Assembly: GCA_903882805.1 (NCBI GenBank)
Contig: CAIRYK010000015.1
Span: 1 to 64,000, forward strand
Origin: an uncultured Bacteroidota bacterium
Lineage (GTDB): Bacteria > Bacteroidota > Bacteroidia > Chitinophagales > Chitinophagaceae
Reading direction: 5' to 3'
Length of the DNA: 64,000 bases
The translations under genes were made by a program, and so were the position numbers. The notes under the pieces were generated by a model. It was not told where the DNA came from. It searched no databases and worked only from the letters and a program-made list of their open reading frames with translations. Position 1 is the stretch's first letter, and every line of letters begins with the position of its first letter. Positions 1-64,000 of the stretch are shown here, in pieces.

Positions 1-71
1 CCTGCACCATGTGCGATGGTGGTTGTGATTTGCTTTCAATTTTTCTTAGCTTTGAGTTCTTAAACAACAGC
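1..71 (+). CRISPR. End of a type II-C CRISPR array: partial spacer and last repeat
   Basis: Only one repeat copy is inside the window, at about 22-68 (possibly to 71). Bases 1-21 would be the tail of the last spacer. The repeat begins GTTGTGATTTGCTTTC and ends in AAACAAC, so its ends are short inverted repeats. Its length (47-50) and opening bases match the long repeats known for Bacteroidota type II-C systems. The strongest evidence is internal: bases 23-35 are perfectly complementary to the predicted tracrRNA anti-repeat at 5223-5235. The orientation (spacer, then repeat with the anti-repeat-pairing half first) means the array is transcribed left to right, toward and convergent with cas2. 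The rest of the array lies outside the window. Confidence 0.85.
23..54 (+). promoter_or_regulatory. Bacteroidota-type promoter embedded in the CRISPR repeat
   Basis: Within the repeat, TTG at 23-25 and TAGCTTTG at 47-54 are separated by 21 bp, which matches the Bacteroidota consensus (TTG/TTTG, 19-21 bp, TAnnTTTG). Transcription would start near position 60, in the last bases of the repeat, and run into what follows. In Neisseria type II-C arrays each repeat is known to carry its own promoter, and the same arrangement is inferred here. In this terminal copy the transcript would enter the hairpin at 114-155. Confidence 0.55.
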
Positions 72-113
72 AATGGCTAAGATTGTCTACCAGCAAGGCT
101 TGTAGCTGTTTTG

Positions 114-155
114 CAGGAATAAAAATGCGGGGATTTGCCAGTTTTTTTATTCCTG
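114..155. terminator. Bidirectional terminator between CRISPR array and cas2
   Basis: A 12-bp perfect stem (CAGGAATAAAAA at 114-125, with its complement at 144-155) encloses an 18-nt loop. It lies two bases past the cas2 stop codon. A/T-rich arms give a T-run on both strands, so it could end both the cas transcript and transcripts leaving the array. Confidence 0.6.
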
Positions 156-157
156 TT

Positions 158-520
<363 letters not shown>

Positions 521-1450
521 TCATTCGGCTGCCATATCCGGGTACAGCAGCCGCCTCACTTTGCCCTCGTAGCAGCGTGCCAGGCTGGCTGTAGTGCGCT
601 GGGCTGCATTCATCAGTGGGCTTCGCTGCCCATCTATCCGCACATCCATTGCAGGTATGCCCAGCAGTCGTTTTTTTAGCGCCGGTGTCAGCTCCTGCCA
701 TTCGGCAGCCGGGGTGTCGGTTACTATGCCGCATACTACTTTGTCTACATAGGGGCGGTAGGGCTCCATTATGTCGTCGGCAAGGCAGTAGGCGTTATAT
801 TGGTTTCGGTGGTGTATGCCCAGTGTGGGTAGCAAGCCGCTACCCACCAGACTGCGGGCCACTACTGCCCGCAGCAGTGCGTAGCCATAGTTCAGCATAT
901 TGTTTGGCGGCTCGCCATAGCGGTCTCGGGCAAAATCAAATTCCTTGCCCCACAGGTTTTTCCAGTAGTAGCCTGCTGCCATAGCCTCGGTATTGTCGCT
1001 GTCTCCGCTTTTTACATCGCGCGCCATGTTAGTCAGGGTTTTGTCGGGCACAGGCCACAGTGCCCCCCGTGCGGTATATTGACTAAGCCATGCGGCCTGA
1101 TTTTGTATTTTGGCTACTATAGTTTGTTGCCACAGTTGTTTTTTTAGTGGTTCGCTGGCATCCAGTTGGACTGCAAATATGCGGCTTTGCAGGGTGTTGC
1201 CGTCCAGATTTAGCAGCAGGCCGGTGGGGTGGCGGGCAGCATCGCACACTATCACCGCGATATTGTTGGCCAGCAGCCGGGCCATCAGCGCCTGACTAAT
1301 AGTAAGCTGCTGGCTATCCAGTATCAGCACCCCTATATCTTCTATGGGTGCGGTTTTGGTTTCGCCGGTATCGGGCAGCTTTATCACCAACTGGTCGAGG
1401 TGGGTGCTGAGATATGCCGGATTGCCGAAGTATAGTGTGCGTTTTATCAT
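521..1450 (-). CDS. cas1: CRISPR-associated endonuclease Cas1 (type II)
   Basis: Cas1 is the integrase that inserts new spacers at the leader end of the array. The 309-residue length is normal for type II. The N-terminal beta domain begins MIKRTLYFGNPAYLS. Probable metal ligands are E155 (in DNTEAMAAGYYW), the His pair at 213-214 (LGIHHRNQYN) and E229 (LADDIMEPYRP), so the active site looks intact. The ATG at 1450 lies 4 bp past the cas9 stop codon, so the genes are co-transcribed and probably translationally coupled. Sampled lines of cas1 are about 55-60 percent GC, much higher than the adjoining cas9. No csn2 or cas4 is present, which points to subtype II-C. Confidence 0.97.
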   Translation of the reverse strand: MIKRTLYFGNPAYLSTHLDQLVIKLPDTGETKTAPIEDIGVLILDSQQLTISQALMARLLANNIAVIVCDAARHPTGLLLNLDGNTLQSRIFAVQLDASEPLKKQLWQQTIVAKIQNQAAWLSQYTARGALWPVPDKTLTNMARDVKSGDSDNTEAMAAGYYWKNLWGKEFDFARDRYGEPPNNMLNYGYALLRAVVARSLVGSGLLPTLGIHHRNQYNAYCLADDIMEPYRPYVDKVVCGIVTDTPAAEWQELTPALKKRLLGIPAMDVRIDGQRSPLMNAAQRTTASLARCYEGKVRRLLYPDMAAE

Positions 1451-1454
1451 AGGG

Positions 1455-4400
1455 TTAATGGGTACTTTTTTGTATTGTGCCTATGTTTGAAATAATTACT
1501 TTTTGAGGTTGAAGCGAGAGTAAACTCTTTATACTTCTTACTGAATAGTATCTTAATGCTGCTGCTGCATCTTTACTATCATCAAGTTCAGTTTCTAAAT
1601 GATGTCTGAAAACGTAGTAAGTAGCTGCAATTTTTTGTACTCGATACAAGTGTTGGCTTATTATTTCAGTATTGTTACTTATTATTAAATCATTTACACG
1701 TTCATTTGAAAGGCCAAGTAAAAACATCTCATTTTGTTCCATTGAAAAACAGAAGCACCAATTGTCTTTAGGCAGTTTTTCTATAAATTCAGGTAAGTAG
1801 TTGGTGCCGTCTGTTAGTATTTTATTCCATATTTCTTTAGGTTTTTTTACCAATACTGGAATATTGTATTTTTTTCGTTCTACCGCATGCCAGAAGGTAC
1901 AAATATGCTCTTGCATCATTCCATTTTCGTCGGTATAGAATGCTATGTGATGATTGCTGCCAGGTTTCACAAAGCCAATTGGTTCACCAGTTTCATTTCG
2001 TTTTACTGGTTCTACCGCAGATAGCCCAGTATAGCACCTTACACTTTTTATTTCAATATTTCTTTCTCTATTTAGCCACAGTTTTTCTTTAAAAGCCTCT
2101 TTGGGTTTATTTTCAAACTGTTTAAATCGTTCTTCTACAATTGCTTTTATTTTCTCATCTACTATGTATTGGGCATCTGCCGGTTTTAATGATTCTATTG
2201 GGTATTTAATTACATATTTTTCTGCGTAACAGCTACCATATTCAAGTGCCACGGTTTTGTTGGCATCAAAGTATATAGGTTCTTTTTTTATGCTCGCCAT
2301 AGCCTTTTTAACATCGCTATCGTGTACTGACAATCTTTCTTTAATCAGTAGTTTAATTCTTTTTTTGTATATTAGTTCTGGGTTTTCAAAAAGGTACTTT
2401 ATCGGTTTGTTTTTTTCAATGGTGTTTATTTTGCCGTAAACCGATTTTTCGCTAAGCGGCCCACGCGGCACTAGCACACCTTTTTCTTTATTTATTCCAG
2501 TGGCCTTATAAAAGTCGCGTTTGGCCACACGCTTGCCGGCTTTGTACGACACTATAATTTTTGCTGCTGCGTTTTCAACTTCGGCTGTTACGAACGGACG
2601 TTGTTTGATAAAATACCTATCCAACAACGATAGGCGGTCTCGCGACGCGTTATTTTGGTCTTCTACAGAAGCATACATTTCATCCCTTGTTTTTTTTGCA
2701 CTAAGAGTGTTTATTTTTTGAATAAACCTTTGCTGTGTGCAAGCAATTGTTAGCGCATCTATAGCGTGGTGCCGGTGGTCTTTTCTTTTTGTCCAGTCTT
2801 TAATTACTAATTTTCGGTGTATTTGTCCGTCGTTGGTTTTCCACTCTACAATTTCAGTCAGGTTTAGATCTTGGTATTTTGGAAGTTGCAGATTCATTAG
2901 TACATCATCCCATCCCCATATTTTACGCAGGTAGCTTGTTATGCTACCACTGGTACACCATACATTTTTACAAATGTCTGCAAGTAGTTCCGTTGCTTTT
3001 CGAGTTATGTATTGAGTCGCTCTCAATTGTCTGTCAATAAAATCAGTTGGTATTTTGTCGGCAGGCATGAGGAGTTTGTCGCGCTTACTTTTTCTAATTA
3101 TCTGATTTCTGTACAAATTGTCTACTCGTTCTATGTATTCATTTAGCGTGTCCTCGCCTTTGCTTGTCATAAAGTCGTAAGCAGTGCGATTGCCTTTGTC
3201 TGAATTGCATTTGGAGTGTACAAGAGTTTTGTTTGATTGAGAATCATCGAATAATAGTGATTTTGGGATAATATGTTCAATTTCTACATTGCTACCTCTA
3301 AGCGAGTCTGTAATACCAAAAGGCTGGCCGCAGTATATGCACGTTGCATTTGCTTTGCTTTCATCGTTATTTATTTCGTGAAACAAACGCCATTTCGTTA
3401 TTGTATTTCTTGTTGCCCTGATGCCTAGCGAGGCATATTCCTCTTCTATTCTTTTTGTTATGGCATTATTTTCCCGCTCTTTTTTAGAAATAGCGTTATA
3501 GGTTTGGTTTCTTTCATCAATGCTTTGTTTTAATTCTCGTGCCAGTTCAACTCTAATTTCATCATCGGGTTCAAAAGCTCCGTATTTATCAATTAGCGCA
3601 TTAATGAGATTAATAAGTTGGTTGAGGATTTTTTCAACAACAGGTTGTCTAAGGCTATTTTTGGGTAGCAATTCTAGCTTATCTTTAGTAGTTACCTTGC
3701 TTTTTTCGTCACTTGTCAAAGAGTCAGAATGACTGTAACCTGCAAACTCGCAAGCCTCACTGTATCCATACCCATCCATTAAGTATGGCAAAATGCGTCG
3801 CATAGCCTTTACAGATTTATTGCCAAACCCACCCTTTTTAAAATCAATATTTGCTAACTTTTCTGCAATATCGGGCGGTAAATCGAATTTTGTTTGTAGT
3901 GCGTTCCTACAATCCGCAACATCGTCTATTGAGTAAATTACATGCCAAAGTTTATACAATGGTTGGTGTTCAATGTTTGCTGTAAGTTCTTGCTTTGTAT
4001 GCTCGCCCTTTTGTTCGCCTGTTTTTTTATCAACCAAAAATACTTTATCGTCCGTTTTGTTTATTTCAAGTTCAAATTCGAGAAGATGTTCAAATCCTTT
4101 TAGGATTTGTGTTAATGGAGCTTTTGTTTGGTTTCCGGAAATGCCCTTTTCAATTTGTTTATTGCCCGACCAACCATCATTTTTTTTCAGTTTTAAGATT
4201 TCGAACAATTTGGTTTGCGTCATTTTCTCATTATCATCTAAGTAGGCGTATATTTCTTGTTTGAATTCGGGTGATATGTTAAGTATTTCACCCCGTTTGT
4301 TTTTCAAACGGATGTTATTTATTGTTTCCCATATTTTGCATACTTGCGCAAGTGGCGAGCTTCTTGGCGCAACCTTTGGCCCAACTAATTTTTCTGCGCC

Positions 4401-5150
4401 TCTTACAGTAGTTTTAAAGCCTGCGAATTCGCAAACACTTACCAGATTTTTCTGCGATTTAAGTCTTCTTTGATAAAAAATTATCTTGTTTCTTACTTTT
4501 TCAACCAGTTCATCGTTTAGTATTTCAGTATGGTATTTTTTTTGTGCATTAATAATGGCATCGAATTCTGAGGTGTAAGCATCTCTTGGGAAAATATTGT
4601 CTTTTACTCTGAAGTGGGCTTCCGATTTCAATTCGTTGTGAAGCCATTGACCTACTGTCTGCCCGGCATCCTGTATTTTAGCATACCTACTTTTTACCTC
4701 TGCTACATAGTCAGTTTCATTTTTATTTGCGCCAGCATCTAATCTGCTGCTTTTGAAACCTCTTTTTTGGTTCAGGTGGTATAAAATTCTGCCCAATTCC
4801 TGTGGCGTAACTCTTTCAGAAAGCGCTTTATCTCGTAATCCAAATAAGTCAGTCGCTGATAATTTAAAAAGGTCATCGCCGGGCATCATGGTATTTTCTG
4901 CCAATATATTTTTTAATAATGTGCGGCGTAATTGATACCTGTCGTATCCTTTTCTTTGGGTGCGTTTAGCAGTTCTATTTTGGTTTTTTGAAATTGCGTT
5001 ACCTTTTGTGAATTCGTCGTTATCATCTTTACTAAGTGGAACGATACGGCATCCCATATCAATTATTTTTCTTAATTCTCCGTCTTCCTCAATCATAGTC
5101 CACCCTATGCTTGTTATGCCCAAGTCAAGTCCTAAAATACGTTTATTCAT
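1455..5150 (-). CDS. cas9: CRISPR-associated endonuclease Cas9 (type II-C)
   Basis: This is an RNA-guided double-strand DNA nuclease of 1231 residues, within the usual II-C range. Visible parts in order: RuvC-I with D9 (GLDLGITSIGW); an Arg-rich bridge helix around 55-80; the REC lobe to about 500; RuvC-II with E535 (IRVELARELK); HNH around 600-665 with a CIYC Cys pair at 604-607, H626 (EIEHIIPK) and N649; RuvC-III with H795 and D798 (HHAIDAL); and a C-terminal PAM-interacting region to 1231. All catalytic residues are present, so the enzyme should be active. It is the first gene of the cas operon and is divergent from the tracrRNA at 5221-5287. Sampled lines are roughly 25-45 percent GC, far below cas1 and cas2, suggesting a different history. 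The start ATG is unambiguous because the RuvC-I strand begins at residue 5. Confidence 0.98.
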   Translation of the reverse strand: MNKRILGLDLGITSIGWTMIEEDGELRKIIDMGCRIVPLSKDDNDEFTKGNAISKNQNRTAKRTQRKGYDRYQLRRTLLKNILAENTMMPGDDLFKLSATDLFGLRDKALSERVTPQELGRILYHLNQKRGFKSSRLDAGANKNETDYVAEVKSRYAKIQDAGQTVGQWLHNELKSEAHFRVKDNIFPRDAYTSEFDAIINAQKKYHTEILNDELVEKVRNKIIFYQRRLKSQKNLVSVCEFAGFKTTVRGAEKLVGPKVAPRSSPLAQVCKIWETINNIRLKNKRGEILNISPEFKQEIYAYLDDNEKMTQTKLFEILKLKKNDGWSGNKQIEKGISGNQTKAPLTQILKGFEHLLEFELEINKTDDKVFLVDKKTGEQKGEHTKQELTANIEHQPLYKLWHVIYSIDDVADCRNALQTKFDLPPDIAEKLANIDFKKGGFGNKSVKAMRRILPYLMDGYGYSEACEFAGYSHSDSLTSDEKSKVTTKDKLELLPKNSLRQPVVEKILNQLINLINALIDKYGAFEPDDEIRVELARELKQSIDERNQTYNAISKKERENNAITKRIEEEYASLGIRATRNTITKWRLFHEINNDESKANATCIYCGQPFGITDSLRGSNVEIEHIIPKSLLFDDSQSNKTLVHSKCNSDKGNRTAYDFMTSKGEDTLNEYIERVDNLYRNQIIRKSKRDKLLMPADKIPTDFIDRQLRATQYITRKATELLADICKNVWCTSGSITSYLRKIWGWDDVLMNLQLPKYQDLNLTEIVEWKTNDGQIHRKLVIKDWTKRKDHRHHAIDALTIACTQQRFIQKINTLSAKKTRDEMYASVEDQNNASRDRLSLLDRYFIKQRPFVTAEVENAAAKIIVSYKAGKRVAKRDFYKATGINKEKGVLVPRGPLSEKSVYGKINTIEKNKPIKYLFENPELIYKKRIKLLIKERLSVHDSDVKKAMASIKKEPIYFDANKTVALEYGSCYAEKYVIKYPIESLKPADAQYIVDEKIKAIVEERFKQFENKPKEAFKEKLWLNRERNIEIKSVRCYTGLSAVEPVKRNETGEPIGFVKPGSNHHIAFYTDENGMMQEHICTFWHAVERKKYNIPVLVKKPKEIWNKILTDGTNYLPEFIEKLPKDNWCFCFSMEQNEMFLLGLSNERVNDLIISNNTEIISQHLYRVQKIAATYYVFRHHLETELDDSKDAAAALRYYSVRSIKSLLSLQPQKVIISNIGTIQKSTH

Positions 5151-5187
5151 TTTTATTGATTATTTTATTGTTTCGTTACAGCTGAAT

Positions 5188-5217
5188 TTTGTTAGTAAAT
5201 ATTTATTGTTATCTTTG
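5188..5217 (+). promoter_or_regulatory. Promoter of the tracrRNA
   Basis: TTTG at 5188-5191 and TATCTTTG at 5210-5217 are 18 bp apart, close to the Bacteroidota consensus. The predicted start near 5221-5224 falls exactly at the first base of the anti-repeat, which supports both calls. Confidence 0.7.
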
Positions 5218-5220
5218 TGT

Positions 5221-5287
5221 CGAAGCAAATCACAAAAAGGATTATTCCGTTGTGAAAACATCCAAAGCGGCGCAAGTCGCTTTTTTT
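5221..5287 (+). ncRNA. tracrRNA for the type II-C Cas9
   Basis: A short non-coding RNA pairs with the crRNA repeat and is bound by Cas9. The anti-repeat AAGCAAATCACAA at 5223-5235 is perfectly complementary to repeat positions 23-35 in the array. It is followed by a linker containing ATTATTCCGTTGTG and then an intrinsic terminator: stem AAAGCGGC at 5264-5271, loop GCAA, GTCGCTTT at 5276-5283, then the rest of a T7 run ending at 5287. The RNA would be about 65 nt. It is transcribed away from cas9, from its own promoter. Confidence 0.88.
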
Positions 5288-5466
5288 ATGCCCCTACCTC
5301 TCCATTTCTTCGCGCACAATTTACACGGTATTTTTCGTAAATATAGCTTTATTAATACTGTTTTTTATTTGGAATAAATTTAGTGCTGATATTTGTTTGG
5401 TTTGCAATAGGGTATCGGTTTTTAGCTTTTAGGGTAGCTGCCGGGTATGCTTATGTGCTACAATGC

Positions 5467-5501
5467 AAAAAAACTAAAAGCCCTTCAATGAGGGCTTTTA
5501 G
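5467..5501 (-). terminator. Intrinsic terminator downstream of mnmE
   Basis: A perfect 11-bp stem (CTAAAAGCCCT at 5474-5484, complement at 5491-5501) with a 6-nt loop is followed on the minus strand by seven T (5473-5467). It ends the mnmE transcript. The remaining space between the tracrRNA and this hairpin (5288-5466) shows no gene. A run of nine G lies at 5510-5518 between the hairpin and mnmE. Confidence 0.85.
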
Positions 5502-5527
5502 GAGTATTTGGGGGGGGGAGAATTGGG

Positions 5528-6901
5528 TTACTTTCCGATGCAAAACTTACTAAATATATAATCCAACTTATCTTCCGTCGTAACAGCGCCTGTTATTTCG
5601 CCGAGGTAGTGCAGGCAGCGGCGGATGTCGAGGGAGATGAGGTCGCCGGGCAGGTTGTTGTCCATGCCGGCTTTTATGTCGTGCAGCGATAGCAAGGTTT
5701 CCTGCAGGGCGCTATAGTGGCGGGCATTGGTTACTATGCTGCCTTCCTGTTTTATTTGTCCGCCAGCTACAAGGGTGTAGAGGGCATCTTTTAGTTGTTG
5801 TATGTTCTCTTTGTTCTTGGCCGATATATAGAGAATGTTGTCTGCTATAGCAGCGAGGTTGGGCAGCGGATGGGTTAGTTGGTCGGCTTTGTTGCCTACC
5901 AGCAGGTATTTTAGTCCGGCGGCTTCCAGTTCAGCTTTCTTGTTGGCGAGCAGGGCATGTTGCTGGTCGTCGGTTACATCAAAGAGGTACACCACTACAT
6001 CGGCATTGTTCATGGCGGTAATGCTGCGCTCCATTCCTTGCAGCTCTATCACGTCTATGCTGTGTTCACGTATACCGGCGGTGTCTATCAGCCGGAAAAG
6101 GATGCCATTTATGTTCAGTGTTTCTTCTATGGTGTCGCGGGTGGTGCCGGCTATTTCGCTTACTATGGCGCGGTCTTCGTTGAGCAGTGCATTGAGCAGC
6201 GTGCTTTTGCCTGCATTGGGGCGGCCAATAATGGCTATACGCACCCCGTTTTTTATGGCATTACCCAGGCTAAAGGTGTTCAACAGCGCAGTGGTGGCAG
6301 TGGTCAATTCGGCAATAAGTGAATAAAGCCGCTCACGGTCGGCAAACTCTACATCTTCCTGGCTAAAGTCGAGTTCCAGTTCTATAAGTGCGCTAAACAT
6401 GATTAGTTGTTCGCGCATATCTTTCAGGTCGTGGCTAAAGCCACCCCGCAAATTATGCATAGCGGCCTTGTGGGCTGCGCTGCTTTGGCTGGCTATCAGG
6501 TCGGCAACGGCCTCGGCCTGGGTAAGATCCAGTTTGCCTTTCAAAAAAGCCCTTAGGGTAAATTCTCCCGGCTTAGCCATGCGCGCCCCTTGCGCCATGC
6601 ACAGCTTCATTACCCGCTCCAGCACATAGGCCGAGCCATGGCAACTCACCTCTACCACGTCTTCGCCAGTGTAGCTTTTGGGGCCTTTATACAGGCTGGC
6701 CACTACCTCGTCTACCGCTGTCGCTCCATCCATTATACGGCCAAAATGCAAAGTATGGGTAGGCTGCGCGGCAAGATCTTTACCTGCAAACAAGGCATTG
6801 ACAATAGCTATAGCCGCCGGACCGCTAAGGCGAATGACGCCTATGGCGCCCTCGCCGGGAGGGGTAGCAATGGCAATTATGGTATCGTTGAGGAGGAGCA
6901 T
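5528..6901 (-). CDS. mnmE: tRNA modification GTPase MnmE
   Basis: MnmE acts with MnmG to install the 5-carboxymethylaminomethyl group on wobble U34 of certain tRNAs. With the ATG at 6901 the protein is 457 residues, the normal size. The N-terminal folate-binding domain starts LLNDTIIAIATPPGEGAIG. The G domain shows G1 GRPNAGKS (226-233), G2 TTRD (253-256), G3 DTAG (273-276) and G4 NKAD (337-340). The invariant C-terminal CIGK box (454-457), with the Cys needed for the reaction, closes the protein. A TTG at 6910 would add three residues, but the ATG fits the family better. A perfect -7 box, TAATTTTG, lies on the minus strand at 6915-6908, ending only 6 bp before the ATG, so the mRNA may be nearly leaderless. 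Confidence 0.97.
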   Translation of the reverse strand: MLLLNDTIIAIATPPGEGAIGVIRLSGPAAIAIVNALFAGKDLAAQPTHTLHFGRIMDGATAVDEVVASLYKGPKSYTGEDVVEVSCHGSAYVLERVMKLCMAQGARMAKPGEFTLRAFLKGKLDLTQAEAVADLIASQSSAAHKAAMHNLRGGFSHDLKDMREQLIMFSALIELELDFSQEDVEFADRERLYSLIAELTTATTALLNTFSLGNAIKNGVRIAIIGRPNAGKSTLLNALLNEDRAIVSEIAGTTRDTIEETLNINGILFRLIDTAGIREHSIDVIELQGMERSITAMNNADVVVYLFDVTDDQQHALLANKKAELEAAGLKYLLVGNKADQLTHPLPNLAAIADNILYISAKNKENIQQLKDALYTLVAGGQIKQEGSIVTNARHYSALQETLLSLHDIKAGMDNNLPGDLISLDIRRCLHYLGEITGAVTTEDKLDYIFSKFCIGK

Positions 6902-6954
6902 GTTTTTCAAAATTAGTCAGTTATTTGCATAAAACCGTATCATAGGTTGGCGCG

Positions 6955-6985
6955 TTGCATAGAAGTTCCATTATTTGCAACTTTG
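6955..6985 (+). promoter_or_regulatory. Putative promoter of dtd
   Basis: TTG at 6955-6957 and CAACTTTG at 6978-6985 are 20 bp apart, giving a partial match to TAnnTTTG. Transcription would start near 6991 and leave a leader of about 35 nt before the ATG at 7026. It lies in the divergent gap with mnmE. Confidence 0.4.
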
Positions 6986-7025
6986 CGGACGGCGATTATT
7001 CCAGCAAACAAAAACGATACAATTT

Positions 7026-7478
7026 ATGCGGGCAGTTATACAAAGAGTTTCATCGGCAAGCGTCAGTATTGGCGGAACGGTGCATGGAGCAATAGAAAGG
7101 GGATTCATGGTGTTGCTGGGCATTGAGGGCGACGATACCCAAGAAGATGCCGACTGGCTTTGCGCCAAAATAGCCAAGCTAAGGGTGTTTGCTGATGAAA
7201 ACGGATTGATGAATAACGATATTATAACCGCCGACGGCAATATACTGGTGGTTAGTCAGTTTACGCTACATGCCGCGTACAAGAAGGGCAACCGACCGTC
7301 ATTTATTAAAGCAGCGCGCCCAGAGCAGGCCATTCCGCTTTATGAGCATTTCACTACTTCATTAGCTGCCACAATAGGTAAAAAGGTAGCCACAGGTAAG
7401 TTTGGGGCCGATATGCAGGTGGCGCTGTTAAACGACGGTCCGGTAACTATTATTATGGATACAAAGAATAAAGAGTAA
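7026..7478 (+). CDS. dtd: D-aminoacyl-tRNA deacylase
   Basis: Dtd hydrolyses D-amino acids (and glycine mischarged on tRNA-Ala) from tRNA as a proofreading step. The 150-residue length is exactly the family size. The start MRAVIQRVSSASV is the family N-terminus. The active-site SQFTLHAAYKKGNRPSF block (SQ-x-TL) lies around 76-91, and the second conserved element (LLNDGPVTI) near the C-terminus. I chose the ATG at 7026 rather than an upstream in-frame start at 6975 because the extra residues are not family-like and the promoter lies there. Confidence 0.95.
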   Translation: MRAVIQRVSSASVSIGGTVHGAIERGFMVLLGIEGDDTQEDADWLCAKIAKLRVFADENGLMNNDIITADGNILVVSQFTLHAAYKKGNRPSFIKAARPEQAIPLYEHFTTSLAATIGKKVATGKFGADMQVALLNDGPVTIIMDTKNKE

Positions 7479-7644
7479 GCTCTTGTTCACTAAACCAAAT
7501 AACGCCTTGGAAAAGCTGCTGAGTAGAACGAATTGTGGGAGATAGCCTTTACCGCCGCTGTTGCCACTAAAAACTGCAGGGCATTTCCTCGTTTTCAAGG
7601 ATTTAACCCTGTGAGCGCCTTTCTTTTGTTATTTTCACACCCCA

Positions 7645-8088
7645 ATGATGTTTGACGACGAATACTTTATGCGCGAGGCGCTGCGCCAGGCAAGGCTGGC
7701 ATACGATGCCGGCGAGGTGCCGGTAGGCGCTGTAGTGGTGTGGAACAATAAAATAATAGCCCGCGGCCACAACCAAACCGAACAACTGAACGACTGTACA
7801 GCCCATGCCGAAATGATAGCGCTAACATCGGCTTTTAATGCTACAGGCGGCAAATACCTGCCCGAGGGCACGCTGTTTGTAACGGTAGAACCCTGCCTTA
7901 TGTGCAGCGGCGCGCTCTACTGGTCAAAGATAGGCCGCGTGGTATATGGCGCAGAAGATGTAAAAAACGGCTACCGCAAAACGACCGGCGACAACTCGCC
8001 ATTCCATCCTAAAACAGCGCTAAAAGGAGGTGTGCTGGCCGGCGAATGTGCGCAACTAATGAAAGACTTTTTTGCGGCGCGCCGGTAA
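7645..8088 (+). CDS. tadA: tRNA-specific adenosine deaminase TadA
   Basis: TadA converts A34 to inosine in tRNA-Arg(ACG). The protein has 147 residues. The zinc-dependent cytidine/adenosine deaminase fold is shown by the H54-A-E56 proton-shuttle motif and the P83-C-x-x-C zinc motif (C84, C87). The substrate-binding N-terminus has EVPVGAVVVWNN and GHNQTEQLNDCTAHAE. The start could be the ATG at 7645 or at 7648. The 166 bp before it show no other gene and no clear promoter. Confidence 0.93.
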   Translation: MMFDDEYFMREALRQARLAYDAGEVPVGAVVVWNNKIIARGHNQTEQLNDCTAHAEMIALTSAFNATGGKYLPEGTLFVTVEPCLMCSGALYWSKIGRVVYGAEDVKNGYRKTTGDNSPFHPKTALKGGVLAGECAQLMKDFFAARR

Positions 8089-8135
8089 TAAACCTATTAT
8101 GCAACCAAGATTAATGATTCAATAATTAGCTCAAA

Positions 8136-8465
8136 GTGTACACTTGGCATAAAGCAGAACAACTAACTGCAAGCGCTCTGGAAGAAAACAAACCTACCGA
8201 GATAATCGTGGCCGGAAAGCGTATTGGCTTGCTACAGCGCCAAGGTAAACTACATGCATTTGCAGCGCTCTGCCCACATGCGGGCGCACCTATGTGCGAT
8301 GGCTGGGTAGATGCAATGGGGCGGATTGTTTGTCCGCTACACAAATACCGTTTCGATCCTACCAATGGCCGCAATACCAGCGGCGAGGGCTACAAACTAT
8401 ATACTTACCCTTGCGAAATAAGAGACGACAGCATTTACATAGGGTTGATAACAACCGGTTTATGA
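8136..8465 (+). CDS. Rieske [2Fe-2S] domain protein
   Basis: This is a single-domain soluble Rieske protein of 109 residues. The cluster ligands are C46-P-H48 and C66-P-L-H69, with the loops arranged as in ferredoxin components of NirD or dioxygenase type. There is no signal peptide or membrane anchor, so it should be a cytosolic electron carrier or a small nitrite-reductase-like subunit; the partner is not in the window. The start is a GTG at 8136: an in-frame TAG lies at 8127-8129 and no ATG lies between. It sits 23 bp upstream of the di-heme peroxidase gene. Confidence 0.85.
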   Translation: MYTWHKAEQLTASALEENKPTEIIVAGKRIGLLQRQGKLHAFAALCPHAGAPMCDGWVDAMGRIVCPLHKYRFDPTNGRNTSGEGYKLYTYPCEIRDDSIYIGLITTGL

Positions 8466-8488
8466 AATCGATTTACTAATTTTGCAAC

Positions 8489-9478
8489 ATGAAAAAGGCG
8501 ATATTTTTACTTACAATAGCTGGCTCCATCCTTTTTTTGAGTTCCTTTTTCACTTCATCCTCACACAATACAGAGCTCTCCTTTACTGGAGCGCCCAAAA
8601 ACAAGGAGCAACTTGGCGAGGCCTTGTTTTTTGAAAAGCTATTATCGGCCGATAGCAGTATTAGCTGCGGGTCGTGCCATCTTCCTGCATTTGCATTTGC
8701 CGATACAGTTGCGTTTAGTAAGGGGGTTGGCGGCAGATTGGGCAAACGCAATGCGCCATCGTGTATGAATATCGCAGGCCGCGATTTGTTGTTTTACGAC
8801 GGCAGAGCCGCATCGCTCGAAGATCAGGTAAGATTCCCTATCGAAGACCATAACGAAATGAACCTGCCCATTGCGGAAGCAGTGAGCCGTCTGAATAAAA
8901 AAGAACAGTATGTTCGCCTGTTTGCAGCCATATTCAATAGCAAGCCCACCGAGACTACGCTAAAAGAGGCGATAGCAGCTTTTGAACGCACACTCGAAAC
9001 CTCAAAAACACCCTTCGACCGTTATATGGCTGGCAACGACAGCGCAATCAGCGCATCAGCCATAAGAGGTCGCGAACTATTTATGGGGCCTAAAGCAAAA
9101 TGCTTTGAATGTCATTTTTCTCCAGACTTCACTGGCGATGAATTCAAAAACATTGGGCTTTTTGACGGTAAAAAATTCAACGACTCTGGCAGGTATAGTA
9201 TCTCGAAAGATATAAAGGACATTGGCAAGTTTAAAGTGCCCGGCCTACGCAATGTGGCCGCCACTGCTCCGTATATGCACAATGGAATGTTCCGGACGCT
9301 GCGCGAGGTGATAGATTACTACAACGACCCCTATAAAACAGTAAAACGCCCGATAAATACAGACTCATTGCTGACAAAGGCGCTTGGTCTTACTGAAACG
9401 GAAAAGATAGACATAGAAAACTTCCTGCTAACACTTACCGACGATCGGTTTTCGGGTGTAGCAAACAGGAAAAAATAA
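8489..9478 (+). CDS. Di-heme cytochrome c peroxidase (MauG/CcpA family)
   Basis: This periplasmic enzyme reduces hydrogen peroxide with electrons from a cytochrome or quinol pathway. The 329 residues begin with a signal peptide (about 1-25). Two heme c sites are visible: C60-G-S-C63-H64 and C205-F-E-C208-H209. The motif PYMHNG near 261-266 supplies the usual distal Met (M263) of the high-potential heme. The family match is clear over the full length. A perfect -7 box TAATTTTG lies at 8477-8484, only 4 bp before the ATG, so the transcript would have almost no leader. A larger paralog is at 27531-29339. Confidence 0.92.
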   Translation: MKKAIFLLTIAGSILFLSSFFTSSSHNTELSFTGAPKNKEQLGEALFFEKLLSADSSISCGSCHLPAFAFADTVAFSKGVGGRLGKRNAPSCMNIAGRDLLFYDGRAASLEDQVRFPIEDHNEMNLPIAEAVSRLNKKEQYVRLFAAIFNSKPTETTLKEAIAAFERTLETSKTPFDRYMAGNDSAISASAIRGRELFMGPKAKCFECHFSPDFTGDEFKNIGLFDGKKFNDSGRYSISKDIKDIGKFKVPGLRNVAATAPYMHNGMFRTLREVIDYYNDPYKTVKRPINTDSLLTKALGLTETEKIDIENFLLTLTDDRFSGVANRKK

Positions 9479-9634
9479 CCAGCCGCGACGATCCATTTTA
9501 TTGTTTGTGACCGTCTATTCTGTTAAAAAAACGTCCTTATATGCTAAAATAGTCCGTAGAGTGTTAACGATGATGTTGCTGTCGGCTATGCTTGTCAGTT
9601 TGTTTATTTAAATTGCCTGCACAAATCACAGACT

Positions 9635-10426
9635 ATGAAACTGACCATGTATCAGGTAGATGCTTTTACCGATAAGCTGTTTGGCGGCAATCCTGCCGCC
9701 GTTTGCATACTCAACAGTTGGCTGAACGACGAACTGATGCAGCAAATAGCCATGGAAAACAACCTTGCTGAAACTGCTTTTGTGGTAAAGGCCGTTGATT
9801 CGTATCATATAAGGTGGTTTACGCCTACGGTTGAGGTTGACCTTTGCGGGCATGCTACTCTGGCGGCAGCACATGTGCTGTTCAATCATTGCAACTACAC
9901 CGGCGATGCTATTTTGTTCTTCTCGCACCGTAGCGGACCGCTTGAAGTAGGGCGCAAAGGAGCCGAACTAATTCTGGATTTCCCGACAGATACCTACGAG
10001 GCCGTAGAAACACCAGCAATTTTGGTGCAAGCGCTGGGCTGCACACCTACCGAAACCTACAAAGGGAAAACCGACTTCATGGCGGTATATGCCACCGAAC
10101 AGGAAATACTGGATATAAAACCCGATTTTGAATTACTCAATGCATTGGCCTGCAGAGGCGTAATTGTCACCGCCCCGGGCTTGTCAGGCGATTTTGTTTC
10201 GCGTTTCTTTGGTCCGCAAAGCGGCATAAATGAAGATCCGGTAACCGGGTCGGCACATACTACCCTTACACCCTATTGGTCCGCGCGACTGGGCAAAACT
10301 GAGCTCAACGCCATACAAGTATCGGCGCGCAAAGGATATTTGAAGTGCGTGCACTTGGGTAATAGGGTTGCCATTAGCGGCAATGCGGTTACGTACATGG
10401 TAGGCGAAATAACAGTAGCCCGCTAA
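9635..10426 (+). CDS. PhzF family isomerase/epimerase
   Basis: The protein has 263 residues with the two-fold diaminopimelate-epimerase-like fold of PhzF proteins. The general acid/base Glu is E46 in NLAET. The phosphate- and carboxylate-binding loop GINEDPVTGSAHT lies in the second domain. The N-terminus (YQVDAFTDKLFGGNPAAV) is the family signature. PhzF itself isomerises a phenazine precursor, but no phenazine genes are nearby, so the substrate here is unknown. It converges with the lipoprotein gene at 10445, 18 bp away. Confidence 0.9.
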   Translation: MKLTMYQVDAFTDKLFGGNPAAVCILNSWLNDELMQQIAMENNLAETAFVVKAVDSYHIRWFTPTVEVDLCGHATLAAAHVLFNHCNYTGDAILFFSHRSGPLEVGRKGAELILDFPTDTYEAVETPAILVQALGCTPTETYKGKTDFMAVYATEQEILDIKPDFELLNALACRGVIVTAPGLSGDFVSRFFGPQSGINEDPVTGSAHTTLTPYWSARLGKTELNAIQVSARKGYLKCVHLGNRVAISGNAVTYMVGEITVAR

Positions 10427-10444
10427 CTGTGGATTTACTGACAA

Positions 10445-11494
10445 TCAATAATACACTATAGTAGTCTCTACCACTTCTACCACCGTCTGTATGCCGTCGC
10501 GCATCATATACTTGGTTTCTTTTGTGGCATTGCCTTCTTTGTCGTATTCGTACTCTATATAGTAACTTTCCTTTTCGTAAAATGTACCATCTGGCTCGTA
10601 CCAGTTATTTTCTGTAATATTTCCTTTCTTGTCGTACTTAAACATTTGCTTCAGTTCCAAACTACTATCTGATAGGTAAGTGCAGAATTCGGATACATTA
10701 CCGAGGCTATCATATTTGGTAGTGTATATATTCAGCAGGCTATCGTGACTGTTGTATTTATACTTTTCAATTTCATTGCCTTTGCTGTCAAACTTCGAAA
10801 TAATGTGGTCTACCAATTCGCCATTCTCGTCGTAGTTCAGGCCTTCTGTCCGGTTTCCTTTTTCATCGTAGCTATACACATACTTGGTGTAAAGGTCGCC
10901 CTCGGCTGTGTACACACCATATTCTGCTACATTACCGCGTTTATCGTATTTGTATATCGACTTATCTGCCATTGTGCCGCTCGAATCGTAATCTAGTTCC
11001 TCTATTTTACGGCCCATCACATCGCGTATACTTATGGTCTTGTATTCTATCATACCGTTGGCTTTAAAGAGCGTAAACTCTTTTTCGTCGCCAGTACTAT
11101 CATACACCCCTATAAATTTAGCGTCGGGCGAGCCATCTGCTTTAAAATTGCTGGCTTCTACCAAGTAACCTTCTTTATTAAATACATCGTAACTCTTTGA
11201 AAACAATAATAGACTTTCGGCTCCCTTTTTGTTGGGCAATCTGTATACAAGCCTTGTTACCGATTTTACATTACCAGTAAGGTGGCGCTTGAAAAGTGTA
11301 GCCGGACGATCGAAAATATTCGTTTCCAGCATTTTCCACTTTTTGCCGGTTGGTTTTGCCAGTTCGGTTTTGTGTGTTGTATCTACCGGTTTGTGTGCAA
11401 TGCCTGTGCCGCTATTGCTGCCGCACGACGAAGTAGCGAAATAAATAAACACAACGCAAGCCATGCCTAGTGCAGAGCAAATTCTATTTCTCAT
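10445..11494 (-). CDS. Lipoprotein with YD-type tandem repeats
   Basis: A lipoprotein signal with a Cys in ATSSC leads into a linker rich in Ser/Gly/Thr. At least seven repeats of about 26 residues follow, with the pattern [KS]-[YF]-D-x-x-G-N-x-x-E, then Y-x-x-x-G-x-L and a run of Tyr/Thr. Examples are KYDKRGNVAEYGVY and SYDEKGNRTEGLNY. These resemble the YD repeats of Rhs-type proteins, which form extended beta-structures, but there is no Rhs core or toxin tip. I chose the ATG at 11494 because it gives a normal signal peptide; an ATG at 11518 adds eight residues. Two shorter relatives lie at 15647-16990. Function unknown; probably anchored to the outer membrane. Confidence 0.8.
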   Translation of the reverse strand: MRNRICSALGMACVVFIYFATSSCGSNSGTGIAHKPVDTTHKTELAKPTGKKWKMLETNIFDRPATLFKRHLTGNVKSVTRLVYRLPNKKGAESLLLFSKSYDVFNKEGYLVEASNFKADGSPDAKFIGVYDSTGDEKEFTLFKANGMIEYKTISIRDVMGRKIEELDYDSSGTMADKSIYKYDKRGNVAEYGVYTAEGDLYTKYVYSYDEKGNRTEGLNYDENGELVDHIISKFDSKGNEIEKYKYNSHDSLLNIYTTKYDSLGNVSEFCTYLSDSSLELKQMFKYDKKGNITENNWYEPDGTFYEKESYYIEYEYDKEGNATKETKYMMRDGIQTVVEVVETTIVYY

Positions 11495-11583
11495 TGGAAT
11501 AATTACGCAACCAGCCATTTTGTGCCAGACATTTGAACACTAATATACAATTTTTAGCGGCGCGGCAAAAAACGTAGCCGTTT

Positions 11584-12261
11584 TTATAAATAATTGAAAA
11601 ATGATGTCCCCGAAAAATCATCGATACTCAGCCCCACTCCCGGCAACGCTGCAAATCGCGACCGACCAATGCCCACAAACTCCATTCCGTTGGCAAACGC
11701 AGTTTTCATATCCCAAATACCATCGCCCACAGATATTATGCGCCTGAAAGACCGACTATAGTACGCTTCAGCATTACGAATGGCGGTAAGCACAATTTCA
11801 TCTCTCGTCAGCAATTCATTAGCGGCAACCAGGAGTTCAGGCACGTATTGTATACCTGTGCGCACTAGCTTCAGTACTGCCGGCCCTGCCAGCGACCCTG
11901 TCGCAAAAGCTACTGCATAATTTCCGTTTTGTTGCAACTGCGCTACGGCCAGAGCAGCGCCCGCTATCTCCTCGATAGGTTTACTTACTGTAGCCAATTT
12001 AAAATGCGCTGTCAAATAATTTTCGAAGGTCTGCATAATGGGCTGAGTTACCGGCAACCCAATATGCTTATCGAAAATTGTTTTGAAAATATAACTATCA
12101 GTATGGTGCAAGTAGCCGCCATAGTCGTCGTCAAATTCAGTAATACCCAATGCATATATGGCGCTACTAAAAGCCTGCTTGTGCAGCGGCACAGTATCTG
12201 TAAGCGTGCCATCTATATCAAACACTATTAGTGTATCCCGTTGTTTCGCTCTGTCTGTCAT
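11584..12261 (-). CDS. HAD superfamily hydrolase
   Basis: This is a 225-residue haloacid-dehalogenase-type phosphatase. Motif I DIDGTLTDT gives the nucleophile D15 and acid/base D17. The cap domain is of the phosphoglycolate-phosphatase type (about 25-100). Motif II is the Thr/Ser region AFATGS, and motif III/IV is GDGIWDMKTA. The substrate cannot be told from sequence. The gene lies 95 bp downstream of prfC on the same strand as read from the prfC side, with a hairpin between them. Confidence 0.85.
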   Translation of the reverse strand: MTDRAKQRDTLIVFDIDGTLTDTVPLHKQAFSSAIYALGITEFDDDYGGYLHHTDSYIFKTIFDKHIGLPVTQPIMQTFENYLTAHFKLATVSKPIEEIAGAALAVAQLQQNGNYAVAFATGSLAGPAVLKLVRTGIQYVPELLVAANELLTRDEIVLTAIRNAEAYYSRSFRRIISVGDGIWDMKTAFANGMEFVGIGRSRFAALPGVGLSIDDFSGTSFFNYL

Positions 12262-12300
12262 CCATCAACTTTTTATGCCTTTAAAGCTATTAAAACAGCA

Positions 12301-12328
12301 AGAGGCCACATGCATATACATGGACCTC
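12301..12328 (-). terminator. Putative imperfect terminator hairpin between prfC and the HAD gene
   Basis: AGAGG and CCTCT arms, with an inner CATG/CATG pair and a small internal loop, lie just past the prfC stop codon on the minus strand. T-rich bases follow. Weak evidence. Confidence 0.35.
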
Positions 12329-12356
12329 TCGCTTATAATATTCATTAACTAATCAA

Positions 12357-13952
12357 TTAACTGTTCATCCTTGTTTTGAATTCAGACGTGAAATGGAATT
12401 CTATTTTGGGGTTGTTCTGTCTTTCGGTATTCAAGAACCATTCGCTTTGTGCCAGATATACCAGATTGCCGTCTTTATCTTCCATTATATTGTTTTGCTT
12501 AAAGCGTGCAAAATCTTCTACTGCTTTCTTTTCACCGGTTATCCAGCAAGCTTTGTAAAACGACAACGGCACAAACGCACAAGCCGCGCCATACTCTTGT
12601 AATAAACGATATTGTATTACCTCAAACTGCAGTTCGCCTACGCAACCTATTATTTTGCGGTTGCCGCCATGCTGAGTAAACAACTGCGCCACACCCTCAT
12701 CGGTAAGCTGGCGTACACCCTTTTCTAACTGCTTGGTTTTCATTGGGTCTTTGTTGATCAGTTCCTTGAATATCTCGGGCGAGAATGTTGGTATGCCGGT
12801 AAACTGCATTATTTCGCCCTCGGTAAGCGTATCGCCTATTTTAAAAGAACCTGTGTCGAACAGCCCCACCACGTCGCCGGGATAGGCCTCTTCAATCACA
12901 TCTTTTTCGCGGGCCATAAACGAATACGGGTTGCTAAAGCGCATCTCCTTTTCCAGACGTGTGTGCTTGTAGTAGGTGTTGCGTGCAAACCTACCCGAAC
13001 ATACCCTAAGAAACGCTATACGGTCGCGATGGCGAGGGTCGAGGTTGGCGTGAATCTTAAATATGAAGCCTGTGAACTTATCTTCATCGGGGGCTACATA
13101 GCGCGTATCTGTATTACGGCCTTGCGGATGCGGAGCTATAGTGATAAACGTATCGAGCAGTTCTTTTACCCCGAAGTTATTAACGGCGCTACCAAAAAAC
13201 ACCGGAGCTATTTTACCTTTCAGGTAGCTGTCTGTATCCAGTTCGCCATACACGCCCTGCAGCAATTCTACATCCTCGCGCAGTTGGCTGGCATCGCGCT
13301 CCCCTACTTTATCATCGAGAAGTGCGTCGCTCAGGTCGTTGATAGGTATAGTATTTTCTTCTGTCGATTTCTGACTCGCTGTAAACAAGTTCAGGCTACT
13401 GTTGTGCAAATTGTACACCCCCTTAAATTCCTTACCCATGTTTATAGGCCACGACAACGGATGCAACGACAACTTTAGTTCCTTTTCTATTTCATCCATA
13501 AGATCGAAGGGAAACTTGCCATCGCGATCCAGTTTGTTTACAAAAACTATCACCGGTGTGTCGCGCATACGGCACACCTCTACCAGTTTTCGGGTTTGGT
13601 CTTCCACGCCGTTCACGCTGTCTATTACCAGTATTACACTGTCTACTGCGGTAAGCGTGCGGTAGGTATCTTCAGCAAAGTCTTTGTGACCTGGAGTATC
13701 TAGCAGATTGATGAGCGTATTGTTGTACTCAAAACTCATTACCGAAGTGGCAACCGATATACCCCTTTGGCGCTCTATCTCCATAAAGTCGCTGGTAGCA
13801 TGCTTTTTTATCTTGTTGCTCTTTACCGCTCCAGCCACCTGTATAGCGCCACCAAACAGCAGCAGTTTTTCGGTGAGGGTGGTTTTACCGGCATCGGGGT
13901 GCGATATGATCGCAAATGTGCGCCGTTGCGCTATTTCTTTATCGTATTTCAT
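12357..13952 (-). CDS. prfC: Peptide chain release factor 3 (RF3)
   Basis: RF3 is a GTPase that releases RF1 or RF2 from the ribosome after termination. From the ATG at 13952 the protein has 531 residues, the standard size. The N-terminus [25 protein letters not shown] contains the P-loop. G2 RGIS, G3 DTPGH and G4 NKLD follow in the translational GTPase order, and the C-terminal domains include the RF3-specific [22 protein letters not shown] block. An upstream in-frame start at 13988 would add twelve non-family residues. A good promoter lies about 160 bp upstream. Confidence 0.96.
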
Positions 13953-14112
13953 TGTTAAGTTGTAGTTGTTCAGGCAGTTTACTCGCACACGTATTGCAGC
14001 AAACTTTTTGTATTGCCCATAATATTTTGCAAATGCTCTTCAACTCCCTTTTGGCGAACAACAAAGACCAACCAAAAAACATTTGAAAAATTATCTATTT
14101 ACAAACAGCGCG

Positions 14113-14145
14113 CAAAGGTACACACTTTTGATTTTTCAGGGCAAA
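14113..14145 (-). promoter_or_regulatory. Promoter of prfC
   Basis: On the minus strand TTTG (14145-14142) and TACCTTTG (14120-14113) are separated by 21 bp, an exact match to the Bacteroidota promoter. The start would be near 14106, leaving a leader of about 150 nt before prfC. Confidence 0.65.
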
Positions 14146-14228
14146 GGGAATAGGTTATATTCTGGTTTGTTGTCGAAAAACCTTGATACAACCCATTTTG
14201 CAGCAGCTACTAAGTGCAAAAAACAGAA

Positions 14229-14265
14229 AAGGTGGCAGTAGTTGTTTACAACCACATGCCACCTT
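14229..14265 (-). terminator. Intrinsic terminator after the peroxiredoxin gene
   Basis: A 9-bp stem (AAGGTGGCA at 14229-14237, complement at 14257-14265) has an inner GTTGT/ACAAC pair. On the minus strand it is followed by a T-rich tract. It sits 18 bp past the stop codon at 14284. Confidence 0.75.
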
Positions 14266-14283
14266 GCTAAAAATATTACTTAA

Positions 14284-14826
14284 CTATAGTGTCGCTTCGC
14301 CTTTCACCCAGTTGCAAGGACATAGTTCGTCTGTTTGCAATGCATCCAATACACGCAAAACTTCGTCTACATTACGGCCAACGCTAAGGTCGTTGATGCA
14401 AACCCAACGTACAATTCCTTCCGGATCAACGATATAGGTGGCGCGATAGGCTATTTTTTCATCGGCTGACAGAATTCCCAACTCTTCGGCAAGACTGCGC
14501 GACGTGTCGGCTATCATAGGAAACTGAAGATCTCTCAAATCGTTATGATCTTTGCGCCATGCCAGGTGCACATATTCTGTATCTGTAGATGCACCCAAGA
14601 GCAAAGTATCACGGTCGGTAAAGTTTGTGTAGCTCTTATTAAATTCCGCAATTTCAGTAGGACAAACGAAGGTAAAATCCTTAGGCCACCAAAACATAAC
14701 TGTCCATTTCCCTTCTATGTCCTTGCTGCTAACGTCTTTAAATTCCTTTCCTTTTTCAATGGATACAACTGATTTTTTGCTGAACTCGGGGAACCTGTCA
14801 CCGATTGAAACGAAATTACTTGCCAT
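14284..14826 (-). CDS. Peroxiredoxin, AhpC type
   Basis: This is a 180-residue thiol peroxidase that reduces hydrogen and organic peroxides. The peroxidatic Cys is C55 in FTFVCPTE. The C-terminal segment DELCPCNW carries two Cys (C169, C171), one of which should be the resolving residue of a typical 2-Cys enzyme. The usual family pattern has a single Cys there, so the doubled CPC is slightly unusual. No AhpF partner is in the window, so the reductant is probably thioredoxin or a remote AhpF. The ATG at 14826 is the only reasonable start. Confidence 0.92.
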   Translation of the reverse strand: MASNFVSIGDRFPEFSKKSVVSIEKGKEFKDVSSKDIEGKWTVMFWWPKDFTFVCPTEIAEFNKSYTNFTDRDTLLLGASTDTEYVHLAWRKDHNDLRDLQFPMIADTSRSLAEELGILSADEKIAYRATYIVDPEGIVRWVCINDLSVGRNVDEVLRVLDALQTDELCPCNWVKGEATL

Positions 14827-14952
14827 TTGTTTTTGTTTTTATTTTGAATGAATCGACTGCAAATATCGGTCGAAATGGACCAATTCTTGCTGATTTCGGT
14901 CATTGTGTTTAATGATGACAGAATAGGGAGATTCAATGTGCAGGTACATAAA

Positions 14953-14999
14953 AATGGCTTTCACAGGGGTTTTTATTTAAAAAAAACTGCGAAAGCCAT
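14953..14999. terminator. Long imperfect hairpin, possible terminator
   Basis: ATGGCTTTC (14953-14961) and GAAAGCCAT (14991-14999) form a perfect 9-bp stem, with a further T-run/A-run pairing inside. On the minus strand it lies downstream of the small gene at 15108 and upstream of the peroxiredoxin gene, so it may end the former. The rest of 14827-15107 is AT-rich and shows no gene. Confidence 0.45.
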
Positions 15000-15107
15000 A
15001 AAATTATTAACGAATAAAATTAAAACAGCCAGAAAAACATCTATCGACCGTAAAAAAAGCTACATAATTATAATTAATATTAGATCGTAGCCATTAAACA
15101 AATAGCG

Positions 15108-15347
15108 CTAAAAAAAGCCGCCCATTTTGCTTTTCAGCCCACCAAGTAGATCGTCGGCTACATTACTGCCTTGGCTGTCGCCTGCAGGCTTGTCGTTGTT
15201 GAGCGCTGCGCCCAATATCTGGTCTACGGCCCCGCTCATCATAGGCGCTTTCTTGCTTACAAACTCTCTTATGGCATTGGCAACCATGTTTGCCTGTTCA
15301 TCGCTGATGCCCGTTTTCTCTATAAGATGCTGGATAAATTCTTGCAT
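15108..15347 (-). CDS. Small conserved-looking helical protein
   Basis: The 79-residue acidic-to-neutral protein has no signal peptide. The N-terminal half is predicted helical (QEFIQHLIEKTGISDEQANMVANAIREFV) and the C-terminal half is Gly-rich, ending LLGGLKSKMGGFF. The helix pattern 'EKTGxSxxQA' resembles small YidB/DUF937-type proteins, but I cannot assign it to a family. Good codon texture and a clean ATG, with a possible terminator behind it, suggest a real single-gene unit. Function unknown. Confidence 0.6.
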   Translation of the reverse strand: MQEFIQHLIEKTGISDEQANMVANAIREFVSKKAPMMSGAVDQILGAALNNDKPAGDSQGSNVADDLLGGLKSKMGGFF

Positions 15348-15547
15348 ATTGTTACGTTTGAAATTGTTGTATAATGGCGCAATAATAAACGATAACTACG
15401 ACATAAAAACACGTGCGTCGCTAAACGATAGTTAAGAATTTACTAAGTATGGCGCCTATATGCAGGTAGGGTATTTATGTGCTGAGAACGCAACAATCAT
15501 TAACAAAATCTAGCGCATTTATTAGTATGCCTGCAAGGTTATAAACC

Positions 15548-15576
15548 TTTAGAGTAAGTTTTGTTTTATAAATTTG
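15548..15576 (+). promoter_or_regulatory. Putative promoter of the YD-repeat gene pair
   Basis: TAAATTTG at 15569-15576 matches TAnnTTTG exactly. A weak -33 element (TTTA) sits about 18 bp upstream. A start near 15583 would give a 64-nt leader before the ATG at 15647. Confidence 0.45.
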
Positions 15577-15646
15577 CACATAGCCTCACCCGGTTAATGT
15601 GGCTCGAATTTTGCCATGTTTAAGAAAGAACAATAATCTCGGCGCC

Positions 15647-16324
15647 ATGAAAATTTTAGCTTTTGCATACTTACTTGTGGCTACAGCGGCAGTGGCTACA
15701 GCGCAATGCAAAAGCGACCTTGGCGCATTACGCCTCAATGGCCGGGTAAAAACGCTCAACGAGAGCGCATATGATGTGCTGCGTTATGGCGCCAAGTACA
15801 AAAAAGGCGGACTGATATCAAAAACCACCATCAATTTCGACGAAAAAGGCTTTGAGACAGAATCGGTAGCAGTAAACGAATCAGGGTCGGTACTTGATAA
15901 AACAGTGTTTAAACACGCGTCTGCCGGAAACATTATAGCTGGAGTATCTACCCGCAGGCACAACAATTTTGTGTGGAAGAACAAACTGGTCTGCGACGGC
16001 AATGGTAATGTAACCGAACTAACCGGATATGATAACAAAGGCGCCATAACCCACAAAACCACCTTTAGATATGACTACCACGGGCACCTGATACAAAGAG
16101 ATGAACTGGATAAAAACGGCCGGTTGATTACAGAGTTTGTTTACAAAAACGATGGTTTGGGCAACAAAATTATCGAGGAAATGTACCGTATAGACAATGG
16201 ATCGATGGATAGGCTGAACTATATATATACTGGGTATGACAAGGCGCACAACTGGCTAAGAAAAACGACTTTTGTAAATGGCAAGCCCATAAAAACTATA
16301 GAAAGACACATAACTTATTACTGA
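15647..16324 (+). CDS. Secreted YD-type repeat protein
   Basis: The 225-residue protein starts with a signal peptide (MKILAFAYLLVATAAVATAQ). A conserved lead-in K-S-D-L-x-x-L-x-x-x-G follows, then about five degenerate repeats built on [NF]-D-x-x-G-x and Y-x-x-x-G. The C-terminal signature NWLRKTTFVNGKPIKTIER is shared with the next gene. I chose the ATG at 15647 because the signal peptide begins there; an upstream GTG at 15599 adds unlikely residues. It sits 21 bp before its paralog, so the two form an operon that looks like a tandem duplication. A periplasmic or surface location is inferred. Function unknown. Confidence 0.78.
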   Translation: MKILAFAYLLVATAAVATAQCKSDLGALRLNGRVKTLNESAYDVLRYGAKYKKGGLISKTTINFDEKGFETESVAVNESGSVLDKTVFKHASAGNIIAGVSTRRHNNFVWKNKLVCDGNGNVTELTGYDNKGAITHKTTFRYDYHGHLIQRDELDKNGRLITEFVYKNDGLGNKIIEEMYRIDNGSMDRLNYIYTGYDKAHNWLRKTTFVNGKPIKTIERHITYY

Positions 16325-16345
16325 TAAAACAACCGCAACTTTACA

Positions 16346-16990
16346 ATGAAACTAATTACGCTGCTACTTGTTTTCATAGCTACTCTATCATTTGCTCAGG
16401 TAAAAAGCGACCTAACGCACCTTAAAGTTAAGGGGACGATAACTAACATTACCGAAACAGAATACGATGCCAAAGACAATAGCCTGAAAGGAAAAACGGT
16501 TTCAAAGTTCAACGCCGATGGCAATGAAGTGGAGTTCGTTTCCTACGGTCCCGACAATGCACTACTCGCAAAATCGGTATTCGACTACGACGACTCCGGC
16601 AGGCTTACAGATGTGAAACGATTTAAACCCGATGGTAGCCTAAATGTAAAAACTACTTTCAAGTTCGACGAATCGGGCAACAAGACTGAAGAATACAATT
16701 ACGATGCCGGAGGCATACTGTTTATGAAAGCGAAGAACAAATATGCCATGAACGGAAACCGACAGGTGAAAGACTGTTTCAACGAGTTTGGACTACTGTT
16801 CCTGAAATCGAACTACAAATTTGACAAAAACGGGAATGAAATAGAAGTGAAAGAATACGATTCGCACCACGGACTAAAATACACTACAACTTTTACCTAC
16901 GAAAGCTATGACGCAAAGGGCAACTGGACCAAGCGCACCACCTACAAAAACGAAGATCCGGTAACTATTACAGAACGCACGCTAGAATAA
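16346..16990 (+). CDS. Secreted YD-type repeat protein (tandem paralog)
   Basis: The 214-residue protein has a signal peptide ending near SFAQ. Its mature start VKSDLTHLKVKGTITNITETEYDAK parallels the preceding gene. About six repeats follow (KFNADGNEVEFVSYGP, KFDESGNKTEEYNYDA, KFDKNGNEIEVKEYDS), clearer than in its neighbour. The C-terminus GNWTKRTTYKNEDPVTITER matches the same block in the upstream gene. Probably the product of a duplication, with the upstream copy having diverged more. Function unknown. Confidence 0.8.
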   Translation: MKLITLLLVFIATLSFAQVKSDLTHLKVKGTITNITETEYDAKDNSLKGKTVSKFNADGNEVEFVSYGPDNALLAKSVFDYDDSGRLTDVKRFKPDGSLNVKTTFKFDESGNKTEEYNYDAGGILFMKAKNKYAMNGNRQVKDCFNEFGLLFLKSNYKFDKNGNEIEVKEYDSHHGLKYTTTFTYESYDAKGNWTKRTTYKNEDPVTITERTLE

Positions 16991-17111
16991 ACGAACCCTA
17001 CGAAAGTGGATTTGCAAAACCTAGGCTATGGCGCTAAATAGCAAGCAACAAATTATATGGCTTATTGCAGTATCTTTACTGTGTAATACTTAATTTGAAA
17101 ACCCACTTGTT

Positions 17112-18374
17112 TTGAATTTTATTGATTTTGGTTTTGACGACGATTTGCTGGACGGCATTGATGCCATGGGCTACCACACTGCCACACCGGTGCAAGAGCA
17201 GGTAATACCGCCCATAATTGCAGGTCGGGATATTATAGCGGCAGCACAAACCGGAACAGGTAAAACCGCAGCCTTTCTGCTGCCGGTAATACATAAGCTG
17301 ATCACCCAAAGCCACGAAACCAATAAGATAAATGCAATGATTATTGTGCCCACCCGCGAGCTGGCTGTGCAAATAGCTCAAACGCTGGAAGGCATTTCTT
17401 ACTACACCTCCATTAGCTTTATTGCAGTGTATGGCGGCACAGGAGGCGCATTGTTTGCCGCCGAGAAAAAAGCGCTTACATCGGGCGTAGATATTGTGAT
17501 ATGCACACCGGGCCGTATGATATCGCACCTGAATATGGGCTATGTGAAGCTGGATAAACTGCGCTACCTGATACTGGATGAGGCAGACCGTATGCTGGAC
17601 ATGGGCTTCTATGAAGACATCATCAAAATATCGTCTTACATGCCCAAAAACAGGCAAAACCTTATGTTTTCGGCAACCATGCCGCCGGCCATACGCAAGC
17701 TGGCGCATAATATTTTGCAAAACCCTGTAGAAATCAATATCGCCATATCGAAGCCGCCGGAACAGATAACACAAGAGGCATTTATAGTGTACGATGCACA
17801 GAAAATACCACTGGTGAAATATGTGCTGCAGCAAAAACAGTTTGACAGTGTACTGATATTTTGCAGCAGCAAACTGAATGTAAAACAACTGTGCGAAGAA
17901 CTGAAAAGGGCTAAGTTTTCGGTAGATCAGATCCAAAGCGATCTGGATCAGGACAAGCGCGAGCAGGTGTTGCTGGACTTTAAGAGCAAGAAACTAAAAA
18001 TACTGGTAGCAACAGATATTCTGAGCCGCGGCATAGACATTGAAGATATAGATCTGGTAATCAATTACGATGTGCCACACGATGGAGAGGACTATATACA
18101 CCGTATAGGCCGCACAGCGCGCGCAGCTACAAAAGGCACCGCTTATACATTTGTGAGCGTTAAGGAGCAGTACAAATTCGATAAGATTGAAAAACTACTG
18201 GGCAAACCGGTAACCAAGCAGCCCGTACCAGAGCAATTTGGACCCGCACCTACTCCCGGCGAAGCTGCACCTAAACCCAAACGCACAAAACACAAAGGAC
18301 TAAAACGCAAACCCGGAGGTGGAAGCGGAGGCAATAAAGGTGGCGCCCAAGGCGGAGCTAATAAAACAAGCTAA
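17112..18374 (+). CDS. DEAD-box ATP-dependent RNA helicase (RhlE-like)
   Basis: This 420-residue helicase unwinds short RNA duplexes in ribosome assembly or mRNA turnover. Visible motifs: Q motif (GYHTATPVQ), Walker A AQTGTGKT (45-52), PTRELA, TPGR, DEAD (156-159), SAT (187-189), then in domain 2 the ATDILSRGIDI and HRIGRTAR motifs. The C-terminus is a short basic Gly/Lys-rich tail typical of RhlE proteins that bind RNA non-specifically. The start appears to be TTG at 17112: an in-frame TAA is at 17091-17093, no ATG lies between, and the family N-terminus (NFIDFGFDDDLL) begins right after. The first internal ATG would remove the conserved Q-motif lead-in. Confidence 0.95.
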   Translation: MNFIDFGFDDDLLDGIDAMGYHTATPVQEQVIPPIIAGRDIIAAAQTGTGKTAAFLLPVIHKLITQSHETNKINAMIIVPTRELAVQIAQTLEGISYYTSISFIAVYGGTGGALFAAEKKALTSGVDIVICTPGRMISHLNMGYVKLDKLRYLILDEADRMLDMGFYEDIIKISSYMPKNRQNLMFSATMPPAIRKLAHNILQNPVEINIAISKPPEQITQEAFIVYDAQKIPLVKYVLQQKQFDSVLIFCSSKLNVKQLCEELKRAKFSVDQIQSDLDQDKREQVLLDFKSKKLKILVATDILSRGIDIEDIDLVINYDVPHDGEDYIHRIGRTARAATKGTAYTFVSVKEQYKFDKIEKLLGKPVTKQPVPEQFGPAPTPGEAAPKPKRTKHKGLKRKPGGGSGGNKGGAQGGANKTS

Positions 18375-18380
18375 ACAGAC

Positions 18381-19568
18381 TTACTTTGCTGCCTTTATCT
18401 CCTGGAAATACCGCTCAAGTTGTAGGGCTATAATATTCCAGTCAAATTTTGTTTTGATAACGCGCATACCCGCCTCGCCTACCGCCCGCCGTTTATCGGA
18501 CGAAGATAGGAGTTCTATAACGCTGTTGGCGAAGCCGTCGGGTGTGGTTTGCATTATAGCGCCTTCCCCGCTGGCAATACCCAGCCCACCGAAACCTATG
18601 TGCGAGCACACAACCGGCACACCCATAGCCATAGCCTCCAATACTTTATTTTGAGTGCCGGCGCCGAAACGAAGCGGCGCTACAACTACGCTAGCGCTGT
18701 TGTAGGTTTCTGCCAGGTCTTTAATAAAACCGGTAACCGTAATATGGTCGTTGGCCAACTCCAGTACTTTGGGTACTGGGCGCTGACCGCCAATTATAAA
18801 TTTAACATCGGGAAAGCGAGCGCGAATAAGCGGCAAAATGCTCTGCGCAAAATAAATGACCGCATCTACATTAGGCGCATAATCCATATTGCCGGTAAAC
18901 AGCAGCGTGTGGTTATGGCTGTAGTCGTGATTGCGCGCAGCGAAGGTGGTTAGATCTACGCCATTGGGCAACAAACGCAGATTGCTGGTATGATGCGTTT
19001 TCTCTAAATAAGCCAGATCTTCGGACGAGCATACCAACGACAGATTGTATTCTTTGAGTATCCGCTCATATTTCAGTACCCGCTTCTGCTCTTCATTTTC
19101 AAAAATAGTGGTCAGCAATCCGCGCTTCACCATTTTGCGCCGCTCCCAATACAACGAAAAAGCATCGGGCAAATCGAGTATTCTAGGTAGTTCTTTTTGG
19201 CCGGCCAGATAGGGCGACATACGCAGGTGCTGCACATGTATGCCATCAAAATGCTCGGCGGCAACCATCTCTTGCAACTTTTGCGCCAGCGCCCCCGACT
19301 TGAAGTATAGTACCTGAAACGGAGTAGCGCTCCACAAACCAGCCAAACAATTGAGCGCAGAACACCACTTGGGTAAATATATAAAATGGACGGTTTTAAA
19401 CACCTTCTCCAACTCGGCTTTATAACTCAAGTCTTCCTCGTTTTGCGCAAATGTGAGCAAATGCAATTCGTGGCGGTCTTTCAACCGCCGAGCGAGATTG
19501 TATATCTTCAACTTATCTCCACGATATGGTGGGTATGGAGTGCGGTTGGCAAGGAATAAAAGTTTCAA
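18381..19568 (-). CDS. Glycosyltransferase family 4 (exopolysaccharide-type)
   Basis: This 395-residue GT-B enzyme transfers a sugar from a nucleotide donor, probably in surface polysaccharide or glycan assembly. The N-terminus KLLFLANRTPYPPYRGDK is the signature of the sugar transferases associated with EpsH-type export systems. The C-terminal donor domain contains LLFTGNMDYAPNVDAV and the E-x7-E-like block KVLEAMAMGVPVVCS. The start is a TTG at 19568: an in-frame TAA lies 12 bp upstream and no ATG exists before the conserved first strand. It converges with the helicase gene, six bases apart. No export cluster is nearby. Confidence 0.88.
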   Translation of the reverse strand: MKLLFLANRTPYPPYRGDKLKIYNLARRLKDRHELHLLTFAQNEEDLSYKAELEKVFKTVHFIYLPKWCSALNCLAGLWSATPFQVLYFKSGALAQKLQEMVAAEHFDGIHVQHLRMSPYLAGQKELPRILDLPDAFSLYWERRKMVKRGLLTTIFENEEQKRVLKYERILKEYNLSLVCSSEDLAYLEKTHHTSNLRLLPNGVDLTTFAARNHDYSHNHTLLFTGNMDYAPNVDAVIYFAQSILPLIRARFPDVKFIIGGQRPVPKVLELANDHITVTGFIKDLAETYNSASVVVAPLRFGAGTQNKVLEAMAMGVPVVCSHIGFGGLGIASGEGAIMQTTPDGFANSVIELLSSSDKRRAVGEAGMRVIKTKFDWNIIALQLERYFQEIKAAK

Positions 19569-19622
19569 AAGCCTGTTTTGTTATTTCGTTTACGTGGGCG
19601 TACTAAAGTGTTCATTACCTAT

Positions 19623-20822
19623 TCACTTCAGTATTTCGTGGCCCAGCTTATCGCGTTTTGTTTGCAGGTAAAATTCGTTGTGTGCATTCGGGGCAATTTC
19701 CAGCGCCACGTTTTCAACTATCTCCAGTCCATAGCCCAGTATACCTGCACGCTTGCGCGGGTTGTTGCTCATGAGGCGCATTTTTGAAACGCCAAGGTGG
19801 CGCAATATCTGCGCGCCTACGCCATAATCGCGTTGGTCGTTTTTGAAACCCAGCGCCAGATTGGCTTCCACCGTGTCTTTGCCTTCTTCCTGCAGCTTGT
19901 AGGCTTTCAGCTTATTGAACAAGCCAATACCTCTACCTTCCTGGTTCATATAGAGCACTATACCCTTGCCTTCTGCCTCTACCATTTCCATGGCTTTTAC
20001 CAGTTGGTCGCCGCAATCGCAGCGCAGGCTGTGCAATATATCGCCCGTAAAGCACGAACTGTGCACACGTACCAGCACCGGTTCGTCTTTTTCCCATTCG
20101 CCTTTTATCAGGGCAAGATGAGTTTCGCCGGTATTGGTTTGTTTAAATGCTATCAATTCAAAGTCGCCATGCTTGGTGGGCATTTTTACGCGCACTTCCT
20201 CTTTTATCAGCGTCTCCATTTGCAGGCGGTAGCTGATAAGGTCCTTTATAGAAATTATCTTCAGATCAAATTTTGCGGCTATCTCCATTAGCTCCGGCAT
20301 GCGCGCCATGGTGCCGTCGTCGTTCATTATTTCTACCAATACACCTGCAGGTTCAAACCCGGCAAGGCGAGCCAAATCGACCGTAGCCTCTGTATGACCA
20401 GCGCGGCGCAAAACCCCCTCGTCTTTTGCCCTTAAAGGAAAAATATGACCGGGTCTGCCCAAATCCTCTGGCTTGGTATTTTTATCTATCAACGCCTGCA
20501 CGGTCTTAGCCCTGTCTTGTGCCGATATACCGGTTGTGCAGCCATCGCCTATCAGGTCTACACTCACCGTAAACGGCGTTTGGTGCAATACCGTATTGTT
20601 TTCCACCATTAGGTTGAGGTTCAGCTCACGGCAGCGCGACTCGGTAAGGGGCGCACAAATAAGCCCTCTACCGTACTTCGACATGAAATTGATTATTTCG
20701 GGAGTAACATTGTGGGCGGCGGTAACAAAATCACCTTCGTTTTCCCTGTCTTCATCATCAACGACTATCAGTAACTTCCCTTTTCTAAGGTCTTGCAGCG
20801 CTGCTTCAATTGTATCCAGCAT
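19623..20822 (-). CDS. ribBA: Bifunctional RibBA: DHBP synthase / GTP cyclohydrolase II
   Basis: RibBA catalyses the two entry reactions of riboflavin synthesis. Residues 1 to about 200 are 3,4-dihydroxy-2-butanone 4-phosphate synthase ([13 protein letters not shown] acidic loop; the region GHTEATVDL). Residues 201-399 are GTP cyclohydrolase II, with zinc Cys ligands in [15 protein letters not shown] and the substrate loop NQEGRGIGL. The length of 399 is standard. Riboflavin genes are not clustered with it. I looked for an FMN riboswitch upstream and did not see one. The neighbour on the 3-prime side is the glycosyltransferase. Confidence 0.97.
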
Positions 20823-20877
20823 ATTGTAAGTTCAATAAGGCCTCCGGCTTCCGCACCACGGCCGTTAAAATAATGTG

Positions 20878-20904
20878 CAAAGGTACTACGTATTATTATC
20901 TCAA
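20878..20904 (-). promoter_or_regulatory. Putative promoter of ribBA
   Basis: TACCTTTG on the minus strand (20885-20878) is a perfect -7 box. A TTG (20904-20902) lies 16 bp further upstream, which is shorter than the usual spacing, so the -33 part is doubtful. The start would be near 20871, about 50 nt before the ATG. Confidence 0.45.
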
Positions 20905-21058
20905 CAGAGAAAACTACAATTCTGTTGGCGATGGAATTGAAATAATGGTATTGGGTTTATCTATGCTTCGCACTATTAGCGATTCGGTCGACAGGCCAAA
21001 TTGCAAAGAGCCGGCATTGCTGCCAGCCCTTTGTTAATAACTGTGTGGTTATTATCTC

Positions 21059-24000
21059 TTACTTACCAACTACAAAATGCAATTGAATATGCTCCGTCGC
21101 TGACTTCAAATTGAACAGGTACATACCGTTGGCCAGATCGTTACTTAGATTTATCCGTTCGTTAATCCTACCTCCAGTCAATAGCAATTGCTGGTTATAT
21201 ATTTTCCTGCCCAACATGTCTGTCACCTCTATAGTCGCTATTTCGTTTGTACCGGCTGCAAATGTGCCTATTAAGTTAAACGAACCATTGTTTGGGTTGG
21301 GCGACAACATAAACGAACCCGAATTGCTTACTGTATTCACACCCACATTACCCACCCTGATAATCACAGAATTGAAGGTAGTATAAGAGCATGAGCCTGT
21401 GCCGGTAACAATGCAGCTCACCGAATCGCCATTACTAAAATTGCTGTACACAAGCGATGCTGTAGTCGCGCCCGGCACAACAATACCGTTCACCACCCAT
21501 TTGAAGGTTGGCTCAGGACCGCCGCCTGTAACCACCGCTGTCAACGTATCGGTTTTGCCCGGACCAATGATAGACGGATGATTAGCAACGATTTCCACTA
21601 CCGGCAAATAACGCTTACTCACTTCCATTTTTATGTTGTTGCTATACACCGTGTTTGCCAGTCGGCAAGGCAGATTGCTGTTCATAGACAGTATCACCTC
21701 ATCGCCGTCGGCGGGCGCATATCTGTATGTTGCGCCAGCGCCTGCCACGAGGGTGTTTTTTATCCAGGTATAGGTGGGGGCAGTTCCGCCATTCGTAGGC
21801 GCCACAACAAAGGTCACAACGCTACCATCGCATACCAGATTACCGGGCACAACATTGATGTCGGCTCTTGGCATTTTACGGGTAGTTACTGTTTGTGTCA
21901 GCGCTGCAATTGCTGTATCTACCGTTCTGCAATTTGCATTACTTGTCAGGCGCACTCTTATATTGTCGCCATTGGCCGGCACATAGCTATAATTTGCGCC
22001 AGTAGCGCGATTAACGCCATTGACCAACCAATCATATATCGGACTTATTCCACCGTTAATTCCAGCAGCGCTTAGAGCGAGCGTGTCGCCTGTACAAATT
22101 ACGCTACTCAATGTATTGATGGTAACTGCAGGCGTAACAACCGGAATTACAGTTATTGTTGTTGTATCTGGCATCTGGCTGACACAGGCCGTTGTAGCGT
22201 TGGTAGCCACAACCGTATATCTGCCTGCCAACGTTTGTAAGCCAAAGTTGAGCGGAGCGCCGATTCCCGACACTGTCCCGCCAACGGGCGCTAAACCATT
22301 ATACAATTGATAATTAATACCAACAACCGAACCACCTAAACCCACACGAACTCCAGAGCCGCCTGCGCAGAAACTACCTCCGCCGGTAACTGAGAACAAC
22401 ACAGGTAGTGCATTTATGCTTATTGATGGACTACCTGCCATGATATTACTACAGCCGGTTGTGGTATTTACAGCCGATACTGTGTAAACGCCTGCAGCGG
22501 TTTGCAAACCAAAGCTTAAAGCGCCTCCTGAACCTGGCAATGAACTGCCAACGGGCATACCACCTAAGTTGAGCTGGTAGGCAATGCCTGTAGCGCTATT
22601 GCTTAGGGTAACAGCTACACCTGCGCCGCCGGCGCAATAGGCTCCACCGCCAGTAGTAGTATACACTGTTGGCAGCGGATTGATGGTAACTGTGGCCGCG
22701 CCTGTCATTGTCGATTGGCAATGTGTAGTATCATTGGCTGCTATTACGGTGTAGGTTCCGGCTGCTGTATGGTAGCCAAAATCGAGCGCGGCACCCGTCC
22801 CATTCAGCGGGACGCCAACAGGCGTAACCCCGTTGTACAACTGATAGCTAACGCCTGTTTCTGAGTTTGCAAGACCGACTACAACACCTGCGCCCCCAGC
22901 GCAATAAGCGCCACCGCCGGTAACATTGTAAGTAACAGGCAATGGATTGATAATTATCGTTGCGCTACCCGACATATTGTTGACACAACCTGTTGTTGTA
23001 TCTACTGCTGTTACTGTATATAGTCCCGCGCCCGTTTGTGCGCCAAAAGTTAGCGGCCCACCTACGCCATTTACTGCTGCGCCAATAGGCGCGCCGCCCA
23101 AATGTAATTGGTAAGCAATACCCGCAGCTCCGTTAGTCAATCCTATCTCCAAACCCGCGCCGCCTGCGCAATAGGCTCCGCCGCCACTAACGTTGTAAGC
23201 AACTGGCAACGGGTTTTCAATAATAATTGCGCTATCATTCATTGAGACTACACAACCTGTGAGGGCATCGGTAGCCAGCGCTTTGTAAACACCGGGAACT
23301 GTAATCGCGCCATAATCTATTGCAGCGCCAGTGCCTGCAATAGCTGCGCCTACGGGCAAAATACCGTTGTATAATTGATAGTTAATGCCAACATGTGTAT
23401 TATCTAACCCTACGTGCAAACCTGCGCCGCCGCTACAATAGCTACCGCCGCCGGTAACATTATGCGCTGCAGGTAAAGCATTTACTATAACTATTGCGCT
23501 ATCGTTCATTGCGTTTTGGCATCCGGTAGTAGCATTGGTTGCCACTAATTTGTAAACTCCGGCAGCTGTTTGTAAGCCAAAATCAATGGCTGCATTAGTA
23601 CCATTAATTGCGGCGCCAGAAATAGATCCATTATGGTATAATTGATAAGCAATTCCAGTTGCAGAACCATCAAGTCCAACATGCACCCCTGCGTCGCCAG
23701 CACAATATGCCCCTCCGCCGGTAACGTTATAAACTACTGGCAACGGATTTTCTATAACAATTGCGCTATCTGTCATTGTAGCGTTGCAGCCTGTAAGCGT
23801 ATCTGTTGCAATCACCTTGTAATAGCCCGGCGCCGTAAATTGGCCAAAATCTATAGGCGCACCTACACCATCTACAGGCGTACCCACAGATAGCGCGCCA
23901 TTTACCAATTGATACTTGATACCCAAATCTGCATTATCTATACCAACGTGCAACCCAATGCCGCCTGTACAATAACTGCCGCCGCCTGTTACCGTATGCT

Positions 24001-27000
24001 GCGTTGGCAGGGCAAGTACCGTAACGGTTGCGCTATCGTTCATTGCGCTTACGCATCCGGTAGCAGTATCGGTTGCGTGTACTTTATATACACCTGCTGT
24101 CGTCTGAAGCCCGAAATCGAGCGCAGAATTGTCGCCGTAAATTGCAGCCACAGATGAACCATCGCGCAATAACTGATAAGACATTCCCGTAGCAGAATTG
24201 CTTAACGCAACATGCACACCAGCTCCGCCTGCGCAATACGCGCCGCCGCCGGAAACAGTATATACAATGGGCGACGTATTAATCGTAACATTTGCGCTAC
24301 CCTCTGCGCCCCAACAACCATCTGCACCCAACGCCCGGAAGTAATATGTGCCAGATGTTGTGATGAATTGAGTTGAGGTAGGAACTAAGGTGGACGTACC
24401 TAAGGAAGTTGTACCCTGATAATAAATAATTCCATCGTCGCCATTGCTTGCTACAATAGTAGCGCTATCGCAATGAGCGCCGCTGCCGGTTATCGATACT
24501 GTGGCCGGTAATGGATTAACAGTAATGGTAAAATTACAGTTTACGCTGCCGCAGGCATTGGTGGCAGTAACCGTAACATTTGTAACGCCTGTATTAAATG
24601 TTGCGCCGCTTCCCGTACCAGCGCCGCTTCCCGTAGTTGCGCCGGTAAATGTATAGGTAAGTGTTGGATTGGGTGTAGCTGTATCTGCAATGGCATAAGT
24701 TACCACGTTATTGCAACCCGAAACTACCCTATTGCCCGGACAGGTAGTAAATACAGGCGTTGTGCAAACCACATCAATATAATGCTGATCGGTAAGGCAG
24801 GTGCGGGTAAGACTGTCTTTTACAGTTATCGTTGTATCAACAGTAGCCGTTACCGAAATGGCGCGGGTCGTAGCGCCGCCGCTCCACGCATAGCCGCCCA
24901 GCCAGGTTGCATCCAGGTTTACTACTGCGCCCGGAAATACGGTCACCGTATCTTTCACCTTTACATCTTTCATTATCGTAAACTGGTCGCCTATGCTATT
25001 ATCTCTTCTCAAAAACTTAGCGTCGAGTCTGTTGTTTTTAATATCTATATAAAACATACCGCCGTCGTCGATAGAAAATGGTAGAGCATTGTGCGGATAT
25101 CCCGCCTGAACGCCGCCATCGGCGCCCGACGAACCGGTAACCACATATACAGTACCGTGCGATACTTTGCCTGATGGTGTTGTATAAGGGCAGGAGTTTG
25201 CAGTACCGTTGTACTTACCGCTCGATGAATCGGCTGTGTGCGCTGCTTTATTGAAAGATGCTTCATTTCCGTAGTGACCTTTAAGTAAATAAGAGCGCTC
25301 GTAATCGTGGCTATGTCCGCATATAATCATGTCTACCCCATTGCGTTCCAATATTCTGATGAAATTCTGACGAATATTGATGAGTTCTGCCTCGCCATCT
25401 GAATTATGACTACCCATAGTATAGGGTGGATGATGCCAGTAGGCGATGGTCCATTTCTTAGTATTAGCGGCAAGATCGTTCTTAATCCATGTCACCTGTG
25501 CGCCGGCAGTATCATACAACCTTGTAGTTCCTGCATTTTCCTGACCATACGAGTCGAGCGAGAGTATATGAACATTACCCCAGTTGTATGAATAATAGGC
25601 CTCCGTACCAGACGCTACGCCGCCACACTCGCCTGCCGAGGGCAAGCTGAATAAATTGTAATAGGGCACGTTATGGTCGGCCTGGCGCGCCGATGTATTG
25701 GCATAATCGTGGTTGCCGGGCGCCGGAAATAGCATATGATTCTTGAGTATATTACTACTGTATCTGGCGAAGAAGTTGGCCGAAAACTCAGCATCGGTAC
25801 CTGCGTCGTAGGCATTGTCGCCTATTAACAACATCATATCAGCAGCCTTTTTATTTTGGCTGGACAAATAGTTCTGGTAGGCGGTAAGCGAGCCAGTCTG
25901 AAAACTATTATCGTTACGTCCGCAGTCGCCAAAAGCTGCAATAGTTACCTGACGTGTTGATGTATCGGATGGCGCAGTAACAAAAAAGTTGGTTGAATCG
26001 CCTTGAATATAGTTGGTATCCGTACCAAAACGATAATAGTATTTTGTATCGGGCGATAAACCTGTTATGCGTAATTCATGCTCGGTGAGCGTAGATGCAT
26101 CATTTACAACTATAGGATAAGTACCCAGCGTTGTACCAACTGCCACTCTCGATTTTGAAGCAATATTGGTACGCCACCTAACATTGACCGCAGTTTGACT
26201 ACCCATTTGCAAGTATGGACCTTGCGATAGCGTTACCGCCGGAACAACCACATGCGGCACTGCCATCATTTTCATATTGAAGGTTACATCGCTGCTGGTA
26301 CCCGCCTGCTGATGCACCTCTACAGCCAGTGTGTTGCTACCCACGGTGAAGTACGATATCGGGATAGTCTTTACGACGGCAGTGGTTTCGTCAGGTGCAT
26401 TTATAGCCACCGGAGCCAGCGTATTGTAGGCTATGGTACCGGTTGGCATATTGTCGCGCCATACTTCTGTTCCGTTCACGTAAAATACTATTCCATCGTC
26501 GCGCTTGGCATAAAATCTTATGGAGTCGTATAACGACGGATTGGGAACAGATACTGTTTTACGGAAATAAGTAGTTACATATTTGTTGGTGCACGACGGG
26601 CTGCAGCTAACCGTACCGCAGGCATTTAAACAGCGGTTGATCCATGGGTCGCCATAACCGAAGTAGCCGGTGTCGCTGGCCCAGCTTGCATCGGCAAAGC
26701 CGGTGGCCGTCCATCCTGTCCCCTGATTTGAACCGTTATCGAGGTATTTCCAAGTCGAGCCATAATCGAACAATGTGAGCGACGGAATACCGATCATTTC
26801 CATATTAAAGGTAAGGTCACTGCTTGTTCCCGATTGCTGGTGCAACTCTACTGCTATAGTATTGTTGCCGTTAGTAAAATAAGATATTGGAATTGTTTTG
26901 GTAATCGCTGTAGTTTCATCTGTGCCGCCTATCGCCACTGGCGCTGCCGTGGTATAGGAAACTGTACCTGTAGGCATATTATCTCTCCATACTTCTATTC

Positions 27001-27373
27001 CGTTTACATACACCACAATTCCGTCGTCTCGGTATAGATTCAGTTTTATGGAATCGAAAATTGCTGTGCTTGGTATGTTGACTACTTTTCTGAAATAGGT
27101 GGTTATATACTTTGTGCCGCAGGATGGGCTGCAGCTTACCGTTCCGCAGGCGTTGACACAGGTGTTGATCCATGTGTCGCCATACCCAAAATAGCCTGTG
27201 CCGGATGTCCACGAGGCATCGCTGAAGCCAGTTCCAGTCCAGGCCGTCCCCTGGTTGCTTCCGTTATCCAGATACTTCCAGGTATCTCCGTAATTAAAGA
27301 TCGTTGTCTGCGCTGTAGCAAGGTTGGTAAACAGCGCGAAACATAAGAATAGTTGTACAATTTTCGACTTCAT
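21059..27373 (-). CDS. Giant T9SS-secreted metallophosphoesterase with tandem repeats
   Basis: The roughly 2100-residue secreted enzyme has these parts in order: signal peptide (ending ATAQ); two similar blocks of about 180 residues, each starting with an FxYGxTWKYLDNGSNQGT motif and containing a Cys-rich NACGTVSCSPSC segment; a purple-acid-phosphatase-like fibronectin domain (RWRTN, DTKYYYRFGTD); and a calcineurin-type phosphoesterase core with GDCGRND, LIGDNAYDAGTD, GNHD, YWHHPPY and GHSHDYER metal-ligand motifs. Then come HYR-like segments, eight repeats of about 89 residues, further Ig-like blocks and a C-terminal T9SS sorting domain (LSPNPNNGSFNL to the end). It should act on extracellular phosphate esters while attached to or released from the surface. 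The ATG at 27373 gives the signal peptide; an earlier start at 27415 is less likely. Confidence 0.9.
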   Translation of the reverse strand: MKSKIVQLFLCFALFTNLATAQTTIFNYGDTWKYLDNGSNQGTAWTGTGFSDASWTSGTGYFGYGDTWINTCVNACGTVSCSPSCGTKYITTYFRKVVNIPSTAIFDSIKLNLYRDDGIVVYVNGIEVWRDNMPTGTVSYTTAAPVAIGGTDETTAITKTIPISYFTNGNNTIAVELHQQSGTSSDLTFNMEMIGIPSLTLFDYGSTWKYLDNGSNQGTGWTATGFADASWASDTGYFGYGDPWINRCLNACGTVSCSPSCTNKYVTTYFRKTVSVPNPSLYDSIRFYAKRDDGIVFYVNGTEVWRDNMPTGTIAYNTLAPVAINAPDETTAVVKTIPISYFTVGSNTLAVEVHQQAGTSSDVTFNMKMMAVPHVVVPAVTLSQGPYLQMGSQTAVNVRWRTNIASKSRVAVGTTLGTYPIVVNDASTLTEHELRITGLSPDTKYYYRFGTDTNYIQGDSTNFFVTAPSDTSTRQVTIAAFGDCGRNDNSFQTGSLTAYQNYLSSQNKKAADMMLLIGDNAYDAGTDAEFSANFFARYSSNILKNHMLFPAPGNHDYANTSARQADHNVPYYNLFSLPSAGECGGVASGTEAYYSYNWGNVHILSLDSYGQENAGTTRLYDTAGAQVTWIKNDLAANTKKWTIAYWHHPPYTMGSHNSDGEAELINIRQNFIRILERNGVDMIICGHSHDYERSYLLKGHYGNEASFNKAAHTADSSSGKYNGTANSCPYTTPSGKVSHGTVYVVTGSSGADGGVQAGYPHNALPFSIDDGGMFYIDIKNNRLDAKFLRRDNSIGDQFTIMKDVKVKDTVTVFPGAVVNLDATWLGGYAWSGGATTRAISVTATVDTTITVKDSLTRTCLTDQHYIDVVCTTPVFTTCPGNRVVSGCNNVVTYAIADTATPNPTLTYTFTGATTGSGAGTGSGATFNTGVTNVTVTATNACGSVNCNFTITVNPLPATVSITGSGAHCDSATIVASNGDDGIIYYQGTTSLGTSTLVPTSTQFITTSGTYYFRALGADGCWGAEGSANVTINTSPIVYTVSGGGAYCAGGAGVHVALSNSATGMSYQLLRDGSSVAAIYGDNSALDFGLQTTAGVYKVHATDTATGCVSAMNDSATVTVLALPTQHTVTGGGSYCTGGIGLHVGIDNADLGIKYQLVNGALSVGTPVDGVGAPIDFGQFTAPGYYKVIATDTLTGCNATMTDSAIVIENPLPVVYNVTGGGAYCAGDAGVHVGLDGSATGIAYQLYHNGSISGAAINGTNAAIDFGLQTAAGVYKLVATNATTGCQNAMNDSAIVIVNALPAAHNVTGGGSYCSGGAGLHVGLDNTHVGINYQLYNGILPVGAAIAGTGAAIDYGAITVPGVYKALATDALTGCVVSMNDSAIIIENPLPVAYNVSGGGAYCAGGAGLEIGLTNGAAGIAYQLHLGGAPIGAAVNGVGGPLTFGAQTGAGLYTVTAVDTTTGCVNNMSGSATIIINPLPVTYNVTGGGAYCAGGAGVVVGLANSETGVSYQLYNGVTPVGVPLNGTGAALDFGYHTAAGTYTVIAANDTTHCQSTMTGAATVTINPLPTVYTTTGGGAYCAGGAGVAVTLSNSATGIAYQLNLGGMPVGSSLPGSGGALSFGLQTAAGVYTVSAVNTTTGCSNIMAGSPSISINALPVLFSVTGGGSFCAGGSGVRVGLGGSVVGINYQLYNGLAPVGGTVSGIGAPLNFGLQTLAGRYTVVATNATTACVSQMPDTTTITVIPVVTPAVTINTLSSVICTGDTLALSAAGINGGISPIYDWLVNGVNRATGANYSYVPANGDNIRVRLTSNANCRTVDTAIAALTQTVTTRKMPRADINVVPGNLVCDGSVVTFVVAPTNGGTAPTYTWIKNTLVAGAGATYRYAPADGDEVILSMNSNLPCRLANTVYSNNIKMEVSKRYLPVVEIVANHPSIIGPGKTDTLTAVVTGGGPEPTFKWVVNGIVVPGATTASLVYSNFSNGDSVSCIVTGTGSCSYTTFNSVIIRVGNVGVNTVSNSGSFMLSPNPNNGSFNLIGTFAAGTNEIATIEVTDMLGRKIYNQQLLLTGGRINERINLSNDLANGMYLFNLKSATEHIQLHFVVGK
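22170..24290 (-). repeat. Eight tandem 267-bp coding repeats in the metallophosphoesterase gene
   Basis: Each unit encodes about 89 residues beginning TGGG[AS]YC and containing a GxxYQL strand and TxGC before a GSATVTV strand, so each has two Cys that could pair. Eight units can be counted. They differ at many positions but remain clearly homologous at DNA level, so the tract is prone to unequal recombination and assembly collapse. Boundaries are approximate. Confidence 0.85.
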
Positions 27374-27398
27374 ACTTATACTTTTACTATATAATCTA

Positions 27399-27406
27399 CA
27401 AAAGTA
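27399..27406 (-). promoter_or_regulatory. -7 box of the metallophosphoesterase gene
   Basis: TACTTTTG on the minus strand matches TAnnTTTG. A start near 27392 would give a leader of about 20 nt before the ATG at 27373. No convincing -33 element is placed correctly. Confidence 0.4.
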
Positions 27407-27530
27407 GGTGGGCAATCTTACGCCATCGTTACCGCAATATGGCCATTCCTTTACGTCTGTATTATCTTATTGTTTCTGGCGCTGCATTCACTATTTGGGT
27501 CGTATGTTAGCGGTTTATCTGGATTTTGAT

Positions 27531-29339
27531 ATGCGCCCGAAACAAATTCTGGTTATTTTGTTCTTCTCATTTGGCGTAGTAATCGCGGCATTCAGAAAGT
27601 CGCAGACGCCTGCAGAAAAAACGGCTGCCTATTACGATCTCCATCTTACAAAACTGTTAACCTCAATTCATCAGTTTGCACAAGCCCAGCAGTCTGGTCA
27701 GCCAATAGATGCGCTGAAACAGCAGTATTTCCAATCTCGCAATCATTACAAACGAGTAGAACTTTTTATAGATGCCTTTGCGCCCTTCACGGCGCGTACG
27801 CTGAATGGCCCCGACTTACTGAGGATTGACGAAGAAAACCCGGGCGACTCTATTAAACCACATGGTTTTCAAGTTATCGAGGCAGCGCTATGGGCTGCAA
27901 AACCCGACCTGAAAAAGGTAGAGGCAGAACTTACTTTGCTTACCGCCACTATACAAAAATTACGAACCGATGCCGATAGGAAATATTATTTCACCGACGA
28001 CAAAATATGGACGGCATTGCGGTTGGGCGCCTACCGTGTAGTATCGTTGGGCATTACCGGATTTGATGCGCCCATTTCGCTGCACGCATTGCCCGAAACA
28101 AGATCTGTGTTTGCGACAATAAATACAGTGGCATTTTTTTATAAACAACAACTTCCCGATAGCGCTCAGATACCTGCACGTTTACTATTTGACAAGACCG
28201 ATCAATACCTCATCACACACAGTGCATTCAACGCCTTCGACAGGCTATATTTTATCAAAACCTTTGTGAACCCTATATCATCTTGGTTGACACAAAGCGC
28301 CCTGCAATTAGGCGCTATTAACACAAACGAACGCGCTCCACTTAACCCGTTGGCGAAACATTTGTTTGCAGCCGATATCATCAACCGCGACTTTTTTGAA
28401 CCCAATGGCAACTACAAGACCACTCCCGAAAGAACTGCTCTGGGCAAAAAACTATTTTATGACAATATATTATCGGGCGATGGTACGCGGAGTTGCGGGT
28501 CGTGCCATATTCCCTCAAAAGGCTTTGCTGATGGATTGCCCAAACCAATGGATATTACCGGAGCCAAATTGCTATTGCGCAACACCCCTACCCTCTGGAA
28601 TGCAGCCTGGCAGACAAAACAATTTTACGACTCGCGCACAGACAAACTGGAAAACCAGCTCAGCGCGGTGGTGCATAATACCGATGAAATGAAGGGCTCG
28701 TTGCGAGAGAGCGTTGGGAAACTGGAAAAAGATACTGGCTATGCGAGCCAATTTGCGCGCGCCTATCCCAGTTCAAAACCGACCATTACAGAATACAATA
28801 TCGCCAACGCTATATCTTGCTATGTTCGGTCTTTAATAAGTTTCAATTCCCGTTTCGATAGGTACATGCGCGGCCAAACGGACAGCTTTACGATAGCGGA
28901 ACGCGCAGGTTTTAACCTGTTTATGGGCAAAGCTAAATGCGGTACTTGCCACTATGCCCCACTATTTAACGGGCTTACGCCGCCGCTTTATCAGGAAACA
29001 GAATCCGAAATTCTGGCTGTTCCGTCAACTAATGGAAAGATTGCAGAACTGGATAAAGACCCCGGCAAAGCAGCTTTTACCAAAGTGAATTTACATAAAT
29101 ACGCATTTAAAACACCTTCGCTACGCAACATAGCGCTCACAGCTCCTTATATGCACAATGGTGTATTTGCTACGCTTAAAGAAACAATTGAATTCTACAA
29201 CGACGGTGGCGGGACCGGCCGCGGCATAGACCTACCAACCCAAACATTACCAAATGAAAAACTCCATCTATCAAAAAATGAAATCAACCAGCTTATAGCC
29301 TTTCTGGAAACGATTACAGACACCAGCGCAGCGCAATAA
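27531..29339 (+). CDS. Large di-heme cytochrome c peroxidase with N-terminal extension
   Basis: The 602-residue exported protein has an N-terminal hydrophobic segment (about 5-22) serving as a signal or anchor. A helical region of about 250 residues without heme motifs (about 25-285) is followed by a full MauG/CCP domain with two heme sites: C322-G-S-C-H326 and C470-G-T-C-H474. APYMHNG near the C-terminus supplies the usual Met. The extension is absent from the smaller paralog at 8489 and may mediate partner or membrane contacts; it loosely resembles the helical imelysin/EfeO-type regions found with iron proteins. I chose the ATG at 27531 because it starts the hydrophobic segment; the in-frame region back to 27408 overlaps the promoter of the divergent gene. 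Confidence 0.86.
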   Translation: MRPKQILVILFFSFGVVIAAFRKSQTPAEKTAAYYDLHLTKLLTSIHQFAQAQQSGQPIDALKQQYFQSRNHYKRVELFIDAFAPFTARTLNGPDLLRIDEENPGDSIKPHGFQVIEAALWAAKPDLKKVEAELTLLTATIQKLRTDADRKYYFTDDKIWTALRLGAYRVVSLGITGFDAPISLHALPETRSVFATINTVAFFYKQQLPDSAQIPARLLFDKTDQYLITHSAFNAFDRLYFIKTFVNPISSWLTQSALQLGAINTNERAPLNPLAKHLFAADIINRDFFEPNGNYKTTPERTALGKKLFYDNILSGDGTRSCGSCHIPSKGFADGLPKPMDITGAKLLLRNTPTLWNAAWQTKQFYDSRTDKLENQLSAVVHNTDEMKGSLRESVGKLEKDTGYASQFARAYPSSKPTITEYNIANAISCYVRSLISFNSRFDRYMRGQTDSFTIAERAGFNLFMGKAKCGTCHYAPLFNGLTPPLYQETESEILAVPSTNGKIAELDKDPGKAAFTKVNLHKYAFKTPSLRNIALTAPYMHNGVFATLKETIEFYNDGGGTGRGIDLPTQTLPNEKLHLSKNEINQLIAFLETITDTSAAQ

Positions 29340-29367
29340 GTCGAGAGTTCATCGAATTAGTTTGCCG

Positions 29368-31317
29368 CTATTCGCCGCCCAAATATTTAAAGTTTTTCAT
29401 CAGTAGCGATACGTCGGTCATTGGGGTGTAATGCTGGGCATAAGCTACATTTATTTTCACTTTTACTTCTACTGAAGGCTCGTAGCCTGCCAATATATTA
29501 AAGGGTTGCAAAATACCATTACGTAGTTTGGGCAGGTACTTTACCGGCACATTTGCCGCATACCCTACCCATGTCATCCGGCCAAACATTACTTTAAAAC
29601 AGTTGACAAAAAATGCTCCAGGCTTGCGCAACAAAAAGAAATGAAACGGGAAAAACAAAATAAACAAAAGAGAACTGGCTATATCTACAATTCGTTTGTT
29701 CCTAAGGTGTGCAAAATCGGCAAGGTGGTAACGCCGGTCTATGGTATACAAATCGCCCGACGTGCTGCTTGAATTACTGCCTACAAAACTCTGGCTTCCC
29801 GGCAGGTGTATTTTGTATTCATACGCATCGCCGCAATGCTGCATTTGCTCAAAAACATCGGTATACGACAATCCGTTGATGCAGAATATAACTTCATTAA
29901 CGCCGGTTATGTACAGCAACTGTTTCATTTCCTTAAGCGTAGATAGCGCGCCGTGCGTACCCTCCTTGGGGCTTATGCGTCCTGCCAGCTCAGGAGCGTA
30001 GTGCACCTGCTGCAGCATTATGGCAGTTTGCTTATAGGCTGCTTCTTCCGCAACAATTATGGCTTTGCGCGGCAGTTTGTCGTAGGGTATAAACTTCAGT
30101 ATACCCATGCGATACAATATCTCGTGCAGACCCAACAATGCCACAGTACCCACAAAACCGCTGAATATGATAATTGCTCTCGAATACCTCAACTCTGGCG
30201 GCAGCAGACCATAATAGGCAAGCGTTGCCACTGTGCCTATCAACATACCGCTGGTTACCTTTAGCGTACGGTATGGCGGATCGTAGGCGCCATGCAGGTA
30301 CAGCGATAACAGCCAGATAGCAATATAAGCCGGGAATGTAGCATATACAGATGTAGGCGGAATGGGCATAATATTTTTGACCTCAACCACCCAAAAATTC
30401 TTAATGCCCCAAAGGGTTATCAGCAAAATTAACGCATCAAACAGCGGCATGTGCAGCGCTTTGAGTCCACGCTTCACTGTACCCAACACGGCCCGGAGTA
30501 TGATACCCAGATTGATGAATGTAACAAACAGACGGGCATCCTTAGCTGAATAATGCTTTTTTACAAACGTTACCAATGCTTCGTTGAAAATGCGCACATA
30601 CGATAGCGTCATTTTGCGGGTGCTCTCGCCCTTGTAGTGTATCAGGTCGGCTTCGGGATAGTATATGTTCTTATAACCCGATTTGTGTATGCGGTAGGAA
30701 AGGTCCACATCTTCGCAATACATAAAGTAGTCTTCATCAAATGGCCCACCGGCTTCATCCATTGCCTTGCGCCTCACAAGCATACAGCAGCCCGACAACA
30801 CCTCTACTGCGGCTGTCTCGCGCTCGCCTACATGCACCGCATAATATCTATTAAAGTATGGCGACTTGCTAAATAGTTTATTGATGCCCGTTGTTTTGAA
30901 TATTGCCACAGATAGCGAAGGAAATGATTTTTTTGCATCTGGCGCAAACTGACCTTTACCATCTATAAGCCTTGGCCCTAACGCTCCAGCATCCGGATGC
31001 GCATCCATATAGGCTATGGTCTTGGCAAAAAAATCTTCCGGCATTACGGTATCCGGGTTCAGAAACAATATGTATTGTCCTTTTGCGATAGCAACACCCT
31101 GATTATTTGCCTTTGAAAAGCCCTTATTGTCTTTATTTTCTATCAGCACAACCGACGGAAAATGCTCGCGAAGCATCTGGCAGCTATCGTCGGTCGAGTT
31201 ATTGTCTACCACTATCACCTCTGCATCTACGCCCTTAGCCGCCCGCAACACAGAGTGCAGGCAAACTTCAAGGAAGTACTTCACATTATAGTTAACGATG
31301 ATTACTGATAACTTCAT
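29368..31317 (-). CDS. GT2 glycosyltransferase fused to a degenerate sugar-phosphate-transferase-like module
   Basis: The 649-residue protein begins with a GT-A family 2 domain (1 to about 235): VIIVNYNVKYF, VVDNNSTDD, the NPDT metal-binding region at 87-90, and the EDVDLSYRI acceptor motif. Membrane helices follow at about 290-312, 325-343, 353-371 and 380-402. Next is a Rossmann-like CoA-binding fold (about 415-515) as in WbaP/polyprenyl glycosylphosphotransferases. The C-terminal part starts like the catalytic domain (NKRIVDIASSLLFILFFP) and resumes at MTWVGYA and KVKINVAYAQHYTP. The expected central block with the catalytic Asp-Glu and Arg region is missing, so the module looks inactive. 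Likely role: undecaprenyl-linked glycan synthesis. It converges with the peroxidase gene. Confidence 0.85.
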   Translation of the reverse strand: MKLSVIIVNYNVKYFLEVCLHSVLRAAKGVDAEVIVVDNNSTDDSCQMLREHFPSVVLIENKDNKGFSKANNQGVAIAKGQYILFLNPDTVMPEDFFAKTIAYMDAHPDAGALGPRLIDGKGQFAPDAKKSFPSLSVAIFKTTGINKLFSKSPYFNRYYAVHVGERETAAVEVLSGCCMLVRRKAMDEAGGPFDEDYFMYCEDVDLSYRIHKSGYKNIYYPEADLIHYKGESTRKMTLSYVRIFNEALVTFVKKHYSAKDARLFVTFINLGIILRAVLGTVKRGLKALHMPLFDALILLITLWGIKNFWVVEVKNIMPIPPTSVYATFPAYIAIWLLSLYLHGAYDPPYRTLKVTSGMLIGTVATLAYYGLLPPELRYSRAIIIFSGFVGTVALLGLHEILYRMGILKFIPYDKLPRKAIIVAEEAAYKQTAIMLQQVHYAPELAGRISPKEGTHGALSTLKEMKQLLYITGVNEVIFCINGLSYTDVFEQMQHCGDAYEYKIHLPGSQSFVGSNSSSTSGDLYTIDRRYHLADFAHLRNKRIVDIASSLLFILFFPFHFFLLRKPGAFFVNCFKVMFGRMTWVGYAANVPVKYLPKLRNGILQPFNILAGYEPSVEVKVKINVAYAQHYTPMTDVSLLMKNFKYLGGE

Positions 31318-31642
31318 CCTTACAGGGTAGTGTTTGCGAAGGTAAGTCCACTTATTTTAAAAAAGAAAAACCAATGTCATCTATTAAAACAAGAAATGAA
31401 CTATAAAATTGCCCTACAATTGACATTAAATAAGAATACTCACCAACGTTGGCGCTTCCTTCTGCAACCGAAATTGAGGGTAATATAGCGCAAATACTGC
31501 TTTGGGGCATGTTAAGTTTAGAACAACACTCAAAATTGCCACTTCTATTTGACCCGGATCTACCCTATGACGGTTACACAAAAAAACATATTAATCATTT
31601 GCTCGTTCACAATATCTATATTACCTTAGCAAAAACACTCTT
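31318..31642. other. 325-bp divergent gap
   Basis: This gap lies between the GT2-type gene and the lipoprotein gene. It holds a good plus-strand promoter (31598-31629) and a pair of 7-bp inverted repeats (AATGTCA at 31373-31379, TGACATT at 31421-31427). No gene is supported. A 65-codon frame at 31449-31646 overlaps the next start codon as ATGA but spans the promoter and has no recognisable product. Confidence 0.5.
31598..31629 (+). promoter_or_regulatory. Promoter of the lipoprotein gene at 31643
   Basis: TTTG at 31598-31601 and TACCTTAG at 31622-31629 are 20 bp apart. This is the right spacing with one mismatch in the -7 box. The start near 31636 would give a leader of about 7 nt. Confidence 0.6.
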
Positions 31643-32425
31643 ATGAAAAAACTATTCAAGTTTTCGGCGCTAATCGCGGCGCTTGCGCTTGCCGCCCCCA
31701 TCGGCTGCATCAAAAAAACAGATACCGTAAATCCTGCGAGTATGTTACCTAACATTTCCGATTTTCACCTACCCGGAAATCTGTCGCTGGTAGCAGGCCT
31801 TGCCGCAAACATCACTATCAACTCTTCGAGTTTGGGCACAGGAACTTTTAAAGTACATTACAACCTTACGGGACTGAATGTAGGCTCTGCGCTTACTGCG
31901 GTGCTCAACATAGCCAACAATGTTGGCACATTCAGCACCATCAAACTCGATAACGAAGGCGCGTCTACATTGGTAATAACAGGAATTGAAAATGCGTCGG
32001 GCTATCTTTCACCTCTTACCAGCGGCAACACCATGACCATAACTACAACGCCCACATCTACAGGCGCAGACTCTACAGGCTTGGTTACCGCAACCATAAA
32101 TGGAACCGATGAATTCAGGGCAACAGATGTAACCACTACCCTCACCGGCTCACTACTCAGCATCCATGCCGTGCATTGGGATCCGCTGCAAACAATTACG
32201 CTGTATATAGACCACTACGCACATAATACAGGCCCAGTATATTTCAACGAAACAAACATGACCGGCTTTGAAGGAAGCGCATCAATATCTGCGGGGGTAA
32301 CCGGACTTGCACACCATGGCGTCATTACCATTACCACCACCACACCCACGCTTACCGGCACATTCTCGTTTACAACCACCGACTCTTCACGTGTTACCGG
32401 TACGTTCAGCGGACCGGCGAGGTAG
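31643..32425 (+). CDS. Predicted surface or periplasmic lipoprotein, Thr/Gly-rich beta
   Basis: The 260-residue protein has a lipoprotein signal peptide (MKKLFKFSALIAALALAAPIGC); C22 would be lipidated. The mature part is rich in Thr, Gly, Ser and Asn with alternating hydrophobic residues, which suggests beta-sandwich structure (segments such as GTGTFKVHYNLTGL and TTTLTGSLLSIHAV). There are no enzyme motifs. I cannot assign a family. The gene has its own promoter and a strong terminator, so it appears to be a single-gene unit. Confidence 0.75.
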   Translation: MKKLFKFSALIAALALAAPIGCIKKTDTVNPASMLPNISDFHLPGNLSLVAGLAANITINSSSLGTGTFKVHYNLTGLNVGSALTAVLNIANNVGTFSTIKLDNEGASTLVITGIENASGYLSPLTSGNTMTITTTPTSTGADSTGLVTATINGTDEFRATDVTTTLTGSLLSIHAVHWDPLQTITLYIDHYAHNTGPVYFNETNMTGFEGSASISAGVTGLAHHGVITITTTTPTLTGTFSFTTTDSSRVTGTFSGPAR

Positions 32426-32444
32426 TTACAATATATTATATACT

Positions 32445-32486
32445 AAAGGCCTGCATTTGTCGCAATTGCGCGAAATGCAGGCCTTT
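32445..32486. terminator. Strong bidirectional terminator
   Basis: A 14-bp perfect stem (AAAGGCCTGCATTT at 32445-32458, complement at 32473-32486) has a loop that itself contains the palindrome CGCAATTGCG. It lies between two convergent genes. T-rich bases follow on the plus strand. Confidence 0.85.
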
Positions 32487-32516
32487 TCATTTGGTTTAAT
32501 TTGTATTATCAACCAT

Positions 32517-33413
32517 TCATTTCATCCACTTTTCAATAACCTTGATGTCTAATTCTTTGTAGTTGGTATTGGCCTCTACAATACCATTGTTTATCCACAA
32601 TATGGCTGGAAAAACACCGTGTGTGTACTTCATAAATGGCTCTACTGCAAGACGAGTATAGGGTATATCTGCCGACTGAGATTCGCGCCAGAAGTCGGAA
32701 ATGTCGCTCATGGTACCGCCAACAACCATATAAAACGGCAATTGAGGATTCTGTTTGAGCATCTCATGCATTTTTAGTCCAGCCTTCCGGCAATGAATAC
32801 AAGATGGGCTCAGAAATGCGACAATGTGCTTTCCCTTATTCAAATTTATTGCTGGCGTAAATGAAATATCGTTGGCATACAAAGCAGTAAAATCTATTCT
32901 GTAGCGGCTGAACATGGGGAATAAAATAAAAGGCAACGTAAGGGTGCAAACTAATAGAGTTACAGTAGCAGGTCCCACCCATTTGAAGTGCCAACCTGAG
33001 TGATACCGGTATATAAGCGCTAAAAAAAACAGTAAAATGCCGTTTTTCAATAATGATGTCGATGGGCTCATCCATATTGCATCGCCAAAACATCCGCAAT
33101 TCACATCATTACCGGCAACTATCCACAACCAAACCAAGTAACCGCTAAAAAAAAGCAACAAAGCCATTGCGGCTTTTACTGCCCACTTTCTACTCCCGAA
33201 TAGATGCAAAACCAATAATCCACCCAATGCTGCCTCTATACCCACAAAAAAACGTGAACCAATAGCAGCAACCCATGCAGGCAACCTTACATATTCAACC
33301 ATCGTGTATTCAAACGATTGTATAGGCACGACTTTTGTGTAGGCCGAGTACAAAAAAGTAAGGCCGACGGCTACAGAAAGCAATATTAAAATAGCTCGTG
33401 TAAAATAGCTCAT
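32517..33413 (-). CDS. DoxX/MauE-like membrane protein with C-terminal thioredoxin-like domain
   Basis: The 298-residue protein starts with a four- to five-helix membrane domain (helices near 5-25, 48-70, 78-98, 115-133 and 150-168). It contains the MauE-type pair NCGCFG. A periplasmic thioredoxin-like domain follows, with the active-site motif SCIHC and a cis-Pro region near FPAILWINNG. Such fusions are thought to pass electrons across the membrane to periplasmic thiols. The upstream neighbour is a small Cys-rich lipoprotein, which could be a substrate. I chose the ATG at 33413; the in-frame extension to 33458 runs through a terminator hairpin. Confidence 0.85.
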   Translation of the reverse strand: MSYFTRAILILLSVAVGLTFLYSAYTKVVPIQSFEYTMVEYVRLPAWVAAIGSRFFVGIEAALGGLLVLHLFGSRKWAVKAAMALLLFFSGYLVWLWIVAGNDVNCGCFGDAIWMSPSTSLLKNGILLFFLALIYRYHSGWHFKWVGPATVTLLVCTLTLPFILFPMFSRYRIDFTALYANDISFTPAINLNKGKHIVAFLSPSCIHCRKAGLKMHEMLKQNPQLPFYMVVGGTMSDISDFWRESQSADIPYTRLAVEPFMKYTHGVFPAILWINNGIVEANTNYKELDIKVIEKWMK

Positions 33414-33414
33414 A

Positions 33415-33446
33415 AACAAAAAAGGACACCTAATAAGATGTCCTTT
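33415..33446 (-). terminator. Terminator or attenuator between the small lipoprotein and the membrane thiol protein
   Basis: On the minus strand an 8-bp stem (AAAGGACA/TGTCCTTT, coordinates 33446-33439 and 33428-33421) with a 10-nt loop is followed by a T-run that ends 2-7 bases before the ATG at 33413. Transcripts of the small lipoprotein would mostly stop here, with possible read-through into the next gene. Confidence 0.7.
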
Positions 33447-33475
33447 AGTCGGGTACAAAAGTACTTACAAATTTC

Positions 33476-33703
33476 CTATAAATGACAGGTAATAACTGTA
33501 TATCCCACAATTGGGTGGTGTATACTTTGCTTACCTGCGCAGTCGTCTTCTGCCTTCTTCTTGGTTGTTTGAGGTATCGTAGTTACTACCTGCTGTTTTA
33601 ACCCATTGGTGTTGTAGGTACAGGTGCAGGTGTAGTCTTTTGTGCAAGATGTAAAGGCAAAAAAGCACATACCTATTAACGCAAATGATAGTATTTTTTT
33701 CAT
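33476..33703 (-). CDS. Small Cys-rich lipoprotein
   Basis: The 75-residue precursor has a lipobox ending FAFTSC. The mature part of roughly 55 residues holds CTCTC early, then one mid Cys and one near the C-terminus (VITCHL), so disulfides are likely. The start is the ATG at 33703; a GTG two codons upstream is possible. It is the first gene before the membrane thioredoxin protein at 32517-33413 and is separated from it by a hairpin. Small lipoproteins of this type are common in Bacteroidota. Function unknown. Confidence 0.75.
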   Translation of the reverse strand: MKKILSFALIGMCFFAFTSCTKDYTCTCTYNTNGLKQQVVTTIPQTTKKKAEDDCAGKQSIHHPIVGYTVITCHL

Positions 33704-33736
33704 GGCCACTCAGTTTTGTATGGGTAAAAATAATGT

Positions 33737-33812
33737 TTTTGCTTAAAAAAGATGTTTTGCTTATCTCAAACTTACGTTATTCAACTGTTAATAACAACAA
33801 AAGTAAGCAAAA
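33737..33812. promoter_or_regulatory. Three copies of TTTTGCTTA in a divergent control region
   Basis: TTTTGCTTA occurs at 33737-33745 and 33755-33763 on the plus strand, and inverted at 33804-33812. Between the last two lies a second inverted repeat (GTTATT at 33776-33781, AATAAC at 33790-33795). The region separates the small lipoprotein gene (minus) from the response regulator gene (plus). It could be a regulator binding site or a nested cruciform. Confidence 0.45.
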
Positions 33813-33995
33813 TCATGCCTAACTCCGATATAATTTACTATCGATTACTATAAAAAATAATACCAATCTACCGAGGGTAGCATTTGCACTGCTTATTACC
33901 TTCGCCTTAAACTATGCTTAAATCAACCGACAAACTGAATAGAACAATCTTTAGGCAAACATAATGCGTAATTTCGCATAAAACAGGAAACCGCC

Positions 33996-34682
33996 ATGGC
34001 AAACATATTATTACTTGAAGACGATGCTAAAATGGCTTCGGAGTTAAAATTGTTTTTAAATAATCAAGGTCATAATTGCGAAACAGTATCGGACGGGTTG
34101 CTATTTTTTAAATTCGAGCAAAATGCACATTTCGAGCTTTTTATTTTAGACATAAACGTACCAGGACTGAATGGCATGCAAGTATGTAAGAAAATAAGAA
34201 AGAGCGGCAACAAGGCGCCTATTCTGATCCTAACAGCCTATAGCGAAGTAGCAGATAAAGTACAAGCCTTTGAGTATGGCGCAGACGACTATATAGTAAA
34301 ACCATTTCATTTCGATGAACTACTTGCGCGCATTAAGGCGCTGCTGAGAAGAATCTCCCGACCAATTAAAGATGCTTCGGTCATATATCAGGTAGCAGAT
34401 TTGGTTATTAATGCCAGCGACCTTACTGTAGCCAGAGGCGAAAAGCAAATATCGCTAACGCCTAAGGAATATAAACTTCTCGAACTTTTGGCGTCAGCTA
34501 AAGGAAAATATGTTTCAAAACAAGTAATTGCAGAGCAAGTTTGGGATATAAATTTCGAGACTGGAACAAACACTATAGAGGTTTATATCAATTTTTTGCG
34601 CAATAAAATAGATAAGGGACAGGAAATTCAATTAATACATACACGCCCCGGCTACGGATACTACCTTAAAGACAGTAAATAA
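33996..34682 (+). CDS. OmpR/PhoB family response regulator
   Basis: The 228-residue protein has a receiver domain (1 to about 120): acidic pair D9-D10, phospho-acceptor D52 (FILDINVPG), Thr in LTAYS and Lys in IVKPF. The winged-helix DNA-binding domain (about 130-228) contains LTPKEYKLLELLAS and the terminal GYGYYL. The histidine kinase gene starts one base after its stop codon, so they form a classic two-component pair. The divergent repeats at 33737-33812 could be an autoregulatory site. The DNA here is more AT-rich than most of the window. Confidence 0.95.
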   Translation: MANILLLEDDAKMASELKLFLNNQGHNCETVSDGLLFFKFEQNAHFELFILDINVPGLNGMQVCKKIRKSGNKAPILILTAYSEVADKVQAFEYGADDYIVKPFHFDELLARIKALLRRISRPIKDASVIYQVADLVINASDLTVARGEKQISLTPKEYKLLELLASAKGKYVSKQVIAEQVWDINFETGTNTIEVYINFLRNKIDKGQEIQLIHTRPGYGYYLKDSK

Positions 34683-34683
34683 A

Positions 34684-36045
34684 ATGAACCTAAAAAAACG
34701 ATTTTCTTTACTATTCAGCACACTATTTTCTGTCGTACTGGCATCGGTATTGCTTGTAGTTTACTCGTTATTTGCAAAGTTCAGAAGCGAAGAATTTCGA
34801 GACCGACTGGAGGAAAAAGCAAAAACTACGGTGAAGCTACTTGTAGAAGTAAAGGAAATAGACTACAAATTACAAAAAATTATAGACAAAAACACAATAA
34901 ACAAACTATACGATGAAAAAGTATTGGTGTTTAATGACAGTCTGCAACTTATATACAACAGCATTGATGACGCAACAATAACATGGACCCAAAAAGACCT
35001 TAGTGAACTAAAAACCAAAAAAAGTATAGAACGCAGGAACAACCAATATGAGATCTATGGATTGTATTTCATGTTTGATGGTTCAAATTACTACATACTC
35101 ATATCAGCTACAGACAAATATGGCTATAGTAAACTAACCTACCTTAAATACTTACTTATCAGCGCTTTTATCGTTAGCATTTTTGTTGTTTGGCTACTAT
35201 CGTACTATTTAAGCAAAAAAGCGCTTCAACCATTTGATACACTCAGAAAACAAATTCTGGACATTACAGATAAGAACCTAAACACCAGACTGCCGGAAAA
35301 TAAAAATAAAGATGAAATAAGTGTTGTTGCCGCTTCCTTCAACCAGATGATGGAACGAATTGATAATGCTTACAACAAACAAAAAGAATTTAAAGCAAAT
35401 GCATCTCACGAACTTAGAACGCCTATTGCGCGCATAGTAACCCAACTTGAAAACCTGATTCTTGATAAAAACACGCCAGATAATGTAAATAAATCGTTAA
35501 AGCAGATTTCAGAAGACAGTTACCAGCTCTCCGACATCATTAGTTCGTTACTTATCCTTTCGAGAATAGAAACAGAGGCTGGCAATAGCGGCTTCAGACC
35601 TATAAGGCTCGATGAGCTCATCTTCAACGCAGCAAACCTTATTCGTAAACACTACCCCGACTTCCGTTTTCAATTTGAGATCGAAAGCAACGAAGCCGAG
35701 TTTAATCTGGAGATTTATGGCGACGAAACTTTATTGAGCATAGCTTTGGGCAACCTGTTTAAAAATGGCTTCAAATATTCAGATAATGGCTTGGTAAAAT
35801 GCCTGATAAAGCCCTATGACAATCACATCAATCTATACATATCAAATACAGGTATAGCGCCCGATATTAGCAGCCCAAACGAACTGTTCAACTCATTTAC
35901 AAGAGGTAGCAATGCAGGGCAGAAATCCGGTAGCGGACTTGGCCTGAGTATTGTGCAGCGAATAGTGCAATATCATAATGCTAAAGTGCAGTACCTGATT
36001 CCTGAGCCAAATTTGAATGTTATTGAGCTGATTTTCAATCAATAA
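34684..36045 (+). CDS. Sensor histidine kinase
   Basis: The 453-residue membrane kinase has two membrane helices (about 9-31 and 155-177) flanking a periplasmic sensor of about 120 residues with no recognisable fold. A HAMP segment (about 178-230) follows, then HisKA with phospho-acceptor H242 (ASHELRTPIAR) and an ATPase domain with the N box (NLFKNGFKYS), GSGLGLSIV and a final beta strand. It should phosphorylate the adjacent response regulator. The signal is unknown. Codon use is strongly AT-biased. Confidence 0.95.
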   Translation: MNLKKRFSLLFSTLFSVVLASVLLVVYSLFAKFRSEEFRDRLEEKAKTTVKLLVEVKEIDYKLQKIIDKNTINKLYDEKVLVFNDSLQLIYNSIDDATITWTQKDLSELKTKKSIERRNNQYEIYGLYFMFDGSNYYILISATDKYGYSKLTYLKYLLISAFIVSIFVVWLLSYYLSKKALQPFDTLRKQILDITDKNLNTRLPENKNKDEISVVAASFNQMMERIDNAYNKQKEFKANASHELRTPIARIVTQLENLILDKNTPDNVNKSLKQISEDSYQLSDIISSLLILSRIETEAGNSGFRPIRLDELIFNAANLIRKHYPDFRFQFEIESNEAEFNLEIYGDETLLSIALGNLFKNGFKYSDNGLVKCLIKPYDNHINLYISNTGIAPDISSPNELFNSFTRGSNAGQKSGSGLGLSIVQRIVQYHNAKVQYLIPEPNLNVIELIFNQ

Positions 36046-36724
36046 ATCTTAAGCGACTTTTAATTGATATTACATGAAAAATATGCAACCTTTGCGTCGC
36101 GCAGTGGTTATTAACCACATATAACACAACTGCAATACTGAAATCAAACAACATTAGTCACTTTTAAACAACCACTTTAGTAAATATATAACTAAGCAAA
36201 AAACATTAACAAAAAATAATTATAATTAATAACTTCAACAAAAGTAATGTTGATTGAATTTATTAAAAAACAGTACTATCTAATAAAGTACGAACCACAC
36301 CGGGAATACCATCATACCACAACCACACACGAGTTATCCCGCCCGCTACTTTATCAATAAAACATAGCAAACCTAACTTGCTATCTATTACCGTAGTGTT
36401 TATTTTTTTGTTATCGGCAGAGTCGATTGTCGTTGTTTTTTAATTTAACGACACGATACTAATACTGTCATAAATAAAAGTAATACTAACTGCAGTCTTT
36501 CTAAGCTGTTTGATACTATATTACCACATAAATTTGATAAAGAAACGTAGTAACTGTTTCTTGCTAACTCATAATAAACACAAAGCTTGTGTATTATATC
36601 TGTGTATTTGAAAACTATAACCCAAAAAACGATAACTAAAATATAGCTTCTTATTTTAAAAAAACACAATAAGCTGCGCCAAAACAAAACGAGTCACCTT
36701 AAAAAACAAACTAGTTTTCACTTA
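36046..36724. other. 679-bp AT-rich gap with no supported gene
   Basis: I see only short structures: a 7-bp hairpin (ATAGCAA at 36364-36370, TTGCTAT at 36378-36384) and AT-rich runs. An 80-codon minus-strand frame at 36445-36687 lacks any family feature and looks accidental. The gap may contain an undetected small RNA or a long leader of the next gene; there is no clear promoter. Confidence 0.5.
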
Positions 36725-39058
36725 ATGAAAAGGAAACGCACCAAAATAACATTATTAGGCATTGTATTTTTTGCATATGGATTTTCGAGTTTAATATATC
36801 AGGTCGCCTGGCAACGCATTCTTACATTGTATTACAGTGTAGAAAACATCTCTACAACGCTCATAGTATGTGTTTATATGCTTGGCCTTGGATTGGGGGC
36901 TATTATTGGCGGCAAGTTGGCTGAACAGACTAAGCACAAGATAGGCTTGTACTTTGCCATCGAACTTCTCATTGGTTTATTTGGCTATATAAGTTTGCCG
37001 TTTCTAGAATTTCTTGGGCGAAACACAGCAGGTTCAGGCTACCTGGTATCTTCATTTTGTATGTTTTCATTTTTGTGCATTCCTACTTTGCTCATGGGCA
37101 TGACGCTACCCCTACTCACCAAAATTTACAACAGCATAGTACATAACTTTCTACAAAGCATTAGCTATTTATACTTCATCAATACTATTGGGGCATCAGT
37201 TGGCGCGCTAATTACCAGTTTTGTATTAATTTCTTTTTGGGGTCTCGACACTAGTATTTATATAGCTGCGGCAATTAACATATCTATTGCTTTATTAACC
37301 TTCCTTAATAGGCATAAGTTCGATGCACCTGTTGTAAACACCGCGTCACCCCAAACAATGAATGAAGCCGAAGAAGCGCCACCACCAGTGGGTCAGCGGT
37401 TTGACAATGTCAATACTGCCTTTTTTATAGTATTTATTACTGGTTTTATAGCAATAGGATATGAAATCATTTGGTTCAGACTACTTAGCGTTATCGTAAA
37501 GGCATCGCCTTACGCCTTTTCTTCTATACTTTTCGTTTACCTAATGGGAATTGCCTTGGGCAGCTACCTCATGAACAGGCGACTTAGAAATAACACCACT
37601 ACAAATAAAAAGAACTTATTTTTCATTTTACAGGTAGCTCTTGCACTTTTTGTATTGTTATCAGTTACCGGTTATTATCTTCTCGTTAAACATGTACCGA
37701 TTTTCAACAGATTGAGCGCCTTCTCTTTTGGTCATCCCCTCCACCCTCCAATGATCAAACCAACTGCCTATACGCCATATGAACTATTAAAATGGATATG
37801 GTGCGTTGGCGATATTATATTCTGGCCAATGATTTTTGTACTTGTACCTACGATGATAATGGGTGCAAGTTTCCCGCTGATTACCTCCATTTCGTACAAA
37901 AACAATAAAGAAGGCGCCAGCGTAGGGTCTATATACTTTTACAATATACTTGGTAATGTAGCAGGCGGCTTGGCTACCGGTTTTGTTTTCTTGCATTATA
38001 TGGGCACCGAATACTCGCTGCTTACTCTTTCGCTCATTGGTCTGCTGTTCATTTTCTTCACCGGCAATACTCGATTCATTCCAAGCATAAGCGGCAAATT
38101 GATATTTTTTATTACAACTGTCATTGCTTTTTTCCTTGCCTTTCCAGGCAAAGAAGATATCTACTTTTTAATTCACAATAAGCCAATTTACAACGTTCAT
38201 GAACGTAAAATAATTGAAGAGGGAGTAGATGGAGTAGTAGCCCTCCACGAGCACAACGATAGCCTCAGCGCCGTAATAAACGGCACAGGACATGGAGGAC
38301 GACCCTATGTGGGCTTTTATTACGAAGCCGACATAGCGCTAAGCTATAGGAAGGAAATCAATAATGCCTTGGTAATTGGTTTTGGTACGGGTTCTACTGT
38401 CGAGGCGCTATTAAAACTAAATCCACAACCGCAAATAACATTGGTGGAACTGAGCGAGACATTAATAAAGGCGCTCGATCAGATTGAAATAATGAAGCAA
38501 ATTATACATCACAAAAATGTGAACCTGATTTATGCCGATGGCAGAAAATTCCTCTATAATTCCCCTGACAAATTTGATGCAATATTGATGGATCCGCTTA
38601 TTTCCTCAACATCTTACAGCAACAATATATATTCTAAAGAGTTTTTTACGCTTATTAAAGAACATCTAAACCCCGGCGGGGTTACAATGTGCTATACAGA
38701 TGAGCCTGTAATAATACCTAAAACCATTGCAAGTGTTTTCGCAGACATGGCTCAGTATAATTATTTTTGTATAGCATCTAATTCAAAACTTAATCCTGAC
38801 AATGAGAAACGCGACTTGCTGTTTACAGCATACGACCCTATAATGCATGAAGCATTGCGCAACCATGCAAAAAAAGACAGCCTGAAATCTTACCCCATTT
38901 CAAGAGCGCAAGTATTAGCAGAAACCCGCATGTTTCCTATAAATGAAGATTATAAACCCAGATGCGAATACTATATCGGCATAAAAGTTCTTCGTAGAAC
39001 AATTTATGACGAGGGATTATTAAATGCCATCAATCATGTTAATTCAGCCAAACCCTAA
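36725..39058 (+). CDS. Membrane protein fused to a spermidine-synthase-like methyltransferase-fold domain
   Basis: The 777-residue protein has an N-terminal region of about a dozen hydrophobic helices in two halves (about 8-200 and 230-500). A C-terminal Rossmann domain of the SpeE type follows (about 520-770) with VIGFGTGSTVEALLK as the nucleotide-type glycine loop, an acidic residue at VELSE, and the DAILMDPL strand. Proteins of this fused class are widespread. Whether they make polyamines is often unproven, and the Asp pair expected for aminopropyl transfer is not obvious here. It follows the two-component system after 679 bp and shares its AT-rich composition. Confidence 0.85.
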   Translation: MKRKRTKITLLGIVFFAYGFSSLIYQVAWQRILTLYYSVENISTTLIVCVYMLGLGLGAIIGGKLAEQTKHKIGLYFAIELLIGLFGYISLPFLEFLGRNTAGSGYLVSSFCMFSFLCIPTLLMGMTLPLLTKIYNSIVHNFLQSISYLYFINTIGASVGALITSFVLISFWGLDTSIYIAAAINISIALLTFLNRHKFDAPVVNTASPQTMNEAEEAPPPVGQRFDNVNTAFFIVFITGFIAIGYEIIWFRLLSVIVKASPYAFSSILFVYLMGIALGSYLMNRRLRNNTTTNKKNLFFILQVALALFVLLSVTGYYLLVKHVPIFNRLSAFSFGHPLHPPMIKPTAYTPYELLKWIWCVGDIIFWPMIFVLVPTMIMGASFPLITSISYKNNKEGASVGSIYFYNILGNVAGGLATGFVFLHYMGTEYSLLTLSLIGLLFIFFTGNTRFIPSISGKLIFFITTVIAFFLAFPGKEDIYFLIHNKPIYNVHERKIIEEGVDGVVALHEHNDSLSAVINGTGHGGRPYVGFYYEADIALSYRKEINNALVIGFGTGSTVEALLKLNPQPQITLVELSETLIKALDQIEIMKQIIHHKNVNLIYADGRKFLYNSPDKFDAILMDPLISSTSYSNNIYSKEFFTLIKEHLNPGGVTMCYTDEPVIIPKTIASVFADMAQYNYFCIASNSKLNPDNEKRDLLFTAYDPIMHEALRNHAKKDSLKSYPISRAQVLAETRMFPINEDYKPRCEYYIGIKVLRRTIYDEGLLNAINHVNSAKP

Positions 39059-39060
39059 TA

Positions 39061-39095
39061 CGCTTATGCAAACTTGTCTTAGTTTTGCATAAGCG
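39061..39095 (+). terminator. Terminator after the fused spermidine-synthase-like gene
   Basis: A 12-bp perfect stem (CGCTTATGCAAA at 39061-39072, complement at 39084-39095) with an 11-nt loop starts two bases past the stop codon. Only a short T-run follows. Confidence 0.7.
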
Positions 39096-39160
39096 TTTAC
39101 ATGAACGTTGTTCTGTTTTGCCGAACTATCAACTTAACAATCACTACAACAGTACAATAT

Positions 39161-39298
39161 ATGGGTCTTGCCGAAAAACTATTAATGATTCTTATCGGAG
39201 CGTTTTTTGTATTAACCATTATTTTTTTGATTGGCTATGCCATAAAACAACCTTATAGCCTTGCCAACCTGAAGAAAAATACCGACGAAATGAAATAG
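39161..39298 (+). CDS. Small single-pass membrane protein
   Basis: The 45-residue peptide starts MGLAEKLLMILIGAFFVLT. One membrane helix (about 6-30) is followed by a short polar tail (QPYSLANLKKNTDEMK). I preferred the ATG at 39161 to a frame opening at 39101, which begins right at the terminator. No family is recognised. A very strong hairpin lies about 100 bp downstream. Confidence 0.5.
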   Translation: MGLAEKLLMILIGAFFVLTIIFLIGYAIKQPYSLANLKKNTDEMK

Positions 39299-39395
39299 CA
39301 TTACTGCTTAAGCTTTTTGCAAGCAATAGCAGAACAATTTTGTAATATCCTTTGGTCATTTACACTGTATTGATCTAATTAAAGCAAGCGCAAAT

Positions 39396-39437
39396 AACGC
39401 TGTGTTTGTAAAGTATCTACTTTACAAACACAGCGTT
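39396..39437. terminator. Very strong perfect hairpin
   Basis: Two 20-bp arms (39396-39415 and 39418-39437) are perfect complements with a 2-base centre, beginning AACGCTGTG. It may be a bidirectional terminator of the small membrane-protein gene, or a protein-binding palindrome. It is 125 bp upstream of fabI. Confidence 0.6.
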
Positions 39438-39561
39438 TAGTAAACTTCCTGTTTTTTTCTACTTTTACCACCTTTATCATCATAACTTTACAGCACGATT
39501 GCGTTTAGTGTAATCAGACCGTTGACAACAAAACTTGTATCATTTTTTGACACCAAAATAT

Positions 39562-40389
39562 ATGTCGCACCAACTACTTAAAGGAAAAAAAGGAATCATT
39601 TTCGGCGCGCTCGACGAGCGTTCCATTGCATGGAAAACTGCGCTTGCTGCAGTGGCCGAAGGCGCTGAAATTGTTCTTACCAACGCCCCTATTGCGTTGC
39701 GTATGGGCAAAATAAACGAACTGGCTACACAGTGTAATGCAAAAGTCATTGCAGCCGACGCCACAAGTGTGGCAGACCTTGACAACCTGATGCAAAAAAG
39801 CATGGAAGTTCTGGGCGGCAAAATGGACTTCATTTTGCACAGCATAGGCATGTCGCCAAATGTGCGCAAGAGTATAGAATACACCAATACCAATTACGAT
39901 AACTTCTTGAAAACACTGGATATTTCAGGTTTGTCGCTGCATAAAGTGCTGCAAAGCGCTATGAAGGCTGATGCTATAAACGAATGGGGATCGGTAGTGG
40001 CGCTGAGCTATATTGCGGCTCAACGCACTTTTCCTGGCTATAACGATATGGCCGACGCTAAGGCGCTGCTGGAAAGCATCACCCGTAGTTTTGGTTACCA
40101 ATATGGCTTTGCTAAGAAAGTTAGGGTAAACACTATATCTCAAAGCCCTACTATTACAACTGCTGGTTCGGGCGTGTCGGGCTTCGATGTGTTTTACCAT
40201 TATGCCGAAAAAATGTCGCCATTAGGCAATGCAAGCGGTGAAGATTGCGCCAACTTCTGCATTTCTTTGTTTAGCGACTATACACGCATGATAACGATGC
40301 AAAACCTGTTCCACGACGGAGGTTTCTCTAACACAGGCGTTAGCCAGCGATTGATAGAAGACCTTAATGCTGCAAACGGAGCAGTATAA
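39562..40389 (+). CDS. fabI: Enoyl-[acyl-carrier-protein] reductase (NADH), FabI
   Basis: FabI performs the last reduction of each fatty-acid elongation cycle. From the ATG at 39562 the protein has 275 residues. The short-chain dehydrogenase fold shows the atypical nucleotide loop GIIFGALDERSIAW, the SIGMS block, and the catalytic pair Y160 and K167 in the FabI spacing Y-x6-K (GYNDMADAKALLES). The match to Bacteroidota FabI is continuous. An in-frame start nine codons upstream is unlikely. It is a single-gene unit with a terminator after it. Confidence 0.97.
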   Translation: MSHQLLKGKKGIIFGALDERSIAWKTALAAVAEGAEIVLTNAPIALRMGKINELATQCNAKVIAADATSVADLDNLMQKSMEVLGGKMDFILHSIGMSPNVRKSIEYTNTNYDNFLKTLDISGLSLHKVLQSAMKADAINEWGSVVALSYIAAQRTFPGYNDMADAKALLESITRSFGYQYGFAKKVRVNTISQSPTITTAGSGVSGFDVFYHYAEKMSPLGNASGEDCANFCISLFSDYTRMITMQNLFHDGGFSNTGVSQRLIEDLNAANGAV

Positions 40390-40438
40390 CAAGCGCTTTA
40401 TACAACGTAATAAAACAATATAAATACATAATTTTCAA

Positions 40439-40473
40439 CAGCAAATTCCTGATACACTATCAGGAATTTGCTG
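40439..40473 (+). terminator. Terminator after fabI
   Basis: A 16-bp perfect stem (CAGCAAATTCCTGATA at 40439-40454, complement at 40458-40473) with a 3-nt loop lies 50 bp past the fabI stop codon. A short T-rich tract follows. Confidence 0.75.
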
Positions 40474-40558
40474 TATTTCGGAGTAGGGGCAATAATAGGA
40501 TCGCTATGCCGTTTTACTGTTTGTTCACTCTTTTAATTGTATAACTGCATCATTACTT

Positions 40559-41725
40559 ATGCGACTAACGCAACTTAGATTAGCTACCATGACAACAAAT
40601 TCGGCTAAAACCCGCATACTCAAGGCGATAACGTCGGGTGTATTATGTGTGTTATTGGGTTCAACAGCTACTCAGGCACAGGTTACCGGCGGTCAGCATG
40701 CATTCGAATATTTGCGATTATCCAATTCTGCACATGTATCCGCTTCGGGCGGCATCAGTATAGCCAATCCCGGCGAGGATATTTCGTTTGCGCTGCAAAA
40801 CCCATCGATGATGAGGCCCGGGTTGCACAATGAGTTGCAACTGTCGTACAATAATTTTTATGCCGATATCAAGGTGATGAATCTGGCCTATGGCTACCAT
40901 TCACAAAAAATAAACACGTCTTTCTTGCTGGGCGTGCAGTACCTCAACTATGGCTCCTTTACCCAAACCGACGATAAGGGCAATATTAATGGGTCATTCA
41001 AAGCCAATGACTATGCAATAACGCTGGGCGCCTCGCGGCAATACCTGGAACACTGGCGTTACGGCGCCAGCCTGAAACTGGCCAACTCAACATTGGAACA
41101 ATACAAAGCTACGGCGCTGCTGGCCGACATAGGTATTAACTACTACGACACTTCATCGTTGTGGGATTTTGGCGTTACCGCCAAAAATATGGGAATAATG
41201 CTGCAAAAATACAACCCCAATAACACTGCCGAGCCCATGCCTTTTGATTTGCAGCTGGGCGTGTCGCGCAAGTTTAAGCACCTGCCATTGCGCCTGTTTG
41301 CTACGCTGCACCACCTGTACCAGTGGGATGTGCGCTATAACAATCCCGCCGACCTATCGGGAACTAACGCACTAGGCCAAAACGATACTACAGTAGATAA
41401 CGACTCGCACTTTGCAGACAAACTATTCCGTCATTTTATTTTTGGCGCAGAGATAACGCTGGGTAAGCGTCTGGTAGTAACCGGCTCTTACAACTATATG
41501 CAGCGCAAGGAAATGGCGCTATCTACACGCCCTGGACTCGCAGGATTTGCATTTGGCGCTGGTCTTTACCTTAATAAGTTTCAGGTGCATTATGGCCGAA
41601 CTTTCTACCATGTATCAGGCCCCTACAACGAGCTTAGCTTCACTATGGCTTTCAATAAGCTGATAGGTATAGGCAAGGGTGGAGAGAAAATACACTGGAA
41701 TACGGAATACCCAGATTGGGAATAA
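40559..41725 (+). CDS. porQ: Type IX secretion system protein PorQ
   Basis: PorQ is an outer-membrane beta-barrel of the PorU-PorV-PorQ-PorZ attachment complex, which handles T9SS cargo at the surface. The protein has 388 residues with a signal peptide (cleavage near TQAQ). The mature start VTGGQHAFEYLRLSNSAHVSASGG is the family signature, followed by alternating amphipathic strands and the terminal MAFNKLIG-type strand. An ATG at 40589 gives a shorter signal peptide and is an equally plausible start. Its presence fits the two T9SS cargo genes in this window (21059-27373 and 44519-52192), although no other T9SS component lies nearby. Confidence 0.88.
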   Translation: MRLTQLRLATMTTNSAKTRILKAITSGVLCVLLGSTATQAQVTGGQHAFEYLRLSNSAHVSASGGISIANPGEDISFALQNPSMMRPGLHNELQLSYNNFYADIKVMNLAYGYHSQKINTSFLLGVQYLNYGSFTQTDDKGNINGSFKANDYAITLGASRQYLEHWRYGASLKLANSTLEQYKATALLADIGINYYDTSSLWDFGVTAKNMGIMLQKYNPNNTAEPMPFDLQLGVSRKFKHLPLRLFATLHHLYQWDVRYNNPADLSGTNALGQNDTTVDNDSHFADKLFRHFIFGAEITLGKRLVVTGSYNYMQRKEMALSTRPGLAGFAFGAGLYLNKFQVHYGRTFYHVSGPYNELSFTMAFNKLIGIGKGGEKIHWNTEYPDWE

Positions 41726-41740
41726 TACCTGAAAATACCG

Positions 41741-42334
41741 TTACAAATAATAACGCATCATTGGTCGGTTGCGCGATGTCTGGTCTGCAATTACAAAGCC
41801 AGCGCGTTCAAAAGTCTTGTACAATCCTATCCATGCAAACGAATCAGGCAGAGGTTCCTTGGTGGGTATAGTGGGATAGCCTTCTAATACTGCGATTCCA
41901 CGTTGGCTCGCAAGATCTATCACACCTTTAAGCAATGCAACAGATAAGCCCATTCGCCTGAACTGTTTATGTATAAAAAAACACGAAACAGACCACACCG
42001 CCTTATCATCGATGCGCTTGTGTACGCGCGAACGTTCTATTTTCAGGTAATGTTCACGGGGAGCTACTGCGCACCACCCTACTGCAATGCCGTCGCAAAC
42101 GGCCAGAACGCCCGTGGGCAAATCGCTCCATACCAGTTGCTTTAGTGCGCCTTTGTTGCCGCCATCTGTTTTGCCGTTAATAAACGCTGCTTTATTCAGC
42201 CGAAAATACATGCACCAGCAATTGCCGCAGGCGCCGCGTTCTCCAAACAACTCCACCAGTAGCGCCCAATTATCCTTAGTCAGCCATTCGTAGGTTATTC
42301 CTTGCAATGAATCACTATTGGGTATATAATTCAT
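41741..42334 (-). CDS. GNAT family N-acetyltransferase
   Basis: The 197-residue GNAT-fold protein shows the acetyl-CoA-binding core around VWSVSCFFIHKQFRRMGLSVALLKG (motif A, Q/RxxGxG/A-like). The N-terminal Cys cluster CGNCWCMYFRL is typical of a subgroup of small acetyltransferases. The substrate is unknown. It converges with porQ, 15 bp apart, and lies 11 bp downstream of the RDD gene in the same direction, so the two may be co-transcribed. Confidence 0.88.
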   Translation of the reverse strand: MNYIPNSDSLQGITYEWLTKDNWALLVELFGERGACGNCWCMYFRLNKAAFINGKTDGGNKGALKQLVWSDLPTGVLAVCDGIAVGWCAVAPREHYLKIERSRVHKRIDDKAVWSVSCFFIHKQFRRMGLSVALLKGVIDLASQRGIAVLEGYPTIPTKEPLPDSFAWIGLYKTFERAGFVIADQTSRNRPMMRYYL

Positions 42335-42345
42335 GGGGCTGCAGA

Positions 42346-42786
42346 TTACGCCCTTACTACCAAAGCCCCGGCCAACTTATCGTGGAGGGTTTGGCTTTTA
42401 TCGTCCCACAACATCATAAAATAACCGAACAGCAACAATATAGTAGATATCCATTTGGCGAAATGACGACCAGTAGCCTGACCGAAAGTGAGTTTGCCGC
42501 CATTCATATTGGTAACCTTTATGCCCAACGCTTTTTTACCTATAGTTGCCTGGCTATTACCTGATTCCTGCAGTGCAAAATAAAGCCAACCTATTACTCC
42601 ATTCACTACTGTAGTTATGGGATTATAACCACCCCAAAAACTGGCAGAGCTACCAAAAACTGCGCCTACAATTAGACCAGCAACGCCAACAATCAGACCA
42701 TCTAAAAGCGATGCGCCGAGGCGCTGGCCAAAGGTGGCAGGCGTAACTGTTTGCTCCGGGAAAATAGAATAATCAAGAGGCTCCAT
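42346..42786 (-). CDS. RDD family membrane protein
   Basis: The 146-residue protein has three hydrophobic segments (about 26-46, 58-74 and 112-127). The RDD pattern is visible: R22 with D29 in QRLGASLLDGLI, the loop ATIGKKALGIKVTN, and DDKSQTLHDKLAGALVV at the end. RDD proteins have been linked to small-solute or ion transport but their role is usually unknown. It precedes the GNAT gene by 11 bp. Confidence 0.88.
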   Translation of the reverse strand: MEPLDYSIFPEQTVTPATFGQRLGASLLDGLIVGVAGLIVGAVFGSSASFWGGYNPITTVVNGVIGWLYFALQESGNSQATIGKKALGIKVTNMNGGKLTFGQATGRHFAKWISTILLLFGYFMMLWDDKSQTLHDKLAGALVVRA

Positions 42787-42857
42787 AAGTAGAATATTTA
42801 CAATAAACGTAGCGCTATTTTTTCATAATTCATAGCGCTTTGGTGCAAAAATAAAAA

Positions 42858-42908
42858 GATAATAGCTAATGCGGCAAACCATCAAAATGCCCGGCATTAG
42901 CTATTATC
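42858..42908 (-). terminator. Terminator after sdaA
   Basis: A 15-bp perfect stem (GATAATAGCTAATGC at 42858-42872, complement at 42894-42908) with a 21-nt loop. On the minus strand it is followed by a T-rich tract (42857-42846). It lies 32 bp past the sdaA stop codon. Confidence 0.85.
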
Positions 42909-42940
42909 CAATGAAAAAACTGAATTAATAAACCTGTTTA

Positions 42941-44365
42941 TTAGCACTCGCTTAAGCCTAAAGGAACCTGCATAGCCAGTCCGCCTTCGGCTGTTTCTTT
43001 GTATTTGTTGTTCATATCCTGCGCAGTTTCCCACATAGTGTTCACTACATTATCCAGCGATATGCGGGCGTTGTTAGGGTTACTTTGCAACGCTAGTTGC
43101 GATGCTGTAATCGCTTTTATTGCGCCCATTGTGTTTCGCTCTATACAAGGCACCTGCACCAGTCCGCCTACAGGGTCGCAAGTAAGGCCTAAGTGATGCT
43201 CCATGGCAATTTCCGCTGCCATCAGACACTGCCGTACCGAACCGCCCAACGCCTCTGTAAGCGCCGCCGCCGCCATAGACGATGATACGCCTATCTCTGC
43301 CTGGCACCCGCCCATTGCTGCGCTTAGTGTGGCTCCCTTCTTGAATATGCAACCTATCTCAGATGCCGTAAGTAAAAACCTGATTATTTTATCTTCGTCG
43401 TAACCGTTGCAAAAGGCAATGAAATACTGCAACACCGCCGGCACAACGCCAGCGGCGCCATTGGTAGGCGCCGTAACAACCCTACTAAATGACGCATTCT
43501 CTTCGTTTACAGCCAATGCAAAACAACTCACCCAGTCGAGCGTAGTGATAAACGAATTGCCTCCGGAACTCAGCAATTTTATCCACTCGTCGTAGCTGTT
43601 GTAGATGCGACCATCTATCAGTCGTTTGTTCATGTCGTAGGCTCTGCGCACCACGTTCAGTCCGCCTGGTAGCGTGCCGCCTATGTGGCAACCGCGGTAG
43701 GTGCAATCACGCATGGCTTCCCATATAGCCCATACCCCTTTACGGGTTTCTTCTTCGCTTCGCCACGTCTTTTCGTTTGCCATCACTACTTCCGATATGC
43801 TCAGCCCTGTTTCTATACAGGCCTCTAAAAGCGTATCGGCAATGGTGACCGGATAAGGAAGCTCCACAAAATTGCCATCGCCATCCTCTTCGCCTTCCTT
43901 CACCACAAAACCGCCGCCTATAGAATAATAGGTTTCTGCGATCTCTATACCATTACTAAACGACGCCAAAAAAGTAAGCGCATTGGGATGATAGGGTAAG
44001 CTTTCGTCCATAAAAAAAACTACATCTACAGATGGGTCGAAAACAATCACCTTTTCGCCATTGATAGCTATTCGTTTATGTTCATTCAGGTACTCAATGC
44101 GCGGAGTCACTTCGTTTACATCAAATGTTACCGGGTCTTCGCCGCACAAACCCAGCAACACAGCCACGTCGGTGCCGTGTCCCTTTCCTGTTTTAGCCAG
44201 CGAGCCATACAGCAACACTTTTGCCGAGACTAACTCATCAATGCCCTGCATTTTGATAGTGTCTATAAATCGCAGCGCAGCCCTCCAAGGACCAAGCGTA
44301 TGCGAACTGCTGGGGCCTATTCCTATCTTAAAAATATCAAAAACCGATAAACTCTCTTTTTTCAA
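42941..44365 (-). CDS. sdaA: L-serine ammonia-lyase (iron-sulfur type)
   Basis: This enzyme deaminates L-serine to pyruvate and ammonia using a [4Fe-4S] cluster. The 474-residue single-chain form has an N-terminal beta domain ([20 protein letters not shown]) and a C-terminal alpha domain. The cluster Cys residues are seen in the [21 protein letters not shown] and VQVPCIERN segments. The start is TTG at 44365, since an in-frame TAG lies two codons before it and no ATG precedes the conserved first strand. A strong promoter and a palindrome lie 26-74 bp upstream. Confidence 0.95.
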
Positions 44366-44390
44366 AACCTATATGTTTAACAATAAAAAT

Positions 44391-44439
44391 GGGGGAAATT
44401 AATTCCCCCAAAGTTACTTGTATCGTGTCGTAAGTCAAA
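44391..44439 (-). promoter_or_regulatory. sdaA promoter with palindrome at the start site
   Basis: On the minus strand TTTG (44439-44436) and TAACTTTG (44416-44409) are 19 bp apart, a full consensus match. Transcription would begin near 44402. Directly over the start lies a palindrome of about 19 bp (44409-44391; GGGGGAA and TTCCCCC arms), which could be an operator or a leader hairpin. Confidence 0.75.
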
Positions 44440-44518
44440 AGTAAAAACTGCGCGCAACCATGTCATTTAGCCTTGATAATACAATTTTAACAGGCTTTCA
44501 ATAAATAGTTTGCTGTCG

Positions 44519-47500
44519 TCATTGTCCTACCTCAAGCACAATTTTCTCTGTGCATTTTCCGTGCGATGTAATGGCAGTGAAGAAATAAACGCCCGCCGGC
44601 GCCACCAGTTGCACTTGTAGCGGCACATTGGTAGTATGGGTATATTTCTCCAGCTTCTGCCCAATTATGTTGGTTACAATAATCTTCACATCCTCCTGGT
44701 AAGGCGAATAAATATTCACATTTACTCTGCCCGCTCTTGCAGGGTTAGGGTAAATCGCTATTTCGCCAATACCTGAGCAACCCACCGTGGGTGGATTAGT
44801 AACAGGCGGCGGTGGTGGCGGCGGCGGCGGTGTAGCTGTGTCGCAAGCTGCGGCTGTCTTCACCAATAAAGGCAAATATGCGACTGCAGATCCGCAACTA
44901 TTGGTAACAGTATAAAACACCGTATCAGCTCCCGATCCAAGCGCGATTACTTTTCCATCCGCAATGGTAATGATACCCGCAGCGGTTGCGCTCCATACCC
45001 CACCCGGCTGTGATGCCGTTAGCAACGACGATGTATCGCCCGGACATAAACTGTCGGCGCCGCTAATAGTTCCGGCTACCGGCAATGGTAATATCTCAAT
45101 GGCATGAGTTGCATTCGCAATGCCGCAAACATTGGTTACAGTATAAATAATAGTATCGCGCCCTGCGCTGAGACCCATAACACTACCTAAAAGCGATATA
45201 GACGCATTGGCATTGGTTACCGTCCAAACCCCGCCGGCAACCGTGGCAGTAGCTATAGTTGTTGCGCCAATACAAACTGTGGTATCGCAAATTACTGCCC
45301 CCGCATCGGGCAACGGATTGATGGTAATGACCTTACTTGCCGAGGCTATACCGCATGTATTGGCTACCGCATAAACAATAGTGTCGTTTCCTGGGGCTAC
45401 CCCTGTAACAACGCCGAGAGCAGAAATTGTAGCGCGAGCATTTGTAGCGCTCCATGTTCCGCCTGGTATAGTGTTGTTCAGCGATATTGTGGCGCCCTGG
45501 CACACCTCGTTGGGGCCAGTAATAGCGCTTGCATTGGGTAGCGCGCCTACTGTAATTGTCTTGGTAGCCGTAGCAGTTCCGCAGCCATTTATCACCAGAT
45601 AAATAATTGTATCCACGCCTACCGACGCACCAGTTACGACACCGCCGCCTGAGATGGAGGCACGGGCATTGGTAACGCCCCATGCGCCGCCAGCGCCTGT
45701 AGTAGTCATAGCTACCGTTTGCCCCACACAAACCTGCGAAGGCCCGGTAATAACCCCTGCAAATGGCAAAGGATTGACTGTTAACGACCGCACCACGCTA
45801 TTTGTGCCGCATAGGTTGCTAAAGGTATAAGTAATAAGTGTGCTACCTGCCGAAACGCCATTTACCACACCAGTAGTAGAACCTATAGTAGCAATCGCCG
45901 GTGTGCTACTGGTCCATACACCGCCGCGCAACGTGTCTGCGAGCGTAATAGTTGCCCCTACGCACAAAGCGCTATCGCCAACAATAGCCGTAGGCAATGG
46001 ATTGACCGCAATTGTTTTTGTTCGGTAGCAGCCCGATGGAACAGTATAAGTAATTATTGCCGTACCTGTTGCCACCCCGCTTACCAGCCCCCATGTGGCA
46101 TCTATGGTAGCTGCGCCCGCTATTGTCCATGATCCACCAATTGTCGAAGACGAGTAGGGCACGCTACCGCCAATACAAATGTAGTTGGGACCTGTAATGG
46201 CAGCCGGTAATGGCAATACGCTTATTGTTTTAGACACAAGACATCCGGTAGGCATTGTGTAAGTTACTGTTCCTGTTCCCGGAGCAAAGCCGGTTACTAC
46301 GCCATCAGGCGACACAGATACATATACGCTCGACCATCGGCCAACTGGGGTATCAATACTATACAGGCGCACCGATGGCCCTCCGGCGCAAACAATACTA
46401 TCGCCTGTTATTGCACCCGGTAATGGATTGACCTCGAATGTAACCATGGCCGGACATCCACCTCGAGTATAGCTAATTACAGTAAGCCCTGTGGTATTGC
46501 CCGTTACAACGCCAGTGGTAAGCCCGACAGATGCAATACCGGGATCGGAGCTGCTCCATGTGCCGCCTGGAGCAGAGTTACGCAACACCGTCGTTAGTCC
46601 GATGCAAACACGCGGCGCGCCTGTAATAGACGGTGGTACAGGATTAACCGTTACCGTAGCCATTACCCTGCAGCCCGTAGGCATTGCATAGGTGATGATT
46701 GCTGTACCGAGCGCCACACCTGTAACTACTCCTGTTGTTATTACCACACTGGCCACTGCCGGCCTGCTGCTTGTCCATGTTCCGCCGGCAAGTGTATTGC
46801 CCAACGTAGTAGTCAGTCCGAAACAGGCTGCCAGATTACCGGTGATGGCTGCCGGCTGAGGATTAACGGTATAGGTAGCCGTAATAGCGCACCCCGTATG
46901 AATGTAACTTAGGGTAGCCGTACCTGCGGCAATAGCAGAAACGATACCTGTACTCCAGTCGGCGTACGCAATGGCGGGGTTGCCGCTTAGCCATGTGCCG
47001 CCCGGCAGCGAGTTATAGAGCGTTGTGGCTGCGCCTTCGCAAGCCTGCATTACGCCTGTAATGGCCGGGGGTATTCGCACTACGGTCACATCCATTGTAG
47101 TAATGCACCCTGTTGGTAATGTGTAAGTTATGGTTGCGCTGCCAGCAAGTATACCGCTCACTATTCCGCTTGTAGGGTCTATCGTGGCATAGGTAGTTGC
47201 GCTGCTGCTCCAGACGCCCCCAGGTGTAATATCAGTAAGCGCTATTGTGCTGCCTACGCACACCTGCGTGGGCCCGGCTATAGGCGCCGGTAGCGGTTGT
47301 ACTGTAGCCGTAGTATAAGCCGGGCAACCGGCGCGGGTATATGTAATAACTACTGTACCAGCAGCTATGCCGCTGACGATACCGGTAGATATGCCAATAG
47401 TAGCAATTGCCGGATCGCTACTCTCCCATGTTCCTCCGCCCGACATGGTGGATAGCGTTGTGGTCAACCCCTGACACACTGCCGCTACGCCCGTTATCGG

Positions 47501-50500
47501 TAGCGGCACATCCATTACTTCTATAGTAGTAGTTGCGTAGCACCCGGTAGGTAGCGTGTAGCTTATTATGGCTGTACCTGCAATGACGCCGGTAACAAAA
47601 CCAGTAGCCGGATGTATGGTTGCAATTGCAGGGCTGCCGCTGGTCCAGGAGCCGCCCGATGGGCCAGACAAAGTTGTTGTATACCCTACACAAATCCGAC
47701 TAATACCTGCAATAGGCGCAGGCACAGGATTTACGGTAACGGTGGTAAAAGCGCTGCAGCCTGTTGGTAGTAAGTAAGTAATAATAGCTGTGCCAAATGC
47801 AACGCCCGACACAACGCCCGTAGTGCCGCCAACAGTGGCGACTGCGGTATTGCTACTTGTAAACGAACCGCCCGGCACAATATCTGCCAAGGCAGTAGTA
47901 GCGCCCTCGCACACTACTGTGATGCCGGTTATGGGCGCAATAGGGTTGATGGTAACCGTTTTTAAAGCCAGACAACCGGGGGGCAACGAATAGGTAATTA
48001 CGGCTGTGCCGGCTGTAACGCCCGCTACAACGCCCGAGGTTATGCCCACAGGAGCTACCGCCGTATTACTACTGCTCCACGTACCGCCGGGCGTCAAATC
48101 GCTCAGAGGCAACAACTGCCCCATACATATTGCAGAGGAGCCAGAAAGGGCTAATGGTATTGGACTGACAGTAATGGATGTAGATACCATACAGCCGGTG
48201 CCTAATGAATAGGTAATAAGCGCTGTTCCCGCCGTTACGCCATATACTAAACCTGTTAATGACCCAACTGTAGCCACAGCAGTATTGCTGCTGGTCCACA
48301 ATCCTCCACCGGGATCAGTGAGCAATGTAGTCGAACCCACGCATACATAAGGCAAACCGCTAATAGGCGGCGGCACGGAATTTACTGACACAGATGTAGT
48401 AGCTATACATCCCGACGATGTAGTATAGGTAACCATTGCCGTTCCCGGACTAATACCGGTAACAATGCCCGACACCGAACCTATAGTGGCGATGCCCGCA
48501 AAGCCGGGCGCGCTCCAACGGCCGCCGGGTGTGGCGTTGAACAATGATGTGGTATAGCCTGTGCACATAGCAGTAACGCCCGTAATTGGCGAAACCGGGT
48601 TGACTGTAACTGTTCTCGTTGCCGTATTCGAACAGCCTCGCGCATTGGTGACCGTAAGCGTAACAGTATTTACCCCGGCCAGCGTATAAGTATACGAAGG
48701 AGCGGAAAGTGTGCTCGTGGCGCCGCTTGCAAACGTCCATAACCAACCTGTAACCGGCGAAGATAAACTCGACGAAGTATCTCGGCAGCTAATAGCGTTG
48801 TTTTGACAAACCGGCGATGGAGTAACCACAAAACCAGCTCTCACTGTATCTACCTTTATAGTATCCAGTCCGAGGCTATAACTTGTGCAACCGCTGGTAT
48901 CTGTAAGTATTAGCTTAGGCAGGTACGAACCCGACCGCATGTAGCGATGGGTGATCGTATCGAGCATACTGGATGTAGAGGTAATACCATCGCTAAAATC
49001 CCACACGATACTCGTAACATGGCTAAGGAACGCGCTAAAATGCACCGACAGCGGCGAACAGCCCCCGGTTGGCGTGTAGGTAAATGCGCCAGTATACCCA
49101 AAAATACTCGCGCGACGATATGCTGTGTCTTTGCAACCAAAAGTATTAGTGGCAACCAGGCGAATATTGTACAATGATGGACTTAAATAACTTGCACTTG
49201 GATTGGGAGCAATTGAAAACGTGCCATCTCCAAAAGCCCATAAATAAGAAATCGCGCCTACTGAAGCATTGGTAAACGTAATATTCAGCGGCGGACATAC
49301 TGCAAATGAATCACTCATTGTAAAGCCGGCTGTAGGCAGAGGGTTCACCACCATTGTCCGGCGCGATGTGTCCGATACGCAGCCCATGGCGTCAGTAACC
49401 ACCATTTTCAAATTATACGTACCTGCCGCAGCATATGCATGGTCGGGCGATAAATCGGTGGAGGTAAAGCCATCGCCGAACGACCAATAGGCGCTAACGG
49501 CAGTTGGCGAAGTATTGGTAAAATGGGTACTGGCTCGCGCACATACACTGGTTCCAGTAACCGTAAAAGATACTACTGGCTTAAAAACAGAAATGAGCGA
49601 AGTTCGGTTCAGGGTATCGCGACAGCCATAGTCATTAGTGATAATCTCACGAACTGTAAATGTGCCTGCTCCTGTGTAAGTGTGCGTGTTTGTGGGCACG
49701 CCGAACGTTGCAGTATCTCCGTTGCCAAAATTCCAAAAAAACCGGGTAAGCGTTGGTCCAGGCACATCGGTCGAGATGTCGGTAAACACAGCATTCAAGG
49801 GTGCGCAGCCTGTAGCTGGCGACACCGTGAAGTTGGCGATTGGTTTGGATACTATTATAGAATTACTATTGGAGGTATCAAAACAACCATGACTATCCGT
49901 TATGATCAATTGTACAAAATGCGTGCCCCTAACGCGATAGTTAAAGATAAATCTGTTGTTTAAACTATCGCGCAAAACACCATCAACATACCATTTATAC
50001 CTTATTGCCGACAACCCGGTAACGACAGAATAAAAAGTATCGAGCTGATCGCGGCATATCGTTGAGTCGCGCGTGTAGATACGCACGGTGGGCCGCGCAA
50101 GGCTTACCAACGATGTGGTAGTATCGCGACAACCGCTTCGGGTGTTATAGGTTGCCAATTTTACATTATAATTGGATAACGTGGGGAAGTAATGCGTGGG
50201 ATTAGCCACTGTTGAGGAATCTCCATCACCGAATATCCACACATGCCTGTCATCGCCCAACGACAGATTAGTAAAAACAACTCCATTAGAGGGGATGCAT
50301 GTGTAGTTGAGGTGCATTACCGCATTCGGAGAATCTACGACAAGCGGTAAACTGAAAGCAGCGCTCGGACAATCGAAGTGCGAAATAGTTAGCGAGGGGT
50401 TGAACAATCCGGGCGTAGCGTAAACGTGGCCTGGACTAGGCAATGTAGAAGAATAGGTATCGCCAAAATCCCAATATACATCTTCGTAAACACCAGAGGA

Positions 50501-52192
50501 ACTATTAATAAACGTCACCATCCTGTCAGCACAAATACGGGAAGGACTCATAGTAAAAGATGCAGTTGGGGGGCTACCTACCTTAATCACAACATTTTCT
50601 GTGCCACTACAGCCGTTGGCTGTTGTAATTCTACAAGATGCAAGGTAAACACCCTCGGCGGTATAAGTATGCGACGGGCTTGGTAATGTGCTCGTTGGCG
50701 AGCCATCTCCAAAATTCCAGAGATAAGATGTGGCCGCATATGGATAAGTAAAGGACAAATAATTGATGGGAAAGAAAAATACATAGTGGCCATTAATAGC
50801 ATCATAAACGTTTGTAGAAGACAAGGAAACTGAAAACGTTGTAGTGAGCGGCACACAACCCGACCGAGCTGTAGCAGTAGGAGTAATGGTTAAATTGGGA
50901 ATGGTATCTACTTTGTGAATTGTATCCTTGCAACCTGCAGGATTGGTTACTATCATATCCACATAGTCTACCACCTGTCTGGGCCATAAATGTGTAGCAG
51001 TAAATCCGGAGCCGACAGCGGTGTCGCCAAAACGCCAGGCCACTGTACTGCCCGAGGGAACTGAAGAAGTGTAGGTTAATGTAATAGGCGGAGGACACGG
51101 ATTGGCTGGTGAAATAGTAAATGTACCGCCAGAGCGTCCATCGGTTATAACAATAGATCTAATTACAGTATCGTAGCAAGAACCATCGTAAACGACTAAT
51201 CGCACATTATAGGTTCCTGTTGCGGCATAAGTATGAAATGGCGTCTCCAAAGAAGACGTTCCTCCATCGCCAAAATTCCATGCGCTGGAAATATGCGTAG
51301 TGCTGGTATTGCCAAACGCAACAGGAATAAATACACAGGCTGTAGAGGGGAATACACTGACAGCGCACAATCCATTTACGTTAATATAGCCTGGCCGAAC
51401 CATACTATCTTTGCAACCATTGACATCGGTAACTACCAGAGAAGCATTGTAAGACCCCGATGCTGTATAAGTATGTGTCGGCGCCAGAGCGGTGGAAATA
51501 AGCCCATCGCCAAACCGCCACAAATAATTTAGCGGGCCCGACCCGGAACTGGTGTTGGTAAAGACAGCAGTTGCCGGAGCCCGGCAAAAAAACGTTTGCG
51601 AGGCGCTAAAGCCGGAAGTGGGCGGAGTGAACACATGTATGTAAGAACTGCGCCCTAACGAGCTCATACACCCTTTACTGTTTGTTGCAAAAAGAGTAAC
51701 ATTATAGTCGCCTGGCGAAACATAATTGTAAACCGGCGAAGCGGCGGTACTCGAGCCTCCGTCTCCAAAGTTCCAGTTATAAGTCAATCCTCCCCAAGCG
51801 CCGGGAACAGTAGTACTTGTATAGGTTAAGTTTGCACCGGGACACACGTTGGTAGGGCTTGCGCTAAATGCTACTGTGGGCGCAGCATAGGTAGTAATTA
51901 CCATAGACGCAACGCTGGTCAAAACGCCATTGGTGGCCGTAAGCGTAACAGTATAAGAACGAACAGAGATATAGCTGCCAGATGCATCTGTTAGCGTAGT
52001 GGGCGGAGAACCGTTGCCCAAATCCCAAGAATAACTGGTGGCGCCAGTAGATGTATTTGTAAAACGAACGATAAGGGGGGAACATCCTGCAGTATCGCTG
52101 GCAGTAAAACTTGCAGTTACCTGTGCATTTGATGTAAAAAAGGACAGGCAGAGAGATAGGATAAATAAGCTCTTTAAGAATTTAATAGGCAT
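44519..52192 (-). CDS. Giant T9SS-secreted adhesin-like protein with PKD and Big_2-type repeats
   Basis: The 2557-residue protein has a signal peptide ending FFTSNAQ, then about fourteen PKD-type domains, most carrying a WxFGDG strand motif and paired Cys (about residues 25-1320). Seventeen Big_2-like units of about 70 residues follow (about 1330-2430) with the pattern C-x-G, GG-x-W, A-x-A-T-x-x, G-V-V-x-G, G-T-A-x-I-T-Y and TGC. A nine-proline linker and a C-terminal T9SS sorting domain (IAIYPNPARAGRVNV to the end) complete it. There are no catalytic motifs. Such architectures serve as surface adhesins, gliding adhesins or structural fibres, but which applies is not visible. It is a single gene on the minus strand with no partner genes next to it. 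Confidence 0.9.
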   Translation of the reverse strand: MPIKFLKSLFILSLCLSFFTSNAQVTASFTASDTAGCSPLIVRFTNTSTGATSYSWDLGNGSPPTTLTDASGSYISVRSYTVTLTATNGVLTSVASMVITTYAAPTVAFSASPTNVCPGANLTYTSTTVPGAWGGLTYNWNFGDGGSSTAASPVYNYVSPGDYNVTLFATNSKGCMSSLGRSSYIHVFTPPTSGFSASQTFFCRAPATAVFTNTSSGSGPLNYLWRFGDGLISTALAPTHTYTASGSYNASLVVTDVNGCKDSMVRPGYINVNGLCAVSVFPSTACVFIPVAFGNTSTTHISSAWNFGDGGTSSLETPFHTYAATGTYNVRLVVYDGSCYDTVIRSIVITDGRSGGTFTISPANPCPPPITLTYTSSVPSGSTVAWRFGDTAVGSGFTATHLWPRQVVDYVDMIVTNPAGCKDTIHKVDTIPNLTITPTATARSGCVPLTTTFSVSLSSTNVYDAINGHYVFFFPINYLSFTYPYAATSYLWNFGDGSPTSTLPSPSHTYTAEGVYLASCRITTANGCSGTENVVIKVGSPPTASFTMSPSRICADRMVTFINSSSGVYEDVYWDFGDTYSSTLPSPGHVYATPGLFNPSLTISHFDCPSAAFSLPLVVDSPNAVMHLNYTCIPSNGVVFTNLSLGDDRHVWIFGDGDSSTVANPTHYFPTLSNYNVKLATYNTRSGCRDTTTSLVSLARPTVRIYTRDSTICRDQLDTFYSVVTGLSAIRYKWYVDGVLRDSLNNRFIFNYRVRGTHFVQLIITDSHGCFDTSNSNSIIVSKPIANFTVSPATGCAPLNAVFTDISTDVPGPTLTRFFWNFGNGDTATFGVPTNTHTYTGAGTFTVREIITNDYGCRDTLNRTSLISVFKPVVSFTVTGTSVCARASTHFTNTSPTAVSAYWSFGDGFTSTDLSPDHAYAAAGTYNLKMVVTDAMGCVSDTSRRTMVVNPLPTAGFTMSDSFAVCPPLNITFTNASVGAISYLWAFGDGTFSIAPNPSASYLSPSLYNIRLVATNTFGCKDTAYRRASIFGYTGAFTYTPTGGCSPLSVHFSAFLSHVTSIVWDFSDGITSTSSMLDTITHRYMRSGSYLPKLILTDTSGCTSYSLGLDTIKVDTVRAGFVVTPSPVCQNNAISCRDTSSSLSSPVTGWLWTFASGATSTLSAPSYTYTLAGVNTVTLTVTNARGCSNTATRTVTVNPVSPITGVTAMCTGYTTSLFNATPGGRWSAPGFAGIATIGSVSGIVTGISPGTAMVTYTTSSGCIATTSVSVNSVPPPISGLPYVCVGSTTLLTDPGGGLWTSSNTAVATVGSLTGLVYGVTAGTALITYSLGTGCMVSTSITVSPIPLALSGSSAICMGQLLPLSDLTPGGTWSSSNTAVAPVGITSGVVAGVTAGTAVITYSLPPGCLALKTVTINPIAPITGITVVCEGATTALADIVPGGSFTSSNTAVATVGGTTGVVSGVAFGTAIITYLLPTGCSAFTTVTVNPVPAPIAGISRICVGYTTTLSGPSGGSWTSGSPAIATIHPATGFVTGVIAGTAIISYTLPTGCYATTTIEVMDVPLPITGVAAVCQGLTTTLSTMSGGGTWESSDPAIATIGISTGIVSGIAAGTVVITYTRAGCPAYTTATVQPLPAPIAGPTQVCVGSTIALTDITPGGVWSSSATTYATIDPTSGIVSGILAGSATITYTLPTGCITTMDVTVVRIPPAITGVMQACEGAATTLYNSLPGGTWLSGNPAIAYADWSTGIVSAIAAGTATLSYIHTGCAITATYTVNPQPAAITGNLAACFGLTTTLGNTLAGGTWTSSRPAVASVVITTGVVTGVALGTAIITYAMPTGCRVMATVTVNPVPPSITGAPRVCIGLTTVLRNSAPGGTWSSSDPGIASVGLTTGVVTGNTTGLTVISYTRGGCPAMVTFEVNPLPGAITGDSIVCAGGPSVRLYSIDTPVGRWSSVYVSVSPDGVVTGFAPGTGTVTYTMPTGCLVSKTISVLPLPAAITGPNYICIGGSVPYSSSTIGGSWTIAGAATIDATWGLVSGVATGTAIITYTVPSGCYRTKTIAVNPLPTAIVGDSALCVGATITLADTLRGGVWTSSTPAIATIGSTTGVVNGVSAGSTLITYTFSNLCGTNSVVRSLTVNPLPFAGVITGPSQVCVGQTVAMTTTGAGGAWGVTNARASISGGGVVTGASVGVDTIIYLVINGCGTATATKTITVGALPNASAITGPNEVCQGATISLNNTIPGGTWSATNARATISALGVVTGVAPGNDTIVYAVANTCGIASASKVITINPLPDAGAVICDTTVCIGATTIATATVAGGVWTVTNANASISLLGSVMGLSAGRDTIIYTVTNVCGIANATHAIEILPLPVAGTISGADSLCPGDTSSLLTASQPGGVWSATAAGIITIADGKVIALGSGADTVFYTVTNSCGSAVAYLPLLVKTAAACDTATPPPPPPPPPVTNPPTVGCSGIGEIAIYPNPARAGRVNVNIYSPYQEDVKIIVTNIIGQKLEKYTHTTNVPLQVQLVAPAGVYFFTAITSHGKCTEKIVLEVGQ
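44805..44831 (-). repeat. Nine-proline codon tract
   Basis: GGC/GGT triplets in a row encode nine prolines between the last Big_2 unit and the sorting domain. It is a short microsatellite-like tract and a likely EF-P-dependent stall site. Confidence 0.8.
44880..48590 (-). repeat. Seventeen tandem Big_2-like coding repeats
   Basis: Each unit spans about 205-225 bp and shares the block encoding GG-x-W followed by GVVxGVxxGTAxITY. Units are divergent but regular, so the stretch is a long imperfect coding repeat. Boundaries are approximate. Confidence 0.8.
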
Positions 52193-52726
52193 AGGATAAA
52201 AGAACTCAGGTAATCACTGTTATGGTTTCGAGAATGAGAACAATGGCCTCTGAATGTTTTTAATAGTTAGTTTAATAGAAAGTTAATAGATCAACGCCTA
52301 GATTAAAACGCGCAATTAATGAAAAGCCAACAATGCTGTCGGCTACTTTCAATAAGGGGCAATTTTGTAACTCAATGTACAAAATCATGTTAAATCTACG
52401 AAAAATAATTGTAAAGAAAACAACATCCGATGAAACCGGAAACAATAACTACAGACAGGAATGAATAATAACTCAACCAAATTGCATCATCGTATAGAGC
52501 ATGGCAAGGTAGCGTTACCGTAACAGGTAGGGCAAGCCTATTGAAAAACAACTTGTTGCAAAAAAAATCACCTACAAACAACAAACAGGTGCATGCGCAA
52601 TAGATTACTACTATGGACGATGATGCACATTAATCTAAAGAGAATGTTACCCTGTTTTTACAAAAGTGGAATGGATTAAGAACAAAGGCGCAATAGCAGA
52701 TTAAACATTTTAGCAATTCAGACCTA
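52193..52726. other. 534-bp gap upstream of the giant adhesin gene
   Basis: Besides the heptamer cluster at 52260-52289, I see no gene. A 62-codon minus-strand frame at 52396-52584 has no recognisable product. The gap is AT-rich (homopolymer A runs) and probably carries the control region of the gene at 44519-52192 and the 3-prime end of the OmpA gene. Confidence 0.5.
52260..52289. promoter_or_regulatory. Three phased TTAATAG direct repeats
   Basis: TTAATAG occurs at 52260-52266, 52272-52278 and 52283-52289, with starts 12 and 11 bp apart, close to one helical turn. The cluster is 68-97 bp upstream of the adhesin start codon, a position suited to a regulator that binds direct repeats. Confidence 0.45.
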
Positions 52727-53608
52727 CTAATTTTCGGTAATTCTGATTTCTACCCTACGGTTTTTGTCGGCATCTTCCTCTGTACGCTCAAACTGAATTA
52801 TGGGCTTACGCTTACCAAAGCCCACATATTTCAGGCGTTTACTGTCTATACCTTTTCTTACAAGAAAGTTATATATTTCTTTGGCTCTGTTTACAGACAA
52901 TGTAGCCTCGTAAGTGTCGATATCCAATGCATCCGGAGCATCAGATATGCAACATACATGCCCCTCTATGCTAATTTTCAGCTTCGGATTGTCGCGCAGC
53001 GCTACATATAGCTTCTCCAGCGTCTCTGCCGATTCGGGCTTTATCACATGCCTGTCGGGAGGAAAATATACATTTTTCAGCAAAAACAGCGAACCGGGCT
53101 TAAGTCGCTTCATGTCGTCAAAATTTCCCAATGCCACTTTTATCAGCGTATCCTTTCCAGGTCTGCCCCCCGGTTTTGTATTGTCTGTTACAGGTGGTTT
53201 TGCTCGCGTTCGGTTGTTGACTACAATATCCACTCTGCGGTCGGTAGGCGAACCGTCGCTCTTGGCAACGCCCCGAAGCTCTACTTCACCCTTACCCAAG
53301 CACATTTTAATATCATTTGCATTTATCCCATATTTCACCAGATAGTCGCGAACATTCTTAGCCCGCTGCATTGATAAATTCTTATTGAAACCCTCTGTGC
53401 CCAGATAATCTGCATAACCTACAATTACTACGTTGCTACCATTTATTATCTTGTCGTTATAAATAAGTAAATCTATCTTCTTTTCAGCCTTTGCGTTCAA
53501 CGACGGCACCCCAAGGTCGAAATACAACTTAAATGTATCTCTTACGCGCTGTGCAAATACAGGCGAGAGCACAAATAAGAAAATTAACGACAAAAGAGTT
53601 TTACGCAT
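52727..53608 (-). CDS. Protein with two tandem OmpA C-terminal (peptidoglycan-binding) domains
   Basis: The 293-residue exported protein has a signal peptide (MRKTLLSLIFLFVLSPVFAQ). Domain 1 (about 25-132) shows IVGYADYLGTEGFNKNLSMQRAKNVRDYL and DRRVDIVV. After a Pro/Gly linker, domain 2 (about 178-293) shows IEGHVCC, LSVNRAKEIYNFL and NRRVEIRI. Both keep the Asp/Arg pattern that binds diaminopimelate, so the protein could bridge two peptidoglycan stems. It has no beta-barrel and no lipobox, so it would be periplasmic, unlike classical OmpA. Confidence 0.85.
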   Translation of the reverse strand: MRKTLLSLIFLFVLSPVFAQRVRDTFKLYFDLGVPSLNAKAEKKIDLLIYNDKIINGSNVVIVGYADYLGTEGFNKNLSMQRAKNVRDYLVKYGINANDIKMCLGKGEVELRGVAKSDGSPTDRRVDIVVNNRTRAKPPVTDNTKPGGRPGKDTLIKVALGNFDDMKRLKPGSLFLLKNVYFPPDRHVIKPESAETLEKLYVALRDNPKLKISIEGHVCCISDAPDALDIDTYEATLSVNRAKEIYNFLVRKGIDSKRLKYVGFGKRKPIIQFERTEEDADKNRRVEIRITEN

Positions 53609-53716
53609 ATAAATCTGTAAAGATTGGAATTAGCCGATAGTGATACCAAGGGAGCTATTCAATCATTAAAAGTAAAAAAAATGTCGCAATTATTGTGCCT
53701 CTTTTAGGCTTAAAAC

Positions 53717-54139
53717 TCATAAGCCCATTACTTTCGCTTTTTGTCGCGTTATAAAATAACCCAAATATGCACAAGGAAAATAAACTAAAAAATTGATTAA
53801 CGAAAACCAAAGTGGGTGATGAACTGCAAGGAGGTTGAAAGCGCCGGCTAAAGTAAGCAGTACGCCTACTATTATTGAGGGCGTTTTCGTTGTGCGTCCC
53901 GAAACCAAGGCGCTAATGGCGCCGCCAGCTATGGAGCAAACCATGTAATTAAGAAGTAACAATACAAACGCCATTACCGGCAATGCGGCTATAGAAGCAG
54001 ATATTGCCTCCTTGTTGTGTATATCTACGCCAAGAGGCAATGGATACAATTTATGAATCCCTGTTTCACCCAATGTTATCAGCATCATGGCGCCCATAGC
54101 GCCTGCCACCACAGGCAGTACATTTTTAGCTACACTCAT
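53717..54139 (-). CDS. Small integral membrane protein
   Basis: The 140-residue protein has four hydrophobic helices (about 8-24, 49-75, 88-108 and 110-130) and few charges. A short loop includes HNKEAIS. No family is recognised with confidence. The gene is divergent from yhhQ with a gap of about 157 bp. Good codon texture and a clean ATG at 54139 support it as real. Function unknown. Confidence 0.65.
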   Translation of the reverse strand: MSVAKNVLPVVAGAMGAMMLITLGETGIHKLYPLPLGVDIHNKEAISASIAALPVMAFVLLLLNYMVCSIAGGAISALVSGRTTKTPSIIVGVLLTLAGAFNLLAVHHPLWFSLINFLVYFPCAYLGYFITRQKAKVMGL

Positions 54140-54296
54140 TATCTGTATTTTACTAAGTAAAGTTAGCTATTATACCCTAAAAACCGGATTGAAAACCCTT
54201 TTAATAAAACAGGCTTTAATTAGTTATACTGCCTTTCATAATTGTGATATTATGTTAGCATCAATTGGGGTATTATTGTACCGAAACAGTTTTTTT

Positions 54297-55082
54297 ATGG
54301 TAAAAAAAATACTCAGCGATAAGCCAACACAGCTATTCATTATTTTATCCTGTTTTTTCGTAGCCAATGCGCTAATAGCTGAGTGTATCGGCGGTAAGCT
54401 GTTTTCGCTGGAGCGGGTGTTTGGCATTGCACCCCATCCGTTTTCCCTGTTAGGCGAAGGCGGACTCACATTTACACTCACTGCCGGCGTGTTACTATGG
54501 CCGCTCGAGTTTATTATGACCGATATTGTAAACGAATATTTTGGTCCCAAAGCAGTGCGGCGGATCTCGTTTATTGCGGTAGGCCTTATTTGTTATGCAT
54601 TTGTCATGTTTTATCTGGCTATACAGGTTCCGGCCGAAACATCGTTTTGGGTAGGTAGCCAGAAAGATGCCGGTATCCCCGATATGCAGGCAGCTTTCAC
54701 TGGTGTTTTTGGACAGGGTATGTGGATAATAGCCGGCAGCCTGATGGCATTCCTCGTCAGCCAACTGGTAGACGTATGGATATTTCATAAAATAAAAAAG
54801 ACTACTGGCGACAAATATGTATGGCTGCGGGCTACAGGCTCAACCGTGGTTTCTCAACTTGTAGATAGCTTTATTGTTTTATTTATCGCCTTCAAAATAG
54901 GTAAGGGGTGGAGCTATCAGCGTGTCATAGCTATTGGCTTGGTCAACTACTCCTACAAATTTACCATGGCGTTGATACTTACACCGGTCATTTATGCCAT
55001 AGAAAAAGGTATCAACAACTATCTGGGTAAGGAAACAACATTGGCAATGAAAAATGCAGCTATGGGGAAAGAAAACGAATAA
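54297..55082 (+). CDS. yhhQ: Queuosine precursor transporter (YhhQ/VUT family)
   Basis: The 261-residue protein has about six membrane helices and imports 7-cyano- or 7-aminomethyl-deazaguanine. The family marker FIMTDIVNEYFGPKAVRRIS and later QLVDVWIFHKIKK and GSTVVSQLVDSFIV are visible. I chose the ATG at 54297 (MVKKILSDKPTQLF) because the first helix follows; the in-frame stretch back to 54087 overlaps the divergent gene. No queuosine synthesis genes are nearby, consistent with salvage. Confidence 0.92.
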   Translation: MVKKILSDKPTQLFIILSCFFVANALIAECIGGKLFSLERVFGIAPHPFSLLGEGGLTFTLTAGVLLWPLEFIMTDIVNEYFGPKAVRRISFIAVGLICYAFVMFYLAIQVPAETSFWVGSQKDAGIPDMQAAFTGVFGQGMWIIAGSLMAFLVSQLVDVWIFHKIKKTTGDKYVWLRATGSTVVSQLVDSFIVLFIAFKIGKGWSYQRVIAIGLVNYSYKFTMALILTPVIYAIEKGINNYLGKETTLAMKNAAMGKENE

Positions 55083-55211
55083 AACAAAGGAGCGTTAGCG
55101 CACTCCGGTAAACTAACCATTTTCGGTTAGCCACTACCTGAATTACCGTTTCGTCGGCGTCTATCAGACCTATCGCTGTTTCCTTTTTTATACGCAATAC
55201 CATAAAAAGAA

Positions 55212-55241
55212 AGAACCTAAAAGCGCACACTTTTAGGTTCT
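55212..55241. terminator. Terminator between convergent yhhQ and the beta-barrel fusion gene
   Basis: A 12-bp perfect stem (AGAACCTAAAAG at 55212-55223, complement at 55230-55241) with a 6-nt loop. T-rich bases follow on the minus strand, so it mainly ends the gene at 55274-58162. Confidence 0.8.
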
Positions 55242-55273
55242 CTTACTACTTATATATTACTCAACTAAACCAT

Positions 55274-58162
55274 CTATTTATTCTCTTTATTTCCGCCTAA
55301 ACGGTAACCGAAGGATATTTGGAAAGATGGATTTTTATACAACTCATTCGATATTGACTTGCCGCCTGTTGTCTGCGCATTATCCCATACGTTTTGTACA
55401 GAGCGGAAATCGAACGATACATTTGGCCCAGCCTGAAACGATGCGCCAAACAAATAACCTACGCCAAAGCGAGCGTCAAAATCTGCTGCTTTTAGTTTTG
55501 GCTGATTGTCTGTGCCTATAGCAGATACAACAACCGGATCAACTGTTGTAGGCGAAGCGGCTGCGCCTGTATTCACTGCAAAATTGTACGATAAGTTACC
55601 ACCGCCGTAGAAATTGAAGTTACCTGCTGTAAACCTTAAGGCTACCGGCATTTCTAAACTGTGCAACGTAGCAAAACTGTACGAGTTTGTTTGCAATTGC
55701 TTAGTATAGCCGCCTGCGCCATTGGCAGTGTAGTTATAGTAATCGTCGTTCATCGCATAATCGTTATTAATGCGATTGAAATACCTTAACTCTACCATCA
55801 CATTCCAGTTAGGATCAAAGATGATATTGCCGGTGATACCGAAATGGAATCCTTTGAAATTGGCAGGGCCAAAGAACGTACCGTTGATACCTGCTATCAA
55901 ACCCGGAGCAAACTGAATAGCGCCAACTTTTGTTTTGATGTCATTGAACGCAGCGCTCAAATTCTCGAGCGACTGCGATGTACTCGCCGATGTTTCTGAT
56001 GGCATCTCCTTTATACTACCCGACACTGTTTTGCTGGTAGATATTGTAGATGGCGTAGGAACTAATTTGTTAATACCGGACTGCGCATTGTTGCTGCCTG
56101 CAGCTAATACCGAACCTGATTTACGAGCGTTTGCTGCTGGGTCTGCTTCAGCGCTAATACCAAACTCCTGCGTAAGGGTTTCGCGCGAAATGGTGTCCAT
56201 ATTCAAATATCCGGCATTGGGCGAGGTGCGCACGTATTGTTGTAAAATGGTGAGGCGTTCTATAACACGTTTTCCACGGGTCTGGCCTTTCGTATCTACA
56301 TCATTACCATTAGCTCCGCTATTACCAGTCGGCTTAGCGCCGCCGGGAATTGTTCCGCCCGCAACAGGTTTACCAACCACAGGCATTGTTTTAGCAGCGC
56401 CAGCAGATGAAGAAAGGACATTGGGCTTAACCATGCTACCTGCGTTGTTAGCAGTTGCGCCGCCCGTTGGGAATGCTATCGTTTTTGCTGCAGGAGCGCC
56501 TGCCCCGCCGTTGGCCGCAATTGCTTTACCCGCAACAGGCAATCTGTTCGTTATAGATTTACTTCTGGTCGTTCCTCCGGCAGTGTTGTTGCCAGTTGGC
56601 TTCACCGCCGCAGGCGTTGCGCTTCCTGCTATTGCGTTGTCGGCAATAGTTTCTGGAGCCTCCGCTGCCGTGCCAGAATTGTTTATAGATTTCAATTTGC
56701 TATTCAGCGCGCGCAATCTCAATTTTGCTTCATTGCGTTTGTTGTTTATTTGGGCGGTTCTTGCCGCTGTCAAGCGTTGATTCTCTTCCGCTAATTTATT
56801 ATTGCGCGTTGTTGCTTCGTCAGCTGGTTTTACCGCCACTGTTACCGGAGTCTTTACACTCGTAGCGTTATCTGTTCCTGGCAACGTTGGCGTAGTAGTA
56901 TTCGCTTTTTGCGTAGCAGCGCCCACCGCTGCCCCTTGTGTAGGCAATGTAGCCTTTGTAGTTACAGTTTTTGTTGTTGTAAGCGCATTTGTTCCGTGTT
57001 TACCCGCTACAACCTTGTTTTTGTTTGTCGCAACTTTGGTATCGTTGGTGGTCTTAACTGCTGTTGTTACAGCATTACCCGGAGCATTAGCAACTGGCGC
57101 AGAAGCGCTCAGTACTTGCAGTCCAGAGCTATTTTTGTTACTGCCTGCCTTCGGAGCCTCATTAGTTGTGGCTTGCGTACCTGCAGTACCCATTGTTTGG
57201 GCGTTGCCAGGAGCGTTTTTAGTTTCAACTCTTCCAGCGGATTTCGCAATATTGCCGCGATTGTGCCGAAGATTATTACCATTTACCTTAGGGTTGTTAG
57301 CTGCAATTGCGGCTCCCGCAATATTGGTATTGGTATTGCCATTCTTGCTTGCAGTCACGCCCTTATTGGCATTCTTTGCTTCGTGGGACGGGCCTTGTTC
57401 AATAGGCTTATTAACACCTGTGCTTGTTACAGCCGGGGCTTTTACGTTATTTGAAGTAACTGCGTCGGCTGTACCGGCAGCCAATTTACTGTTGTTTGAA
57501 GCGATACTGCTTGTTGCGCCAACAGGTGTTGCAATATCATCAGCATGCTTATTGGTTGCAATAGGCTTCGTTTGATTGCTATTGGCAACGACAGGGTTAT
57601 TGTCTTGTGCCGCGATTTTATCTTCTTTTATTGCATCGGCCTTTGTATTGTTGGCCGCCAATGTATTAGCGGCTGTATTATTGATGGTTTTGCGTTGGCT
57701 GTGTTTGTTACCAGTGGTATTGTGTTTTGTAGCGGGTGAAGTAGTTGTTGAAGAAACATTGTTATTGCTTTCGCTGGCGGGCGAAGTAGTATTTTCAGAC
57801 AACTCATTGGCGGCTAAATGATTGTCTGTATTATGATTTGGCGCTGATGTAGTTACACCCGCATCGTGCATCGCATCATTTTCGGCTATTGCACCATCGG
57901 CCATTGCCGGATGCACATCGCCAACAGACCGTCGAACGAACGAATTAACTTCGTATCCGCCAACGCTCAATCCTGCAAGCAATGCGCCCACGGCCACAAC
58001 CCCAAGCATTCGCTTCCAGTAAATGCCTGCAGGTTTATCCTGAGGCATTTCCTTATCAAGCAAATCCTTCATTTGCAACCAAGAGCCCGCCCGCTCTCGC
58101 TCTTCACCTCCGCCTAATCGCTGCCTTACCAGGTCATCGATATTCACAAAATTTTTATCCAT
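55274..58162 (-). CDS. Anti-sigma-like head, membrane helix, long low-complexity linker and outer-membrane beta-barrel in one protein
   Basis: The 962-residue protein follows an ECF sigma gene by 57 bp. Residues 1 to about 50 are a short charged cytosolic domain with a W-x-x-M-x-x-LLD-like motif (SWLQMKDLLDKEMP), as in Bacteroidota anti-sigma heads. One membrane helix follows at about 52-70. Residues about 75-745 are dominated by Asn, Thr, Ala, Lys, Gly and Pro with few hydrophobic clusters, so they should be disordered and long enough to cross the periplasm. Residues 747-962 form an outer-membrane beta-barrel (GLIAGINGTFFG, alternating strands such as WNVMVELRYF and FNFYGGGNLSYNF, and a terminal SFQISFGYRL strand). 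I infer a one-protein link between the outer membrane and the sigma factor. Function unproven. Confidence 0.85.
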   Translation of the reverse strand: MDKNFVNIDDLVRQRLGGGEERERAGSWLQMKDLLDKEMPQDKPAGIYWKRMLGVVAVGALLAGLSVGGYEVNSFVRRSVGDVHPAMADGAIAENDAMHDAGVTTSAPNHNTDNHLAANELSENTTSPASESNNNVSSTTTSPATKHNTTGNKHSQRKTINNTAANTLAANNTKADAIKEDKIAAQDNNPVVANSNQTKPIATNKHADDIATPVGATSSIASNNSKLAAGTADAVTSNNVKAPAVTSTGVNKPIEQGPSHEAKNANKGVTASKNGNTNTNIAGAAIAANNPKVNGNNLRHNRGNIAKSAGRVETKNAPGNAQTMGTAGTQATTNEAPKAGSNKNSSGLQVLSASAPVANAPGNAVTTAVKTTNDTKVATNKNKVVAGKHGTNALTTTKTVTTKATLPTQGAAVGAATQKANTTTPTLPGTDNATSVKTPVTVAVKPADEATTRNNKLAEENQRLTAARTAQINNKRNEAKLRLRALNSKLKSINNSGTAAEAPETIADNAIAGSATPAAVKPTGNNTAGGTTRSKSITNRLPVAGKAIAANGGAGAPAAKTIAFPTGGATANNAGSMVKPNVLSSSAGAAKTMPVVGKPVAGGTIPGGAKPTGNSGANGNDVDTKGQTRGKRVIERLTILQQYVRTSPNAGYLNMDTISRETLTQEFGISAEADPAANARKSGSVLAAGSNNAQSGINKLVPTPSTISTSKTVSGSIKEMPSETSASTSQSLENLSAAFNDIKTKVGAIQFAPGLIAGINGTFFGPANFKGFHFGITGNIIFDPNWNVMVELRYFNRINNDYAMNDDYYNYTANGAGGYTKQLQTNSYSFATLHSLEMPVALRFTAGNFNFYGGGNLSYNFAVNTGAAASPTTVDPVVVSAIGTDNQPKLKAADFDARFGVGYLFGASFQAGPNVSFDFRSVQNVWDNAQTTGGKSISNELYKNPSFQISFGYRLGGNKENK

Positions 58163-58219
58163 TTGGATAAATTTATATTTTTAACAATGTTTTTCTTTCA
58201 CTCTTGCCGCCTACCAAAC

Positions 58220-58795
58220 TTAAATTTTGAAATGCAGTTCCAGTCTTTCAATTTTTTCTTTCAATACTCGTCGCCCTTCCGATAAATGCCACTTTGACGT
58301 CCCTTCGCTGATTCCTAATAAATTGCCTATTTCTTTGTGTGTAAATCCTTCCATAACGTACATGTTGAACACCGTTCGTGTAGCGTCGGGCAAGGATTGC
58401 ACCAACTTTAATAATTGGTCGTAATACAATTTATCTGCATGATCATGGTGCACATGCTGGTCTTTATCTACCAACATTATCTGATCAGCGTATTTAGCGT
58501 GCTGTTTTACATAATCGGCCACAGCATGAAATATTATCTTTCTCAGCCACCCCTCAAAAGAACCCTGAAAATTGTATTGTTTTATCTTCTGAAATGCCCT
58601 TAAATATCCGTTGTTGATAACTTCTTCTGCCTGCTCGTCGTGATCTATATATCGTTTTACCACAGCCATCATTCTGGGGTAAAATAAATGGTATAACTTT
58701 TCCTGGGCACCGCGTTCATTGCGTATGCAACCTTGAATGAGTTGTTCCAACTCACTGGCATGGCCGGGAACAGTATATGCCAAAGCTATAGACAA
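58220..58795 (-). CDS. ECF-type RNA polymerase sigma factor
   Basis: The 191-residue protein has sigma region 2 (about 25-95): AQEKLYHLFYPRMMAVVKRYIDHDEQAEEVI and the F-x-GWLRKI block. Sigma region 4 (about 130-185) shows LPDATRTVFNMYVMEGFTHKEIGNLLGISEGTSKWHL. It should direct RNA polymerase to promoters controlled by the envelope signal seen by the next gene. The start appears to be TTG at 58795: an in-frame TAA is three codons upstream and the first internal Met is inside region 2. It is first in the operon with the beta-barrel fusion. Confidence 0.93.
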   Translation of the reverse strand: MSIALAYTVPGHASELEQLIQGCIRNERGAQEKLYHLFYPRMMAVVKRYIDHDEQAEEVINNGYLRAFQKIKQYNFQGSFEGWLRKIIFHAVADYVKQHAKYADQIMLVDKDQHVHHDHADKLYYDQLLKLVQSLPDATRTVFNMYVMEGFTHKEIGNLLGISEGTSKWHLSEGRRVLKEKIERLELHFKI

Positions 58796-58903
58796 GTATA
58801 TTGGTTATTAATAAGATACACGATGATAGACCGCGGCATTTAATAAAAGGTTGGGTACGTTACTAAACGCAAACTAAAATTAACGGATTTGTGGGGTAAA
58901 AGC

Positions 58904-58926
58904 AAAAAATCCCTCGCGGGATTTTT
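58904..58926 (-). terminator. Terminator on the minus strand between sigma gene and rlmK-like gene
   Basis: AAAAATCCC (58905-58913), loop TCGC and GGGATTTTT (58918-58926) form a 9-bp perfect stem. Six T follow on the minus strand (58909-58904). It lies upstream of the rlmK-like stop codon at 58952 in coordinates, that is, just downstream of that gene. Confidence 0.75.
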
Positions 58927-58951
58927 AAATAACCTGCACATAAAAAAGACC

Positions 58952-59878
58952 CTACTTCTCTATCAAAAAACACTTCCTGTGTAGCTTACCCTGAAAATCG
59001 AATGGAGTTGTGGTAGCAGTAATATCTTTCACCGTGAGCGCCGGTATCTTGTCGCGCTCCAGCACAAAGCCGGTATTGTTGTTGCTAAAGTATATTTTCC
59101 CGCCTTCGGTCAGGCCTTTGAGCAATTGTTTCAGTAGCTGCACATGGTCGCGCTGCACATCAAAATCGCCTTCCATGCGCTTGCTGTTGCTATAGGTTGG
59201 CGGGTCGCATATTATCAGGTCATAGCTGTTTGCAGGCAAATAATCCAGCCACTCCAGCACATCGCCATGTATAAAATCGTGTTGCGTGTCCTTATACAGT
59301 TTGTTGTACTGCATATTGCGCTTAGCCCAGTTGAGGTAGGTTTTAGACAGATCTACAGATGTAACCATACGCGCGCCGCCTGCAGCTGCATAAACGCTAA
59401 ATGAACCTGTATAGCAAAAAAGATTGAGTACGTTTTTTCCCTTCGCCTGTTCGCGCACCATGCCTCTGGTGATACGGTGATCCAGAAACAAACCCGTATC
59501 AAGGTAGTCGGTAAGATTCACTATAAAGCTTAGCCCACCTTCGTTTACTATGCGCTCCACTTTTAGTTCGTCAAACTTTTCGTACTGACCCTGCCGACCG
59601 GCCTTACGCTGCCGCACCTTCATAAATATAAGATCCAGCGGCAACTCAAGTACCTCCGATATCACCATTTTGCAACTCAGCAACCATTCTTCGTGCTCAG
59701 CCTCTTCCATACCATGCCTGCGTTTGTACTCGGCAGCATGCACTGCTCCATTGTACAACTCTATTGCAAATGGGAATTCGGGCAAATCGTGGTCGTAAAA
59801 TCGGTAACAGGTAATATCCTGCCTGCGCGCCAGTTTGCTGAAGTGTTTATACACTTTCAGCAAACGGTTTCTGAACAT
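58952..59878 (-). CDS. 23S rRNA methyltransferase of the RlmK type (stand-alone)
   Basis: The 308-residue SAM-dependent methyltransferase matches the C-terminal half of the fused enterobacterial RlmKL (23S rRNA m7G methylation), here as a separate protein. Visible blocks: NRLLKVYKHFSKLARRQDITCYRFYD; VNLTDYLDTGLFLDHR; motif I VLNLFCYTGSFSVYAAAGGA; VTSVDLSKTYLNWA; and the catalytic-region motif CDPPTYSNSKRMEGDFDV. I chose the ATG at 59878 because family members begin near this helix. A TTG at 59944 would add 22 residues. Confidence 0.9.
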   Translation of the reverse strand: MFRNRLLKVYKHFSKLARRQDITCYRFYDHDLPEFPFAIELYNGAVHAAEYKRRHGMEEAEHEEWLLSCKMVISEVLELPLDLIFMKVRQRKAGRQGQYEKFDELKVERIVNEGGLSFIVNLTDYLDTGLFLDHRITRGMVREQAKGKNVLNLFCYTGSFSVYAAAGGARMVTSVDLSKTYLNWAKRNMQYNKLYKDTQHDFIHGDVLEWLDYLPANSYDLIICDPPTYSNSKRMEGDFDVQRDHVQLLKQLLKGLTEGGKIYFSNNNTGFVLERDKIPALTVKDITATTTPFDFQGKLHRKCFLIEK

Positions 59879-59995
59879 TATAAATTTATCGTCGGCCAAT
59901 GTAGTAAAATATAGGCTGCAAGGTAGCGTATTATGCGCTGCCAACAGCCTATTGCCAATAACAACCTACCATACAATGGCAAAAAGACCAGCTTT

Positions 59996-61000
59996 TTATT
60001 TTAATATGTAGTAGATATTAGTTTCCCATTTTGTACTGTCGGGCTCTTGGGGTGCGGTCACCACGTTTTCCTCTATCACCACCTGTTGCATAAGCCCTTT
60101 TGCCGCCATTGCCTTACCAATAGCCACGTGCGCTTCCATCGATTTCGACGGCGCGCCTTTGTAATAAGCCATAAAAGCCCGCGCAGGACCTACATGTATC
60201 AGCGATAAGCCCTTAGCCATTTTAGTAGTGTCAGTTACAGGGAAGGCTACTACCATATCGGTAGAATGGGTTGCAGTATCCCATGTGTAATATAAATTGG
60301 ACTGCGGACCTGTTACTTTGTCGCCCAAATCCTTGCCCAGCGAGGCGCAGTTTACGGCGCAGTAGCTGCCAATGTCGCTCATATTAACCACCTTACGGAT
60401 ACCAGCAAAAATATGTTCTGCATAGTCAACTTCCTTTACAACTATTTTAGCTGCGGGAACCACATTTTTTTCTACGTATTCTTTCATGTATTTCAAGCCA
60501 TTTTCAAAATCGGGGCCCAGCAACTTTTCCATATTCATTACCAGTAAAGCCGCGTTCCATGGGAAAGACATATGCTGACTAAAACCCCATGTAGCCTTCG
60601 TCATGCCTGCGCTATCTTTAGCTATCAGGAAACTTTTTGCTTTGCTTTCAAACGGCTTCAGGAAATGCAATTCGCAATCCATGCTAGTACCATTTATGGT
60701 TACTGTTTTCATTTCGCCCTCGCCTGTCTTTTTTTCATCGCCCACCCAGTGGTAGCTACTACCCACAGCGCCTTCTTCACCATTGTAGGTAAGCTTCATT
60801 GTGCTGTCCAGTTTATACCATGGGCTCCAGTGCGTCCAGTTTTTGTATTTCACCATTTGCTCAAAAACCGCCTCCTTGGGCGCATTTATGACTACAGTAC
60901 GCGAAACTGTAAAATCGTTAGGCTCTAACAAAGCTATTACCAGAATAGCCGCAGCAACAACCAATATTGTAATAATAAGGAAACGTAAGAACTTTTTCAT
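59996..61000 (-). CDS. SRPBCC-fold protein with GyrI-like C-terminal domain
   Basis: The 334-residue protein has an N-terminal hydrophobic segment (about 5-25) that could anchor it to the membrane. An SRPBCC (Bet v 1-like) ligand-binding domain follows (about 32-180, starting FTVSRTVVINAPKEAVFEQM). A GyrI-like/effector-binding domain (about 185-334) contains an AYYKGAPSKSM block. The two domains together are frequent in Bacteroidota, but the ligand is unknown. It lies 117 bp downstream of rlmK-like on the same strand as read from the right. Confidence 0.82.
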   Translation of the reverse strand: MKKFLRFLIITILVVAAAILVIALLEPNDFTVSRTVVINAPKEAVFEQMVKYKNWTHWSPWYKLDSTMKLTYNGEEGAVGSSYHWVGDEKKTGEGEMKTVTINGTSMDCELHFLKPFESKAKSFLIAKDSAGMTKATWGFSQHMSFPWNAALLVMNMEKLLGPDFENGLKYMKEYVEKNVVPAAKIVVKEVDYAEHIFAGIRKVVNMSDIGSYCAVNCASLGKDLGDKVTGPQSNLYYTWDTATHSTDMVVAFPVTDTTKMAKGLSLIHVGPARAFMAYYKGAPSKSMEAHVAIGKAMAAKGLMQQVVIEENVVTAPQEPDSTKWETNIYYILK

Positions 61001-61218
61001 ATTTACTCAATTTGAGCATAAAAGTAGAAAAAAATCTATTCCATTTACCATCTGCGCTATATAGGCCAAGGGCATAAATAGGGGGATTTTCCTACATATC
61101 TACACCTTACAAGCTTGAAACCGATGGCAACTATCAATAAATAAGCCCAATTAGAAGTACTTACGAAAATTATAATCTGTCGTTTACCACTTATTTTCAG
61201 ACCTTTGCGCCTTCCATT

Positions 61219-62016
61219 ATGGGGTATATAAGCGTAGGAAACAACCAGTTGCATTACCAAATCTGGGGCGCAGGCAAGCGTTTGGCCCTGGCGTTTCATG
61301 GCTATGGTAACGATGCCGGCATGTTTTTTCCTATTCAGGAATACACATCTGCCGACTTTACTATGCTTTCCTTCGATTTACCACACCACGGCGGCAGCCA
61401 CTGGACTAACGACACTCCATTAACGCTACAACAACTAACGGACCTTACAAAACAACTTATACAGCAGTACGGCGTTGCCAAGATATCGCTGCTTGGCTAT
61501 AGCCTGGGTGGACGCATTTGCTTAACTATTGCTACAAGCATGCCGCAATGCATTGATAAAATAGTGTTGTTGGCTACCGACGGGCTTACCATCAATGGTT
61601 ATTACCTTTTCCTTACGCGCACATGGCTGGGCCGCGCTGTATTCCGGCATTTACTTACCTACCCCGGTCCTTACTTCGCCATTGCCGATATGTTAGAGCG
61701 AGCAAAACTGTTACACCCATCGCGCAACGCCTTTGTAAAAAAGGCGCTGCGCACACCAGAGAAACGCACCATGCTGCTGCAGGTGTGGCCTTGCCTGAGC
61801 GGGTTGCTTCCGTCGCCAAGGCAGATAAAACACACCATTGCCCAATACAAAATTCAGGTTTGCATATTTATGGGCGCGCAAGATAAAATAATGCCTCCAG
61901 GTATTGCCCGCAGATTCATTTACGGCCTTGACTCAGCCAGTCTGATTATTCTGGAGAAAGGCCATAAAATATTTGATAACGAAACTGCGCAGCCAATAGC
62001 CGCGCAACTTATATAA
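61219..62016 (+). CDS. Alpha/beta hydrolase
   Basis: The 265-residue hydrolase has the nucleophile elbow GYSLGG (S95), an oxyanion HGYG motif (27-30), and likely acid Asp in GAQDKIM and base His in EKGHKIF. There is no signal peptide. The substrate is unknown. The stop codon TAA overlaps the ATG of the next gene (TAATG at 62014-62018), which indicates translational coupling with the glycosyltransferase. Confidence 0.9.
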   Translation: MGYISVGNNQLHYQIWGAGKRLALAFHGYGNDAGMFFPIQEYTSADFTMLSFDLPHHGGSHWTNDTPLTLQQLTDLTKQLIQQYGVAKISLLGYSLGGRICLTIATSMPQCIDKIVLLATDGLTINGYYLFLTRTWLGRAVFRHLLTYPGPYFAIADMLERAKLLHPSRNAFVKKALRTPEKRTMLLQVWPCLSGLLPSPRQIKHTIAQYKIQVCIFMGAQDKIMPPGIARRFIYGLDSASLIILEKGHKIFDNETAQPIAAQLI

Positions 62017-63161
62017 TGATGCCCACAGCAACCATCATATGCATAACGCTCTGTGCGTGCTATATAGCGCTGATAGGCGCTTACCTGTTGGGCTGGGGAA
62101 AACAAAAAACATTTGTCATACCCCCCGATTTTTCCCCATCTGTTCTCATATCCGTCATTATACCTGCACGAAACGAGCAAGATACTATTGGCGCTTGTAT
62201 AGAGTCGGTATTGGCGCAGGTATATCCGTTGGGGTTGCTGGAGGTAATAGTAGTTGATGATCACTCTTACGACAATACCGCTGAAATTGTTGGCGAATTT
62301 GCTGAATACAACGTTCGCTGTCTGGACCTGGCTGCGCACTTGGATTACGAAAAGCCAAACACAGCATTTAAGAAAGCCGCGCTGGCCGCAGGCATAGCGC
62401 AAAGCAAGGGCGAACTGATTGTGACTACCGATGCCGACTGTGTGGCGCCAAATGCATGGCTGATGCATATAGCAGCGCTTTATGAACTGCAGCAACCTGA
62501 TATGGTCGTTGCGCCCGTAATATATAAGTGCAATAACAGCATACTACAGGTATTTCAGCTCATCGACTTCATGACCATGCAGGGCATAACTGCCGCAGCG
62601 CACCAGCTAAAACTGGGCAACATGAGCAATGGCGCCAACCTGTCGTTTCGCAAATCGGCATACGAGGCTGTAGGCGGATATGAAGGCTCAGAACATCTGG
62701 CGTCGGGCGATGACTACCTGCTTACCACAAAAATTAGCCGCCTGCGCCCCAAATCTATTGCTTACCTGAAAAGTGAACAGGCTATTGTTACCACAACGCC
62801 GCAATACACCTGGACGAATTTTCTGCAACAACGAATAAGATGGGCATCTAAATCGGGCAAGTACAACGATTACAGGCTAACTGCTGTATTGTCTTTGGTC
62901 TATTTATTTAATGTAGCAATAGCAGCCGCAGCCATAGCCGGTTACTACCAACACAGTTATTATTATGTAGCGCTTGGTATGTTACTAGTTAAGACCATAA
63001 CCGAGTACTTTTTTGTTAAGCAGGTAGCCCGTTTTTTCAGACGCAACTGGGCGCTGTTGTATTTCCCGTTTTTACAACCGGTACACATACTTTATATCGT
63101 GCTCGCAGGTTTTCTCGGATTTATTGGCGGTTATAAATGGAAGGGCCGGAAGGTGAAATAA
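62016..63161 (+). CDS. Membrane GT2 glycosyltransferase
   Basis: The 381-residue processive-type family 2 enzyme has an N-terminal helix (about 5-26). A GT-A catalytic domain (about 45-260) contains VIIPARNEQDTI, the acidic motif VVDDHSYD, TTDADC as the DxD-like site, the acceptor-site GDDYL and the QQRIRW motif. Three C-terminal helices (about 290-365) follow. It probably makes a membrane-exported or lipid-linked glycan. It is coupled to the hydrolase gene and converges with the methylase at 63165. Confidence 0.92.
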   Translation: MMPTATIICITLCACYIALIGAYLLGWGKQKTFVIPPDFSPSVLISVIIPARNEQDTIGACIESVLAQVYPLGLLEVIVVDDHSYDNTAEIVGEFAEYNVRCLDLAAHLDYEKPNTAFKKAALAAGIAQSKGELIVTTDADCVAPNAWLMHIAALYELQQPDMVVAPVIYKCNNSILQVFQLIDFMTMQGITAAAHQLKLGNMSNGANLSFRKSAYEAVGGYEGSEHLASGDDYLLTTKISRLRPKSIAYLKSEQAIVTTTPQYTWTNFLQQRIRWASKSGKYNDYRLTAVLSLVYLFNVAIAAAAIAGYYQHSYYYVALGMLLVKTITEYFFVKQVARFFRRNWALLYFPFLQPVHILYIVLAGFLGFIGGYKWKGRKVK

Positions 63162-63164
63162 TAA

Positions 63165-63866
63165 CTACCCCTGCAATAAAAACACTGCTGGAGCTTTAAC
63201 CAGCACAGGTATTTCCTTACTCCATTCGGCTGCCGATTTTGTTTTTATGTATGCGTCCGGCGCAGTAATGTTTTGAGCTATGCAAATCATGGTCTTGGGG
63301 TTGCATGTCTTGATCAGGTCGGCGAGCATTGGGTTATTCCGGTAGGGCGTCTCTATAAACAACTGTGTTTGCTTTTCTTTTACCGAAATAGCTTCCAGTT
63401 CCTTAATTCGTTTAGCGCGCATGGGGTCTTTTACAGGCAAGTATCCTGTAAATGCAAAACTCTGCCCGTTTAGACCCGATGCCATAAGCGCCAGCAATAA
63501 AGAACTTGGACCTACCAATGGCGATACATGCGCCTGCATTTGTTGCGCTATAGCTATTAGCTCTGCGCCGGGATCGGCAATACCCGGGCATCCCGACTCA
63601 CTCATTATACCCACATTCTTACCTTCCTTTAGCCACTTACGCAGCAGTGCAATGTCGGGCCCGTTATGCTTGTCAATTTCTGAAAACTGTATTTCATCAA
63701 TCACCAATGCCGGGTGCAGCGACCTAAGAAACCTCCGGGCTGTGCGCACATTCTCTACAAAATAATGACGCAACAACGCTGTTTGTGCAGCCACATCGGG
63801 CGACAAGGTATGGTTGGCGCCATCAGCTATCGGCACAGGAATCAGAAAAACAGTTGCTTTGGTCAT
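63165..63866 (-). CDS. SAM-dependent tetrapyrrole-methylase-fold protein (RsmI-like)
   Basis: The 233-residue protein belongs to the tetrapyrrole (corrin/porphyrin) methylase fold, close to RsmI, which methylates C1402 of 16S rRNA on the ribose. It keeps VFLIPVPIADG at the start, SESGCPGIADPGAELI (the SAM-loop) and the VGPSSLLLALMASGLNGQSFAFTGYLP block. It is about 40-50 residues shorter than standard RsmI, so it may be a paralog with a different target. I chose the ATG at 63866; the extension to 63938 has no family similarity. Bases 63867-64000 show nothing else. Confidence 0.83.
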   Translation of the reverse strand: MTKATVFLIPVPIADGANHTLSPDVAAQTALLRHYFVENVRTARRFLRSLHPALVIDEIQFSEIDKHNGPDIALLRKWLKEGKNVGIMSESGCPGIADPGAELIAIAQQMQAHVSPLVGPSSLLLALMASGLNGQSFAFTGYLPVKDPMRAKRIKELEAISVKEKQTQLFIETPYRNNPMLADLIKTCNPKTMICIAQNITAPDAYIKTKSAAEWSKEIPVLVKAPAVFLLQG

Positions 63867-64000
63867 AATCGTCGGGTATGCAGCAAAGCTATAACAACAA
63901 CATGAGTGGAGCCGATTTATTCTGGCGCTGCCAGACAATGATGATTTTTCTACAATTCAAAATGGCAATTTCAAATCGGTTTGTTCATAACGGGGCACGG

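Follow-up and report, generated by a model that had tools for sequence, protein, structure and literature searches.

The window, a stretch of 64,000 nucleotides from an uncultured Bacteroidota bacterium of the Chitinophagaceae, carries on its minus strand an ECF sigma gene followed by a gene for one long protein predicted to join an outer-membrane β-barrel to an anti-sigma-like head. In our reading, to which we give a probability of roughly three in four, the two form a Das/Dma pair in which the head would hold the sigma factor, and the sigma factor would serve a CCCAAC-N18-GTCT regulon that includes its own operon, T9SS cargo genes, PorP/SprF and a second ECF sigma gene. The sequence basis of this reading is the architecture, the pairing, the family kinship, the promoter conservation and the target enrichment, and we infer the anti-sigma activity, the membrane topology, the assignment of the promoter to the window sigma, and the signal and release step. 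The fusion design is already known; it is the operon promoter and the T9SS-linked targets that go beyond the original prediction for this DNA.

The two-gene locus and its promoter

The sigma gene (58220..58795, minus strand) encodes a Das-like ECF sigma factor of 191 aa with a TTG start, the position of which is conserved in the orthologs; the protein is above the cut-off for Pfam Sigma70_r2 and r4_2, and its placement in a sigma tree agrees with the assignment. After a gap of 57 nt it is followed on the same strand by the gene for the fusion, a Dma family member of 962 aa (55274..58162, minus strand), and both open reading frames were found where the original prediction had placed them. The cytosolic anti-sigma-like head (residues 1-46; 58025..58162, minus strand) was aligned in 14 rows, across which D9, W28 and L35 are invariant, and five Bacteroides heads have a similar W/L pattern as judged by eye. 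A Pfam and NCBIfam scan of the whole 962-aa fusion gave no match, and no anti-sigma domain model fell on the head. The putative membrane helix (residues 47-65; 57968..58024, minus strand) is the best hydrophobic 19-mer of the fusion with a modest mean Kyte-Doolittle value of 1.46. Of 51 pairs, 50 have a 19-mer with a value of 1.2 or more here, the exception being L248. Judged from hydropathy, the protein would have a single helix after an N-terminal cytosolic head, as Dma proteins do.

The C-terminal region (residues ~717-962; 55277..56014, minus strand), when scanned alone, matches OMP_b-brl_2 (PF13568) with 28.2 bits against a cut-off of 27, so that the predicted outer-membrane β-barrel, also a feature of Dma proteins, is borne out by sequence family. 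The barrel rows of the orthologs match PF13505 in 44 of 50 and PF13568 in 41 of 50 cases, and their profile matches Opa60 in the PDB, the match to NspA being not significant. AlphaFold2 gave pLDDT values of 28 for the barrel and 42 for the sigma factor with the head, both from single-sequence input and both too low to inform on the fold or on an interface.

The stretch between helix and barrel (residues ~66-716; 56015..57967, minus strand) is a linker of about 650 residues, mostly A/T/N/G/S/K, which is low in complexity, presumably disordered and periplasmic, and the longest among the 51 family loci read. Its residues 67-716 comprise 17% Ala, 13% Thr and 12% Asn with 6 aromatics, no Cys and a net charge of +28, a composition that suggests a long disordered tether of the Dma kind, and its identity to nine relatives is 25-35% vs 48-57% for the barrel. 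The linker had been described beforehand as low in complexity, rich in Ala, Thr and Asn and with many repeats of the AxxNN or TxTT type; the composition stands, but the linker is not a tandem repeat array, a single array of 17 bp being all that Tandem Repeats Finder reports. The idea that the barrel passes force to the head is doubtful, because a flexible linker of ~650 residues, with a contour length of ~235 nm, would be slack and pull with only ~2 pN according to a worm-like-chain estimate with parameters chosen here.

Directly past the fusion gene there is a terminator-like hairpin (55210..55243, minus strand; a 15-pair stem with a T-rich tail, by consensus match only), which suggests a two-gene operon; 250 bases hold 2 terminator-like sites vs 0.2 in shuffles. 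Ahead of the sigma gene lies ACCCAAC-N18-GTCT (58828..58856, minus strand), the ECF-type promoter of the operon and a putative autoregulatory site, as seen from the ortholog upstream regions. CCAAC-N18/19-GTCT is found upstream of the sigma gene in 51 of 51 loci, its CCAAC and GTCT letters being partly the search query; CCCAAC-N18/19-GTCT occurs in 47 of them (44 with N18), the remaining four having CCAAC-N18/19-GTCT, and the form ACCCAAC occurs in 40. At the base after GTCT, outside the search query, 46 of 47 have T or A, and GTCT begins 28-43 nt ahead of the sigma start, apart from one case at 16 nt. This conservation implies autoregulation of the pair through its own ECF-type promoter. Allowing one mismatch, the motif shows no enrichment in the window (2 matches vs 1.4 by chance, and 0 in a second scan).

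Conservation of the pair and kinship to Dma proteins

Orthologs of the sigma factor (E ≤ 1e-50) are present in 65 of 294 genomes of the same family, and the loci of 51 of these 65 were read. In every locus read a head-bearing open reading frame adjoins the orthologous sigma gene, and in 50 there is a barrel-profile match, so the arrangement of fusion and sigma is not a chance one. Sequence and the conservation of the pair support the original prediction that one protein links a barrel in the outer membrane with an anti-sigma-like head next to a sigma gene.

Restriction to Bacteroidota is a trait ascribed to the Dma family; protein and profile searches were confined to this phylum. A profile of this lineage's sigma picked out 12 genes at 122-184 bits in five named Bacteroides genomes, the other Bacteroides matches listed being below 93 bits. 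All 12 adjoin or are fused to an OMP_b-brl-matching protein (Pfam, E ≤ 0.01); the barrel match is over the cut-off for 10, and all 12 match PF13568 or PF13505. Two of them, in B. faecis, are sigma-helix-linker-barrel fusions resembling the published design of Dma3, and the six lower-scoring Bacteroides ECF genes that were read have neither an adjoining nor a fused barrel protein. In the sigma tree, a 98/97 branch sets 33 Dma-type and 5 short-type sigmas against 12 other ECFs, and the window sigma shares its side with the Bacteroides sigmas tied to Dma-type barrels; the Dma-type sigmas without the short type do not make up one side of any branch. On these sequence relationships the window pair is of the Das/Dma type, and its architecture is not new.

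The statement that no mechanism had been described for such fusions is outdated: as far as the available parts of the papers go, the architecture has been published as the Dma family, the partners of which are ECF21-group sigmas (PMC13088901), and in Phocaeicola as a sigma/anti-sigma pair termed "unusual" (PMC9308784). In the genetics of both sources, the sigma regulon comes on when the anti-sigma is lost (PMC13088901, PMC9308784). Dma1/Das1 and Dma2/Das2 of Bacteroides thetaiotaomicron, like the window pair, combine an N-terminal anti-sigma domain, one membrane helix, a long disordered tether and a C-terminal barrel with an adjoining ECF sigma gene, but the regulon reported for the B. thetaiotaomicron Dma concerns NigD1, PULs and vesiculation, in contrast to the T9SS cargo and PorP/SprF predicted here (Pardue 2026, PMC13088901). 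The window fusion, at 962 aa, is also larger than the complete Bacteroides relatives read (346-445 aa), and the promoter motif of the window family was not seen in 12 upstream stretches of Bacteroides relatives, in some of which the true sigma start is unsure, so that the regulon is not transferable to Bacteroides. M0N98_03760-61 of Phocaeicola vulgatus shares with the window a predicted periplasm-spanning anti-sigma, a C-terminal outer-membrane barrel and a sigma gene upstream, which BcpT induces 33-fold; it differs in that it answers this toxin and lengthens O-antigen, with no T9SS link in the part of the paper available (Evans 2022, PMC9308784). For Bacteroides fragilis, Evans 2022 names the EcfO pair (Ndamukong 2013) as similar; it differs in its reported response to oxidative stress (PMC9308784).

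A candidate T9SS regulon

Across the genus the motif has 103 matches vs 82 for a reversed-pattern control, raw counts that are barely apart, and the regulon signal resides in the position of the matches and the type of gene. Among 91 distinct matches examined of the 103 listed, 60 are outside open reading frames and 54 have a gene start within 200 nt; the figures for 30 control matches examined of the 82 are 3 and 2, respectively. The 43 non-sigma targets were reduced to 30 non-redundant ones by removal of one doubtful 94-aa open reading frame and 12 orthologous duplicates (7 PorP/SprF, 3 and 1 lipoproteins and 1 ECF sigma), and among these 30 two cargo proteins of ~1835 aa still look orthologous. 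T9SS sorting tails are found in 18 of the 30 (10 type B, including a 127-aa open reading frame with a doubtful start, L371, and 8 type A), PorP/SprF is one further target, and there are only 19-37 type B cargo proteins per genome. Signal-peptide-like starts number 27 of 30 by subtraction, the Fisher test having taken 26 of 30, under a crude rule that 75 of 179 background genes also pass. In most PorP/SprF promoters of the genus the spacer is 19 nt long and contains a vegetative -7-like TAATATTTG, which makes their assignment weaker.

In six genomes of other genera, one of them with no match, the motif was found 28 times vs 8 for the control. Twenty of these matches are promoter-like, 4 at the sigma gene itself and 16 at other targets, all 16 of which are signal-peptide-like, 13 being cargo with T9SS sorting tails and 2 PorP/SprF; on the 16 rows NCBIfam matched type A 8 times and type B 6 times, and since one type B row is also type A below its cut-off, the cargo rows are 13. 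By comparison, six genomes of the family that lack the sigma ortholog, chosen by hand among complete ones, have 4 matches vs 12 in the control (Fisher p 0.0005), and one of the 4 is promoter-like, ahead of a secreted-looking protein (L468). Because the same promoter stands before T9SS genes in relatives and is scarce in genomes without the sigma, the Dma of the window family probably controls a regulon of T9SS surface proteins. In the window's own genome the motif occurs 5 times vs 10 for the reversed control (7 vs 16 in relaxed form). Promoter-like matches there lie at the pair itself and before two other genes, one for PorP/SprF and one for an ECF sigma, and none is at a cargo gene; in this genome the T9SS reading draws on those two other genes only.

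Regulation of T9SS genes by an autoregulated ECF sigma, as proposed here, is known from PorXY-SigP of Porphyromonas gingivalis, but that sigma is activated by a two-component system, has T9SS components as its named targets and, in the parts of the sources available, names no barrel-fused partner (PMC4800418, PMC7712824). A regulation of that type was set aside for the window family, in which the barrel-fused partner is found at 50 of 51 sigma loci. The SM6 promoters of Flavobacterium psychrophilum are likewise ECF-type, and the genes they precede are those of T9SS components and of one sigma/anti-sigma pair; they differ in a -10 box CGT and in serving machinery genes, and the responsible sigma is left unsettled in the available part of that paper (PMC9723704).

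Proposed mechanism and its meaning

The fusion would have two anchors, its barrel in the outer membrane and its helix in the inner one; the linker would span periplasm and cell wall, and the head would hold the sigma at the inner membrane. A change at the outer membrane, such as a barrel ligand, damage or failed barrel assembly, would loosen the grip of the head, the release being probably by anchor loss or proteolysis and not by a taut pull. The freed sigma would then read CCCAAC-N18-GTCT before its own operon, the T9SS cargo genes, the PorP/SprF gene and the second ECF sigma gene. We put at even odds the stronger view that in this family of Bacteroidota a Dma/Das pair is the switch dedicated to the T9SS surface proteins: its barrel would sense how the outer membrane or the secretion system is faring and, by way of the one protein that crosses both membranes, turn on T9SS cargo, the PorP/SprF partner and a second ECF sigma, a loop that runs from the cell surface to surface-protein genes.

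The main competitor, which we regard as rather unlikely, is that the pair is an envelope-stress switch only and a mere target of another ECF sigma with the same motif, to which the T9SS-linked promoters would belong. The published Dma-type pairs do respond to envelope stress or change vesiculation, according to the parts of the papers available (PMC9308784, PMC13088901), SigP of P. gingivalis controls T9SS genes with different partners (PMC4800418), and the second ECF sigma gene bears the motif; but this motif is 186-188 nt upstream and its motif-bearing copy is seen in three genomes only, whereas the core motif is close before the window-type sigma in all 51 loci and scarce in the six family genomes lacking it. 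That the head is not an anti-sigma and the fusion is a tether between the membranes, or a structural protein, co-transcribed by chance would fit a linker far longer than needed and a head matched by no anti-sigma domain model of Pfam or NCBIfam. This is improbable, as head and sigma are paired in 51 of 51 loci and also in Bacteroides, where, by genetics published in the part available, a protein built in the same way keeps its own sigma in check, and as the three head residues named above are invariant. Least probable is surface signalling of the FecI-FecR-FecA kind with the transporter partner fused to FecR: an ECF sigma gene does adjoin an anti-sigma-like gene and the topology is alike in outline, but the 962-aa protein has no Pfam FecR or TonB-dependent receptor match and its barrel of ~245 residues matches small OMP_b-brl/Opacity-type families and no plugged receptor, so this candidate was rejected in favour of the Das/Dma pair.

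The founding paper on the Dma family is reportedly that of Pardue in PNAS in 2024. A literature search found no T9SS link of Dma, and that founding paper might hold one; the available parts of PMC8999054 and PMC12045153 have nothing further on this question, and nothing was found in print, as far as the sources were available, on targets of Dma pairs outside Bacteroides and Phocaeicola. With its very long linker, the window fusion is a good case for how signals cross between membranes without a taut rod. Since the promoter signature is fixed over a wide range of genera, the regulon can be read from genome sequences, and what it points to is T9SS cargo, which bears on how Bacteroidota decide when to dress their surface.

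The sigma-fusion pair and the Dma family

The ECF sigma gene (58220-58795, minus strand) and the fusion gene behind it (55274-58162, minus strand, 962 aa) were both found as open reading frames where the original prediction had placed them. The sigma factor is a plain two-domain ECF factor in the domain scan. The fusion consists of a 46-residue head, a single hydrophobic segment (residues 47-65), a linker of about 650 residues in which Ala, Thr, Asn, Gly, Ser and Lys are abundant, and finally a C-terminal region for which the predicted outer-membrane barrel gained support, as this region scanned alone matches OMP_b-brl_2 over the cut-off. A barrel profile of 11 orthologs matched neisserial Opa60 in the PDB (E 6e-5), and NspA was not significant with the same profile (E 0.17); both are small outer-membrane barrels of eight strands. 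A terminator-like hairpin lies 3' of the fusion gene and the neighbouring gene beyond is convergent, which suggests that the sigma and fusion genes form a two-gene operon. Two long, hydrophobic, low-complexity ORFs run antisense over the linker (55935-56780 and 56802-57575, plus strand) and are probably artefacts of its composition, not genes.

The fusion had been thought to have no described mechanism. This did not hold, as the design has been in print in 2022, 2024 and 2026. Proteins of the Dma (dual membrane-spanning anti-sigma) family carry an N-terminal anti-sigma domain, a helix, a disordered tether and a C-terminal barrel, and are encoded beside an ECF21 sigma factor (PMC13088901). In five named Bacteroides genomes, a sigma profile built from the window's lineage and others gave 12 genes at 122-184 bits, with other ECF genes below 93 among the matches listed. 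A helix-linker-barrel gene comes directly after 10 of the 12, counting one whose frame is continuous from the sigma and partly unreadable and one whose start was read too late. In the other two, both from B. faecis (L198 and L199), the sigma itself is joined directly to the helix, linker and barrel, resembling the published Dma3. Each of the 12 barrels has a match to PF13568 or PF13505, over the cut-off in 10, and all six lower-scoring ECF genes read have a short partner, a FecR-like one (by eye) or none. Moreover, a tree of 50 sigmas separates 33 of Dma type and five of short type from 12 other ECFs with branch support 98/97; the Dma-type sigmas without the short type do not form one side of any branch in it. 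The window's fusion is a member of the published design; as B. thetaiotaomicron is not among the species named for these loci, its identification with Dma1-3 rests on architecture and kinship.

Conservation and paralogs

A search of 60 family genomes with the fusion protein matched 13, the window's own included, mostly as separate hits to head and barrel with an unmatched linker between. The sigma gene was found at E<=1e-50 in 65 of 294 genomes, and 51 of these 65 loci were read (the window, 10 from the first search and 40 more), besides one further locus, L046, on a contig without the sigma. The expected conservation of the pair was confirmed: a head-bearing ORF adjoins the sigma in 51/51 loci, and the barrel profile matches in all except the most distant one (50/51). 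Linkers in the loci read span 240-652 residues (median 314), the window's being the longest. Compared with nine relatives, the window's fusion is identical at 27-40 of 45-46 head residues, 25-35% of the linker and 48-57% of the barrel. Searched over 392 genomes of the phylum, the head profile found matches in 90; the open frames with a head, among the matches listed, are mostly of about 180-335 and about 360-750 residues, the window's 968 being the longest. Some head-helix proteins form a second class that is too short to accommodate a barrel (L059, L068, L070, L079 and shorter head-profile matches). In the four loci read they are 225-263 aa long; they follow sigmas grouped with the Dma type and may represent an ancestral or a derived state lacking the outer-membrane anchor.

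The window's own genome carries three more pairs of a sigma and a helix-linker ORF (L035, L036 and L037; ORFs of 524, 507 and 419 aa). These ORFs have no Pfam match and the window's promoter motif was not seen upstream of the pairs; because their ends look barrel-like by eye, four Dma-type pairs are probably present in the genome. The same genome holds one more sigma paralog (L038:5715-8249, contig C75), after which come a one-helix protein of 246 aa and a distinct possible outer-membrane protein of 401 aa; the arrangement resembles the fusion split in two, and neither protein has a Pfam match.

Promoter motif and predicted T9SS regulon

Upstream of the sigma, CCCAAC followed by GTCT was found in 47 of the 51 loci, with a spacer of 18 nt (44 loci) or 19 nt (three); the remaining four have CCAAC at like spacings. 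The base preceding CCCAAC is A in 40 loci, T or A comes directly 3' of GTCT in 46/47, and GTCT begins 28-43 nt ahead of the sigma start (16 nt in one locus). This putative promoter has the ECF layout, which implies autoregulation of the pair. In another clade (L063, L074, L075, L077 and L081) the upstream block differs, by eye GCAACC then TTGTA or similar, and promoter and sigma have apparently co-diverged.

In 13 genomes of the genus, the pattern ACCCAACN{17,19}GTCT gave 103 matches vs 82 for the reversed control. Among 91 distinct motif matches and 30 control matches examined in detail, 60 and 3, respectively, lie outside ORFs of 120 codons (Fisher p 5e-8), and 54 and 2 have a gene start within about 200 nt. 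The sigma itself accounts for 11 of these 54. By a crude rule, a signal-peptide-like start is present in 38 of the 43 other targets vs 75 of 179 background genes (p 1e-8). Removal of duplicates and one doubtful ORF left 30 targets, with 12 cut proteins extended to the stop; ten have a type B and eight a type A T9SS sorting domain, and one PorP/SprF protein (eight orthologs before deduplication) and one ECF sigma were also identified. Type B cargo totals 19-37 per genome. The second ECF sigma gene, with CCCAAC-N18-GTCT 186-188 nt upstream in three genomes (L404/L423 on contig C9 of the own genome, L344 and L366), makes a sigma cascade possible.

Outside the genus, a stricter pattern searched in six genomes from five genera gave 28 matches vs 8 for the control, with no match in one genome. 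Twenty were promoter-like, four being the sigma itself; the other 16 targets are all signal-peptide-like and comprise 13 cargo proteins, two PorP/SprF and one regulator-like protein. Among family genomes that lack the sigma ortholog, six chosen by hand gave 4 matches vs 12 for the control, one of the four (L468) being promoter-like by the same rule, ahead of a secreted-looking protein. In the own genome the counts are not above control (5 vs 10; relaxed form, 7 vs 16), and the promoter-like sites there precede the sigma-fusion operon itself, a PorP/SprF gene and an ECF sigma gene, one of each. The sole exact motif within the window is the sigma's own. The window also encodes a repeat-rich protein of 2557 aa (44519-52192, minus strand) that ends in a T9SS type A sorting tail (TIGR04183), with an OmpA-family gene beside it (52727-53608).

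SigP of P. gingivalis provides a known case of ECF control over T9SS machinery (PMC4800418; PMC7712824), and such control is suggested in F. psychrophilum (PMC9723704); as far as our searches of the literature show, the promoter and T9SS regulon found here have not been described for a Dma pair.

Proposed release of the sigma factor

In published work, the sigma is freed when the anti-sigma is lost (PMC13088901, PMC9308784) and the sigma gene is raised 33-fold by a membrane-targeting toxin (PMC9308784). In the window's pair, the head would hold the sigma and the barrel would report the state of the outer membrane. Direct transmission of force from barrel to head, as originally proposed, is disfavoured. 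With a contour length of about 235 nm the linker would be slack, and a worm-like-chain estimate at 25 nm with our own parameters gives about 1.8 pN vs about 9 pN for a 170-residue comparison linker. Release by proteolysis, anchor loss or a barrel-assembly checkpoint is therefore favoured over a taut pull. No separate anti-sigma head is visible in the sigma-fused forms of B. faecis; these would fit proteolytic release best and would apparently have to be cleaved before acting.
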